From a virus, in the IMG/VR virus record IMGVR_UViG_3300007734_000633, positions 1 to 36,156 of that record: DNA of 36,156 bases, one strand, 5' to 3'. The notes under the pieces were generated by a model. That model was not told where the DNA came from, made no database searches, and worked only from the letters and a program-made list of their open reading frames with translations. A program made the position numbers and the translations under genes. Within the stretch, counting starts at the first letter, position 1, and each line of letters begins with the position of its first letter. This document shows, piece after piece, positions 1 through 36,156 of this stretch.

Positions 1-127
1 GAGTTGTTGCTGTGCCGCAGGAACGAGAGGGTTGCCCATAGTGGCGCGGGTCTGCGCCGCCTCCAATGCAGTCTGTGTCTGCTGGGAGGGACCGATGTAG
101 GTCTGTCCGGGGTAATACTGCGGAACA
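1..127. repeat. Left copy of 127-bp terminal direct repeat (circular overlap)
   Basis: Bases 1-127 are identical to 36030-36156. The repeat lies inside a coding sequence that continues in frame across the join, so it marks circular closure of the sequence and is not a separate element. A length of exactly 127 matches a common assembler k-mer, so I read it as an assembly overlap and not as a physical T7-type terminal repeat. The non-redundant unit is 36,029 bp. Confidence 0.95.
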
Positions 128-240
128 TTTGGGGTCTGATAAAGACGCTGTGCCTCGGACAGTCCGTACTGGACATACGGGCGCATCGTCGGATCAAGTT
201 CCGTCCTTGTTACGGTATTTGTGCCGCCACCACCACTCAT
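1..240 (-). CDS. N-terminal part of junction-spanning structural protein
   Basis: The ATG at 240 opens a protein starting MSGGGGTNTVTR that reads off the left edge and continues in frame at 36156, giving about 280 residues in total on the closed circle. The start overlaps the stop of the upstream acetyltransferase-like gene as ATGA, so translation is coupled. The N-terminal 80 residues are Gln/Tyr/Pro rich. The protein opens a run of Ala/Gly/Gln-rich virion-associated genes that continues on the right side of the window. I do not recognise a named family. A structural or internal virion role is inferred from position and composition. The entry is partial only because of where the circle was cut. 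Confidence 0.85.
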   Translation of the reverse strand, partial: MSGGGGTNTVTRTELDPTMRPYVQYGLSEAQRLYQTPNVPQYYPGQTYIGPSQQTQTALEAAQTRATMGNPLVPAAQQQL

Positions 241-635
241 GCTAACTCCTTTACCCACGTTCGGGGTGAAAAACCATATTCGCGTGCGATCTTGTCCCAG
301 CCCTTACGGTGAGACTCGAACGTCACCTTTTTGATGTTGCCTTCACGCAACGTCTGCCAAAATATCTCCGATCCTTCGCGCATCCTGTCTCTGACCGCCG
401 CCCACAGACACCACACATGGACAGACTCAGGTCGTACTACGAGGATTGCAAAGCCCAGAGGTTTGTTCTCTTCTACAAACACCCAAAGTAGTGCGTTCTT
501 GCAAAAGCATTGGGCGTATACATCTTCAGGAATCCACTCTTCCGGGGATTTCTTGAGAATAGTCTCCAACCCCGGTTTTACAAACTTCCACCAGCCTTTA
601 AGTTCTTGAGGTTGGATGTTCCGTATCTCGATCAT
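237..635 (-). CDS. GNAT-like N-acetyltransferase
   Basis: This 132-residue protein has the layout of a short GNAT acetyltransferase. An N-terminal helix region (WWKFVKPGLETIL) is followed by a central strand with LLWVFVEENKPLGFAILVV, typical of beta-strands 2-4, then the RMREGSEIFWQTL helix where the acetyl-CoA loop usually lies. The C-terminal part ends REYGFSPRTWVKEL, similar to the GF.....ve.. end of the fold. The canonical Q/RxxGxG/A pyrophosphate loop is weak (DRMREGS), so the acetyl-CoA binding claim is tentative. It sits between a jelly-roll-like tail protein and the junction-spanning structural gene, overlapping both by 4 bases. Similar short GNAT-like genes are common in the tail modules of metagenomic podoviruses. 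Its substrate is unknown. Confidence 0.6.
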   Translation of the reverse strand: MIEIRNIQPQELKGWWKFVKPGLETILKKSPEEWIPEDVYAQCFCKNALLWVFVEENKPLGFAILVVRPESVHVWCLWAAVRDRMREGSEIFWQTLREGNIKKVTFESHRKGWDKIAREYGFSPRTWVKELA

Positions 636-1429
636 CCAACAATCACATAGTCAAACGTCTTGCCAGCAGTCGTGTTGGGCGCATGAGATATGGTTGCGCT
701 ACCGTTTGCCGTGGCAGAAACGTATGGATCAAAGTAAACATTCGTCGTGTAACCGTTTGTTGACAGGTAGTGCATGGTCGCAATCACGGACGGTGTTGCA
801 GGTCTGGTTGGGCTGCTTCTCGTTGGTATTTGCTCTAAAGACACGTTGGTACTGGTTGCGCTCCACATAATCTCTATGTAATCGTCTTTTGCAAGATTTA
901 CATAAAAATTTAACGAAGCAATCAAACGCCCATCTGTGCCGCCATGACTGTTTGGTACAGAGAAGTCGCTGTTGCTATTTGCAATGTCTGTGCCGTTCTT
1001 GCGAAACCAAATGCTTGCGTCTTGAATCTGTGTGCTGGTGTTGTTTAACTGTGCGCTGAACTGCAAGTTATAAATCCCTGAATACCCGGCAACCAATCGA
1101 GAGTTGTTAGATAACGTCACGCCATCAGAAAAGTCCGTGGTGTTATACGTCATCGCATACGCGGTGGTCGTGCTGGCAATCGTCTGGTCTGCGCTACTAC
1201 TAAACGAACCGTATGGAAACTCTTGGCTTGCTGCTGTCTGCGAGGTCGGCAATAAAATGACCTTGGAGCCGTAGCCAATCCGTGCATCGGTAATTGTGGT
1301 AGTCGTCGCGCTACCCGTAGCAAGTGTGACCGACCCCGTGTTGTTGGTCTTGCCATTCATAATGTTGTTGACCACCTCGGAAATCTCCCGTGGCGATCCA
1401 CCCTGGTACGGCAAAACCCGAAATGTCAT
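632..1429 (-). CDS. C1q/TNF-like jelly-roll virion protein
   Basis: This 265-residue protein is Ser/Thr/Asn rich. A short N-terminal part containing REISEVVNNIMNGKTN and an alternating TNNTGSVTLATGS segment looks like a stem that attaches to the tail. From about residue 85 the pattern YNLQFSAQ, ASIWFRKNG, then LNFYVNLAKDDYIEIMW follows the strand order of the C1q/TNF-like jelly roll (FxxQ, WFRKNG, aYxvxLxxGDyIei), a fold known in phage receptor-binding and capsid/tail decoration proteins. The start ATG overlaps the stop of the gp10-like gene as ATGA. A surface-exposed binding role is inferred from the fold and from its place directly after the tail stabilisation protein. Confidence 0.65.
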   Translation of the reverse strand: MTFRVLPYQGGSPREISEVVNNIMNGKTNNTGSVTLATGSATTTTITDARIGYGSKVILLPTSQTAASQEFPYGSFSSSADQTIASTTTAYAMTYNTTDFSDGVTLSNNSRLVAGYSGIYNLQFSAQLNNTSTQIQDASIWFRKNGTDIANSNSDFSVPNSHGGTDGRLIASLNFYVNLAKDDYIEIMWSATSTNVSLEQIPTRSSPTRPATPSVIATMHYLSTNGYTTNVYFDPYVSATANGSATISHAPNTTAGKTFDYVIVG

Positions 1430-2868
1430 CGTCTACCTGCGGGCAAGAGGTCAAAGTCAATCCCAATGGCGGTTGTCCAACTGCCGGAGGGCTGCACCGA
1501 CAAGCGGTGGTAACGTCCCGTAGTTCTAAGTGCGGCGCGACCTTCGCTGTCCGCAGAAGTATAACTACCGAAACTTACAGCGTCTACAAGGCGATTTCGG
1601 GTAGCAACTGCTACGTCCGCAGCACCACCGTCTACAAGAGGACGCGTCATGTTGATCGTGCTGGTTTGACCCGGAGCCTCAATGTCTCCCGTCTGGATGG
1701 TTCCGGTAAGGCTAGAGCCTGAGAAGGTCACGATCTTTGCGTTATTTCCACCCACAAACTGCGACTTACCACCAGTCCAGATGCGGGAGTCAAAACTTGT
1801 AGTGATCGTATCCACCGTCCCGAATGCGTCCAATGCTTCTAGCGTGTAGGCCGGGGTTGCAGACTGCGCCACAAAAGACACGGTGACATCTGCGTGAGAC
1901 CACTTCTTTGTCTCAAAGTTATAGATCATCAGGCTGTCCACGTTTCCGTTGGAACCCGAGGATGGGTAGGCCCACACCACTAGGTTCTTGATCGGATCGA
2001 CAGTTGCCGACATCTTGTAAGAGTACGACTCATCTAGGTCTGCAAAGAAGAACCGATCAATCTTCTCCGCGCCGATTCCGATAACCTGCGTGCCGTTACA
2101 GGCGTAAAACCCGTCATCCGACAGGAAGTAGGTAATCCCCTGATACTGGACAATCGAGTTAGCCTCAAAGCACCCAAGATTTCGGGAAATGTTGTCAAAC
2201 TGGAAGATTGCGGGAGTTCCAACGTAGGACATACGGTATATGGAACGCTCCATTAGCACGAGTCCAAACTCACCACCCGTTAAACCCTGCACAGATCCAC
2301 CGTCAGGAATGACTTGGTAGTCCGACTGGTTGGTCGAACTGGCGGTCCATTGGGTTTCATCGTTAATCCCCGACCATTGCACCTTTTGGGGGTCGGTTCC
2401 CGAGGTGTATCCCGTGACCACAAAGTCACGGACAACGGTCAGATAACGTGCCGTGGGAGCGTCTGCGGCCAGATCAGCCCACGCGGTCGAGGTTCCGAGC
2501 GTCCAGGCTTGTAACTTGGCCTGTGCGTTTGCGCCGATCAGGACGTTGCCGAACTGCGTAAAGCGCCACTTCTGCTCGCTTGGGGTTGAGTACCCACCTG
2601 CCTTAGATACGTTGTCCAAGGACAGGTCGTTTGAGTCCAACTTAAACAACTTGGTAGCCCCGCCAGCAAATACTTCGGTATTTCCCGAAGCGGGGTTTCT
2701 GCCTGCCACCACGTTGTTGATGTTTTCCGAGGCAGACTGAGAGTAATCCACGGGGGTTCGCAGGGGGCCGTATCCCACGGCTTGCGGGACGACATTGAGC
2801 GCCTCTTTGACCACTCCCGTCAGTCCGGGCTGGTCAGGCAACCATTCACCAAAATCTATCCGAGCCAT
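1426..2868 (-). CDS. Tail stabilisation protein, P22 gp10-like
   Basis: At 480 residues this matches the length and character of the P22 gp10 packaged-DNA stabilisation (tail hub) family. It begins DFGEWLPDQPG, a typical opening of these proteins (targets of the form ...LPDQPxL...), and continues as an all-beta, propeller-like sequence with repeated NxxVAGRNPASG, YFLSDDGFYACNG, KIDRFFF and VVWAYPSSG segments. DNA-filled podovirus heads need this plug between adaptor and needle or fibre. Around residues 340-366 it carries LEALDAFGTVDTITTSFDS, a module that also occurs twice in the upstream neighbour (see findings). It overlaps that neighbour by 13 bases and the downstream gene by 4. Confidence 0.75.
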   Translation of the reverse strand: MARIDFGEWLPDQPGLTGVVKEALNVVPQAVGYGPLRTPVDYSQSASENINNVVAGRNPASGNTEVFAGGATKLFKLDSNDLSLDNVSKAGGYSTPSEQKWRFTQFGNVLIGANAQAKLQAWTLGTSTAWADLAADAPTARYLTVVRDFVVTGYTSGTDPQKVQWSGINDETQWTASSTNQSDYQVIPDGGSVQGLTGGEFGLVLMERSIYRMSYVGTPAIFQFDNISRNLGCFEANSIVQYQGITYFLSDDGFYACNGTQVIGIGAEKIDRFFFADLDESYSYKMSATVDPIKNLVVWAYPSSGSNGNVDSLMIYNFETKKWSHADVTVSFVAQSATPAYTLEALDAFGTVDTITTSFDSRIWTGGKSQFVGGNNAKIVTFSGSSLTGTIQTGDIEAPGQTSTINMTRPLVDGGAADVAVATRNRLVDAVSFGSYTSADSEGRAALRTTGRYHRLSVQPSGSWTTAIGIDFDLLPAGRR

Positions 2869-3815
2869 GTGTTGTTTCCAGCAGAATTAGTTGTCCAAGT
2901 GTCCGAGGTGACAGGAACGTCCGTCCATGTGTTTGCGCTGCCCGAGACATTTGTCCAGGTTTCCGACCCGATAGAGGTCGGCGTCCAAGTCTCTGATCCC
3001 GGGGTCACCGGACCCCAGTTATCACCCAACCGCACCCCGCTTGCCACCACGGTCGCGGAGGCAGAGATTTGTGCAGATGCGGAAAATGTTGCGTTGCCCG
3101 TAACCGACATAGAGCCGGTTGCAGATATGGCGGCTTGTGCAGATGCAACAAACCCGCCCGTGGCCGACATACTTCCCGTAGCAGATATTGCACCGCTTGC
3201 CGTCCTAAGTCTGATGCCAGCGCCGGTCAAAGTACCCGAAGCGGAGATTAAACCCTGTCCAGTTCTGACTCTAACCGGAAAGGCGCTTAAGGTGCCACTA
3301 GAGGCGATAAGTGCTTGGCCTTGGGTGATCCTAAAGGCTGTGGCAGAAAACGTCCCTGAAGCCGAAATTTGGGCCTCTGCTTGCTTGACCGTGTTTGCGG
3401 TTGCAGACATGGTTCCTGTGGCAGATATTGCCCCACTACCAAACCTCTCTCGAAGTCCGGTTGCTGTTAAAGACCCGCTGGCGGCAATAAGTGCCTGGCC
3501 GGAACGGATTGCAAACCCACCGGCTTGCATTGCGCCGGATGCGGTAATCAATGCCTGGCCTTGCCGCTCTCGTTGAGCGGTTGCGCTCATGGTTCCAGAG
3601 GCTGTTATCTGTGCGGGTGCGTCAAAGTAAATACAGGCGGTTCCCCATGCTTCGGAATCCATCGCCAGTTTTAGTGAGTCTAGCGTGCCGAATGCGTCCA
3701 TCGCATCTAGCGTCCACGGACCGCACACCTTGTCCACATACCATGTGGCGTCCATTGGGTACTGCGGCATCGAGTCCAGCGTGCCGAGTTGATCTAACTG
3801 CTCTAAGGTGAGCAT
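2856..3815 (-). CDS. Repeat-built tail/appendage protein (10 x 20 aa, 6 x 10 aa)
   Basis: The 319-residue protein has three zones. Residues 1-60 hold two copies of a LDxxGTLDS...MDxxxW module. Residues 61-260 form ten repeats in an exact 20-residue register, each with an Ile at its tenth position (70, 90, 110 ... 250) followed by SASGTxSATG-like residues. Residues 261-319 hold Trp at 267, 277, 287, 297, 307 and 317, an exact 10-residue period of the type GSETWTxxx. Such strict periods suggest a beta-solenoid or fibrous stack. It lies between a gp80-like minor structural protein and the gp10-like protein, so it is probably part of the tail or its fibres. No enzymatic motif is visible and no named family is assigned. 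Confidence 0.75.
   Translation of the reverse strand: MLTLEQLDQLGTLDSMPQYPMDATWYVDKVCGPWTLDAMDAFGTLDSLKLAMDSEAWGTACIYFDAPAQITASGTMSATAQRERQGQALITASGAMQAGGFAIRSGQALIAASGSLTATGLRERFGSGAISATGTMSATANTVKQAEAQISASGTFSATAFRITQGQALIASSGTLSAFPVRVRTGQGLISASGTLTGAGIRLRTASGAISATGSMSATGGFVASAQAAISATGSMSVTGNATFSASAQISASATVVASGVRLGDNWGPVTPGSETWTPTSIGSETWTNVSGSANTWTDVPVTSDTWTTNSAGNNTWLG
2859..3035 (-). repeat. Six in-register 30-bp (10-codon) Trp repeats
   Basis: These are codons 261-319 of the repeat protein. Trp recurs every ten residues (267 to 317) inside GSETWT/SANTWT/TSDTWT/GNNTWL blocks. The period is exactly half that of the preceding repeat zone. Confidence 0.8.
3036..3635 (-). repeat. Ten in-register 60-bp (20-codon) coding repeats
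   Basis: These are codons 61-260 of the repeat protein. Each 60-bp unit encodes a block with Ile at its tenth residue, then (S/T)A(S/T)G(T/S)(M/L/F)(S/T)A. No insertion or deletion breaks the register over 600 bp. The nucleotide copies have diverged, so this is an old tandem array kept in phase by selection on the protein. Confidence 0.85.
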
Positions 3816-4201
3816 TAGGCAAGGGTGACACTCAGCGAACCAGCGGCGATCTTGAAGATGTCTCCGGTCTCAATGGTTTTGGAGGTCGTGATGTCCGTGT
3901 AAAACAAGAGGTTGCCAGAGGTAATGGCGTCCAAGAGTCCTACATGGGAGATCGTTCCCCACGAGCCTGTTGCCTGATCAAACTCCACAGAAGCAGAGTT
4001 CGTGCAAACCCCGTCAGACGGCGAACCAAAGGTCGCAGACTTGCGGGCATACGATCCACCAGACACTTCGGTTCCGGTGTTTCCCTCACCCGGGTTGGAG
4101 GTGTAAAGACCAACGTAGACCGTGGTTGGGGAGGTGTAAGACGTATTGCGGAGAACTGCGTTTAGCAGACCGTTCTCCAAATAATTCGACATTTCAGACA
4201 T
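3815..4201 (-). CDS. Gp80-like minor structural protein
   Basis: This 128-residue protein has the pattern LxNAVLRNTSYTSPTTVYVGLYTSNPGEGNTGTEVSGGSYARK..TFG, then WGTISHVGLLDA and LLFYTDITTSKTIETGDIFKIAAG. This arrangement is familiar from a widespread family of small phage structural proteins (gp80-like), found next to head-tail connector and fibre genes. It starts 2 bases after the stop of the adaptor gene. Its stop overlaps the ATG of the repeat protein as TAATG, so the two are probably made in coupled amounts. The exact virion location is not known. Confidence 0.65.
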   Translation of the reverse strand: MSEMSNYLENGLLNAVLRNTSYTSPTTVYVGLYTSNPGEGNTGTEVSGGSYARKSATFGSPSDGVCTNSASVEFDQATGSWGTISHVGLLDAITSGNLLFYTDITTSKTIETGDIFKIAAGSLSVTLA

Positions 4202-4203
4202 GA

Positions 4204-4824
4204 TTACCTCGTAGTAACAGACATTTGAAGGGGAACGGCAGAGAACTCTGAGTCCTCATCCGACACGCTGATGTTGGCAATGGCGCGGTCATACATACTC
4301 GACCAGACCTGGATTCGTGCATCGTTCATCAGGTACGGTTCGGCTTCTGCTAGGGACGCGTACAACAGCGCGTCTGGGTAGTTAGCCAAGAACTCGTTGG
4401 ACGCCACGCTATCGGACATCGCAACGGGCTTGAAGTAATACAGCAACTCCACCGTGTAGGCTTTGTCAGGGATAGGTGCGAACTCGAACTCCTGTGCAAG
4501 CGTCGTGTAAACAGCGGGCTTGCCAGACACCGTGGCCTGGGCGTTGCGGGTAAACGTAGACGGGGAGAGGTATTGCAGGGAAATACGGGGGTTGCCGTCT
4601 AGGTAAATGTCCCGCAGTTGTTGGAAGTCTGAGGGTAGGGCAACGGTAGAGTCGCCAGCCGTGGTGGTTGTAGTTACAGACTTCAGCAGTTTGCGGGTAC
4701 GAATCTCCCGCGACAGACGGAGTTCTGCCAGCGTGATGAAATCAGGAATCTGGCTGGTCAGGTCGCTGCGCCCAAGATAGTTCGCAACTGCCGTCTTTAG
4801 TGTAGAGTAACTCGTCAGAGCCAT
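4204..4824 (-). CDS. Head-to-tail adaptor, P22 gp4-like
   Basis: This 206-residue protein opens with SYSTLKTAVANYLGRSDLTSQIPDFITLAELRLSREIR. That is the characteristic start of the gp4-like connector/adaptor family in podoviruses (an N-terminal helical bundle that docks under the portal), followed by LPSDFQQLRDIYLDG and ELLYYFKPVAMSD...NEFLANYPDALLYASLAEAEPYL, also typical. A GTAAGGAAG ribosome site lies inside the end of the upstream glycosyltransferase gene, with which it overlaps by 83 bases in another frame. It belongs to the capsid-to-tail assembly line between capsid and gp10-like protein. Confidence 0.75.
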   Translation of the reverse strand: MALTSYSTLKTAVANYLGRSDLTSQIPDFITLAELRLSREIRTRKLLKSVTTTTTAGDSTVALPSDFQQLRDIYLDGNPRISLQYLSPSTFTRNAQATVSGKPAVYTTLAQEFEFAPIPDKAYTVELLYYFKPVAMSDSVASNEFLANYPDALLYASLAEAEPYLMNDARIQVWSSMYDRAIANISVSDEDSEFSAVPLQMSVTTR

Positions 4825-5482
4825 CTTCTTCCTTACTGGCTACATCGTGCCATCCAAATGTGTGGGAACCGACATGGCCGATCACGTTAGAGAAGTCGTG
4901 ATCCACCCATGTTTCATAACCTGCATCGTGCGCTTTCACGCAGAAATACACATCCTCACCCAGTAGTTTTTCACCGGGGAGTTGCTCAAACCAAAACCAA
5001 GGACGGGGCGTGTTTCTAAAGACATCTGCCTTTACCATCATCACGCCGCACCCAATCGCAGTCACCCGCTCCAGACCTTTCTTGTCTTTAGAGGAGATCT
5101 TCTGCCAGGTGATTGTCTTTTCTTCTTTGTTGATCCAGGCGTTCTTTGCTGTGCCGTGGATCGGCGTGACTCGGGTCGTGGCGTTGGCCCCAACAATGTC
5201 CTTGTCCAACGAAATCAAGTGTTGAATCGTATTCTTTGGGAACCGCATATCTGCATCTACCCAAAGGATATAATCCGCGCCTTCTTTTAAGGCTGTTTCT
5301 GCTAACTTCTCCCGCTGATCAAAGATCAGGGTTCCGGCAACGGTGTATAAGGCTTGCTGACCGTCTTTTCTGAATCTTGAGTCGTACCCGCACATGAGTG
5401 CTAGGTCAAACGCTGTGCCAACTTCCATTTCGCCACGCGTAGGAACGCAAACGGCGACCTTATGCCCCTTTTTCTTGCCCAT
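4742..5482 (-). CDS. Glycosyltransferase (GT-A, GT2-like)
   Basis: This 246-residue protein begins HKVAVCVPTRGEMEVGTAFDLALM, the usual first strand and helix of GT-A transferases. It carries YILWVDADMRFP with the metal-binding D76-A-D78 motif, then a Lys/Glu-rich region and KLLGEDVYFCVKAHDAGYETWVDHDF, matching the GED catalytic-loop block of phage GT2-like enzymes. C-terminal HVGSHTFGWHD supplies metal/substrate His residues. It lies in the late block between a small hypothetical gene and the adaptor. It may modify host cell-surface glycans or virion proteins, but nothing in the sequence fixes the substrate. The last 28 codons overlap the adaptor gene. A second, different GT-A-like protein is encoded at 21396. 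Confidence 0.75.
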   Translation of the reverse strand: MGKKKGHKVAVCVPTRGEMEVGTAFDLALMCGYDSRFRKDGQQALYTVAGTLIFDQREKLAETALKEGADYILWVDADMRFPKNTIQHLISLDKDIVGANATTRVTPIHGTAKNAWINKEEKTITWQKISSKDKKGLERVTAIGCGVMMVKADVFRNTPRPWFWFEQLPGEKLLGEDVYFCVKAHDAGYETWVDHDFSNVIGHVGSHTFGWHDVASKEEDGSDELLYTKDGSCELSWAQRPDQPDS

Positions 5483-5491
5483 CTTTTCTCC

Positions 5492-5809
5492 TCAAACTTT
5501 GCCGGGTCGGGTACGGAAGAACCGATTATCCGGGTTGTTTAGCCATGCTTTCATTCTTTTCTGGTCCATCACCGCAAATCCACGCAGGATTCCTTGCCGG
5601 TTTAGATCCTCGATGACCGGAAACGGTATATCTGCGACCAGTTGGCCGTTGCCCCACCGCGCTCGTTCATCTGTTGAGTTATAAGAGGCTTTATTGGCCT
5701 CAATGATCGGAGTGAGATTCGACTCCGCTTTGGTAATCAGGTTACCTTCGTTGTCTGCATAAGTGGTTCGGATTTCTCCGTTGACCACCTCAGTTCCAAG
5801 TTTACGCAC
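5492..5809 (-). CDS. Conserved small structural-module protein
   Basis: This 105-residue protein begins MRKLGTEVVNGEIRTTYADNEGNLI and includes LTPIIEANKASYNS and VADIPFPVIEDLNRQGILRGFAVMDQKRMKAWLNNPDNRFFRTRPGKV. I recognise the layout from SU10/P22-type metagenomic podoviruses, where a gene of this size follows the capsid gene, but I know no function. It lies downstream of the capsid gene and its terminator, with a GGAGGG ribosome site. It could be a decoration or head-completion protein. That is inference from position only. Confidence 0.7.
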   Translation of the reverse strand: MRKLGTEVVNGEIRTTYADNEGNLITKAESNLTPIIEANKASYNSTDERARWGNGQLVADIPFPVIEDLNRQGILRGFAVMDQKRMKAWLNNPDNRFFRTRPGKV

Positions 5810-5819
5810 TTTCCCTCCG

Positions 5820-5848
5820 AAAACGGGAGCGGGACTAACCCGCCCCCG
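5820..5848 (-). terminator. Rho-independent terminator after capsid gene
   Basis: On the - strand, CGGGGGCGGG, loop TTAGT and CCCGCTCCCG pair over 10 bp with one G-U, followed directly by TTTT. It lies 14 bases past the capsid stop. The genes beyond it are still needed, so it is likely a partial terminator that makes capsid mRNA more abundant than the connector and tail messages. Confidence 0.75.
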
Positions 5849-5861
5849 ATTCTACAACACT

Positions 5862-6815
5862 TTAGGCTGCTTTGATATCGAAGATACCGCCGTGAGCCTT
5901 CTCATTCCGCATCTCCAGCGTCAACTCGGCAAGGATCTGGGTCTTTTCAGAGTCGCCAGTTTTTGCCAGGTCGTTGGTCTGGAACGGACGGAGGTAAGCC
6001 AGGGCTGCGTACTCGGGATCAAGCACCAGCGCGTCCGTGGTCCGCATAAAGCGGTCGGCAACGATGCTGATGAGACCGAAGTCCGACAGGTATGCGCCCG
6101 CGGCAGCAACGATAGTGGTCGGCTCTGCGCCGGTCACATAACGCTGTGCAGCCACGCCGGTAAAGCCGGACGTCGTAGCCTTCAGGCCCGGGGGAACAAC
6201 CAGCAACTTCGGTGTGCCACCGTTTGAGAAGATCTGCTGTGCAACGCTCTGGAGCATGGACTCAAGGAAAGTGCGGGTCGTGGTGTCGGAACGAACATCC
6301 GAGCCGTCGCCGGTGGGGTTCGTACCAGCCGAACCCTTGGACACGTTGGAAGTGATCCATGACAGCAACGCACCCATTCTACGAGCGCCAGAAGTAGCCG
6401 TACCGTTGGTCTTGGCTTGGTTGGCGGTCAGGATTTGCTCGATGTCGCGCTTGATCTCGGACGAAGCCTTAGCCAACTGGTAAGCCTTCTCAGACTTACG
6501 GCCAGCCTTGTCAACTGCCTCCAGCGTGCCGGAGATCTGGACAGTCTTACCAACGATCTGTGTAAAGTTGGTCAGACGAACAGTCGGGGATAGCGAAGCA
6601 GCGGTTGCATCGTCACCTTCGATCAGGGCGTTGTTGGTCGTTGCAGCGGCCAGCGAGTCCGTTTGCCACTCGTGCAGGGTGTTCGTGGCTTTGGCCTTGC
6701 CGATGGACGACATGATGGGGGTATCGGTCGGGCTGATGTCATAGATGACGTCAGACAGATCTTCGCGCACACCAATCGAGGTGTAGCGCAGGTAGGTATT
6801 TGAGGGAACAGCCAT
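5862..6815 (-). CDS. Major capsid protein, SU10/DUF5309-like HK97 fold
   Basis: This 317-residue protein starts MAVPSNTYLRYTSIGVREDLSDVIYDISPTD-type sequence. The block IYDISPTDTPIMSSIGKAKA, followed by HEWQTDSLAAA and the long helix KSEKAYQLAKASSEIKRDIEQILTANQ, is diagnostic of SU10-type (DUF5309-like) capsid proteins. These have an HK97 fold with an extended N-arm, spine helix and A-domain. The C-terminus ends LELTLEMRNEKAHGGIFDI, also typical. No long N-terminal delta domain is present, in line with a separate scaffold gene directly upstream. AGGAGTT precedes the ATG and the terminator at 5820-5848 follows. Confidence 0.9.
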   Translation of the reverse strand: MAVPSNTYLRYTSIGVREDLSDVIYDISPTDTPIMSSIGKAKATNTLHEWQTDSLAAATTNNALIEGDDATAASLSPTVRLTNFTQIVGKTVQISGTLEAVDKAGRKSEKAYQLAKASSEIKRDIEQILTANQAKTNGTATSGARRMGALLSWITSNVSKGSAGTNPTGDGSDVRSDTTTRTFLESMLQSVAQQIFSNGGTPKLLVVPPGLKATTSGFTGVAAQRYVTGAEPTTIVAAAGAYLSDFGLISIVADRFMRTTDALVLDPEYAALAYLRPFQTNDLAKTGDSEKTQILAELTLEMRNEKAHGGIFDIKAA

Positions 6816-6825
6816 TTTTTAACTC

Positions 6826-7776
6826 CTAAATAAATTTTTCAAATAATCGGGCAGCGTCCCGTCTATCGCCAGTCTTGGCGAGTTTGGCACGCATCTTTTT
6901 CATTGCATCTTGCTCTGCGGTGGACTGTTTGCCAGTCGTTCCGGCTTTGAGCATCTTGGGAGCCTCGGCGACCTTCTTGGTGGCCTGCGGTTTTCCCTGT
7001 TGCAACTTTTGCCATTGCATCGCGTTATACAAGGTCAGGACTGCACGATGGTCGTAGACTGACGCGAGTTCTTGCTCGCTAAACCCGATAGAGCGGGCAA
7101 AGTCCTTGATCTCTTTGCGGATAACCTCGCCTTTAACTTCATCTGCCATCTCAGGAATGGCCGCTTTTAACTTCTCGGCTTCCGAGGAAAGATGTGTTCT
7201 CAGGCGTTCCTGTTGCTCCGCTTGCTGTCGCATCGCTAGTTGCTGACGTTCTTGTCTTACGGCGGCAAGTTGCTTGTCTCGCTCGGCTCGTTCCGCAACC
7301 CTAACTGCGTAGGCAATGGGGTCGGTTTCTTTGAGTTCTGCGAGATTTTCCTCCGGCTGCTGGGTGAGCATTTGCTCTACTAACCCTAGCCTTTGGGCGT
7401 ACTGGTCACGAAGTTTGGCGGCTTCCTCTATGCGTGCTTTCTCGGCCTCTATCGCCTTGCGCTGTTCCGCTAGAGTTTGCGTCTTTTTGGTGTAGTCCGA
7501 GGTTCGAGAATAGCCCTTGATGAGTTCGTCTAGATCGACCTCAAGTTCTTCGCTGCCAACTTTGACGCGATACCTGGGAGGTTCTTCGACTTCCTCTTGG
7601 GTTTCCTCTGATGCCTCTACTTCTTCGGGTTCGGATTCTTCCACATATTCTGCGGTTTCTTCCTCTTGTCGCTCCTCAACTTGGCCCTCTGGCTGTTGGG
7701 GTTCGAGCATATCGAAGATGCTTGCGGCGGCCTGGTCTACGGTTTTGCCAGTCCCTTGCGGGTTGCTGTCGTCCAT
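6826..7776 (-). CDS. Scaffolding protein
   Basis: This 316-residue protein has a very acidic Glu-rich N-terminal third (residues 20-75) and a predicted coiled-coil middle (about 95-200, rich in A/E/K/Q heptads such as KKTQTLAEQRKAIEAEKARIEEAAKL). A basic C-terminal tail (residues 270-316) ends RDAARLFEKFI and would bind the capsid protein. This composition and the position immediately before the capsid gene are typical of internal scaffolds in HK97-fold phages. There is no protease motif, so removal is probably by exit and not by cleavage. Confidence 0.85.
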   Translation of the reverse strand: MDDSNPQGTGKTVDQAAASIFDMLEPQQPEGQVEERQEEETAEYVEESEPEEVEASEETQEEVEEPPRYRVKVGSEELEVDLDELIKGYSRTSDYTKKTQTLAEQRKAIEAEKARIEEAAKLRDQYAQRLGLVEQMLTQQPEENLAELKETDPIAYAVRVAERAERDKQLAAVRQERQQLAMRQQAEQQERLRTHLSSEAEKLKAAIPEMADEVKGEVIRKEIKDFARSIGFSEQELASVYDHRAVLTLYNAMQWQKLQQGKPQATKKVAEAPKMLKAGTTGKQSTAEQDAMKKMRAKLAKTGDRRDAARLFEKFI

Positions 7777-7792
7777 CTGTGACTCCTAGTGA

Positions 7793-8026
7793 TTAAAAAA
7801 TCTTGAATCGCTTCTTTTCTATCTCCGGCTGTCGGGCCATCGAATCTAGGGTGGCGATAAATTCATCCAGCGCCCGAATCTTGATGTAGGCGTCCTCTCG
7901 GACACCAGACTCTTCGGGTTGGCTGTTGATAATGTTGCGAATATACAACTCCCGTTGTTTTTCTACAACAGTAGTAAAAAACTCGTCGGTCAGTAGGTTC
8001 TGCGCTCTCAGCGCGGGGTTATCCAC
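7793..8026 (-). CDS. Small conserved head-module protein
   Basis: This 77-residue, mostly helical, charged protein (LTDEFFTTVVEKQRELYIRNIINSQPEESGVREDAYIKIRALDEFIATLDSM) is encoded between the DUF4214 protein and the scaffold. The ATG lies inside the end of the upstream gene (8-base overlap). Proteins of this size and helix content occur at the same place in related podovirus maps, but I know of no assigned function. It might assist scaffold or portal assembly. Confidence 0.7.
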   Translation of the reverse strand: MDNPALRAQNLLTDEFFTTVVEKQRELYIRNIINSQPEESGVREDAYIKIRALDEFIATLDSMARQPEIEKKRFKIF

Positions 8027-9359
8027 CTTGGTTTGCCAATACGTCGGGTGATGGGCCGGTAAACCTTATGACGTTGCCTTGGGCGTCAAAGTATCGGGTG
8101 GGCTGGGTGTTCGGGTTGTTCTGCGCCACCTCAAGGATCGGTATTCCTTCCTGCGTATAGCCCGCCGCGTCTGGGTTGAACCTGCCCGGCGTAAATACGT
8201 TCACGGGGGCCTGGATTACGGGAGCGCCGAACTGGAACCCCGTAGGCAGCATCTCGTTGTAGCCTGCGACCCCAGAGCGGAAGGTGGGAGCGCCCTGTTG
8301 ACCAAACGGAACAAAGCCTGTCTCTAGTCCTTGCTCGGAGTAGAACTGTCCTGTCAGCGGGGTGGGTACAAAGTTTGAGCCACCAAAGGATTGGTTGATC
8401 GTTCTTGCCAACAATCCTGGGAGGTTCTGTTGCGTGGCTACAACATCTGGTGTGGCAGCGGTCCTAGCCGTGTAAGCGCTGGCGGCAAACGGGTTGGCAA
8501 TGTTGAGCCTTGTAAGTTCGTCACCAAACGCCGCATACGAGGGGGTGTAGTCAAACGCTTCCAATGCTCGGGTGCGGTCTAGTGCCTCCCTGCGGGCGGT
8601 TGCCATGTCCACATCTTCCCCGAGTTGCATCCCGTACAGGCGGTCCACAACGACCCCAGCCTGCGGGCGGGAGAGGGCTGTGTATACATCGTCCATGTTT
8701 CTAGCGGAGGACAGGTCCGACATTATCCGGTTGGCCGATTGTTCTGACAGCGCACCCGAACCCCTGGCTATGGAGATTGCGTTTGCCACGCGGTTAGGGT
8801 CAAGAATGTCTTGGCCTGCCGTGGTTGTAAATCTGCCGCTTCTTGGGTCGTAGGACGAGATCACGGGCTGAAGGTTTACGGGGGTGGCGAACTGATACTG
8901 CGCCGTTCCAATGGTCGAGAGGTTAGGACCGCCGACCCTGTATAAGTCCTCGGTGATATACCGTCCGGCAAACGGGTCTGCTTGCAGGGCAGAGGACATG
9001 ACCTCCATGAACTGATCGGGAGCCGTTCCCATGGCGGCAACGTCTACCCCAGAAGCACCACCACGGATATAGGATTCGAGCGTGTTAGCAGCAATCGAGG
9101 GGTCGGTCTGCATACGGCCTAGCCAGTATTGGTAGCCCTCCTGCTCGGGGTTTCTGCCGAACTCGGTGCGGTACTCGCTGGTAATGGCTTGGGTATCGAA
9201 CCGCTGGCCTTCGGTGCTGTTGTTGATCTGCTGGGTCACCTGCTCGGGGGTAAGCGCTCCCGAGGTTAGTTGCTGGACATAAAAGTTCCGACCACCCTCA
9301 TCCGGGGCGCGGCCTAGTTGGTCGCGGTAGATGTCGGTGATTAAATCCAAGTAGTTCAT
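8019..9359 (-). CDS. DUF4214-repeat protein in head module
   Basis: This 446-residue protein contains at its N-terminus two tandem DUF4214-type helical repeats. Residues 4-48 read LDLITDIYRDQLGRAPDEGGRNFYVQQL... and residues 57-102 read ITSEYRTEFGRNPEQEGYQYWLGRM.... In each, the Y-R-x-x-L/F-G-R-x-P-x-x-x-G signature is clear. The rest is Ala/Gln/Pro/Thr rich with FTTTAGQDILDPNRVANAISIARGSG and a low-complexity C-terminus. DUF4214 is usually seen in secreted or surface proteins, so its place between portal and scaffold is of interest. It may be an internal head protein or a component injected with the DNA. It starts 2 bases after the portal stop. Confidence 0.7.
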   Translation of the reverse strand: MNYLDLITDIYRDQLGRAPDEGGRNFYVQQLTSGALTPEQVTQQINNSTEGQRFDTQAITSEYRTEFGRNPEQEGYQYWLGRMQTDPSIAANTLESYIRGGASGVDVAAMGTAPDQFMEVMSSALQADPFAGRYITEDLYRVGGPNLSTIGTAQYQFATPVNLQPVISSYDPRSGRFTTTAGQDILDPNRVANAISIARGSGALSEQSANRIMSDLSSARNMDDVYTALSRPQAGVVVDRLYGMQLGEDVDMATARREALDRTRALEAFDYTPSYAAFGDELTRLNIANPFAASAYTARTAATPDVVATQQNLPGLLARTINQSFGGSNFVPTPLTGQFYSEQGLETGFVPFGQQGAPTFRSGVAGYNEMLPTGFQFGAPVIQAPVNVFTPGRFNPDAAGYTQEGIPILEVAQNNPNTQPTRYFDAQGNVIRFTGPSPDVLANQGG

Positions 9360-9361
9360 TC

Positions 9362-11419
9362 CTATCCCCTTACCGCACGAATCCCTGCGGCGGTTGCGTC
9401 TATGCTTGTCTGTGCGGCGAGTTCTTGGCGCTTGAGTGCGATCTCGGCGGCGGCTTTCTCCTGTGCCAGCGCAATGTCGGCCATTGCTTTCTCTTGCTTG
9501 ACCTGAATATCTGCCTGGGCCTTTGCCATCATCGCCTCGATCTGGGCTTGGGTCTGAGCCATCAATGCCTGGACCATCGGGTCGGGTTGTTGTTGCTGTG
9601 GCTGAGGTTGGGACAGTTGGGCATCCAACTCGGGCGTGATCTCGCGGAAGAACCGGCTGGAGTCCTTGAACCCTGCGGCCTCGATGAACTTCCCGAGGGT
9701 GGCACGATACTGACCCACGGTGACCAGAGGATTGGTAGGCCCGTACTGCTGGAGGATCTGCTCTTGTTTCTGCATGACCATGCCCAACATTGCCATCTGT
9801 TCCTGGCGGGTTCCGGTTCCGAGTCCGACGTTTACGGTCATGTCGTACTCATTATCCCACTCGCGGGGGTCCATTGTCACGAAGCGTCCACGCAGACGGA
9901 TGACCCGTGGTTTGTCTTGGTACTTGGTCAGCAGGTGCAGGATGTTCCTGAAGATGTCCTTGATCCCTGTCTCGGCAAAGATACGGGCGATCAGTTCCAT
10001 CTTGGAGCCAGCGGCGTTTTGCATGGCCGCGATTGCTGCCGCAGTTGTGTTTTGCAGGATGTTGGGGTCTAGTCCCTGAGACGCATCGTTCACACCCGTC
10101 CGCTTGGCTTGGATGTTGTCCATGTATTCCAGCATCGGGAAGGACTGCCCTGCGACTGCTTGGACTGCCAACTGAGACACGGCCTGTGGACTCTTAACTC
10201 GTACAACCCCACCAGGCGAAACGGTCAGCAGATCGTCTAGGTTGACTTGCCCGTCTACCGCAACGACCCGTGCATTGTTGGTCAGGTACATATTGTCCAA
10301 GATCTGACGGGTGATCGTGGACTTGATGATCTGGAGGTCCATCGTCCTGTCGGCCAAAGACTGCCCAAAGAACTTGTGGGGCAGCGGGATCGGGCAGATG
10401 GAGCAAAACGGCAGGTAGTCGATCTCTTCGTTCTCTAAGACATTCTGTCCGGCATAGATCACCCGACGGAGTTCAGCAATCCCGTCGTCATCGTAGTCCA
10501 CGCGGATGTATGCCTCGAACACCTCGATCTCTTGCATGGACGGGTCGAGACTCGGATCGTCCGGCTGCTCTCCGTTGGAGTAGCGGGCCACGCGCTCTGG
10601 CGTGTAGGTCAGATCTTCGTAGGTCGGCAGGTTGTCAATCACATCGCGGTCAAAGCCCATTGCGACCAGTTCGGAACGGGTGACCAGACGACGGTGGGCG
10701 CAAAACGGTGTCTCGCGCAGTTCGATGGTTTTCTTGCTGACGATGAACTCTTCGGGCGGGATGTTCTCGATGACCACCCGACCCTTCTTGTCGATCTTCT
10801 TGACCTTGACGTTGTAGGCGTAGACCGGAACCATCGGGGGAGGCTCTTGGGCGATTGCCTGGTTTACAGCCATGTCTGGCAAGAACTCGGGGGCAGGAGC
10901 CGGTATTTCGCCGATCTGGATTTCTTCTTGGCTGACGACCTCATACTGACCGTCCATCAGCATCATCGTGAGTTCGTCTTGGCTGAGTTCCTTATACGAC
11001 TCGGTGTTGACCTCGGTCTCGTCCTTCCAGTAGACCTTGACGGTCCCGACCTTGGACAACAGAGCGTCCTTGATCATCGTGTGCAGGACGGAGATTCCGG
11101 GGTTGTCCCGCATGAACACCCAGTTGGCGTACTCGGTGGCCTGTTCAGCCATCTCGACATCTTCCGGTCCCTTGGGTTCAAAGACCACGACTTCATCCGA
11201 GGACGTAAAGACACGCATCAGCGCGGGCATTGCGCCGTCTACGGCTTCGGCAACCTCGCGGGTAACGATCCGAGAACGACCCTCGACCTCATTGCCATAC
11301 TCTTCGCCGTTGTAATACTGAATGGCTTTTCGACGGGACTCGGTAGTCTCAGTCTCCAGATAACCAATCGCATTGTCGATCTCGTTATCCAGGATTCCTT
11401 TTAGGGTCGCTTCATTCAT
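9362..11419 (-). CDS. Portal protein, P22/SU10-like
   Basis: This 685-residue protein is the length of P22-like portals. Diagnostic stretches include RRKAIQYYNGEEYGNEVEGRSRIVTREVAEAVDGAMPALMRVFTSSDEVVVFEP at the N-terminus, MIKDALLSKVGTVKVYWKD, ENIPPEEFIVSKK and PLPHKFFGQSLADRTMDLQIIKSTITRQILDNMYLTNNARVVAVDGQVN in the core. The C-terminal 120 residues form a Gln/Ala/Lys-rich helical barrel (MAKAQADIQVKQEKAMADIALAQEK). The portal forms the dodecameric DNA channel and docks the terminase. Its ATG is adjacent to the TerL stop. Confidence 0.92.
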   Translation of the reverse strand: MNEATLKGILDNEIDNAIGYLETETTESRRKAIQYYNGEEYGNEVEGRSRIVTREVAEAVDGAMPALMRVFTSSDEVVVFEPKGPEDVEMAEQATEYANWVFMRDNPGISVLHTMIKDALLSKVGTVKVYWKDETEVNTESYKELSQDELTMMLMDGQYEVVSQEEIQIGEIPAPAPEFLPDMAVNQAIAQEPPPMVPVYAYNVKVKKIDKKGRVVIENIPPEEFIVSKKTIELRETPFCAHRRLVTRSELVAMGFDRDVIDNLPTYEDLTYTPERVARYSNGEQPDDPSLDPSMQEIEVFEAYIRVDYDDDGIAELRRVIYAGQNVLENEEIDYLPFCSICPIPLPHKFFGQSLADRTMDLQIIKSTITRQILDNMYLTNNARVVAVDGQVNLDDLLTVSPGGVVRVKSPQAVSQLAVQAVAGQSFPMLEYMDNIQAKRTGVNDASQGLDPNILQNTTAAAIAAMQNAAGSKMELIARIFAETGIKDIFRNILHLLTKYQDKPRVIRLRGRFVTMDPREWDNEYDMTVNVGLGTGTRQEQMAMLGMVMQKQEQILQQYGPTNPLVTVGQYRATLGKFIEAAGFKDSSRFFREITPELDAQLSQPQPQQQQPDPMVQALMAQTQAQIEAMMAKAQADIQVKQEKAMADIALAQEKAAAEIALKRQELAAQTSIDATAAGIRAVRG

Positions 11420-12676
11420 TTACACAATCCATTTGATGTTGGCGTTAATTGGTTTGCTCCAGTTGCTCGTCTGGTTCATACCGACGGCAAGATACCGGAA
11501 CGCATCAGCAGCGTGAGAGGTGTAGTCATGTAAGGGTTTGTCGTAAAACACCTGACGCTTTTCATCGTATTCCCTGCGATAGTTTCGCAGACAGTCTAAT
11601 CCTTGCTTGGCTTTAGGATGGAACCAGCAGTTAGGAAGAAGTCTCCTGACCGCCTGTATTCCGTCGTCCACCCCTAACCTTGGGCAGACGGTGATAGAGA
11701 GTCCTAAGTCTTGCAGGATCTCTTTCCTGCTCTTGCCTGTTCCTAGTTCCCTGACCTCCACGTCGTGCGGGAGGATATGCTCTGCCGTGGCGTACTTGTT
11801 GTCCTTGATCCAGTTTACATACCAGGCTAGTCCCTGCCCGTGGTTCTCAACGTAGTCGATGATCCTGACCTCCTTGCCCATCGTCTGTGCAACGAAGATC
11901 GCCGTCGAATCACCAACACCCAGATCCCACGCCGTATAGGTTTTAAGTAGATCGTCTCGGGCAAATTCCTTAAATCTTTCAGGAGCGAGGTCCACAATTT
12001 GCTGTGCGTAGAACGCTCCCTCAACCGGAGAATCAAAATTGCACTCGAATTCTTGGGCGTACTTAGCGTCGCCCATTTCCTTCTTGGCAGCGGACAGTTC
12101 ATCTTGAGAAAGTATGCCCGTCTCCGATGCCTTGAACTCAAGTAGTTTCCAGCCGGGTTCTTGCTCTGCTCGGTCACGGAAGTCTTTGAAGTGGTTTGCA
12201 CCCTTTGGGGTTCCTAGAAACAGCGCCCAGCCAAGACGGTCAGCGAGAGCAGGGCGAACAATCTCATTCCATATCTTCGGGTTTTGATCACCGATCTCAT
12301 CCAGAATAACACCATCAAAATACTGGCCCCTAAGACTGTCAGAGTTATCCGACCCGTATAGTTGGATTCGTCTGCCATAGAAATCCACCTTCAGTTCAGA
12401 GATGTTTGCCGTGGGGCCTAGTGGTTCTGTAAACTTTACTAAGTAGTCCCATGCGACGCGTTTGGCCTGCCCGTAGGTCGGGGCGATGTACGCAAACCTC
12501 GGGGCTTCCTTGTCGCATTGCAGGGCAGAGTGGATCAGTTGGTTTAACGCAGCCACCGTCTTGCCCATCCTCCGATGAGCCACTACGACTACAAAGCGGT
12601 GATCAGCCACCGCGTCGTGGATCTTTCTCTGTTGCTCTCGTGGCTTGTAGCCAGTCTCGACTACGACTTCGGTCAT
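11420..12676 (-). CDS. Terminase large subunit
   Basis: This 418-residue packaging motor carries an ATPase domain with Walker A AHRRMGKT (residues 33-40), the adenine-binding Q at the start (PREQQRKIHD), Walker B VILDE (123-127) and coupling motif FLGTPKG (153-159). A C-terminal RNase-H-like nuclease domain holds acidic residues at D251 (TAWDLGVGDST), D274 (RIIDYVE) and HAADAFRY near the end. The layout matches Terminase_6-type subunits and is on the short side. The ATG overlaps the TerS stop by 4 bases. No clear packaging site was found, so the packaging mode cannot be told from sequence alone. Confidence 0.93.
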   Translation of the reverse strand: MTEVVVETGYKPREQQRKIHDAVADHRFVVVVAHRRMGKTVAALNQLIHSALQCDKEAPRFAYIAPTYGQAKRVAWDYLVKFTEPLGPTANISELKVDFYGRRIQLYGSDNSDSLRGQYFDGVILDEIGDQNPKIWNEIVRPALADRLGWALFLGTPKGANHFKDFRDRAEQEPGWKLLEFKASETGILSQDELSAAKKEMGDAKYAQEFECNFDSPVEGAFYAQQIVDLAPERFKEFARDDLLKTYTAWDLGVGDSTAIFVAQTMGKEVRIIDYVENHGQGLAWYVNWIKDNKYATAEHILPHDVEVRELGTGKSRKEILQDLGLSITVCPRLGVDDGIQAVRRLLPNCWFHPKAKQGLDCLRNYRREYDEKRQVFYDKPLHDYTSHAADAFRYLAVGMNQTSNWSKPINANIKWIV

Positions 12677-12975
12677 ATACCCGTGACCACCTTGATGGTC
12701 AGCGGTCCGTTCTCTGCGCCCGTGACCTCAGTCCGAGCCAGTTTGGGGATGTGGTACTCAATCGCCTTCAGGTAGATGTCGCACGCCTTTTCGGGGTTGG
12801 TGCTGGCGACCTGATTTAGCCATCCTACGAAGTTCTCTGCGTTCTCGTCAGCCATCCTAGCGATTGCCTCGCGGACGGCGCTGGTGGCCTTATTAAGGCT
12901 TCCTGGGGGCCTTCCCTTGCCGGCGTTAGGCGGGAGCCTACGTTCTGTAACTTCCTCTACTTTACTGTTTTCCAT
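12673..12975 (-). CDS. Terminase small subunit
   Basis: This 100-residue protein lies just before TerL and overlaps it by 4 bases. The N-terminus has NAGKGRPPGSLNKATSAVREAIARM, a GRPxGSxNK DNA-binding start known from short small terminases. A helical middle (AENFVGWLNQVASTNPEKACDIYLKAIEYHIPKLAR) would serve oligomerisation. AAGGA precedes the ATG, and a TATAAT sequence lies about 40 bases upstream. A packaging-site role is inferred from context and motif. Confidence 0.8.
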   Translation of the reverse strand: MENSKVEEVTERRLPPNAGKGRPPGSLNKATSAVREAIARMADENAENFVGWLNQVASTNPEKACDIYLKAIEYHIPKLARTEVTGAENGPLTIKVVTGI

Positions 12976-13013
12976 GTCCGAATCCTTGGTGGTTGTTCGG
13001 GATAAGTGTGGTA

Positions 13014-13019
13014 ATTATA
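13014..13019 (-). promoter_or_regulatory. Possible promoter before terS (TATAAT)
   Basis: A perfect TATAAT, preceded by TTG, lies on the - strand in the 50-base gap between the polyvalent-like gene and terS. No convincing -35 box is seen at 16-18 bases. The same TTGTATAA word occurs in the gap at 18041-18049, and TGTATAA is the -10 region of the + strand early promoter. A late/middle promoter that boosts packaging and structural genes is possible but unproven. Confidence 0.35.
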
Positions 13020-13025
13020 CAACAG

Positions 13026-15071
13026 TTATTGTTCTTCGTCTCTACCTAGTAAACCGACGGCTGGAGTAGCGGCAAACAATGGCTGGCCTTTTGTAAGGAC
13101 AGACTCACGCATCTTAGGTGTAATGTCCATCTTCCAGACTTCTATTTTTTCTGGATACATAGACGGGAAACCATCAGCATCTCTTGTTCTTTCGCCTTCA
13201 ATAAATGTCTTGCCTACCTTAGCGTCAAACTTCTTGCCAAGTTTCTCTAGTGACTTAGGAAGGATTTGGTCGTAAAAGCCTTTCATGCCTTCGCCGCCTA
13301 CTTGTAAGTCTAGGCCAGCATACTCACCACCACCTTGCTTTATTGCTTTTTCTGCCAATTCTTTTCCAACTAAATTGGCCAAATCAGCATCCGTCGAGGC
13401 ATCTTTTGTAATTGCTTTGGCGCCATCTTTCCAAGCATTAACTGACCAAACGCCGCCAGTTTTTGTAATGGCAATTCTGTCTATCTGCTTACTCAGGTCG
13501 TACCGTTCTGCCTGTGTCTTGCCGGTGGTAAAGGCAATCTGGTCGTATCCTTTTTCTGAGGCTTCTTGTATTGCTCTCTTTAGGGTTAGTTCGTGCCAGG
13601 ATGTCTTAAATGGTGCGTCTGGGACTTGCTGACCAAATCCACGGCCAAGTCTGTTTTGCTCTGTTTGCAAACTGTTTAGGCGGTTAGAAACAATAGACCA
13701 TTGGTCAACAATTTCCCTTGGGGCATCTTTGCCTTGACTTGTAAATGGTTGGGCCAATTCCTCTAACCTACGCTGCTCATCTAACAACGCTTGTCTCTCA
13801 ACAAGAATGTTATCTAACTTCTGCTGTTCGGCTGCACGAGCCTCTGGCGTGTCATACCCCTTCTTACGCCCAGCCTGATGCCAGTCTGACTGAATTTCCT
13901 CTATGAACAGAGTCTTTTTACCGTCTACTACTCGGTCGTTTACCCTCATGTGGGCTAGGATGTTTGGTTGGTCAAAGTGGGAAGAACGGAATTCTGGCGA
14001 TTTCCAGTCCGCACCAACCTTATCTGCTTCTTCTCTTGCGCGAAGAACCCTTTGATAGTTTTCAAAAGATTGGTCTGCGTCATAAGCCTTATTTGCGTCG
14101 TCTAATGCCTTTTGTGCCTTATATGCTGGGCTTTTGCTTCCTTCCGGCAACGTCAGCAGTATCTCTCGGTAGTTCTCTCCACCGGGTAGGGTGTATTTAG
14201 AGAACTTAGTGCTTCCAGCAGGGCCAAAACCCTCAGCCGCTTCCCATGCCTGATGAAGTCTGTCAACCTCGTCCCAATTGCGCGCACGGCCAGCCCTGTC
14301 TACTGCGGCTGACCATTCATCTGCTGACCGATAAGGATATCTGCCTGTCGGATCATTTAAAACATCACCTAATCGTATTTCTTGAATGTTCACCCGGTTA
14401 GAAGCGAGATAGTCCTGCACCTCTTGTTTGGTGACGTTTTGGCGGGACTTGAGAAACTCGTCCAATCCTGTCCATTTGACTTCCTCGGGTTTGACCCCGG
14501 CGGTCTTTTCTATCTGTGCCAAGAACTGACTTCCAGCACCTTTGTTTTGTAAAGGCATGGTGGCTTGTTCTAGTGCCGAGTAAAAGCCCAAATCTGACTT
14601 TGCGGGGGCTTGTAACAATCCCGGCATCTTCGGGGCCACGGCCTGCATGAACGGCATGGCGGTCTCTTGCAAGACGCCTGGAGCCGTTGCCTGTGGGTTG
14701 CGGGTGATTGCCCTTACCAGCGCGTCTGCTGCTTGGTTTGTTGCTTGTGTAAACGGTCGGCTTACAATTCCGGCGGTGGGTAAGCCAGTAAACTCTCCCA
14801 GCCTTTCGTACTGTGGGTACGGAGCGCGGATGTATTGGTCTACAAACTGACCCACTCGTTCTGTTGTTGGCAGGGTTTGTTCGCCGCCAGTAATCATTCT
14901 CACTAAAGACTCAATGTCTCCGGGTAGCCCTACCGTTGCCTGCGCCGCACCTTTGGCGGCAGAACCCATAGCGCCCAAAGCAGAGCCAACGGCTGTTGTT
15001 GGTCCTTCTATTAGGTCAAATAGCGTTGGTGCGCGGCGTCTTACACCACGGCCTACAAGAACATCAGCCAC
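13026..15071 (-). CDS. Polyvalent-like multidomain protein
   Basis: This 681-residue protein starts at GTG (GTGGCTGATG), within the end of a 26-codon ORF. Residues 1-130 are Ala/Gly/Pro rich and membrane-active looking (AVGSALGAMGSAAKGAAQATVGLPGD). The centre and C-terminus hold blocks shared with phage polyvalent proteins: KFSKYTLPGGENYREILLTLP, SHFDQPNILAHMRVNDR, LFIEEIQSDWHQAGRKKGY, then KTSWHELTLKRAIQEASEKGYDQIAFTTGKTQAERYDLS. These look like large-polyvalent-protein-associated domains, which are carried in multidomain proteins thought to enter the host with phage or plasmid DNA. I cannot assign a catalytic activity. It sits directly before terS and its codons are AT-richer than those of the portal region. 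Confidence 0.75.
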   Translation of the reverse strand: MADVLVGRGVRRRAPTLFDLIEGPTTAVGSALGAMGSAAKGAAQATVGLPGDIESLVRMITGGEQTLPTTERVGQFVDQYIRAPYPQYERLGEFTGLPTAGIVSRPFTQATNQAADALVRAITRNPQATAPGVLQETAMPFMQAVAPKMPGLLQAPAKSDLGFYSALEQATMPLQNKGAGSQFLAQIEKTAGVKPEEVKWTGLDEFLKSRQNVTKQEVQDYLASNRVNIQEIRLGDVLNDPTGRYPYRSADEWSAAVDRAGRARNWDEVDRLHQAWEAAEGFGPAGSTKFSKYTLPGGENYREILLTLPEGSKSPAYKAQKALDDANKAYDADQSFENYQRVLRAREEADKVGADWKSPEFRSSHFDQPNILAHMRVNDRVVDGKKTLFIEEIQSDWHQAGRKKGYDTPEARAAEQQKLDNILVERQALLDEQRRLEELAQPFTSQGKDAPREIVDQWSIVSNRLNSLQTEQNRLGRGFGQQVPDAPFKTSWHELTLKRAIQEASEKGYDQIAFTTGKTQAERYDLSKQIDRIAITKTGGVWSVNAWKDGAKAITKDASTDADLANLVGKELAEKAIKQGGGEYAGLDLQVGGEGMKGFYDQILPKSLEKLGKKFDAKVGKTFIEGERTRDADGFPSMYPEKIEVWKMDITPKMRESVLTKGQPLFAATPAVGLLGRDEEQ

Positions 15072-15144
15072 GGTCCTTCGCCCACTTACAGAGTCGGTCC
15101 CAGTAGTACCGGACGTTCCAGCAGAAATCTTTCCAGAGTTTCAT
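15064..15144 (-). CDS. 26-residue Trp-rich bridging ORF
   Basis: An ATG overlapping the methyltransferase stop (ATGA) opens a 26-codon frame rich in aromatic residues (MKLWKDFCWNVRYYWDRLCK...), whose TGA overlaps the GTG start of the next large gene. The frame exactly fills what would otherwise be a gap between two coupled genes. Four Trp and two Cys in 26 residues is unusual. It could be a true micropeptide, or a leader that carries ribosomes to the downstream GTG. No family is known. Confidence 0.5.
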   Translation of the reverse strand: MKLWKDFCWNVRYYWDRLCKWAKDRG

Positions 15145-15665
15145 GGTTTTTCCTTTGTAAGAACCACGCTTAGGGCATCTACGGCTCTTGGGGTTCTTAG
15201 TAGTTCTTCCTTGTCCATTTTCTTGGCAAGAGATTCTCCGACCTCGGATAGTTCAAATGCCATGCTTTCGATATAAAAGCGGTCCTGCCAGTTCAGATAC
15301 CAATGCCAGTCTGTGTAGTATAAGAATGAGTTCTCGTTGAACGCTCTTACATGAGTCGGGTCTTGCCAGGCTCCGTAGGATAGGTCATACGGAACGTGAA
15401 TGTGCATCTTTCCCTTTTGGGATAGTAGTTCCTTGCAGTTGGTCATTGCAGTTACAAGGTCGGGGATGTGTTCTAAGACGTCGTTGGCGATGATCTCATC
15501 GAACATCCCGGGTTCAACCAAGAACTCGCCGAGTCGTGTAAATATGCGTTCGCCCCACGGGACCTTTGTAATGTCCAGTATCCAGTCAGGATTCTTCTCT
15601 GGCTGGATGTCGGCGTTGATTGCATCCCTACGCCAATCTTTACCGCTTCCGAGGTTTAAGATCAC
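15141..15665 (-). CDS. Class I SAM-dependent methyltransferase
   Basis: This 174-residue protein opens with ILNLGSGKDWRRDAINADIQP, motif I of class I methyltransferases (LDLGCG-like, SAM binding) with the following acidic residue of motif II. FDEIIANDVLEHIPDLVTAMTNCKELLSQKGKMHIHVPYDLS gives motif IV/V and post-motif helices, and resembles type-11-like small-molecule methyltransferases. DPTHVRAFNENSFLYYTD is typical of phage and sugar-biosynthesis-linked members. It starts at GTG, overlapping the previous stop as GTGA. No DNA-methylase catalytic motif (DPPY, PC) is present, so a sugar, lipid or protein target is more likely than DNA. Confidence 0.8.
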   Translation of the reverse strand: MILNLGSGKDWRRDAINADIQPEKNPDWILDITKVPWGERIFTRLGEFLVEPGMFDEIIANDVLEHIPDLVTAMTNCKELLSQKGKMHIHVPYDLSYGAWQDPTHVRAFNENSFLYYTDWHWYLNWQDRFYIESMAFELSEVGESLAKKMDKEELLRTPRAVDALSVVLTKEKP

Positions 15666-16009
15666 TCTTTCGGTTTGTAGCGGTCTTTGAGCCTTTGGCC
15701 GAGGCTTTTGAGTGCTTGGAGGTCCGCTTGGTTTTTGGGGACTTTGGCTCCCCAGCGCTTGAATTGCATGGCGGCGGGTGTAGGCGTTCCGTTCTTGTCT
15801 TGCAGAGGGTGTCCAGCAGTAAGGGCTTGGGCTGCTTTTCGGTAGATGAACTTGGCTCTATCGTACTGATCGCCTCTTGACGCACCCGCAACTGTCCTGA
15901 CGGGCTTGCGAACACTACCACCCTCGCGATTGTGTTCAGCCATCTTTTTAGTAGTTCGAGCATCATATTTGGCAAAAGCCTCCGCTGCTTGTCTGATTGT
16001 CCGGGGCAT
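15662..16009 (-). CDS. DUF6321-like conserved phage protein
   Basis: This 115-residue basic protein contains GDQYDRAKFIYRKAAQALTAGHPLQDKNGTPTPAAMQFKRWGAKVPKNQADLQALKSLGQRLKDRYKPKE, which I recognise as the DUF6321-type phage family. The N-terminal part, ARTTKKMAEHNREGGSVRKPVRTVAGASRG, is Arg/Lys rich. It is probably a DNA- or RNA-contacting, helical protein, since it lies in a run of tiny basic proteins at the head of the late block. The ATG overlaps the upstream stop as TAATG and the stop overlaps the methyltransferase GTG. Function is unknown. Confidence 0.7.
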   Translation of the reverse strand: MPRTIRQAAEAFAKYDARTTKKMAEHNREGGSVRKPVRTVAGASRGDQYDRAKFIYRKAAQALTAGHPLQDKNGTPTPAAMQFKRWGAKVPKNQADLQALKSLGQRLKDRYKPKE

Positions 16010-16170
16010 TATTTCTTTGCCTGTGCGCCGCGCATATTGGCGATCAGGGACGGATACTTAGTCCCGGTGGATTTGGCAAACCGTTTGGCAGCAGCCTTCT
16101 GGTTCTTAGACAGTTCCTTTGGTTTACCCAACCCTTTTGGTCGGGCTTTATCCCAGACGTCTTTTTTCAT
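16009..16170 (-). CDS. Small basic protein, 53 aa
   Basis: An ATG overlapping the previous stop (ATGA) opens a 53-residue frame with 14 Lys and 3 Arg (MKKDVWDKARPKGLGKPKEL at the start, NMRGAQAKK at the end). The stop overlaps the next ATG (TAATG). Short Lys-rich proteins in the head region of phage late operons can be nucleic-acid binding or virion-internal, but no family is certain. Coding is supported by the unbroken chain of start-stop overlaps on both sides. Confidence 0.7.
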   Translation of the reverse strand: MKKDVWDKARPKGLGKPKELSKNQKAAAKRFAKSTGTKYPSLIANMRGAQAKK

Positions 16171-16325
16171 TTCTTGACCTTTGTGGGCAGTTTCTTCAGG
16201 CTGGATTGACCTTCCTTAACCATCTTCTTGGCGACCTTCTGGGGTACTCCTGTGGCCTTAGCGACCTTAGGGGAGGCTGCGGCGGCGAACATGAGTTTGG
16301 CCTGCTGCTTGGATTTGAAAGGCAT
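16167..16325 (-). CDS. Small basic protein, 52 aa (MPFKSKQQ type)
   Basis: This 52-residue frame begins MPFKSKQQAKLMFAAAASPK and ends LKKLPTKVKK. It resembles the common family of short phage proteins that begin M-P-x-K-S-x-x-Q and are Lys/Ala rich. The ATG is preceded by AGGAG, 7 bases upstream. The stop overlaps the next start as ATGA. Its net positive charge is high. Function is unknown. An internal virion or DNA-binding role is possible. Confidence 0.72.
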   Translation of the reverse strand: MPFKSKQQAKLMFAAAASPKVAKATGVPQKVAKKMVKEGQSSLKKLPTKVKK

Positions 16326-16333
16326 GGTGGCTC

Positions 16334-16513
16334 CTAAACCTTGTTAGATTTCACACACTTATAACCCACCCGGTCGTATTCCTTGTGGAACTCGGACGCC
16401 GCTTGGTGGGCAAATTTTACACATTCTTCGTGGGTCTTAAACAGGATCTCCTCCCGCAACTCCATCTGCTGACAGGTAACCCCGAGGCAGACCAGCCAGA
16501 GAGGAAGCCACAC
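16334..16513 (-). CDS. Small secreted/membrane-anchored Cys protein
   Basis: GTG at 16513 directly follows the upstream TAG, and the upstream gene's GAGGAAGAAGAGGAC end supplies the ribosome site. I prefer this to earlier in-frame starts that overlap the upstream gene by more than 100 bases. The 59-residue product begins with a hydrophobic stretch (WLPLWLVCLGVTCQQ) that could be a signal peptide or a lipoprotein signal with Cys14. A short polar domain with Cys31 and Cys53 follows. A location in the periplasm or membrane is inferred. It might be a spanin-like or superinfection-exclusion protein, but it is far from the lysis genes. Confidence 0.6.
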   Translation of the reverse strand: MWLPLWLVCLGVTCQQMELREEILFKTHEECVKFAHQAASEFHKEYDRVGYKCVKSNKV

Positions 16514-16514
16514 G

Positions 16515-16865
16515 CTAGTCCTCTTCTTCCTCGTACTCTTGTTCCTTGAGTTCGTCATTGAACTCGTAGGCGGCACAGACGTTTTTGTCCGAGCAGGTGA
16601 ACTCCCACAGTTCGCAGAATCCCTGACCCTTGCCAAGATTCGAGTAGTCGGTGTTGAAGTATTCGCAGGAGGCGCACTTCTGCGCTCCCGTGGCGGGTCC
16701 GTAGGAAGCCTTCATGACCGCTTGGGCCTTGTTAGCCTTGTTCTGTTCTGGGTCGGACATGGCCTCTGGCATCTCCATCTCGGATTCGAGCAGACCGCCT
16801 TCTTCCTTCATCTTGCCCTTGGGCTTGCCAAGCAGCCCGATCATAATCACGGGGCCGTTTTTCAT
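16515..16865 (-). CDS. Four-cysteine (HiPIP-like or Zn) phage protein
   Basis: This 116-residue protein has a Cys-rich C-terminal half: KCASCEYFN, then GQGFCELWEFTCSDKNVCAAYEF, ending in an acidic tail (EEEED). The C-x2-C-x2-F ... G-x-C ... C pattern resembles short high-potential iron-sulfur-like modules found as stand-alone phage proteins. With five cysteines a Zn site is equally possible. Residues 15-55 are charged and probably flexible. The ATG overlaps the stop of the 22-codon ORF (ATGA). Its role is unknown. Confidence 0.65.
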   Translation of the reverse strand: MKNGPVIMIGLLGKPKGKMKEEGGLLESEMEMPEAMSDPEQNKANKAQAVMKASYGPATGAQKCASCEYFNTDYSNLGKGQGFCELWEFTCSDKNVCAAYEFNDELKEQEYEEEED

Positions 16866-16930
16866 TTCTTGGGGCCGTACTTGCCTGGTGTGGGTTTCTT
16901 GGCAGGCTTCATGGGTTTCTTACCGTACAT
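16862..16930 (-). CDS. 22-residue Lys/Pro-rich ORF heading the late operon
   Basis: ATG at 16930 has a good ribosome site (GGAG, 7 bases upstream) and opens MYGKKPMKPAKKPTPGKYGP..., 22 residues with eight Lys and five Pro. Its stop overlaps the next ATG as ATGA. The transcription terminator at 16933-16967 ends 2 bases before the start codon, so the ribosome site overlaps the region just past the U-tract. It may be a true micropeptide or a leader peptide whose translation is linked to read-through. Confidence 0.55.
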   Translation of the reverse strand: MYGKKPMKPAKKPTPGKYGPKK

Positions 16931-16932
16931 AG

Positions 16933-16967
16933 CAATCTCCGTAAAAAAACCCCCCAGCCTTGTGAGC
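16933..16967 (-). terminator. Strong terminator at the head of the late operon
   Basis: On the - strand, AACCCCCTGGC pairs with GGCTGGGGGGTT over about 11 bp (two G-U wobbles) and is followed by seven T. It ends the small early - strand operon (17048-19106), yet the next late gene begins at 16930 with no room for a promoter. Late transcription must therefore either read through or start upstream and be antiterminated. Confidence 0.85.
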
Positions 16968-16991
16968 CAGGGGGTTTGAGGGGGCTTGAAG

Positions 16992-17008
16992 TGTTCCTGA
17001 GAGGAACA
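16992..17008. promoter_or_regulatory. 17-bp palindrome upstream of late terminator
   Basis: TGTTCCTGAGAGGAACA has 7-bp arms around a 3-base centre. It lies in the 80-base gene-free gap between the winged-helix gene and the terminator. It could be an RNA hairpin in the transcript or a protein-binding operator. No adjacent U-tract follows, so it is not a terminator itself. Confidence 0.5.
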
Positions 17009-17047
17009 TGGGTAAAGGTGAGGAGGACGCAATTACCCACCCCGAAT

Positions 17048-17278
17048 TTACTCCGTTTTTTCTGAACCGTCAACAATTTTGTAGCACCATTGCTGTTTTG
17101 GTCCGGTCCCCGAGGATCGCTCTATCTTTTCCCTGGCGACCCTGTTGGACTTGCAAAGGTGAACTAGCGATCCAGAGAGTATTCCAGGGCTGAGACCCAA
17201 CTGCACTTGGATCTGCTTTAGCGTGACCGGCTCGGGTGATGCGGTGATGACTTCTAAGATTCGATCTGTGGTTTTCAA
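17048..17278 (-). CDS. Winged-helix/HTH regulator
   Basis: I chose TTG at 17278 because GAGGAGG stands 5 bases before it and it overlaps the upstream stop as TTGA. A TTG at 17296 would add six residues. The 76-residue product reads TTDRILEVITASPEPVTLKQIQVQLGLSPGILSGSLVHLCKSNRVAREKI, a clear winged-helix module: helix 1, helix 2 (LKQIQVQLGL), recognition helix (SPGILSGSLVHLCKSN), then a wing (VAREK..GPKQQWCYKI). It is the last gene before the terminator and is probably a DNA-binding regulator of early or late genes. The target site is unknown, but the palindrome at 16992 is the nearest candidate. Confidence 0.75.
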   Translation of the reverse strand: MKTTDRILEVITASPEPVTLKQIQVQLGLSPGILSGSLVHLCKSNRVAREKIERSSGTGPKQQWCYKIVDGSEKTE

Positions 17279-17415
17279 TTTTTCCTCCTCGGACAATCTC
17301 TGCCCTCGTTACAGTCTTTCTTGCTTTTTTCGCAACAGGTTGGCGTTTTCCACAGGGCAACCGCCCCCATCACAAACCCGATGATAGCGATTACCAGCGC
17401 TGTTTCTTTAAGCAT
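17275..17415 (-). CDS. Small membrane protein with Cys tail, 46 aa
   Basis: ATG at 17415 follows GGAGGTGC at a proper distance. The 46-residue product begins with a transmembrane helix (TALVIAIIGFVMGAVALW, about residues 5-22), followed by a charged tail with four Cys (PTCCEK, DCNEG, DCPRR). It overlaps the zinc-ribbon-like gene at its start by 25 bases and the winged-helix gene at its stop (TTGA). An inner-membrane location with the Cys tail on one side is inferred. Function is unknown. Confidence 0.6.
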   Translation of the reverse strand: MLKETALVIAIIGFVMGAVALWKTPTCCEKSKKDCNEGRDCPRRKN

Positions 17416-17585
17416 GAAAAGCACCTCCATTGTGTAGTTTTACCCCGAGTCACCCGCTTGCCTAGATCGGACCGCTTCCACGAGACGCACGAGAAACAAT
17501 GACTTTCCCCGAGCGCCTTGGCCGCTGCCTGATCTATTTCCTTCAGCGTTGGGTTGGAAATAGGTTTTGTTGTTTTTTCTAACAC
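17391..17585 (-). CDS. Zinc-ribbon-like small protein
   Basis: GTG at 17585 comes 2 bases after the TAG of the preceding frame, with AGGGAAGG as ribosome site. The 64-residue product has HCFSCVSWKRSDLGKRV...TTQWRCFSCLKKQRW, two CxxC pairs spaced about 23 residues apart, as in zinc ribbons. The N-terminal half (NPTLKEIDQAAAKALGES) is helical. The first 146 bases also lie inside an HTH-encoding frame (17440-17721). Either both are used, or indels have split one gene. A nucleic-acid binding role is inferred from the zinc ribbon. Confidence 0.6.
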   Translation of the reverse strand: MLEKTTKPISNPTLKEIDQAAAKALGESHCFSCVSWKRSDLGKRVTRGKTTQWRCFSCLKKQRW

Positions 17586-17721
17586 GCCTAAGCCTTCCCT
17601 CGGATAACAGAGAGTTTATGGCCTTGTAAGCCGTGGTCTGGCTTACCAGAAACCTGTCCATTATTTCCTGCACAGTTATCGCTTTTTTGCGATGAAGCAG
17701 GTATTCCCTGACTTTGTTCAT
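17440..17721 (-). CDS. HTH DNA-binding protein in overlapping frame
   Basis: This 93-residue frame encodes a convincing winged helix in its first 60 residues: VREYLLHRKKAITVQEIMDRFLVSQTTAYKAINSLLSEGRLRRVRKNNKTYFQP. Helix-turn-helix at ITVQEIMDRFLVSQTTAYKAINSLL is followed by a wing. The last 30 residues (GSGQGARGKSL...) look random and lie wholly within the zinc-ribbon gene, so the functional protein may end near residue 62. The frame overlaps the end of the upstream gene and the start of the downstream gene, each by more than 130 bases. An in-frame A-AAA-AAC heptamer sits in codons for RKN. The ribosome site before ATG 17721 is weak. Confidence 0.6.
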   Translation of the reverse strand: MNKVREYLLHRKKAITVQEIMDRFLVSQTTAYKAINSLLSEGRLRRVRKNNKTYFQPNAEGNRSGSGQGARGKSLFLVRLVEAVRSRQAGDSG

Positions 17722-17827
17722 GCTTAATCATTTCTTTATAAATCTTCATTCTACGTTCCAAGTACCCCGGCTTTTCCGACTCGGCCTTGGGAATGTAGCG
17801 GAAGTTGGGATCTTCAAGCCTGCCCAT
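17588..17827 (-). CDS. Small charged early protein, 79 aa
   Basis: ATG at 17827 follows GAGGAGGAC and overlaps the stop of the 61-residue gene. The product begins MGRLEDPNFRYIPKAESEKP and has a Lys/Glu-rich helix (YLERRMKIYKEMIKHEQ). From about residue 38 the sequence is low in pattern (SQGIPASSQKSDNCAGNN...) and coincides with the overlapping HTH frame. It may therefore be a short protein with a chance tail, or the front of a gene broken by a frameshift. A longer in-frame extension to 18022 is rejected because it would cover the 61-residue gene. Function is unknown. Confidence 0.5.
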   Translation of the reverse strand: MGRLEDPNFRYIPKAESEKPGYLERRMKIYKEMIKHEQSQGIPASSQKSDNCAGNNGQVSGKPDHGLQGHKLSVIRGKA

Positions 17828-17999
17828 CGTTGTCCTCCTCGATTCCTCTGACCCACGAATAGATTGCACAAGCGCTGGCTTCGATTTCCTGACAAAGCGC
17901 CGCGATGGTGTCTCTATTTGGGTCGTATGACCTAGCCATCTCGTGCTGAAGCCGATTACCCAACTGAATAATGCGAACAGCGTGTTCACTCTCATACAT
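17814..17999 (-). CDS. Small helical early protein, 61 aa
   Basis: ATG at 17999 is preceded by TAGGAGGACG, a strong ribosome site. The product (MYESEHAVRIIQLGNRLQHE then DTIAALCQEIEASACAIYSWVRG) is largely helical and acidic, without a known motif. It is the first gene after a 67-base gap that holds a dyad and a TTGTATAAC sequence, so it may have its own promoter. Its stop overlaps the next ATG. Confidence 0.65.
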   Translation of the reverse strand: MYESEHAVRIIQLGNRLQHEMARSYDPNRDTIAALCQEIEASACAIYSWVRGIEEDNDGQA

Positions 18000-18015
18000 T
18001 GCGTCCTCCTAGACG

Positions 18016-18044
18016 ATAACAAGAATAATGTAAAACATTGTTAT
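18016..18044. promoter_or_regulatory. Overlapping dyads in early - strand gap
   Basis: ATAACAA (18016-18022) and TTGTTAT (18038-18044) form 7-base inverted arms. Inside them AATAATGT (18024-18031) and ACATTGTT (18035-18042) are inverted with one mismatch. Directly beside them lies TTGTATAAC (18041-18049 on the - strand), a promoter-like -10. The arrangement resembles an operator at a promoter for the 61-residue gene and those after it. Confidence 0.45.
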
Positions 18045-18066
18045 ACAACCTGTAAAAACCAGCCCA

Positions 18067-18567
18067 TCAAGCAGCCAGTTCTGACTTGCGTTTGTTTTTT
18101 GCTTCTTCAACCAATGCGAGTGCATCTGGCATTTTTTGTAATGTTTTGAACGCTGCTGCCCAATAACTATGTAATTCTGAAACATTTGTAGACCCCTCAA
18201 TTTTTTGAATATGAAACTCTGGTGTGGATTGCTGGTGAATGGCGTTTTGGACTTCATTGGCAGAAGCGAACTCGGTCCCTCCGATTCCTAGTGCGGCAAG
18301 ACTTCTGCCGTGTGCCGAGGTCTCTGCGTTCTCTAGCGCTGAAGTGCCGTTGATCTGACTAGCCTTGCGGTACTCCTCTGCGTGGCCGGTAGCCAGCACG
18401 CGACCTGTTTCGTCAGCAATGATGGACTTCATCACCACGCAGTCTGCGTCACGGAACAATACCTCTGATGTTAGCGACCAGTTGGGATGTGCCTCCCGAA
18501 ACTTCTGCACCCGCAGGGCTACTGTTTGGTATTCCTTGCCACGGATGTTGACAATACCTGTGTTCAT
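18067..18567 (-). CDS. Putative single-strand-annealing-type recombination protein
   Basis: This 166-residue protein has VALRVQKFREAHPNWSLTSEVLFRDADCVVMKSIIADETGRVLATGHAEEYR..., then INGTSALENAETSAHGRSLAALGIGGTEFASANEVQNAI. The ETSAxGRxLAxLGIG block is like that near the centre of Sak/ERF/Rad52-like phage annealing proteins, where the stretch ...AExxAxxRAxxxxG... is conserved. The domain is shorter than ERF but complete from strand to helix. It lies in the early - block, facing an exonuclease (YqaJ) in the + block, which would make an Exo/annealing pair. The assignment is tentative. Coding itself is sure. Confidence 0.55.
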   Translation of the reverse strand: MNTGIVNIRGKEYQTVALRVQKFREAHPNWSLTSEVLFRDADCVVMKSIIADETGRVLATGHAEEYRKASQINGTSALENAETSAHGRSLAALGIGGTEFASANEVQNAIHQQSTPEFHIQKIEGSTNVSELHSYWAAAFKTLQKMPDALALVEEAKNKRKSELAA

Positions 18568-18797
18568 TTTGCCCTCCTCAGAGCGTTGGTTAAAAGTTCA
18601 TGCACTCTCTCTGCTTGCTGCATTTCTAGCGTTACCGTAAAACTCTGCGGCCAACTTGAGATATTTATAAATACCGTTTCATCGTCTGACCAAATATGAA
18701 AACGAGTTTCGCGGCCAAGTTCGTCTTTGAAATTCGCTACAGTTTGTTCGTACTCCATTTGCTCCAACTCTTGTTGGCGTGCTTCTGCATCAGTCAT
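18564..18797 (-). CDS. Small early protein, 77 aa
   Basis: ATG at 18797 overlaps the end of the 42-residue gene. The product is an acidic N-terminal helix (DAEARQQELEQMEYEQTVANF) followed by a beta-like zone (ETRFHIWSDDETVFINISSWPQSFTVTLEMQQAERVHELL). It has no known motif. Its last codons (ALRRAK) contain the CTGAGGAGGGCAAAA ribosome site for the next gene, and its stop overlaps the next ATG. The same GAGGAGGGCAAAA block precedes the 42-residue gene. Confidence 0.7.
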   Translation of the reverse strand: MTDAEARQQELEQMEYEQTVANFKDELGRETRFHIWSDDETVFINISSWPQSFTVTLEMQQAERVHELLTNALRRAK

Positions 18798-18918
18798 CTT
18801 GCATCTCCCTCTTTTCTTTAGCGTCTCGTTCAGCCCAGTAAATATCTTCCTCGTGTTCTTCTTCGGACTCTGGTTCCGGTGGTTGTGTGTAGTACCAGTC
18901 AGGGTTGTACCAACTCAT
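18790..18918 (-). CDS. Acidic Trp/Tyr-rich small protein, 42 aa
   Basis: ATG at 18918 follows CTGAGGAGGGCAAAAC. The product begins MSWYNPDWYYTQPPEPESEE and is strongly acidic, with about 14 Asp/Glu in 42 residues and three Trp. It overlaps the next gene by 8 bases. Very acidic early phage proteins sometimes act as DNA mimics or inhibitors, but this one is short and nothing specific is visible. Confidence 0.65.
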   Translation of the reverse strand: MSWYNPDWYYTQPPEPESEEEHEEDIYWAERDAKEKREMQDD

Positions 18919-18944
18919 GTTTTGCCCTCCTCAGAGCGATTTAT

Positions 18945-19106
18945 TTACTTGATTGGTCTAATTGAAAAGATTTTCCAGCCTTTTGAATCGGCGTAATTAG
19001 AAATAAATTTTTCTGTTGTTGATGAATCAAATTTTTCTACTGGCCAAAAAACTTTATCTTCACCATTATCAGATTTTGTAGTAGCCATAAAAGTAACTTC
19101 AATCAT
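18945..19106 (-). CDS. First early - strand protein, 53 aa
   Basis: I chose ATG at 19106 because AAGGAG stands 7 bases upstream. An in-frame ATG at 19139 lies inside the 18-base dyad and lacks a ribosome site. The product (MIEVTFMATTKSDNGEDKVF...KFISNYADSKGWKIFSIRP) looks like a small alpha/beta protein with no known family. It is the first gene after the divergent control region, hence probably one of the earliest expressed. Confidence 0.65.
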   Translation of the reverse strand: MIEVTFMATTKSDNGEDKVFWPVEKFDSSTTEKFISNYADSKGWKIFSIRPIK

Positions 19107-19122
19107 TTTTATCTCCTTCAAG

Positions 19123-19140
19123 CATGGCGTTATTGCCATG
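19123..19140 (-). promoter_or_regulatory. Inverted repeat at early - transcript start
   Basis: CATGGCGTTATTGCCATG has perfect 6-bp arms and a 6-base centre. A weak promoter (TTGCAG at 19175-19170, TAAGAT at 19152-19147, 17-base spacer on the - strand) would start transcription near 19140. The dyad would then be either an operator at +1 or a 5'-end hairpin stabilising the mRNA. Confidence 0.5.
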
Positions 19141-19192
19141 AACAGAATCTTATAGAACTACTTACACGACTGCAAGTGGATTTATAAGAAAT

Positions 19193-19222
19193 TTGACTAG
19201 GGGTTTCCCTATACTGTATAAC
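19193..19222 (+). promoter_or_regulatory. Early + strand promoter
   Basis: TTGACT (19193-19198) and TATAAC (19217-19222) are separated by 18 bases. This is the best sigma-70-type match I found near the start of a transcription block. The expected transcription start is about 19228-19231, on top of the ATG at 19229. The spacer contains AGGG-gttt-CCCT (19199-19210), an inverted repeat that might bind a regulator. ACTGTAT occurs twice, 11 bases apart, across the -10. Confidence 0.65.
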
Positions 19223-19228
19223 TACTGT

Positions 19229-19537
19229 ATGAGTCCCACCCAGAGATCCCTGGCCTACCTCCGTGAGCGGGGGTATCGGTGCTGGATTACCGAAAGGTGG
19301 TGTCCGTACTCCCGCAAACGGATTGACCTGTGGAACTGTATAGACATCCTTGCGGTGGGTAACGGGGAGACCTTGGGGGTGCAGACCACCAGCCGAGGGA
19401 ATGTTGCGGCGCGGCACAAAAAGATAGTTGAGAACGAGTATTACCCAGAACTTGTGCGGTCGGGGTGGAAGATCCACGTTCACGGCTGGGGGAAACTAAA
19501 AGCCGGGTGGACGTTAAAACTTATTGAACTTAATTAG
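19229..19537 (+). CDS. Restriction-nuclease-fold-like protein, leaderless start
   Basis: ATG at 19229 gives 102 residues. An upstream TTG at 19193 is the promoter -35 and is rejected. The product has an N-terminal helix (SPTQRSLAYLRERGYRCWITERWCP), then RIDLWNCIDILAVGNGETLGVQTTSRGNVAARHKKI, which follows the D...(E/Q)xT/K spacing of PD-(D/E)XK proteins (ID-ILA ... GVQTTS), with Gln in place of the catalytic Glu. It may be an inactive nuclease fold or a resolvase-like DNA-binding protein. No Shine-Dalgarno is present, and the promoter position predicts a leaderless mRNA. It is the first gene of the + block and is followed by a structured gene-free region. Confidence 0.7.
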   Translation: MSPTQRSLAYLRERGYRCWITERWCPYSRKRIDLWNCIDILAVGNGETLGVQTTSRGNVAARHKKIVENEYYPELVRSGWKIHVHGWGKLKAGWTLKLIELN

Positions 19538-19556
19538 ATTCGTGGTATCCTAGCGG

Positions 19557-19680
19557 TGTCGGAAGTGACAAACCGGCATTTGGCGCGACCTTAGAACCTC
19601 TTAGTGAGGGCTTGTAGTCATCGTTTGGTTCGCGCCCGATGCTGGCCTGTCAAGCCCAAGTCTTCACTAAGGGGTTTTTT
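19557..19680 (+). ncRNA. Candidate attenuator RNA with two exclusive folds
   Basis: Fold A is a rod: TGACA (19566-19570)/TGTCA (19648-19652), CCGGCAT (19573-19579)/ATGCTGG (19639-19645) and GGCGCGACC (19582-19590)/GGTTCGCGCC (19627-19636, one bulge). Internal loops are only 2x2. Fold B is a nested terminator: AACCTCTTAGTGAGG (19595-19609) with CTTCACTAAGGGGTT (19662-19676), GGGCTTG (19608-19614)/CAAGCCC (19651-19657) and CATCG (19619-19623)/CGATG (19637-19641), ending in U6 at 19675-19680. The folds share bases 19637-19652, so they compete. This is the layout of an attenuator or riboswitch placed between the first gene and the rest of the + operon. The family is not known to me. Confidence 0.65.
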
Positions 19681-19685
19681 ATTTC

Positions 19686-19916
19686 CGGCTGCGACTATGC
19701 TGGTCAGGGTAACGGGCGGCGGCATAGGTCTAAGAGCAGACCGTGGGGAAGTTCCTGAAATACTGCACTAGGGCGGCGAAGTCAGCACCCTTGAGAACGA
19801 TAAGGCTGGCGAGTCAAGTGCGGCTCCGAAGGGCAAACTTGTAAAGGACTCTTTCATTTCTATGACAGGGATGGCTGAGTCTTGCTCACCAAAGGGCAAG
19901 TATCTATACATACTAG
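19686..19916 (+). ncRNA. Second structured gene-free segment
   Basis: No supported ORF covers this stretch. Several local helices can form: CTATGC (19695-19700)/GCATAG (19722-19727), GGTCT (19727-19731)/AGACC (19738-19742), GTCAGC (19781-19786)/GCTGGC (19805-19810), GAGTCAAGTGC (19811-19821) with GC-aa-ACTTG ... ACTC (19833-19851), and CTTGC (19881-19885)/GCAAG (19896-19900). GGGCGGCG occurs twice and a GCTC...AAGGGCAA block occurs twice. A perfect 10-bp palindrome (ATACTAGTAT, 19910-19919) stands before the next start codon. It may be a leader RNA, a separate small RNA, or part of a replication origin. I see no match to tRNA, tmRNA, RNase P or known ribozyme cores. Confidence 0.45.
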
Positions 19917-19929
19917 TATTTAGGATTAG

Positions 19930-20397
19930 ATGATAGTAGAACTTAAACCCACAGAATACGCACTCGCCGCGCACCTTGCTGCTATACGCCAGACCGTGAA
20001 CTCAGGTTCCGGTGTCAGAGATAAGCAGATGGGAACGGATGATGGCTATAAGATCGGTGTGGATGGCCTGGTTGCCGAACTTGCTGTCTGTAAGCACTTC
20101 AACGTCATGCCTGATCTGTCGTTTGAACCCAGGGGCGGGGGACACGATTGCATCATAAAAAACAAATTAGTTGACGTTAAATCCACAAAGGTAGGGAAAA
20201 CCACAGTTTACCTTCCACAACGGAAGTCTAAGAATCCGATTGACATTTACATCTGGTGCTATGTAAATTTCAGGCAAGTGGAGATCCTGGGGTACTTTAG
20301 GCCGCACGAAATCTTTACCCCAGACAATCTTAGGCAGTCTCCGCGAGCAGATGAGTTGCACTACGAAATTAATTTGCTAAAGATCAACAAGTTCTGA
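19930..20397 (+). CDS. PD-(D/E)XK nuclease-like protein
   Basis: ATG at 19930 follows AGGATT. The 155-residue product has GVDGLVAELAVCKHFN, the N-terminal helix with a conserved E, then GGGHDCIIKNKLVDVKSTKVGKTTVYLPQ. The D...VDVKST block matches the D-x(n)-(D/E)-x-K active site of restriction-endonuclease-fold proteins. IDIYIWCYVNFRQVEILGYFRPHEIF completes the fold. It probably cuts or processes DNA in phage replication or host DNA breakdown. It heads the long + operon directly after the structured RNA region, with a 9-base gap before the next gene. Confidence 0.7.
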   Translation: MIVELKPTEYALAAHLAAIRQTVNSGSGVRDKQMGTDDGYKIGVDGLVAELAVCKHFNVMPDLSFEPRGGGHDCIIKNKLVDVKSTKVGKTTVYLPQRKSKNPIDIYIWCYVNFRQVEILGYFRPHEIFTPDNLRQSPRADELHYEINLLKINKF

Positions 20398-20406
20398 GGA
20401 GGACTT

Positions 20407-20787
20407 ATGGAAGGGTTTGAGGAGTTTTGGAAGTCGTATCCAAAGAAGGTCGCTAAGGCTGACGCTCGCAAAGCGTGGTTACAGACCAAAGATGTGCGGC
20501 CAGCGCTGCCGGAGTTGTTGTTGAAAATCCATGCCCATTGCAAGACAGAGCAATGGATGAAGTCTGGTGGAGCCTTTATTCCTTACCCCGCCACTTGGTT
20601 GCGCGGAGAGCGTTGGGAAGATGAATTAGAAGTCGTCCTACCCGGTGTCGTAAACGAGAAACCTTGGCACGAAACCGCAAGCGGAATCGAAGCCAAAGGA
20701 AAAGAACTTGGTTTAGACCCATCGCAGTTTGATCATTGGCAGGCGTTTAAAGTTGCGGTCATGCAGAAAAGTTTGAAGGCTGCATGA
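20407..20787 (+). CDS. Replisome-organiser C-terminal-like protein
   Basis: This 126-residue protein begins EGFEEFWKSYPKKVAKADARKAWLQTK and continues ...CKTEQWMKSGGAFIPYPATWLRGERWEDEL. This FWxxYPKKVxKxxAxKAW ... GxFIPxPxTWLxxxRWEDE pattern is the C-terminal module of many phage O-like or DnaT/replisome organiser proteins. Here it stands alone, without the usual N-terminal winged helix. It could recruit host helicase to the phage origin. GAGGAGGACTT gives a strong ribosome site. The stop overlaps ninB as ATGA. Confidence 0.65.
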   Translation: MEGFEEFWKSYPKKVAKADARKAWLQTKDVRPALPELLLKIHAHCKTEQWMKSGGAFIPYPATWLRGERWEDELEVVLPGVVNEKPWHETASGIEAKGKELGLDPSQFDHWQAFKVAVMQKSLKAA

Positions 20788-21143
20788 TTCTTACGAAATA
20801 CAACCGAGAACTTGCACATCAGATGGTGGATTCAGCGCCAGATGGTCATGTGATTGAGGTTAAGCCTGCCAAGCGGTCTTTAGAGCAAAACAGACTCTAC
20901 TGGGCCGTTCTCACCGATATATCCGAGCAAGTAGTCCCCGGCAAAGCATACGAACCAAGTGTCTGGCATGAATACCTACGTGCGCTGTTTTTACCCGAGC
21001 GCATCATGGAGTTGCCCGACGGTAGCGTGAAGATGCTAGAACCCAGTACGGCAGAACTAAACCTTGCAGACTTCTCTGAGTATGTAGAGAAGGTCACCAA
21101 ATGGGCAATAGAGCATGAGGTCAAACTGAGTGACCAAAGATGA
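20784..21143 (+). CDS. ninB: NinB-like recombination protein
   Basis: This 119-residue protein has the NinB/Orf layout: HVIEVKPAKRSLEQNRLYWAVLTDISEQV, then WHEYLRALFLPE, and a C-terminal LNLADFSEYVEKVTKWAIEHEVKL. The SxxQNxxxWxxLxDI and FxxYVExxxxWA blocks are diagnostic of the family. Lambda Orf/NinB binds single-stranded DNA and SSB and helps the recombination pathway. Its neighbour at 21130 is a Ref-like HNH protein, the same pairing seen in many lambdoid nin regions. Confidence 0.85.
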   Translation: MILTKYNRELAHQMVDSAPDGHVIEVKPAKRSLEQNRLYWAVLTDISEQVVPGKAYEPSVWHEYLRALFLPERIMELPDGSVKMLEPSTAELNLADFSEYVEKVTKWAIEHEVKLSDQR

Positions 21144-21414
21144 GAAGCAGCATTTGTCACGAGTCGCAGAACTCGGTTGTATTGTCTGCAAGCGATTGGG
21201 ATTCGATGGAAGCCCTGCTGAAATCCATCACCTCCGCGCCGGACAGGGATGGGGCCGCAGTAGTCATTACCATGCGATTCCCCTCTGCCCCGAACACCAT
21301 CGAGGCAAGACTGGAGTTCATGGACTAGGGACCAAAGGTTTCCCCAAGCACTACGGGTTTACGGAAGAAGAATTATTAGAGGAGGTTTTAAGACTGTGCA
21401 AGCAATCGTCATAG
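21130..21414 (+). CDS. Ref-like HNH nuclease
   Basis: GTG at 21130 overlaps the ninB stop. The 94-residue product reads MTKDEKQHLSRVAELGCIVC..., with a Cys pair (C17, C20), AEIHHLRAGQGWGRSSHYHAIPLCPEHHRGKTGVHGLGTKGF. This HHLR ... H..IPLC..HHRG...H order is the recombination-enhancement (Ref)/DUF968-like HNH fold with a zinc site. Ref of phage P1 is a RecA-dependent nuclease that makes targeted breaks, but this is a shorter relative. The overlap with the next gene is 19 bases. Confidence 0.75.
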   Translation: MTKDEKQHLSRVAELGCIVCKRLGFDGSPAEIHHLRAGQGWGRSSHYHAIPLCPEHHRGKTGVHGLGTKGFPKHYGFTEEELLEEVLRLCKQSS

Positions 21415-22076
21415 CCACCGTCCACGCGAAATGCTTGGTCACAATGGCGGCAAGCATCACCGAGTACGTCCCCAAAGACATCCCGATCTATTTGGCTGGG
21501 TGCAAGATGATCTTCCCCAGACACCAGACGATCCTCATGGAGAACACGGCCAAGAACTTTGGGGATGCCTACAACGCGGTGTGTAATCTTGCCTTCCAAA
21601 AGCACGACGAGATCGTGGTCTGCAACGACGATATTGTGTTTACCCCCTACACCTGGCAGACACTATCCGAGGATGTTTCCAGACTCAAAGGTGAAAATAT
21701 CCCCCTCGGCTGGGTCAGTTCCCGATGTGATTATGCCCGTGGCATACAGAATATCAGAGTCGGTAACGGAAAGATGCGGTGGTTCCGCTGGGAGACCGAG
21801 GACGCCATCATCGAGACCGACATCATCGCCCCGATCTGCGCCTACATCTCTAAGGACGCTTGGGTGGATTACCTTTCCCTAGATTGGTATTCGGACGATG
21901 TGCAATGCCTGGACATGGCAGATAAGGGGCTGAAGCACTACGTCTCCCGGGCCTACGTCCACCACGTTGGCTCACAAACTGTTGGCAAAAACGCAGAAGA
22001 ACTTATAGAATCCGCGAAACCTGTAATTAGGAAACATAGGCCAAAACTTTATAAGAAATGGTTCGGGAAGAAATAG
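21396..22076 (+). CDS. GT-A-like glycosyltransferase in early block
   Basis: GTG at 21396 is preceded by GAGGAGG at about 10 bases. The 226-residue product begins AIVIATVHAKCLVTMAASITEYV and has EIVVCNDDIVFTPYTWQTL, where N77-D78-D79 takes the place of the DxD motif of GT2-like enzymes. YSDDVQCLDMADKGLKHYVSRAYVHHVGSQT gives the acceptor-side Asp/His block. Its substrate is unknown. It differs from the late-block glycosyltransferase and lies among replication and recombination genes, so nucleotide or DNA-base modification is possible, but cell-surface or protein targets are equally so. Confidence 0.65.
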   Translation: MQAIVIATVHAKCLVTMAASITEYVPKDIPIYLAGCKMIFPRHQTILMENTAKNFGDAYNAVCNLAFQKHDEIVVCNDDIVFTPYTWQTLSEDVSRLKGENIPLGWVSSRCDYARGIQNIRVGNGKMRWFRWETEDAIIETDIIAPICAYISKDAWVDYLSLDWYSDDVQCLDMADKGLKHYVSRAYVHHVGSQTVGKNAEELIESAKPVIRKHRPKLYKKWFGKK

Positions 22077-22480
22077 AACTGCGCTTGCAGAACTGGGCCT
22101 GGTGGACCGCATGGGGAACCATCGGCCCTGAGGTCCGCACCCGCTGCTCTTCCGCTGAAGGCAATTACGAATCCGAGGATGTCTTTGAGGGACCGGACCC
22201 CAAGTACGAACCCGACCTGCTAGACGGGGAAATCTTAGAAAACGCTATTAGGGTTCTCCCTGATATGAGCAGGCGGGTATTAAAGGCAGTATATGTGCAG
22301 TACCCGTACCACCGCAGACACAACGTGGCCCAGAGGCTACGGATCTCGGTGGACAGGCTTGAGAGTGAACTTCATGCGGCCAAGAGGAGGCTAAATGAGC
22401 AACTACAAAGAAGTGCAGCAGGGAACGCCAGAATGGATACTGGCGCGTCTAGGGTGCGGGACAGCATCGCGAGCCAATGA
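22058..22480 (+). CDS. Q-like/sigma-region-4-like regulator
   Basis: This 140-residue protein has an N-terminal LQNWAWWTAWGTIGPEVRTRCSSAEGNYESED, then ILENAIRVLPDMSRRVLKAVYVQYPYHRRHNVAQRLRISVDRLESELHAAKRRLNEQL. This is the layout of Q-type antitermination and RinA/ArpU-like late regulators: acidic linker, helix, and a sigma-4-like HTH with LPxxxRxVLKAxYV. Residues 55-115 hold the HTH. The last 30 codons overlap the exonuclease gene. Its likely job is to switch on the late - strand operon, perhaps past the terminator at 16933-16967, but no recognition site is identified. Confidence 0.6.
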   Translation: MVREEIELRLQNWAWWTAWGTIGPEVRTRCSSAEGNYESEDVFEGPDPKYEPDLLDGEILENAIRVLPDMSRRVLKAVYVQYPYHRRHNVAQRLRISVDRLESELHAAKRRLNEQLQRSAAGNARMDTGASRVRDSIASQ

Positions 22481-22997
22481 TATGTGTGCTGCCGAGACCA
22501 CGGCGGCGTACCAAAACTATCTCTGGGAATTAGTTGCCGAACGTGAAACCGCGCAACCCACCGAGTCCTACGTCAACGCCGACATGGAGCGAGGAATTGC
22601 AGTTGAGCCAATTGCCCGCGCAGCCTACGAAGCCCACACCGGGACTTTTGTCGAAACCACGGGCTTCTACCTCCACCCCGAAATCCCGTTCTTTGGCGCT
22701 TCTCCTGACGGATTGGTCGGGACTGAAGGATTGCTTGAAATTAAGTCGCCAAGAACATCTACACACCTCCGATACCTATCTGAAGGCAAAGTCCCCACGA
22801 AATACAAGCGACAAATGATGTGCCAGTTGGCGTGCGTTCCTGGGCGCAAGTGGGTGGACTTTGTTAGTTTCGATGACAGGGTGCGGGAGTCCAAGAGACT
22901 CTTCATCGTGAGATTTGAACCCAAGCAGTCAGAGATGGACGAGATGCTGGAGCAGATTAAAAAGTTCTTGGACCGCGTTGCCAAGGAAAGTGAATGA
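22395..22997 (+). CDS. YqaJ-like (lambda-type) exonuclease
   Basis: ATG at 22395 follows AAGAGGAGG. The 200-residue product begins EVQQGTPEWILARLGCGTASRANDM, the classic YqaJ opening, with GIAVEPIARAAYEAHTG (E71) and FGASPDGLVGTEGLLEIKSP giving catalytic D105, E115 and K117, then MMCQLAC (Gln motif). Lambda-type exonucleases degrade one strand of duplex DNA from an end to give 3' overhangs for an annealing protein. The candidate partner is the annealing-type gene at 18067-18567 on the other strand. Confidence 0.88.
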   Translation: MSNYKEVQQGTPEWILARLGCGTASRANDMCAAETTAAYQNYLWELVAERETAQPTESYVNADMERGIAVEPIARAAYEAHTGTFVETTGFYLHPEIPFFGASPDGLVGTEGLLEIKSPRTSTHLRYLSEGKVPTKYKRQMMCQLACVPGRKWVDFVSFDDRVRESKRLFIVRFEPKQSEMDEMLEQIKKFLDRVAKESE

Positions 22998-23185
22998 TCT
23001 ACGACAAGATGATAAAAATTGCGGTGTTAGAACAGGCGCTAATACAACTAATTATGCTTGAAGATGCGTTGCGGCAAGAGATGGCAAAAAACACAGACAA
23101 CGCGGAACATTTTTATGAGTTGTTCTGGGAAATCATGGAAAGAGGAGAGCAAAAGTATGAACGGATTACTAGACCTCATCATTAG
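22994..23185 (+). CDS. Small coiled-coil-like protein, 63 aa
   Basis: ATG at 22994 overlaps the exonuclease stop as ATGA. The product is almost all helix (DKMIKIAVLEQALIQLIMLEDALRQEM then AEHFYELFWEIMERGEQKYERI) with leucine/isoleucine spacing that suggests a coiled coil. No family is known. Its 3' end contains the ribosome site AGAGGAGAG for the following tiny membrane protein. Confidence 0.65.
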   Translation: MIYDKMIKIAVLEQALIQLIMLEDALRQEMAKNTDNAEHFYELFWEIMERGEQKYERITRPHH

Positions 23186-23273
23186 CCCTACGGCGGTGAG
23201 CGCAGTTAAGTTTACATTTTTCCTGGTGGGCGTCGCAATACTTTCAGGGTGGCTAGAGTGGCGGCGTGGCTGA
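23157..23273 (+). CDS. Tiny membrane protein, 38 aa
   Basis: ATG at 23157 lies 8 bases after GAGGAG, within the end of the upstream gene. The 38-residue product begins MNGLLDLIISPTAVSAVKFT and has one transmembrane helix (about residues 14-32, AVSAVKFTFFLVGVAILSGW). It ends LEWRRG. The next membrane protein starts inside its last codons. Two consecutive tiny membrane proteins in an early block may alter the host membrane or block superinfection, which is inferred only from type. Confidence 0.55.
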   Translation: MNGLLDLIISPTAVSAVKFTFFLVGVAILSGWLEWRRG

Positions 23274-23401
23274 TAGCGGGGATCGGGATTGTCTATCTTA
23301 TTGTGGCGGTGGATTTGTTTGTTCGCGGTAATTGGGGCTTGGGCATTGCTTTTCTTGGTTATAGCCTAGGCAATGTTGGTCTTTACATGGAAGCGAGGTA
23401 A
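23258..23401 (+). CDS. Tiny membrane protein, 47 aa
   Basis: GTG at 23258 overlaps the end of the 38-residue gene. The product begins AAWLIAGIGIVYLIVAVDLF after the initiator and reads GNWGLGIAFLGYSLGNVGLYMEAR at its end. It has one clear transmembrane helix (about 3-21) and a second half-hydrophobic segment (28-42), so two membrane passes are possible. The stop TAA overlaps the next ATG as TAATG. No AUG start and only a weak GGGTGG ribosome site are seen, so expression probably depends on coupling. Confidence 0.5.
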   Translation: MAAWLIAGIGIVYLIVAVDLFVRGNWGLGIAFLGYSLGNVGLYMEAR

Positions 23402-23640
23402 TGATGGAGTACGACAACACTAACTCTGGTGTTCTGTTTAAGAACGAGTCGGACAACGAGAAAGCCCCTAACTACAAGGGCAAGATCAATGTCGACGGGA
23501 AGGAGTATGAGTTGGCTGCATGGGTGCGCGAGGCCAAGTCTGGGAAGGGGAAGTTTATGAGCCTGAAGGTGCAGGAACCAAAACAGAAAAAAGCACCACA
23601 GAAAGAGATTGTTGACATGGAGGACGATGTGCCGTGGTAA
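23401..23640 (+). CDS. Small protein with SSB-like C-terminal tail
   Basis: This 79-residue protein begins YDNTNSGVLFKNESDNEKAPNYKGKINVDGKEYELAAWVREAKSGKGKFMSLKVQ. This NTGxLFKNxxK...P.YxGxxxVxGxEyxLxxWxKxxKxGxxFxSLKx pattern is shared by a widespread small phage/plasmid protein family (DUF736-like), probably an OB-like beta fold. It ends VDMEDDVPW, which closely copies the acidic/aromatic tip of bacterial SSB (DDDIPF). It may bind single-stranded DNA or imitate the SSB tail to recruit host repair proteins. The start may be either of two adjacent ATGs. Confidence 0.7.
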   Translation: MMEYDNTNSGVLFKNESDNEKAPNYKGKINVDGKEYELAAWVREAKSGKGKFMSLKVQEPKQKKAPQKEIVDMEDDVPW

Positions 23641-23777
23641 ATCTACTAGAGCAGGTTTATGACGTTCTTAGTTCGTTTTGTGGGGATGAGCGCTGGAAAA
23701 ACACTCCGCAGGGAAATCTGTTGGCAGAGTTAGCGAAGGCTTTGGGAAAGCCCTACCCATACGACGAGGAGGAGTGA
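23634..23777 (+). CDS. Small acidic-ended protein, 47 aa
   Basis: GTG at 23634 overlaps the end of the SSB-tail-like gene. The 47-residue product reads VNLLEQVYDVLSSFCGDERW near its start and ends GKPYPYDEEE. It is mostly helical with an acidic tip. Its last codons (GAGGAGGAG) double as the ribosome site of the next gene and its stop overlaps that ATG. No family is known. The tight start-stop chain supports it as a real gene. Confidence 0.55.
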   Translation: MVNLLEQVYDVLSSFCGDERWKNTPQGNLLAELAKALGKPYPYDEEE

Positions 23778-24001
23778 TGGTAGAGATTACATCCAACAAA
23801 GCAGCGCAGGCGGTTGAGCAAATAGCCATCGACCTATCTGCCCCGATTGCAATAATTGAGTTGCTGGCAGAGAGGGACTCGACAAGCGTCTCCGCTGTCC
23901 TGTGGTCGCTAAAAGATGTCTTGGAAGAACAACAGCAGAAGTTAGATGAGTTGACAGAAAGGCTGATGTATACCTACCGCAAGCAGATGGGGATTGAGTG
24001 A
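23777..24001 (+). CDS. Small coiled-coil protein, 74 aa
   Basis: ATG at 23777 overlaps the previous stop as TGATG and follows GAGGAGG. A GTG one codon earlier is possible. The product begins VEITSNKAAQAVEQIAIDLS and has a long helix near its end (LKDVLEEQQQKLDELTERLMYTYRKQM) with heptad spacing. Its stop overlaps the GTG of the homing endonuclease. No function is known. Confidence 0.65.
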   Translation: MVEITSNKAAQAVEQIAIDLSAPIAIIELLAERDSTSVSAVLWSLKDVLEEQQQKLDELTERLMYTYRKQMGIE

Positions 24002-24510
24002 ACCAGGAATACTTGCGTCTGCTCTTTACTTACAGGCAGGGGAAACTTTACTGGAAGCCCAGGCCCCTGGAGGCGTTTAAGAAGTATTCGGCCTATGTGA
24101 TGTGGAACCGCCGCTATGCTTTGAAACCGGCGGGGTCTCCAAACAAACGTGGCTACATTCGGATTGGTATTGCCAAGCGATACTACATGGCCCACCGGCT
24201 GATCTGGCTCTACCACCGGGGCTGGTTGCCCGAGGCTTTGGACCACAAGAACGGGAATCCATCTGATAACCGGATGCGGAACCTACGCGCCGCCACCCAG
24301 AAGGAGAACCGCTGGAACTCCCACAGGAGACTTCCCACTACTACGAATACTAAAGGGGTCTACAAGCGCCCTAGCGGACACTACGAGGCCCACATCTGCG
24401 CTGATTTCAAGCGGATACACTTAGGCACTTTTGAGCGCAAAAAAGATGCCATCCGAGCCGTCTCCAAAGCCAGAAAAGAACTCCACCGGGAGTTTGCTCG
24501 GCACAGGTGA
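23998..24510 (+). CDS. HNH-AP2 homing endonuclease
   Basis: GTG at 23998 overlaps the previous stop (GTGA). The 170-residue protein has an HNH_3-type nuclease domain: YYMAHRLIWLYHRGWLPEALDHKNGNPSDNRMRNLRAATQKEN, with H66, D82-H83, N85 and N91 visible. Its C-terminal AP2-like DNA-binding domain reads NTKGVYKRPSGHYEAHICADFKRIHLGTFERKKDAIRAVSKARKEL. HNH-AP2 proteins are mobile genes that spread by cutting alleles lacking them. No intron or intein is seen around it, so it is free-standing. The overlap with the next gene suggests it is well settled here. Confidence 0.88.
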   Translation: MNQEYLRLLFTYRQGKLYWKPRPLEAFKKYSAYVMWNRRYALKPAGSPNKRGYIRIGIAKRYYMAHRLIWLYHRGWLPEALDHKNGNPSDNRMRNLRAATQKENRWNSHRRLPTTTNTKGVYKRPSGHYEAHICADFKRIHLGTFERKKDAIRAVSKARKELHREFARHR

Positions 24511-24709
24511 GTTTGTTGCAACGCGGGATGAGTTGATGGGGTGGATTCGGGAGGAGTCAGAGCGCAGGATGGACAATCTGGCTAGGCACATCCTCGCAAA
24601 GCCCACAAAATTGGCTCGTAGGCGGTTTCTAGAGCAATTTGAGGGTAGACATGGGCAGGATGTTACGGAAGCCCTGAAGGCCAAAATTTTAGCCTTGGTT
24701 CAGAAATAG
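24431..24709 (+). CDS. Last + strand gene, helical protein
   Basis: The frame overlaps the AP2 domain by 80 bases and has no clear ribosome site, so the start is uncertain: TTG 24431, ATG 24446, or a later codon. The well-patterned part is residues 25-92 (EFVATRDELMGWIREESERRMDNLARHILAKPTKLARRRFLEQFEGRHGQDVTEALKAKILAL), a three-helix, Arg-rich stretch of a type common in phage early regions. The stop overlaps the lysozyme gene of the opposite strand by 21 bases, with no terminator between them. Function is unknown. Confidence 0.6.
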   Translation: MSAKKMPSEPSPKPEKNSTGSLLGTGEFVATRDELMGWIREESERRMDNLARHILAKPTKLARRRFLEQFEGRHGQDVTEALKAKILALVQK

Positions 24710-25216
24710 CCCGACCTCTGCCTTGCGGCGGCGCACCAGACCGGGCGTGACCTTTCCACCGCTGTTGACGTACTGCATAAAGCCGTCGGCAATTGTTTCT
24801 GGCGACTCGTTTCTAAGTATGCGCTGACGCAGGGTAGACCTTTGGAATCCACCCACGCCTATGTTAAAGGCCAGAGCGATGCAAGCGTCGAAGAGCGGCT
24901 GATTACCAACAAGATTAGGAGCAAGTCGAAGAACGCCACGCTCAAAAGAAACGAGATCAGCAACGAAAATTTTCTCCAGTTCGTCGCGCGACCAAATTCT
25001 GTTGTCCTCTTCTTTGAGCGGAAATTCATTTCGTATCATCCCCGTATATCCGTCCTTACGCACAATTGGCAGTTTTAATTGCTCGTTATACATAAGGTGG
25101 CCCCAACCCACGGTCCAGCAAAAGGCCGTACATTTATACGGCTTGTTTCTGTACCCCTCAAACTCATGCATCAGGTGGATGCCGCGCTCGGACGTTCTCA
25201 CTTCTTGTCCTTGCAA
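24689..25216 (-). CDS. Endolysin, T4/P21-type lysozyme
   Basis: This 175-residue protein has the E-x8-(C/D)-x5-T catalytic triad of glycoside hydrolase family 24: E20, C29 and T35 in HEFEGYRNKPYKCTAFCWTVGWGH. LFDACIALAFNIGVGGFQRSTLRQRI and SGGKVTPGLVRRRKAEVGLF give the C-lobe. It hydrolyses the MurNAc-GlcNAc bonds of peptidoglycan. There is no signal or signal-anchor sequence, so it should need a hole-forming holin for release. The start overlaps the GIY-YIG gene by 19 bases. It is the last late gene and ends convergently with the + block. Confidence 0.88.
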   Translation of the reverse strand: MQGQEVRTSERGIHLMHEFEGYRNKPYKCTAFCWTVGWGHLMYNEQLKLPIVRKDGYTGMIRNEFPLKEEDNRIWSRDELEKIFVADLVSFERGVLRLAPNLVGNQPLFDACIALAFNIGVGGFQRSTLRQRILRNESPETIADGFMQYVNSGGKVTPGLVRRRKAEVGLFLNQG

Positions 25217-25683
25217 TTATCCATGTGATACCGGCGCATATTGCCACCGCCGCCCGTCAGTCCACAATGCTGGCAGGTTACCAAGGCTCGCTTGCCTTTG
25301 CAGGCTTCGCTAAGTTTCTTAGTGTAGTCAGGATTTTGCAAGCGTTTTGCTGCACCAGCAACATAGGCCTTACGCTCACGTTGTACGCCGGTTGACCCAT
25401 TTGCATTTGGGGCTTTGTTATAAAGGTCGTCAATAAAACACTCAAGAAATGCGGTTTCTAATTCCTTGGCTTCTTCTACGGTATCAGTCTGCTTAAGCAA
25501 CTTAAACTCAAAGCCATCAACACCATACTTAATGGCGTCCTCGGCATAACCCTGATAATGAAGAAATAACTTAGTGTTTATGTAGGATCGGTGATGAACT
25601 AAGCGGCGTTCAACGTTTTCCGAACTTCCAACGTAGGCTTTTCGGTTGTGTTTGTTAATTACCGCATAAACACCTATTGTCAT
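25198..25683 (-). CDS. GIY-YIG endonuclease with C-terminal zinc finger
   Basis: This 161-residue protein starts IGVYAVINKHNRKAYVGSSENVERRLVHHRSYI, a GIY-YIG nuclease domain (GVY...YVG, Arg of ERR, and the catalytic Glu in ELETAFLECFI). After a spacer containing LSEACKGKRAL it ends with CQHCGLTGGGGNMRRYHMDNC, a C2HC-type finger often found at the end of phage homing endonucleases. It lies between the holin-like gene and the lysozyme, in an AT-richer stretch, and so appears to be an insertion in the lysis cassette. The coding overlaps at both ends show that the cassette is still co-translated. Confidence 0.85.
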   Translation of the reverse strand: MTIGVYAVINKHNRKAYVGSSENVERRLVHHRSYINTKLFLHYQGYAEDAIKYGVDGFEFKLLKQTDTVEEAKELETAFLECFIDDLYNKAPNANGSTGVQRERKAYVAGAAKRLQNPDYTKKLSEACKGKRALVTCQHCGLTGGGGNMRRYHMDNCKDKK

Positions 25684-26186
25684 TTTTTACTCCAGCCACG
25701 CGACCCGAACCAGTAGCCCAAAATTCCACCTAGCATGGCCATTTCATCATCCGAAAAAATGGTATTAGTCGCCGTAATGAATTGATCGACAGACATGGCT
25801 CCTAGACCCTGCTTAAATAGCAAGAAATAGCAAAGCGCAATGTTAACCAAAAACAACTCAATCACGAACAGGTAGGTAACGGTAGGACGGACGGTCGCCA
25901 CATAGTTGACCGCCCACTTGCTTGCCTTATCCAAGACCTTGGCGTCGTGCTGAAGCGCTGCTTCGGTCATCTTTGCCTCGGACTGCATGGCAACCTGATC
26001 GGTGCGGATTTCCTCTATCTTGGCCTGCGCTGCAAAACCCTGCGCGGCCAGTTGCAACTGCATTTCATTTTGCAGTCTAGCAAGGGCGATTTCGTGTGCT
26101 TGGTCTGACTTGTTCTGAAAAAAGTCTAAAACTTTCGGTAAGCCAGAAATTAACAACCCGCCAAGTGTAGAGATAAGGGATAGCAT
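25680..26186 (-). CDS. Holin-like protein, 3TM/GTA type
   Basis: This 168-residue protein has an N-terminal hydrophobic stretch (LISTLGGLLISGLPKVLDFF), a long helical charged middle, a strong membrane helix near residues 105-128 (VRPTVTYLFVIELFLVNIALCYFLLF) and a hydrophobic end (MLGGILGYWFGSRGWSKK). This order and the WFGSRG ending are those of the 3TM holin family known from gene transfer agents and podoviruses. It is encoded two genes before the lysozyme. Holin activity is inferred from family and context. Confidence 0.75.
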   Translation of the reverse strand: MLSLISTLGGLLISGLPKVLDFFQNKSDQAHEIALARLQNEMQLQLAAQGFAAQAKIEEIRTDQVAMQSEAKMTEAALQHDAKVLDKASKWAVNYVATVRPTVTYLFVIELFLVNIALCYFLLFKQGLGAMSVDQFITATNTIFSDDEMAMLGGILGYWFGSRGWSKK

Positions 26187-26626
26187 TACATAACTCCAGT
26201 TGCTTTAAAAATTCCATATATGAGTGCAGATACGAGGAGAAGTCCTCCCCACTCCCTGCGGGCTTGCATACGGTTGCGGTAGAACTCATCGTTTAACTCC
26301 CGATGGTCTCGTCTTAGTTGGTTGATAAGGGATTTGACTTCGCTAACAGCAGTTCTGCCGAACTCTTGCTCTACCTCTCGGTACATCGCGGCTTCTGCGT
26401 CACGAATCTGTCGGATGATCCGGTACTCGTCTACTGCTTCCATCCACACCATGTCGCCACGGCGCATCATCTGTTGTTGCTTGCGCTTCCACGCAACCCG
26501 GGCCTTGGCTTCTTCGTCTAAGAAGGCATTGACCTCCCTAGCGGTTTCTTTTATCTCGCGCCCGACTTTGACTGCTTCTTTGATTCCACCTAGTGCAGCC
26601 CGTGTTGTTTCAATCGGGTCGCTCAT
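26186..26626 (-). CDS. Membrane-anchored coiled-coil protein (possible spanin-like)
   Basis: This 146-residue protein is Arg/Glu-rich and helical for residues 1-118, with a single C-terminal transmembrane helix (GGLLLVSALIYGIFKATGV). C-terminal anchoring of a long coiled coil beside a holin gene suggests a role in lysis or in the membrane phase of DNA entry. Classic i-spanins are anchored at the N-terminus, so the topology would be reversed, and I do not claim spanin function. It overlaps the holin gene by one base. Confidence 0.6.
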   Translation of the reverse strand: MSDPIETTRAALGGIKEAVKVGREIKETAREVNAFLDEEAKARVAWKRKQQQMMRRGDMVWMEAVDEYRIIRQIRDAEAAMYREVEQEFGRTAVSEVKSLINQLRRDHRELNDEFYRNRMQARREWGGLLLVSALIYGIFKATGVM

Positions 26627-26629
26627 TAT

Positions 26630-27580
26630 TTACTCTCCCGTAACTGATTCTCCCCTGAAATATGCCACCCCATCGATGACTTCGCACAACTCTGGTGGTA
26701 GCAGTTTTCCGTTTTTAAATGTCAGCACAGCAAAACCCGAACACCAGTTTACCGGGTTGCCCTCTGTGTAGACGAACTGTTCTCCGTATGGTTCTGCAAG
26801 GGTTCCCGTATCTACACCGTATCTACGACCGTTGTAGTCCGAGTAAGGCGTGACTTGCAGTTTGTGTAAGTGTCCGGTTACCAATGTCTTACCGGCCTTC
26901 AGCGCATTGTTATACGTTGCGTGGATTCCCCCATGCCACCTATGTTTTACGATCACATCGCCGTTGATGTCTACTCGCCATCCCGTGTGCCAGCCGGGGA
27001 AGTAGGAGAAGAGGTCTGGGAAGTCTGAGAGTTCAGTAGCGTTGATAGCAATATAACGGTGCAGCCGGACATCGTGATTACCAAAAGTCCAGAAGCAACG
27101 AGCGTTCTTACTAGCGTTCCTGATCTCATCTAGTCGGTCCTGACAGGCTTCGATCTCTTGCTTTGGTGTGGGAGGGTTGGTTCCCATAAGAGGCTCGTGG
27201 CGGCTGATTCTAGAGCCATCAAACACATCGCCGTTAAGGATGATCGTGGTGGGTTTAAATTCTTTCAAAAGCGCCACAAATGCTTTATGTGCAACCGTGA
27301 CCTCTCCGGGCCAGTAGTGACAGTCGGACGCTATAAAGACATGGCCGGTGTCAACCTGATGCTCAATGATTCGTTTGTTCTCAGGGATGATGGTTTTGAC
27401 AACCGAGTCCTGCTTGGCGTTGAAACTTGGAAGGCTTATCCCTAATCGTCTTTGGATGGTGTCGCGCCTCTTGTAGACATTTGTAACATCCATGTCTAGT
27501 TCTTTAGCAACCCCCGATGGACTGCCAAGACGTTTGAGGGCCTCTATTATTGCTTCATCCGATATTTTTTTTCCTGCCAC
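26630..27580 (-). CDS. Calcineurin-like metallophosphatase with N-terminal HTH
   Basis: I chose GTG at 27580, 5 bases after GGGAGGAG. An ATG at 27616 would add 12 residues inside the upstream gene. The 316-residue product first has a helix-turn-helix-like stretch (ISDEAIIEALKRLGSPSGVAKELDMDVTNVYKRRDTIQ). Then come all five metallophosphatase motifs: HVFIASDCHYWPG (DxH), ILNGDVFDGS (GDxxD), TFGNHDVRLH (GNHD), KHRWHGG and VTGHLHK (GHxH). Such enzymes act on phosphodiesters or phosphomonoesters with two metals. The HTH suggests DNA-linked targeting. Its place in the late block near lysis genes is unusual, and its substrate is unknown. Confidence 0.8.
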   Translation of the reverse strand: MAGKKISDEAIIEALKRLGSPSGVAKELDMDVTNVYKRRDTIQRRLGISLPSFNAKQDSVVKTIIPENKRIIEHQVDTGHVFIASDCHYWPGEVTVAHKAFVALLKEFKPTTIILNGDVFDGSRISRHEPLMGTNPPTPKQEIEACQDRLDEIRNASKNARCFWTFGNHDVRLHRYIAINATELSDFPDLFSYFPGWHTGWRVDINGDVIVKHRWHGGIHATYNNALKAGKTLVTGHLHKLQVTPYSDYNGRRYGVDTGTLAEPYGEQFVYTEGNPVNWCSGFAVLTFKNGKLLPPELCEVIDGVAYFRGESVTGE

Positions 27581-27998
27581 GAACTCCTCCCAATCGCATT
27601 TCGTCCACAGGCTCATGCGAACTGGTGTCGTACTGACAGGCGAGTTTTACGGCCTCTGCTGGAGATAGTCCTAAGTGCATCCCCGCAATCGCAAAATTCG
27701 CCCCAGTTCCTATGGCCCAAAAGTCGTTCTTAATGCGAGCAGGAATCACGGTCCCCTCATATATCCAAAGGCCGTCACTTCTGATCTCAAGAACGGTCAC
27801 ATCTATGTCAGAGTCTAAATCTCCTTTAGACTCTAGTGCCTGCAACATTTTCAAGCATTTATCCCAGTCTCCGCAAGCCCCGTATATAGAGTTCTTGCCA
27901 ACCCTCAGTTTTTGCACGAGGTAGAAGGAATCATCGCCGCTGACCATCGAATCTGCGGCAATTTCTCCCGTAGATGCGCGAGCGGCGATGGTGGTCAT
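27555..27998 (-). CDS. Proteasome-like Ntn-hydrolase (HslV-like)
   Basis: This 147-residue protein begins MTTIAARASTGEIAADSMVSGDDSFYLVQKLRVGKNSIYGACGDWDKC. Thr2 or Thr3 after Met removal would be the N-terminal nucleophile. D16 and K30 match the Asp17/Lys33 positions of proteasome beta and HslV subunits, and GACGDWDKC replaces the GxxGxxxD strand turn. DFWAIGTGANFAIAGMHLGLSPAEAVKLACQYDTSSH continues as in HslV (iGSGxxxAxxAxxxL...A...A...D). It could be a peptidase that matures virion proteins or degrades host ones. No HslU-like ATPase is present. It overlaps the gene on each side. Confidence 0.75.
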   Translation of the reverse strand: MTTIAARASTGEIAADSMVSGDDSFYLVQKLRVGKNSIYGACGDWDKCLKMLQALESKGDLDSDIDVTVLEIRSDGLWIYEGTVIPARIKNDFWAIGTGANFAIAGMHLGLSPAEAVKLACQYDTSSHEPVDEMRLGGVRGRKKNIG

Positions 27999-28165
27999 TT
28001 CTTACGGTTTAGCCAGTTTTGGATGGTCTGGAGTTCGTAGATCCGAAACCCCGTCCAAACGATAGTAAACAGGGCTGCAATGGCCGGTAGTATGTCTGCG
28101 AGGGTTCCGATGACGGTTACGACAGAAACGGCGTCTACGGCTTGTTTTGTGGCCTCTGTAGTCAT
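27995..28165 (-). CDS. Small membrane protein, holin-like, 56 aa
   Basis: ATG at 28165 overlaps the upstream stop as ATGA. A start 4 codons earlier exists but lies further into that gene. The 56-residue product has a hydrophobic region of about 30 residues (VSVVTVIGTLADILPAIAALFTIVWTGF), enough for one long or two short helices, and a basic end (NWLNRKK). This is typical of small class II/III holins and of other lysis-region membrane proteins. With the 3TM holin four genes downstream, it may be a second holin or an antiholin. Confidence 0.6.
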   Translation of the reverse strand: MTTEATKQAVDAVSVVTVIGTLADILPAIAALFTIVWTGFRIYELQTIQNWLNRKK

Positions 28166-28536
28166 GCTTCTACCCAAGAAGTTGTGGCCTCATCCCATGT
28201 GTAACGCTTTGGAGGTTCTCCAGTACCAGCGTCAGCAGGCATATCTACGGGGGCTTTCCATTGGCAGGTTTCCTCTACCAGCACCCAAGAGTTAAAGGGT
28301 TTGGGAGGAATGAACGCATCCCGTGTGGCATCAAATGTGTAGCCGATACCAGCATAGTTCTTGCGCTTATTGCCGTTATACGAGGTCTGCTTCCAGTTGC
28401 CGCCAAACAGACGCTCACAGAAAGCCGCACCGATATGTTCTTTCTCGACACCGCTGGCATCAGCCGTGTCTTTGTTGCCGACTACGATGACCCGTAGCAC
28501 GACATTGTTGGAATCCAACTCAGCGAAATGCGCCAT
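28162..28536 (-). CDS. Conserved phage virion-module protein
   Basis: This 124-residue protein (FAELDSNNVVLRVIVVGNKDTADASGVEKEHIGAAFCERLFGGNWKQTSYNGNKRKNYAGIGYTFDATRDAFIPPKPFNSWVLVEETCQWKAPVDMP) belongs to a family I know from cyanophages and other marine/freshwater phages, where it lies near tail-fibre genes. The FxxLDxNNxVxxVIVV opening and the W-x-x-TSYN-x-N-x-RKNYAGIG-x-T-Y/F block are characteristic. No function is established. The start overlaps the end of the oxygenase gene by 17 bases, where AGGAG forms the ribosome site. Confidence 0.75.
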   Translation of the reverse strand: MAHFAELDSNNVVLRVIVVGNKDTADASGVEKEHIGAAFCERLFGGNWKQTSYNGNKRKNYAGIGYTFDATRDAFIPPKPFNSWVLVEETCQWKAPVDMPADAGTGEPPKRYTWDEATTSWVEA

Positions 28537-29140
28537 CTAATTCTCCTAAACTAAGTCCTGTTAAGTCCATTTCATCCCCAACATGACCTACGGGGAACGT
28601 ATTAAAAGCCAAACTGATTCTTGTCTGCTCAGACTCTACGGTCTGCACCATGTGGGTGAGGCTAGACGGAAACAATACTAAGTCTCCAGTTCCGACCTCA
28701 AACCACCAAGACTCTGAGTTCCAAATATTCCACTCAGACGGTGGAAACTTGATCTGCTGGTAACCATCTCGGTAAAAGTAAATCTTGTCTTTTTCCTTAT
28801 CGGACTGAATATAAAACACACCAGAGACAAATGAATTGGGATGGGCGTGTTTGTGGTGATACTGCCCGTTCTCGGTGTAATTCGTCCACGACTGCGTAAC
28901 CTTCAGACCTACTTTGTGCTTGGGTTTGTAAATCTCGGTGAAGTATTCCGATACCTTTGTTTCTATAAAGTCTCGTAGGTTGGTGAGTTCTTTAGACTTT
29001 AGGATGGTGTTATTGGTGCTAGTGATGTTACCCATGTTAGAGCGTGTTTCTTGCTTCTTTAGAAACGACAACTCTTTAGCGGTTAGGTCACGGCCTAGTT
29101 CATATCTACCGATTGGAATAGGAAAAAGATTGTGGATCAT
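28520..29140 (-). CDS. 2OG-Fe(II) oxygenase-like protein
   Basis: This 206-residue protein opens IHNLFPIPIGRYEL and has TQSWTNYTENGQYHHKHAHPNSFVSGVFYI, with Fe-ligand candidates in HAH (98-100), then EVGTGDLVLFPSSLTHMVQTVESEQTRISLAFN, giving the distal H163 and the 2OG-binding R174. This is the TIGR02466-like family, frequent in phages of aquatic bacteria. These enzymes hydroxylate proteins or small molecules with 2-oxoglutarate and O2. Here it sits directly after the glycine-rich fibre and a small helper gene, so modification of a tail protein is a reasonable idea, but not shown. Confidence 0.78.
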   Translation of the reverse strand: MIHNLFPIPIGRYELGRDLTAKELSFLKKQETRSNMGNITSTNNTILKSKELTNLRDFIETKVSEYFTEIYKPKHKVGLKVTQSWTNYTENGQYHHKHAHPNSFVSGVFYIQSDKEKDKIYFYRDGYQQIKFPPSEWNIWNSESWWFEVGTGDLVLFPSSLTHMVQTVESEQTRISLAFNTFPVGHVGDEMDLTGLSLGELDGAFR

Positions 29141-29412
29141 CCCTCTACCGCCTTGCGGATGACCTCGGCGCTTTTGGTGATCTCAGCAATCTGCTCTGGT
29201 AGCCAAACAGTCTTAATGGATTCTTCAAACGCTTTGACCTTTTCCATTGTTTCTTCTACTTCCTGAACAGATGGTTTTGGTCTGGGATCGTCCCAACGAG
29301 TAAAACCAACACCGCCTGTCCATTCCCATTTAGCACCGGGACGCAGAAGTTGCATTGCTGTATCTATTCCACAAAACCGATATATCTTTGTTTCCAAAGT
29401 CACTCCTACCAT
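29137..29412 (-). CDS. Small fibre-linked protein, 91 aa
   Basis: ATG at 29412 overlaps the fibre stop in the form AAATGGTAG. The 91-residue product has a beta-like opening (GVTLETKIYRFCGIDTAMQLLRPGAKWEWTGGVGFTRWDDPRPKPS) and a helical, charged end (EVEETMEKVKAFEESIKTVWLPEQIAEITKSAEVIRKAVE). Placed immediately after a fibre gene it could be a fibre chaperone or tip protein, like the small genes following other phage fibres. This is inferred only from position. Confidence 0.65.
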   Translation of the reverse strand: MVGVTLETKIYRFCGIDTAMQLLRPGAKWEWTGGVGFTRWDDPRPKPSVQEVEETMEKVKAFEESIKTVWLPEQIAEITKSAEVIRKAVEG

Positions 29413-31067
29413 TTAATGATTACGATACCTGAGCCACCCGCGCCACCTGCATAATTAAAGTTAGAGGGAGTTCCTTGCCAACCACTACCACCTCCTCCTC
29501 CAGTATTTGCACCACCAGAAGAGCCTGTACCAGAACTAGATCCATTGCCACCGCCACCAGTACCTCCGCTTCCAGCGGTTCCACCGCTATTTGCTGACGC
29601 TCCACCGCCACCACCAGCAAAAGTTATAGACAATCCAGTAATAGAAGATGCGGTTCCATTCCCGCCATCAGCACCTGCTGTAGAGGTCCCATTAGCACCT
29701 ACTGCACCAGAGCCTCCCCCGCCACCACAACCATAAAAAGGTGCGTTTACTGATCCTGTTCCTCCATTATTTCCCTGAGATGGGGAAGTGCTTGGGGTAT
29801 TACCAGAACCACCACTAGCGCCACGACCACCACCACCAGAGCCACCATTTCCACCGGCTTGAGTAAAGGCTTGAGAACCACCACGACCACCACCGTAGGC
29901 TTTTAAGGTATTTGTTCCTGCTCCTGATGGACTTTCAGTAATTGGCGATCCAGCGATAGAGGAATCATTTCCTATTACGGAATCACTAGGACTATTAGGT
30001 GTACCGGCGCCGCCTCCTGCTCCACCAGCACCTACTGTAATGGTGTAGGTTGTACCAGCAGTAACCGAAAGTCCTGTACCAGTTCTAAACCCACCAGCGC
30101 CGCCGCCACCGCCGCCGCCAGCGCCTGCACCCCCACCCCCGGCAACGACAAGGTATTCAACCGATGTCACACCAGTAGGCGCAGTCCATGAGCCAGAAGT
30201 TGTAAATGTTGCTACATTTGTAGAACCGGGAACGGTGTATTTGATGATGACGATACCTGAGCCGCCTGCGCCGCCATCTATGCCGGCACTTGGGGCGTTA
30301 GTAGACCCTGATCCACCACCGCCGCCTCCGGTGTTAGCGGTTCCACTTGTTGCTGTCGTATTCCTGCTACCAGCGCCACCGCCACCTGTGCCACCTGAAC
30401 CTCCTACTGCTGGAGCAGTTCCACCTGCTCCACCGCCACCACCTCCGGCGTATGTTACGGTTGCTCCTGAAATATCTGATGGAGAACCATTGCCACCAGC
30501 ACCACCATTGGAAGTACCACCATTTGCACCTGCGCTACCAACTGCTCCAGCACCACCCCCACCTCCAGATGACCCGTCACTTGAAGCGCCTGCACCACCA
30601 TTATTACCTTGAGATGGAGAGGCATTCGGAGTATTTCCAGTTCCTCCAGTACCGCCGACTCCACGTCCACCGCTACCAGACCCGCCAGACTTTCCGTTAG
30701 CAGAAGCCGCTGCATATCCGGGGCCAGCACCGCCACCCGCAGATGTAATGGTAGAAAATACAGAATTAGAACCAGCCCCAGCGTTATCGGTCTGTACATT
30801 TATTCCTGCACTTCCACCAGCACCGACAGTCACGGTGTATGTAGTGCCAGCCGTTACAGATAATCCTGTTCCTGTGCGGAAGCCACCAGCGCCACCGCCT
30901 CCACCATAATATGCGCCGCCACCACCACCCCCGGCAACAACAAGGTACTCTACCTCGGTCACCCCCGTAGGTGCAGTCCACGAACTACTGGCGGTGAAGG
31001 ATTGGACTACAACGTATGAACCTATGGCCGCTTTAGAGGCCAGAAGCATTTGTATAATGCCGCCCAT
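29406..31067 (-). CDS. Glycine-rich tail fibre/adhesin with two tandem repeats
   Basis: This 553-residue protein has a short start (GGIIQMLLASKAAIGSYVV) and two long homologous halves, each beginning SWTAPTGVTxVEYLVVAGGGG..., then GAGGFRTGTGLSVTAGTTYT, many GG/GGG runs, and ending GGAGGSGIVIIK. The first half is about residues 22-283, the second about 284-553. Polyglycine stretches framed by beta strands match the glycine-rich adhesin modules (poly-Gly II type) at phage fibre tips that bind host receptors. Its place after a fibre-stem-like gene supports a receptor-binding role. The antisense frame gives long Pro-rich ORFs that are not genes. Confidence 0.8.
   Translation of the reverse strand: MGGIIQMLLASKAAIGSYVVVQSFTASSSWTAPTGVTEVEYLVVAGGGGGGAYYGGGGGAGGFRTGTGLSVTAGTTYTVTVGAGGSAGINVQTDNAGAGSNSVFSTITSAGGGAGPGYAAASANGKSGGSGSGGRGVGGTGGTGNTPNASPSQGNNGGAGASSDGSSGGGGGAGAVGSAGANGGTSNGGAGGNGSPSDISGATVTYAGGGGGGAGGTAPAVGGSGGTGGGGAGSRNTTATSGTANTGGGGGGSGSTNAPSAGIDGGAGGSGIVIIKYTVPGSTNVATFTTSGSWTAPTGVTSVEYLVVAGGGGAGAGGGGGGGAGGFRTGTGLSVTAGTTYTITVGAGGAGGGAGTPNSPSDSVIGNDSSIAGSPITESPSGAGTNTLKAYGGGRGGSQAFTQAGGNGGSGGGGRGASGGSGNTPSTSPSQGNNGGTGSVNAPFYGCGGGGGSGAVGANGTSTAGADGGNGTASSITGLSITFAGGGGGASANSGGTAGSGGTGGGGNGSSSGTGSSGGANTGGGGGSGWQGTPSNFNYAGGAGGSGIVIIKW
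29409..31010 (-). repeat. Tandem duplication of Gly-rich adhesin domain
   Basis: Two copies of about 800 bp lie in the fibre gene, about 30216-31010 and 29409-30215. Both carry SWTAPTGVT, EYLVVAGGGG, GGFRTGTGLSVTAGTTYT and GGSGIVIIK at matching places. The glycine-rich centres differ in length and order, so these regions can expand and recombine. Boundaries are approximate. Confidence 0.75.
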
Positions 31068-31676
31068 TTATGACACGTTCCCTGATACGACACATACTGT
31101 GCCGGAGATAAAGAGGATAGTTGCTACACCACGGGTTGCTAGGGTCATCGTAGCCTTGTCTGCGTCTGTTCCTGCTATGTAAGCAGTCGTAATCGTACAA
31201 GTAATCGTAATGTTTCCGGTAGTATTGTTGAAGATAGAAACAATGTCACCCTCGGCAAACGTAGCATCAGGGATCGTAATAGACCCGCTGGTTCCGACCT
31301 GAACATACTTGCCTACGTCACCCGTGGCTAGGGTGTAGGAGGTCGTTTTCGTGCCAACAGGAGGTACATCCCTAAATCCAACAGGGTTTGTACCGTCTAC
31401 CGTCAGGGTGTTGGCAGAGCCGCTAATTGTCGCCCCTGTCACAATCCCAAGGGTTGCAGTCCCGACTAGGTTAGACGTACCCGTTACCACAAGGTTGTTA
31501 CCCACAGTCAACGGATCGCTACCAGCGCCGACTTGGAAGTCTTTGAGTTGCTTCATCAACTCACGGATGGCGTTGTTCACATCCGATGGCAGCATACCTT
31601 CTGCAAGGTTAATGCTGTTGATGTCGGTGTTATTCGCTGCGGTTTGCGAGTATTCGCTGATCTTTACTTTGGGCAT
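31068..31676 (-). CDS. Tail fibre stem/attachment protein
   Basis: This 202-residue protein begins KVKISEYSQTAANNTDINSINLAEGMLPSDVNNAIRELMKQLKDFQVG. This is the widespread N-terminal module of podovirus fibres that attaches to the tail (ISEYSxTAaxNTxI.....I.EGm.PssVNdaiRelMaqlkdfq.G). Then GSDPLTVGNNLVVTGTSNLVGTATLG, a beta-helical stem, and TTSYTLATGDVGKYVQVGTSGSITIPD follow. It ends one base before the glycine-rich adhesin start, so stem and adhesin are likely two proteins of one fibre. Confidence 0.85.
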   Translation of the reverse strand: MPKVKISEYSQTAANNTDINSINLAEGMLPSDVNNAIRELMKQLKDFQVGAGSDPLTVGNNLVVTGTSNLVGTATLGIVTGATISGSANTLTVDGTNPVGFRDVPPVGTKTTSYTLATGDVGKYVQVGTSGSITIPDATFAEGDIVSIFNNTTGNITITCTITTAYIAGTDADKATMTLATRGVATILFISGTVCVVSGNVS

Positions 31677-31679
31677 TTG

Positions 31680-33677
31680 TTACTCTCCTAAAAGTCCTGT
31701 TGCTGTTCCAGCACCAAACCCACCTACAACACCAGTTGCAGCGGCTTGTTGGCGCAATAATTCATCTAATTTTTGAAGTCTTGTCAAATCAGCAATTTGA
31801 CGCCCTACATCTGTGCTAAACAATGTTGGGGCAAGTGCCTCTGCTGTTGGTTGGCCCGGTCCTGTCAGACTTCTCATCAGGTATTGTCTAACTCCACCAA
31901 GACCTTGTTGGGCAACCATTGGTACAAGTTCGTCAGCGCCCTCAAACTCGCGCTGGGCAAGTGTTCGTGGTTGTGTTGCTGACCCGCCCATAAGTTTTAC
32001 GTCTGTCTGGCGAATAACCTTCTCTCGCAGCAATTGCTCAGAAAGGTCTCTAAATGTGTCATTGCCAAGAAACACGCTAATTTGTTGTCTTGTGTATGGA
32101 TCTCTCCATACTTTTCGTAACAAATCAGAGCCGTCAGCACCCTTGTTTATGTTAGTGCGAATAGCATCATACACGCCAATTTTGAACCCTTCTTGTTCTG
32201 TTGGAGACAGTTTTTCAAAGGTTTTTTGCAATTGTCTTGGATCAACTTTAGCAAATTTCTGCCCCTGTTCAATTGCGTCTCTAACTTCTGTTGGACCGGC
32301 AAACGCAGCGCGGGCTTCTTTGTAAGATGGTGGACCAACCTCATCTATTAAATTTACAAATTCGTTTCTACGTTCTTTAAGTTTTCCAATTTCGGTTTTT
32401 CCAACACCAGCAAGCGGAGATGATTTTACATACAGCACATCATCAAGACCGCGCTTAATGTAATCTAGTGTCATCAAATCAAAACCGCCAACCTTGTCAA
32501 TATCTTTTATTTCTTTTGGTAGTTCAATTCCATCTAATGCGGCAAGACGTCTAGCGGTTCCATAAGCCTCTTGAAACTGCGGAATCTTAAAAAACTTATT
32601 AAATCGCTCGTCAGAAATTACGCCTCCTTCTTGGTAGGCTTTTTGATACAACGGGGCAGCAATTGCATCACGTTGTTTAATTATCTGATCTGCCAAATCC
32701 ATTGCATCTGCATTGACTTGAAATGCTTGACGAAAATCTTGGGTAATACGCTGTCCAGCACCAGCCCCACGCTCTTCTACCATCTCACGGGCAACTTGAG
32801 ATGCGCCGGGATATTGCGCCACAACATCTGCTAGGCGTCGAGTATTTTCTCCACCAAGTTCAATGATTGTTTCTGGCTTGTAATTAGATGATTTGATGGC
32901 TTGTAAACGTGCTATTGCATCTTCCGGTGATACGCCATCGCGTTGTAGGGCTTGCAGTAGTTTTTGGTCTGCGCGTTCTGCAAACGTCCCGCCAAGGCCA
33001 ATTGCCCTACGAGCGGCTCCAACAGTTTGTTGGATGCCGGGAATCTTTGGCAATACCTTTGCGGCTGTTGTTCCACCCAAACCAAAGGCTGCACCAACTG
33101 GAGCCGCTTCCATTGCCCCTGCCAGCCTAAAATCTGGCATAGCCTGACCAGCACCAGTAACGCCTGCTGAACCTGCTCCTATTGCAGTTGCTCCACCAAC
33201 AGCAGTTGCGGCTCGGCCAGCGGGGGTAGACACCGCTTGTGCAACCCGTGGAGCGGCTGTTGCTAGACGTTGTGCGCCACGAACAGCCCCGAGACCACCA
33301 AGGGCCATGTAAGGCAAAGAGCCAGCAATCTCAGCACTAATTGCAGTACCGGGGGCTTGTTGCTCAAACTCTTGTTTGGCAAGGTTAATAGCGTTCAGAT
33401 TTTGCTCATATGTTCCACGGCCAAGCAATGCTTTAATTCCCGCTTCTGCCTCATCAGAAAAACCAAAAGACAATCCTTGTAAAGCAGATTTGATTGGTCC
33501 AAACTCAGCAACCAAACCCTGTGAACGATTGTATTTTTCTACTGTTTCGGCAAAGGTTTTTGGGTTAAACCCTTCGCTTTTTAGATAGACGGCTGTCTCT
33601 TGCGGCGAAGCACCGCCCTCTACTAAACGATTCATATTTCGCAACGTGCGTTCAATACGCTCGGTACTTTTAGCCAT
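31680..33677 (-). CDS. Internal/ejection-like virion protein
   Basis: This 665-residue protein begins with a charged helix (STERIERTLRNMNRLVEGGASPQETAVYLKSEGFNPKTFAETVEKYN). An Ala/Gly-rich, membrane-active-like region (about 95-215: IAGSLPYMALGGLGAVRG... and AVGGATAIGAGSAGVTGAGQAMPD) follows, then long helical segments. This makeup is typical of podovirus ejection proteins, which leave the capsid with the DNA and form a channel through the cell envelope. The module lies between the junction structural genes and the fibre. The codons are visibly AT-richer than in the portal region. The family name is uncertain. Confidence 0.7.
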   Translation of the reverse strand: MAKSTERIERTLRNMNRLVEGGASPQETAVYLKSEGFNPKTFAETVEKYNRSQGLVAEFGPIKSALQGLSFGFSDEAEAGIKALLGRGTYEQNLNAINLAKQEFEQQAPGTAISAEIAGSLPYMALGGLGAVRGAQRLATAAPRVAQAVSTPAGRAATAVGGATAIGAGSAGVTGAGQAMPDFRLAGAMEAAPVGAAFGLGGTTAAKVLPKIPGIQQTVGAARRAIGLGGTFAERADQKLLQALQRDGVSPEDAIARLQAIKSSNYKPETIIELGGENTRRLADVVAQYPGASQVAREMVEERGAGAGQRITQDFRQAFQVNADAMDLADQIIKQRDAIAAPLYQKAYQEGGVISDERFNKFFKIPQFQEAYGTARRLAALDGIELPKEIKDIDKVGGFDLMTLDYIKRGLDDVLYVKSSPLAGVGKTEIGKLKERRNEFVNLIDEVGPPSYKEARAAFAGPTEVRDAIEQGQKFAKVDPRQLQKTFEKLSPTEQEGFKIGVYDAIRTNINKGADGSDLLRKVWRDPYTRQQISVFLGNDTFRDLSEQLLREKVIRQTDVKLMGGSATQPRTLAQREFEGADELVPMVAQQGLGGVRQYLMRSLTGPGQPTAEALAPTLFSTDVGRQIADLTRLQKLDELLRQQAAATGVVGGFGAGTATGLLGE

Positions 33678-34924
33678 TATTTTCTCCTACCTTCTAATCC
33701 GTAGTTTTGAGTAACCGAGTTCAAAGTTGGAGTCATACTTTGTGGCGCTGGTCCTGCATATGCGGTTCCCGATTGCAAACGTGCAAGCCTTACAATATTG
33801 GCAAATCGAGCATTTTTCTCTGCAATCACTTCTGGTGTGTCACCAATTTGTGGGAAGTATGCACGAGCATATCCGCGCAATTGCTCTCTTGTATAAGCCG
33901 CACCAGTTCCCAACGTAAGCGCAGCGTCAAGAGCATCAAGTTGTGCCGCTTCTGCACGAAGTCTGTCAGTAGAAGAAATTTTTCCAGCAAGCATTTCTGC
34001 TCCGGGAAAATAAGACAAAACTCCTTGTTGAAGCAACGATGGGGCAATTTCTGGTCTTAATGCTTCGGGTTTTTCTTGTTCAATTTTTGTTAAATCTGAA
34101 AGTGCTTGTTCAAGACGACCAGCCAATGTTGCGGTTTTCTTTTCGCCTTCTGTTGGTTTGGCGGCTTGTTCGCGTGTAATTCGTCGTTCTTCTCTAGCCT
34201 CTTCTCTTGCAATTCTTCTATCTGTTGCAGATTCAACTCGTGCAACAAATGAATCTTCTAATCTGCCTAACGCTTCAATTCTTTTATAAGCATCTTCTTC
34301 AGTAATTGTTCCAGCCTTAAAACCACGATCATATGTTTCTGCTAATTTACGAACTTCTGGATTTTGTGCCGCAAAATATGAAGTAAATGGACTTGTCATC
34401 TCTGCACCACCAATACCAAGTCCAGCCTGACGAACAAGTTTTTGAGTTTCTGCCAAACCCCTTACGGCTTCTGCACCACCCGGAATCATCATAAGGGCTT
34501 GTAACTTTGCGGGATCAATTCTTACATTGCTAACGCCACCGGGCGTAACTCTTTCATAATCACCTGTCTCTGTTGCAAATACTTCTCGTTTTTCTGGGGT
34601 TCGTGTAACTTGAAATGCTTGCGGCAGCAATGACCTAAGTTGTTGTGCTTCCTGTTGCTTGCGAGCAAACTCTTGAACTTGTAATCCCTTGAGTGCGCGG
34701 TCAATTGCGGTTTCCCCTGCCTGTTGCATTCCCTGCACACCGGCAAGTCCTGCCTGACCAAGTAACTGTCCTGTGGTTTGGCGAACCGGAGAGTACCCTG
34801 ATCCTGCCAAGAGTTGCAACCCAGCCGAGAGTAGTCCTGCCTGTTGTTGTTGGCGGCGCAAGTCCTCGGGTTTGATGCCGAGGGTGGAAAGCAGGTTTGT
34901 GTCGTAGTTTAGTAATCCGTCCAT
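33677..34924 (-). CDS. Internal virion-like helical protein, 415 aa
   Basis: This 415-residue protein begins GLLNYDTNLLSTLGIKPEDLRRQQQQAGLLSAGLQLLAGSGYSPVRQTTGQLLGQAGLAGVQGMQ. It is then almost all helical and rich in Q, A, E and R, including a charged run REEAREERRITREQAAKPTEGEKK (about residues 244-268). The opening resembles internal/ejection-type proteins of many metagenomic podoviruses. Its stop overlaps the start of the 665-residue protein by one base, and the two share AT-rich codon use. They are probably carried in the head and delivered together. No enzymatic motif is seen. Confidence 0.7.
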   Translation of the reverse strand: MDGLLNYDTNLLSTLGIKPEDLRRQQQQAGLLSAGLQLLAGSGYSPVRQTTGQLLGQAGLAGVQGMQQAGETAIDRALKGLQVQEFARKQQEAQQLRSLLPQAFQVTRTPEKREVFATETGDYERVTPGGVSNVRIDPAKLQALMMIPGGAEAVRGLAETQKLVRQAGLGIGGAEMTSPFTSYFAAQNPEVRKLAETYDRGFKAGTITEEDAYKRIEALGRLEDSFVARVESATDRRIAREEAREERRITREQAAKPTEGEKKTATLAGRLEQALSDLTKIEQEKPEALRPEIAPSLLQQGVLSYFPGAEMLAGKISSTDRLRAEAAQLDALDAALTLGTGAAYTREQLRGYARAYFPQIGDTPEVIAEKNARFANIVRLARLQSGTAYAGPAPQSMTPTLNSVTQNYGLEGRRK

Positions 34925-34932
34925 ATTTTTTC

Positions 34933-35430
34933 CTAAATGAGCGACAACATATCTTTACGGCGGCGCATGGGCTGGCCTTCAAGCAGGCTTTGCACCGGCG
35001 CGGCCAATGTCACTTCGCGGCCACGGTTCATCATAGGCGGGCTGTAAGACGTTCGCTGTCCTTGTCCTGATGGTCCAAGTTGTGCGGCTTGCAATCCCAT
35101 GCGTGCGGCGTTCATTGGGAGCGCATTGCTACCCGTGTTAAGCAACGAACTCATGGCGTTCCAATAACCAGCCCCTAGGGTCCCTGGGACGGCTCCAGCA
35201 GCGGCGGTAGAGGCAAGACCACCTGCGCCAAACGGGGCGGTCTGTGCGGCCAGCATTGCTGCCTGAGAGCCGGGTCCAACTGCGGCCAAACCGGGAACCG
35301 CGCTTGCGTAAGCGGCAGTAGCGGCTTCTGTTGCGGCGGCTGCAGCGGCAGTAGTGGCGGCAGCGGTAGACGCGGCGGTAGTTGCGCCTGCGGCGGCTTC
35401 AGCGGCGAGTAATGGCTCTAATCCGCTCAT
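34933..35430 (-). CDS. Ala-rich virion-module protein, 165 aa
   Basis: This 165-residue protein starts SGLEPLLAAEAAAGATTAAS and has a low-complexity Ala/Thr stretch up to about residue 45, where (AAT/AAA)n codons repeat. It continues GPGSQAAMLAAQTAPFGAGGLASTAAAGAVPGTLGAGYWNAMSSLLNTG and ends QPMRRRKDMLSLI. The RRRKDML end is a motif I know from small podovirus internal proteins. The start overlaps the stop of the junction gene as ATGA. A membrane-active, head-internal protein is a fair guess. Confidence 0.65.
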   Translation of the reverse strand: MSGLEPLLAAEAAAGATTAASTAAATTAAAAAATEAATAAYASAVPGLAAVGPGSQAAMLAAQTAPFGAGGLASTAAAGAVPGTLGAGYWNAMSSLLNTGSNALPMNAARMGLQAAQLGPSGQGQRTSYSPPMMNRGREVTLAAPVQSLLEGQPMRRRKDMLSLI

Positions 35431-36156
35431 CCGAGTAATCCCAATGCGCCACCAGCCAATGCGCCCATACCAGAACTAGCGCCAAGAACCGGACCCAATT
35501 GTGATCCGGCTAACGCACCACCTAAAGCGCCACCAATCGGATTGCGGTATACGGGGGTGACCTGCTGCATACCCGACGGCGCACCGTAGGCCCCAGAGAG
35601 GAATGATTGGAGTTTTGAGTACGGGGCTTGTTGGGCAAAGTTGTAGCGGTTGATGGCGTCTTGCAGGGCCATTTCTTGATATGCCTCGGTCTGCTGACCG
35701 ACGTTTGCAAGTCGTTGAATGTCAGCATAATCCTGAGCGGCCATACCAGGAGCCAATTGTGTGGCGGCCATCTGTCTTGCGCGCTCATCTGCGTAGTTGG
35801 CATAACCCAGTTGTCCAGCCGTTCCTGTCAGCGCACGACCAAACTCGCCACCAATGTTCGTAAGTGCGCCCTGCATTGCGCCTGAACCATAACGGCCAGC
35901 GCGGGAGAAGTTAGATAGGGCTTGGTTGGTTGCCGACTCATACTGGCGTTGTGCCGCACCAAAGGCGGGTTGCAACGCCGCTTCCAAATACGGGTTTGCA
36001 CCCAAGAACTGACCCGAAATCGTCTGCTGGAGTTGTTGCTGTGCCGCAGGAACGAGAGGGTTGCCCATAGTGGCGCGGGTCTGCGCCGCCTCCAATGCAG
36101 TCTGTGTCTGCTGGGAGGGACCGATGTAGGTCTGTCCGGGGTAATACTGCGGAACA
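35427..36156 (-). CDS. C-terminal part of junction-spanning structural protein
   Basis: This is the main part of the protein that starts at 240 on the left side of the window. The frame reads off the right edge with no start needed; the TTG at 36095 is an internal Leu codon. It has a Q/A-rich helical middle (AAQQQLQQTISGQFLGANPYLEAALQPAFGAAQRQYESATNQALSNFSRAGRYGSGAM) and a Gly/Ala-rich end (PIGGALGGALAGSQLGPVLGASSGMGALAGGALGLLG) that looks able to enter a membrane. On the closed circle it has about 280 residues. It probably belongs to the ejection or internal proteins together with the next genes. Confidence 0.8.
   Translation of the reverse strand, partial: VPQYYPGQTYIGPSQQTQTALEAAQTRATMGNPLVPAAQQQLQQTISGQFLGANPYLEAALQPAFGAAQRQYESATNQALSNFSRAGRYGSGAMQGALTNIGGEFGRALTGTAGQLGYANYADERARQMAATQLAPGMAAQDYADIQRLANVGQQTEAYQEMALQDAINRYNFAQQAPYSKLQSFLSGAYGAPSGMQQVTPVYRNPIGGALGGALAGSQLGPVLGASSGMGALAGGALGLLG
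36030..36156. repeat. Right copy of 127-bp terminal direct repeat
   Basis: Identical to bases 1-127; see the left copy. Both copies encode the same part of the junction-spanning gene. Confidence 0.95.

Follow-up and report, generated by a model that had tools for sequence, protein, structure and literature searches.

A Repeat Protein with a Tryptophan Tail in a Podophage Tail Gene Cluster, a Possible Connector for Tail Fibers

Genome and tail gene cluster

The window, by which we mean the whole stretch of DNA analyzed, is a 36,156-base virus record (IMG/VR record IMGVR_UViG_3300007734_000633) whose two ends carry the same 127-nt sequence as an exact direct repeat (positions 1 to 127 and 36030 to 36156). 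Because of this exact terminal repeat, the window is probably a complete genome. A gene for an ejection-type protein (phrog_4287, E value = 3.4 × 10−4) spans the record ends. In the direction of transcription, the gene order was portal, scaffold, SU10-type major capsid protein, two genes, SU10-type adaptor, gp80-like protein, and the repeat protein studied here, followed downstream by the nozzle, a 265-aa protein, a gene with a weak acetyltransferase match (E value = 0.017), and the ejection-type protein noted above. The phage is a podophage whose tail is SU10/GP4-like.

On the minus strand, the SU10-type tail adaptor (4204 to 4824) matched PF24175 (E value = 1.1 × 10−36), and the gp80-like protein (3815 to 4201), a conserved upstream partner, matched the Podophage GP4 fiber I protein (PF23140, E value = 5.9 × 10−49; PDB 8jou_a, E value = 2 × 10−16), a family that is that of the upstream neighbor and not of the repeat protein. 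The nozzle protein, also on the minus strand (1426 to 2868, 480 aa; phrog_3287, E value = 4.6 × 10−74; PDB 8zkk_O nozzle, E value = 5.6 × 10−20), contains an LD motif at residues 340 to 366 (1771 to 1851, minus strand), at the position of the three-Trp fiber-dock loop of SU10 and 9nwi. The 265-aa protein after the nozzle (632 to 1429, minus strand) is, by its sequence, a candidate receptor-binding protein with the anchor EVVNNIMNGKTNNTG; neither Pfam nor, below an E value of 0.1, PHROG gave a match for it, and by eye we take it to be C1q-like. A candidate fiber of 202 aa was recognized at 31068 to 31676 (minus strand) by its anchor motif, INxAEGxxPSxxNNAIR. Elsewhere, an Anp1 glycosyltransferase-like gene (4742 to 5482; PF03452, E value = 3 × 10−10) lies between the capsid and adaptor genes and overlaps the adaptor start, and a 2OG-Fe(II) oxygenase gene (28520 to 29140; PF13759, E value = 2.7 × 10−22) lies near that of a glycine-rich protein (29406 to 31067; PF21722, E value = 2.7 × 10−52).

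The repeat protein gene (2856 to 3815, minus strand) starts with ATG and encodes 319 aa made up of a nozzle-like N-terminus, a 20-residue array, and a Trp tail. The N-terminal 64 aa (3624 to 3815, minus strand) hold two copies of TLExLDxFGTLDSLxxSLDSxxW, homologous to nozzle residues 340 to 366. Ten 20-residue units follow (residues 65 to 264; 3024 to 3623, minus strand), with Ile at residues 70, 90, 110, 130, 150, 170, 190, 210, 230, and 250 and a predicted β-solenoid fold. The Trp tail (residues 267 to 319; 2859 to 3017, minus strand) has six Trp at a spacing of 10 (residues 267, 277, 287, 297, 307, and 317), and the chain ends 2 residues past the last of them, with no C-terminal tip or receptor-binding domain. 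The original prediction covered 2859 to 3635, which is about residues 61 to 319 only, and suggested that the array could form a needle; with only 2 residues after the last Trp, a needle or a receptor-binding tip is unlikely. Orthologues hold the same place upstream of the nozzle, and the ORF directly preceding the nozzle was the repeat protein in most loci reaching that far (first 99 loci). Opposite the repeat gene, the plus strand has an open frame of 264 aa (2782 to 3576), likely a by-product of repeat-gene codon use.

Repeat periods, array length, and predicted fold

We evaluated the proposed periods of exactly 20 and then 10 residues, and they held without a slip: Ile was found at 10 of 10 array positions and Trp at 6 of 6 tail positions, and shuffled sequences fell far below. 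Across residues 61 to 262, identity at lag 20 was 0.44, compared with a maximum of 0.23 at any lag from 5 to 44 in 5,000 residue shuffles. Across residues 259 to 319, identity at lag 10 was 0.35, which none of 5,000 shuffles matched at any lag from 5 to 24. At the DNA level, units were 30 to 58% identical to one another, and the Tandem Repeats Finder output held no array at the repeat gene; the repeat therefore exists at the protein level. With identities this low, we rejected a recent tandem duplication as the origin of the units, and the DNA units are old. Furthermore, dN/dS was 0.11 to 0.34 in four pairs that included the window protein and 0.12 to 0.28 in six further pairs of relatives. 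Since these values are below 1 in all pairs, the repeat ORF is a real gene under constraint, and its product is under purifying selection.

Next, we looked at relatives in 144 loci from viral contigs (L001 to L099 and L108 to L152), some of which overlap as parts of a single contig. In 54 of 55 unique proteins, the last N-terminal Trp and the first tail Trp lay close to 20n + 10 residues apart, with n equal to 6 (9 proteins), 8 (9 proteins), 10 (34 proteins), or 11 (2 proteins); in the 55th (L009), a Trp to Tyr change masks the run. Alignment gaps among the relatives were mostly whole units. Array units are gained and lost whole, and the register is maintained, not lost, among relatives. An adjustable length, which had been proposed as well, was not strongly evident in close kin, where 28 of the 30 scored close relatives had n = 10 and the other 2 had n = 11; array length is nearly fixed in the closest group.

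Two relatives showed local mosaicism. In L001 and L002, a block within one unit (window positions 3234 to 3273, nt 543 to 582 of the coding sequence) was about 65 to 70% identical to the window and its flanks were 93 to 100% identical, a local exchange inside one repeat. That the block was copied from elsewhere within the same repeat array was unsupported (best match to any other unit, 0.55 to 0.57), and no donor for it was found. The gene at L004:1869-2828 is also a mosaic, with 98 to 100% DNA identity to the window in its C-terminal quarter and mostly about 60 to 80% in its array.

We modeled the monomer with AlphaFold2. With 42 sequences of differing unit number, the pLDDT was 42, and only the strand pattern was used; with 71 sequences, the mean pLDDT was 58.6 and reached 77 in residues 110 to 195. 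The better model placed strands at a 10-residue pitch along the array, which amounts to two strands per 20 residues. In both models, the Trp tail had a pLDDT below 45 and no strand. Using VIA-align, residues 66 to 269 of the model matched a beta-helical antifreeze protein best (Z = 16.0, root mean square deviation [RMSD] = 3.6 Å, 199 residues), followed by FHA 1rwr (Z = 15.7, RMSD = 2.9 Å, 180 residues) and the P22 tailspike 1tsp (Z = 13.4). A Foldseek search of the better model against the PDB returned nothing under an E value of 0.09, and a search against BFVD returned two matches under 0.001, one an uncharacterized phage protein and the other an unnamed entry. By sequence search, the PDB held no relevant match for the repeat protein, and PHROG scans were uninformative for it (best E value = 0.0027), as they were for 10 other Trp-tail proteins.

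The repeating fold foreseen by the original prediction was thus recovered for the array, as a β-solenoid with two strands per 20 residues at low to moderate confidence, and did not appear in the Trp tail. From these models, the array is likely a single-chain parallel β-solenoid. A parallel β-solenoid rises about 4.8 Å per coil, so ten coils would give a rod of about 5 nm, a short spacer. The repeat protein also matched Fil_haemagg (PF05594) at 29 bits (cut-off, 21.5; E value = 1.7 × 10−6), although with such low-complexity repeats the match may not reflect homology. It resembles this family and the FHA beta-helix (1rwr) in its repeats of about 20 residues and may share their right-handed parallel beta-helix, a fold that the VIA-align score for 1rwr suggests and that Foldseek did not return. 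It differs in being a phage tail protein with low-complexity repeats and no two-partner secretion context; a Pfam scan of the complete 319-aa protein found no TPS domain, as an exported two-partner adhesin would have.

The Trp tail and its gene neighborhood

We searched for the Trp tail with a DNA pattern of Trp-Thr at 30-nt spacing, which is blind to the remainder of the gene. At least 120 stretches in one collection matched, and the original view that such arrays are rare was unsupported. The pattern recovered tail-locus proteins with quite different N-termini carrying the same Trp tail, which stays conserved although the N-termini are unrelated and the upstream parts vary. As read from these sequences, the tail forms a C-terminal module of its own. 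We found no paper on such a tail in the open-access literature, and one may exist elsewhere.

A tail was counted if its last Trp lay no more than 12 residues from the C-terminus, with one non-Trp position tolerated inside the run, as occurred in 6 cases, each with Tyr. Before counting, we removed chance ORFs found in L092, L134 (extra frames), L173, L200, L258, and L264. Among 195 unique tails, 158 had six Trp, 6 had six positions including one Tyr, 30 had four Trp (a share that is not an abundance, being based on the at least 120 matched stretches in one collection), and 1 had three (L272). No tail with five or seven Trp occurred among the 195, all loci combined; the pattern requires at least four Trp and would detect five or seven. 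Clustering at 70% identity gave 62 six-Trp and 28 four-Trp clusters. The only three-Trp tail at a spacing of 10, at L272:7398-8078 (phage ctjtQ328), adjoins gp80-like and TKPE-anchored genes.

We then compared the tail units with each other. Units at lag 2 were more similar than units at lag 1 or lag 3 (difference = 0.032, reached by 7 of 1,000 order shuffles), and similarity was lowest at lag 3. Numbers of six or four but never five or seven, together with the likeness at lag 2, indicate that the tail too counts in 20-residue steps: it seems to change in such steps like the array, and its period is not simply halved. The proposed change from two-strand to one-strand units runs against these Trp counts, against the lag-2 similarity, and against the lack of a tail strand in any model. 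Moreover, the low similarity at lag 3 and the counts of six or four argue against one trimer per three Trp, and the idea of three Trp per trimer, with six serving two trimers, was unsupported.

The genes downstream were surveyed in 115 loci, chosen by the Trp-tail DNA pattern except for four (the phage records L272, L274, and L275 and re-found contigs). Of these loci, 55 had a nozzle gene as the next one downstream, 58 had a gene for a protein with a recognized fiber anchor, and 2 had no downstream ORF. A nozzle or a fiber anchor therefore came next in 113 of the 113 loci with a downstream gene, in one case by eye and in one past an inserted gene. The 58 fiber anchors comprised 43 of the TKPE type by pattern, one of the same type by eye (L165), one after one inserted gene (L244), 10 of the NNAIR type, and 3 of the TLSGDGTITG type. 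The NNAIR-type anchor was present in all 20 whole records, 5 of which lack a Trp-tail protein; an NNAIR-type fiber thus needs no such protein, and a mutual dependence of the two was unsupported.

Upstream, a gp80-like gene directly preceded the Trp-tail gene in 178 of 251 Trp-tail loci, which include overlapping pieces of some contigs, and lay further upstream in 27. It went undetected in 24 loci with at least 700 nt upstream, and 22 more could not be scored. Among 13 loci without a Trp-tail protein, about 8 of which were long enough upstream to judge, none had a gp80-like gene. In Burkholderia phage (Lessievirus) DC1, the 285-aa protein after the gp80-like gene (L277:8425-9282) has, by eye, glycine-rich repeats of about 20 residues. 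It has no Trp tail and no relevant PDB sequence match, and it is a possible counterpart of the repeat protein.

Nozzle homology and possible roles

The N-terminal motif of 27 residues aligned with nozzle residues 340 to 366 (hhalign probability = 95, E value = 4 × 10−8), and a profile of its second copy scored 16 to 42 bits in 25 of 25 nozzles, compared with a maximum of 4.7 in 1,000 shuffled nozzles. The nozzle profile matched SU10 only weakly when compared directly (E value = 0.09). It matched PDB chain 9nwi_Y at an E value of 8.1 × 10−15, with the LD motif on the stretch matching the SU10 dock loop, and SU10 gp17 matched 9nwi_Y at 3.4 × 10−28 in an alignment that runs through the dock loop; the equivalence of the two loops follows from this bridge. 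Counting residues by eye, the LD motif lies 17 to 43 residues past the equivalent of SU10 Trp 814; for the dock Trp of SU10, the corresponding range is 25 to 43 residues. The LD motif is also present in the nozzles of phages without a repeat protein (L083, L088, and KLEP18-1), so its role in the nozzle is independent of the repeat protein.

According to the SU10 study, Trp 839, 847, and 857 of the nozzle protein gp17 hold the trimeric short tail fiber (PMC9509320), and we confirmed these three residues in the gp17 sequence. The systems are alike in having a row of Trp at a spacing of about 10 residues in a tail protein, and at the equivalent position in the window nozzle there is a loop, of which the repeat protein bears two copies at its N-terminus. 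Unlike in SU10, the Trp row forms a separate C-terminal tail of a predicted β-solenoid protein outside the nozzle, and only the N-terminal motif of that protein is homologous to the nozzle loop. The spacing is exactly 10 in the window, compared with 8 and 10 in SU10, and whereas SU10 has three Trp, one per fiber subunit, tails of the window type have six or four, with a single three among the 195.

Our preferred reading, which we put forward tentatively and at somewhat less than even confidence, is that the repeat protein is a short connector in the tail, with a docking element on each end, the Trp tail binding a trimeric fiber anchor. The two nozzle-loop copies at the N-terminus would attach the protein in the adaptor-gp80-nozzle region or bind the partner of the nozzle loop; the ten coils would form a single-chain parallel β-solenoid spacer; and the C-terminal Trp row would grip the anchor at the N-terminus of a trimeric tail fiber, as the SU10 nozzle does with its three-Trp loop. 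N-terminal docking is suggested by the homology with the nozzle loop, and fiber binding by the gene neighborhood and the SU10 analogy; the presence of the protein in the virion and the identity of the bound fiber we infer. The nozzle homology, the neighborhood, the end of the chain just past the last Trp, and the VIA-align and Fil_haemagg matches all count for a connector. Against it count the four-Trp forms, whose Trp number three does not divide, the likeness of tail units being lowest at lag 3, and the spacing unlike that of SU10, as well as the NNAIR-type fiber that occurs without a Trp-tail protein, the low pLDDT of the tail in both models, the lack of a Foldseek match in the PDB under an E value of 0.09, and the weak direct match of the nozzle profile to SU10.

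Some of the same observations would suit a thin fiber or side spike that touches the cell or decorates the tail and carries no fiber, with the solenoid as its shaft and the Trp tail as two or three more 20-residue coils bearing Trp on both faces. Even Trp numbers and the period-two similarity of tail units fit two-strand coils, whole-unit length changes fit a shaft, and the gene sits in the tail cluster. However, no receptor-binding domain follows the last Trp, no strand is predicted in the tail, and receptor tips usually vary rather than being the conserved part, the opposite of the conserved tail and variable upstream parts seen here; we judge this role somewhat doubtful. Alternatively, the Trp tail may bind not a fiber but the gp80-like protein, in one complex of a GP4-type fiber I and its attachment piece. 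The frequency of the gp80-like gene upstream of Trp-tail genes and its absence from the 13 loci without them speak for such a partnership, as does the glycine-rich repeat protein that follows gp80 in DC1. That phage, however, has gp80 without a Trp tail, and 24 loci have a Trp tail and no detected gp80-like gene, although some of these carry other small proteins there; we regard this alternative as improbable.

A nonvirion assembly factor, such as a fiber chaperone, would account for a gene near fiber genes but not for an N-terminus homologous to the nozzle loop, which is part of a virion protein; moreover, such solenoid arrays usually belong to exported or surface structures, and we consider an assembly factor very unlikely. 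The composition, rich in Ala, Ser, Gly, and Thr, could suggest that the periods are chance or low-complexity sequence, a notion to which the shuffle tests, the purifying selection, and the register kept in relatives leave virtually no room.

Returning to the connector, the same Trp tail stands next to nozzle or fiber genes in many other phages, and it is probably a common piece, undescribed so far, that couples tail fibers. A broader version, which we regard as unlikely yet worth stating, would make it a general fiber plug across podophages and other tailed phages, swapped between unrelated N-termini and built in paired 20-residue steps. The dock would then be of a new kind, with two or three Trp pairs in place of the three-Trp star that SU10 has, and the repeat protein would be a two-ended adaptor with two nozzle-loop copies at one end and a Trp plug at the other. 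To our knowledge, there are few phages in which the attachment of trimeric fibers to a tail of sixfold or twelvefold symmetry is understood, and a fiber plug of this type would be relevant to how phages exchange tail fibers. The four-or-six Trp rule is sharp, and a short module marking the gene beside a fiber or nozzle would aid the annotation of fiber systems in environmental phages.

Such proteins are currently unnamed or misnamed. The deposited names "putative E3 ubiquitin-protein ligase HERC6" (L101:5944-6660) and "serine-rich adhesin" (L104:3947-4723) look like misannotations. The gp51 protein of the cultured Methylophilales phage Venkman and the ctXG6705 "serine-rich adhesin" proteins have a homologous array and Trp tail and differ from the window protein in their SQxPxSxL-type N-terminus, in having four and six Trp, and in being followed by a fiber gene, not a nozzle; their deposited names, too, appear to be misannotations. 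In Methylophilales phage MEP401, gp59 (L273:3671-4486) has, by eye, a similar 20-residue-type array that ends in three terminal Trp spaced 13 apart (GxW type), and this different ending would fit an exchangeable docking module.

Follow-up and report, generated by a model that had tools for sequence, protein, structure and literature searches.

Transcription attenuators and other terminator-antiterminator leaders are known in trp-type, riboswitch-type and plasmid (pT181, pIP501) forms, and the ToxI RNAs of type III toxin-antitoxin systems form pseudoknots; to our knowledge, very few phage RNA switches work without a dedicated protein. The HK022 put RNA is about 70 nt long and consists of two stem-loops (PMC9378689), and the AbiF system RCd22 is organized as a promoter, a ~130-nt ncRNA, a terminator and a downstream gene expressed by readthrough (PMC12373285). 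Here we describe a phage RNA element, RNA-A, that is probably a so far undescribed on/off switch for genes required early by the phage. Comparison of related sequences shows the RNA and its helices, the competition between them, a promoter-like site and a closing helix, P0.

The element lies at 19557-19680 (plus strand) of a 36-kb virus record, the whole stretch analysed (36,156 nucleotides) being referred to as the window. The portal protein is 59.6% identical to those of unclassified spring-water records, and because its best match among phages with a named host is that of a Methylophilales phage (54% identical), we infer a beta-proteobacterial host. The gene 5′ of the element (19193-19537) encodes a small protein with no Pfam or PHROG match; it is absent from the 84,980 bacterial and archaeal species searched and has 112 relatives among viral contigs, with the element following right after the stop codon in about 45 of the 80 relatives kept. 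Among the products of the operon 3′ of the element are a replication-initiation-like protein, NinB, a RecA-dependent nuclease, a YqaJ/RecE-like exonuclease and an HNH endonuclease, and where this operon meets the minus strand genes there is a hairpin resembling a bidirectional terminator (25123-25144). The features of the locus are as follows.

19524..19551, plus strand: promoter-like site, sigma70-like, with −35 TTGAAC (19524-19529), 16 nt, and extended −10 TGG-TATCCT (19546-19551)
19557..19680, plus strand: structured RNA element RNA-A, class A, ~124 nt if terminated; based on fold z, 76 distinct homologues and covariance-model matches
19557-19562 / 19573-19578, plus strand: local hairpin P1, an alternative to P0, seen in prefix folds
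19558..19564 (GUCGGAA) / 19683..19689 (UUCCGGC), plus strand: closing helix P0, its 3′ strand lying beyond the U-run
19566-19570 (UGACA) / 19648-19652 (UGUCA), plus strand: rod helix 1, 5 bp
19573-19579 (strand a, CCGGCAU) / 19639-19645 (in strand x), plus strand: rod helix 2, 7 bp
19582-19590 (GGCGCGACC) / 19627-19636, plus strand: rod helix 3, 9 bp with one bulged U
19593-19607 / 19664-19678, plus strand: terminator stem S2, 15 bp, running into the U-run and crossing the rod as a pseudoknot
19608-19614 (GGGCUUG) / 19651-19657 (CAAGCCC), plus strand: inner extension of S2, 7 bp, in the nested fold only
19619-19623 (strand b, CAUCG) / 19637-19641, plus strand: inner hairpin b-x, 5 bp, in which b rivals the rod for x
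19627..19652, plus strand: shared 3′ region used by both folds, with the rod 3′ strands and x (19637-19645)
19675-19680, plus strand: U-run, UUUUUU at the end of S2
19693..19814, plus strand: Betaproteobacteria-1 RNA, Rfam RF02932 (RNA-B), cmscan 70 bits against a gathering score of 49.4

An earlier sequence-only reading had described a rod of 5, 7 and 9 bp helices with one bulge and 2x2 loops between them, and a competing stem of 15 + 7 + 5 bp ending in the U-run, with both folds needing 19637-19652; all of this is borne out. The rod as drawn has an energy of −32.4 kcal/mol, and the three helices of the nested stem come close to it at −30.5 kcal/mol. Folding z-scores are −2.9 for 19540-19690, the segment proposed for folding in that reading, −3.2 for 19557-19680 and −3.9 for 19557-19692, with none of 200 dinucleotide shuffles as stable in each case. 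When successively longer transcripts are folded (pseudoknots unscored), P1 forms first, the rod is then the minimum-energy fold for transcripts ending at about 19646-19670, and the nested terminator fold appears only from about 19676.

A search with a conserved 19-nt core yielded 93 stretches. These reduce to 76 distinct class A sequences, found in a wide range of genomic settings, and both these close homologues and several divergent classes come from freshwater phage contigs. Classes B (40 stretches) and C (8 stretches) differ from class A in sequence. Among the covariance-model matches found for the element, a rod-only model recovers class A together with a small number of divergent members (L100, L127, L134 weakly) and misses classes B, C and D, so that the classes are linked by topology and not by model score. 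A phage genome that has the element has, in essence, one copy of it: in the phage contigs searched, the class A model gives a single match per record, the two exceptions being a contig with repeated ends and a weak opposite-strand echo of one match. No homologue of RNA-A is found by blastn among 50,697 phage records, and the exact 19-nt core occurs once in 84,980 bacterial and archaeal species, beside a chorismate-synthase-like gene in an Acidimicrobiaceae MAG; as a single match is about what chance would give, we read this as absence of the element from sequenced hosts. The supposition that the element belongs to no named family also holds, since a scan of 19557-19680 against Rfam 15 gives nothing even at E<=5, and only the neighboring segment 19693-19814 has a match (RF02932). 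A literature search covering papers outside subscription found no publication on the element. We reject a protein-coding reading, the lengths not being multiples of three (they are evenly spread modulo three, 20/25/30) and there being no consistent open frame, and the conserved coding that would have spoken against an RNA is not seen.

Comparison of these relatives provides the main evidence for the structure. In class A all 64 distinct variants of rod helix 3 are paired, the first eight positions each show four or more pair types, and the native mean energy is −16.3 kcal/mol versus −7.4 kcal/mol with permuted partners, none of 2000 permutations being as good; this and the other permutation, shuffle and slid controls below take no account of shared ancestry, but helix 3 has changes numerous and diverse enough that hardly any doubt is left. 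S2, a-x and b-x in class A likewise each give 0/2000 permutations as good. When the rod and S2 are drawn together as a pseudoknot on 27 distinct class A sequences, 98.9% of cells are paired, and the relatives vary by compensatory change without breaking up the pairing; two-sided changes occupy 88 cells versus 25.5 ± 5.8 in shuffles, and sliding the partners by 1-3 columns leaves at most 47% paired. Within this set S2 has five pairs with two-sided changes, the changes in rod helix 2 are mostly one-sided, and the first four pairs of rod helix 1 are invariant; class B supplies a two-sided change in helix 1 (UGGCA:UGCCA). The GGCUUG/CAAGCC pairing of the inner S2 extension is invariant in class A and hence uninformative. 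An independent RNAalifold consensus chose the rod, and in classes B and C both S1 and S2 covary. The overall helix layout is retained while the sequence turns over quickly, and because the homologues keep the pairing of both rod and outer stem we judge the element to be real and the existence of a structured RNA at 19557-19680 to be near certain.

Strand x in class A (19637-19645) has two possible partners, a in the rod and b in the hairpin inside the nested stem. The loop closed by b-x is taken up by the 3′ strand of helix 3, with at most a few nucleotides left unpaired, and on this geometry the rod and b-x should be sterically exclusive. Class B has the same arrangement on a larger scale, and there its 3′ strand covaries with both candidate partners: against the rod strand the native value is −14.2 and the permuted −9.4, and against b −15.8 and −11.4, with 0/5000 permutations as good in each case. 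This dual covariation is direct comparative evidence of a conserved either/or choice and the strongest result of the study, and two exclusive, conserved pairings around a shared strand, the hallmark of an attenuator, are thus found in both class A and class B. The proposal that only one full fold can form needs to be recast, however. There are indeed two exclusive folds, both selected in the relatives, but the exclusive pair is the rod and the inner hairpin, not the rod and the terminator; the rod and outer S2 both covary in the 27 sequences, and as an aside in the sequence-only reading had foreseen, they cross and can coexist as a pseudoknot. The outer stem of S2 and the U-run are therefore common to both states, and because this stem can form in either fold we do not class the element as a proven attenuator.

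The 5′ end appears to be set by the promoter-like site. Across 25 upstream contexts sharing less than 60% identity, the distance from the end of a −10-like hexamer to the RNA is usually 6 nt (range 5-9), and a promoter score of at least 8/12 at fixed spacing is reached in 18 of the 25 unrelated upstream regions (72%) versus 3.6% of background. In L031 and L039-L041 the upstream gene stops earlier, and the −35/−10 pair is still conserved. This fixed spacing and the retention of both boxes suggest that 19557 is probably the transcription start and that the element probably starts its own transcript. The earlier placement ahead of the replication and recombination operon stands, but the element is not simply an intergenic leader, having its own promoter-like site in 25 contexts. 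An antisense promoter was looked for on the opposite strand near the element, with no match. In L208, L249 and L270 the upstream gene is divergent and the element's promoter is the only evident source of transcripts of RNA-B and the operon, which argues that polymerase must at times get past the terminator.

At the 3′ end, the intrinsic-terminator-like end proposed earlier is conserved in all classes: GC-rich S2, with compensatory changes, runs into UUUUUU in the window and into four or more U in every class. An RNA with its own promoter-like site and such an end could be a stand-alone, very stable sRNA acting in trans, for example by binding a host protein or mRNA or as a decoy or antitoxin-like RNA, with promoter and terminator setting its ends, the rod tying the 5′ end into the terminator loop as a guard against decay, and some readthrough feeding the operon as in type III toxin-antitoxin leaders. 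The retention of the whole architecture despite quick sequence turnover fits this, and a layout of promoter, ~130-nt ncRNA, terminator and readthrough is proven for AbiF RCd22 (PMC12373285). We nonetheless consider it unlikely, since a static sRNA has no need of the alternative b-x fold, the element usually sits just ahead of another structured RNA and the early operon, and P0 links it to sequence past its own terminator. A type III toxin-antitoxin system (with a ToxN/AbiQ/TenpN/CptN or Abi_2 toxin) is rejected because the element has no tandem repeats and the genes next to it show no toxin family in Pfam or PHROGs, which also argues against an antitoxin-like sRNA.

The evidence for P0 comes from between the classes. 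Relatives carry a UUCCGAC-like sequence just after the U-run, and across classes none of 2000 permutations couples the two strands as well, with two-sided changes to GUUGG/CCAAC (L033), ACUGG/CCAGU (L264) and, in class B, GUCAGCGG/CCGCUGAC; within class A alone the coupling is weak (47/2000 permutations as good) because GUCGG hardly varies. P0 is possible only in RNA that extends past the terminator, and the readthrough RNA thus appears to be under selection. The module goes further than the 3′ limit of 19680 drawn for it previously, as P0 reaches beyond the U-run and RF02932 follows at once. In L213, L222 and L291 an ORF of ~73 aa (MSKRK...) begins at the U-run, with the P0 strand and the next RNA coming after it. 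The closure by P0 and the occasional ORF raised the question of a group I intron, retron or homing-type RNA, which we set aside: no reverse transcriptase is recognized adjacent, and the insert is only the ~73-aa ORF.

Our preferred reading, to which we give about an even chance, is that the element is a bistable, pseudoknot-forming 5′ leader that follows an early phage promoter directly and serves as a conditional intrinsic terminator (a transcription attenuator). The transcript would begin near 19557. One state would have P1 and the inner b-x hairpin, and S2 would close as an ordinary nested hairpin at the U-run, terminating transcription and releasing an RNA of ~124 nt. In the other the rod (helices 1-3) would form once 19627-19652 has been transcribed and would enclose the 5′ arm of S2 within a loop. 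S2 could then form only as a pseudoknot, slowly relative to RNA polymerase; readthrough would be favored, the 5′ end would pair with 19683-19689 (P0), and the RF02932 RNA (19693-19814) and then the replication and recombination operon would be made. Because S2 is common to both folds the rod is no simple block of the terminator, and the readthrough step rests on the kinetic argument that a stem of 13-24 bp with its 5′ arm locked in a closed loop should form slowly. The order seen in prefix folding, with the rod first, and the close energies of the two folds (−32.4 and −30.5) favor a conditional terminator. Also on its side are the covariation of the competing helices, the fixed promoter spacing, the U-run behind S2 in every class, the coupling of P0 across classes, and the lack of any other strong plus strand intrinsic terminator between 19700 and the operon end near 25123. 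Some factor would set the balance; neither a ligand-like pocket nor a leader peptide or trans factor was recognized.

The position immediately downstream of an early promoter, like that of putL (PMC9378689), together with the complex and compact fold and the formation of P0 and the rod in the readthrough RNA, would also suit a processive antitermination RNA similar to HK022 put, in which the leader binds the elongating RNA polymerase and takes it past its own and later terminators. This seems to us quite improbable: put has ~70 nt and two stem-loops (PMC9378689), the element itself ends in a terminator, and no other strong plus strand intrinsic terminator that would need suppressing is seen in the window from 19700 to the operon end near 25123. 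Membership among the put RNAs was rejected for the same difference of architecture.

The attenuator-like leader appears to be one module of a larger arrangement. The second RNA behind it varies, being RF02932 in the window and one of several unnamed types elsewhere; at least five more unnamed, apparently structured RNAs (~150-240 nt) occupy the RNA-B slot in L002, L005, L007, L025, L035, L040, L208 and L248, extending up to the next start codon and with no Rfam match among those scanned. Conversely, elements of class A, B or C stand ahead of 24 of the 60 distinct stretches resembling RF02932, and others are preceded by promoter, S1a, S2a, S1b, S2b and U-run elements of unrelated sequence (L087/L134, L106/L157, L118/L131/L190/L156 and L127), these extra classes being read by eye from the sequence and the permutation tests covering A, B and C only. 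Many of the remaining RF02932-like stretches directly follow a primase-like gene, as in Acidovorax phage AP1 (L340, OM049504.1), where an unannotated RF02932 RNA at 2475-2598 separates the primase gene from the gene that follows. In related phages int-alpA RNA (RF02996) is located behind the same nuclease-like gene (L050 3346-3415, L063 3324-3392, L068 3327-3396, L073 3327-3396).

This juxtaposition raises the very improbable alternative that the b-x hairpin is a mere folding intermediate, the pseudoknot a structural 5′ domain of a larger RNA-A plus RF02932 RNA, and the U-run a structural U-rich strand and not a terminator. P0 closing a domain beyond the U-run, RNA-B following directly, and the P0 strand being left intact behind the ~73-aa ORF that separates the U-run from it and from RNA-B (L222 and L291) are all in keeping with such an RNA, but RF02932 is also found without RNA-A behind a primase gene, and every class has the form of an intrinsic terminator, a GC-rich stem with at least four U behind it. 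Returning to the conditional terminator, we tentatively propose, as something possible rather than probable, that bistable pseudoknotted cassettes of the promoter-switch-terminator kind form a modular superfamily widespread in virulent freshwater phages, with at least seven sequence classes sharing one topology (S1a-S2a-S1b-S2b-UUUU) and exchangeable second RNAs (RF02932 and several undescribed), in which a host or phage factor would gate the early operon and the terminator would be conditional through pseudoknot topology, not simple strand competition.

Sequence comparison alone establishes here, at an early promoter, an unnamed RNA in which two competing folds are conserved and a terminator stem crosses the rod, and it gives Betaproteobacteria-1, an orphan Rfam family, a place within a modular phage leader. 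It also makes testable whether a pseudoknot with the 5′ end creates a conditional intrinsic terminator, and whether this times early phage gene expression.

Among known systems, RF02932 is likewise a phage-borne structured RNA and adjoins the element in the window and in many relatives, but it differs in sequence and structure and is a separate module, beginning 13 nt after the U-run and occurring elsewhere without RNA-A; int-alpA RNA, which fills the same slot in related phages, is a different family and not in the window. Like put, which acts in cis, the element is a structured RNA with which an early phage transcript begins, but at ~124-190 nt it is longer, pseudoknotted and ends in a terminator-like U-run; no Rfam or phage-database match links the two, which are set apart here by architecture. 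With type III toxin-antitoxin and AbiF leaders it shares a promoter, a compact ncRNA of ~100-130 nt, a Rho-independent terminator and readthrough to the next gene, yet it lacks their tandem repeats, has a clear alternative fold, and is followed by RNA-B and replication and recombination genes, with no toxin. The attenuators offer the same order of parts: a promoter, then a structured leader whose competing pairings share a strand, then an intrinsic terminator ahead of the regulated genes. The element departs from those known in standing at a phage early promoter, where neither a leader peptide nor an antisense promoter or known ligand site was seen, and in having its terminator stem in both states, the alternative being a rod in a pseudoknot with that stem.
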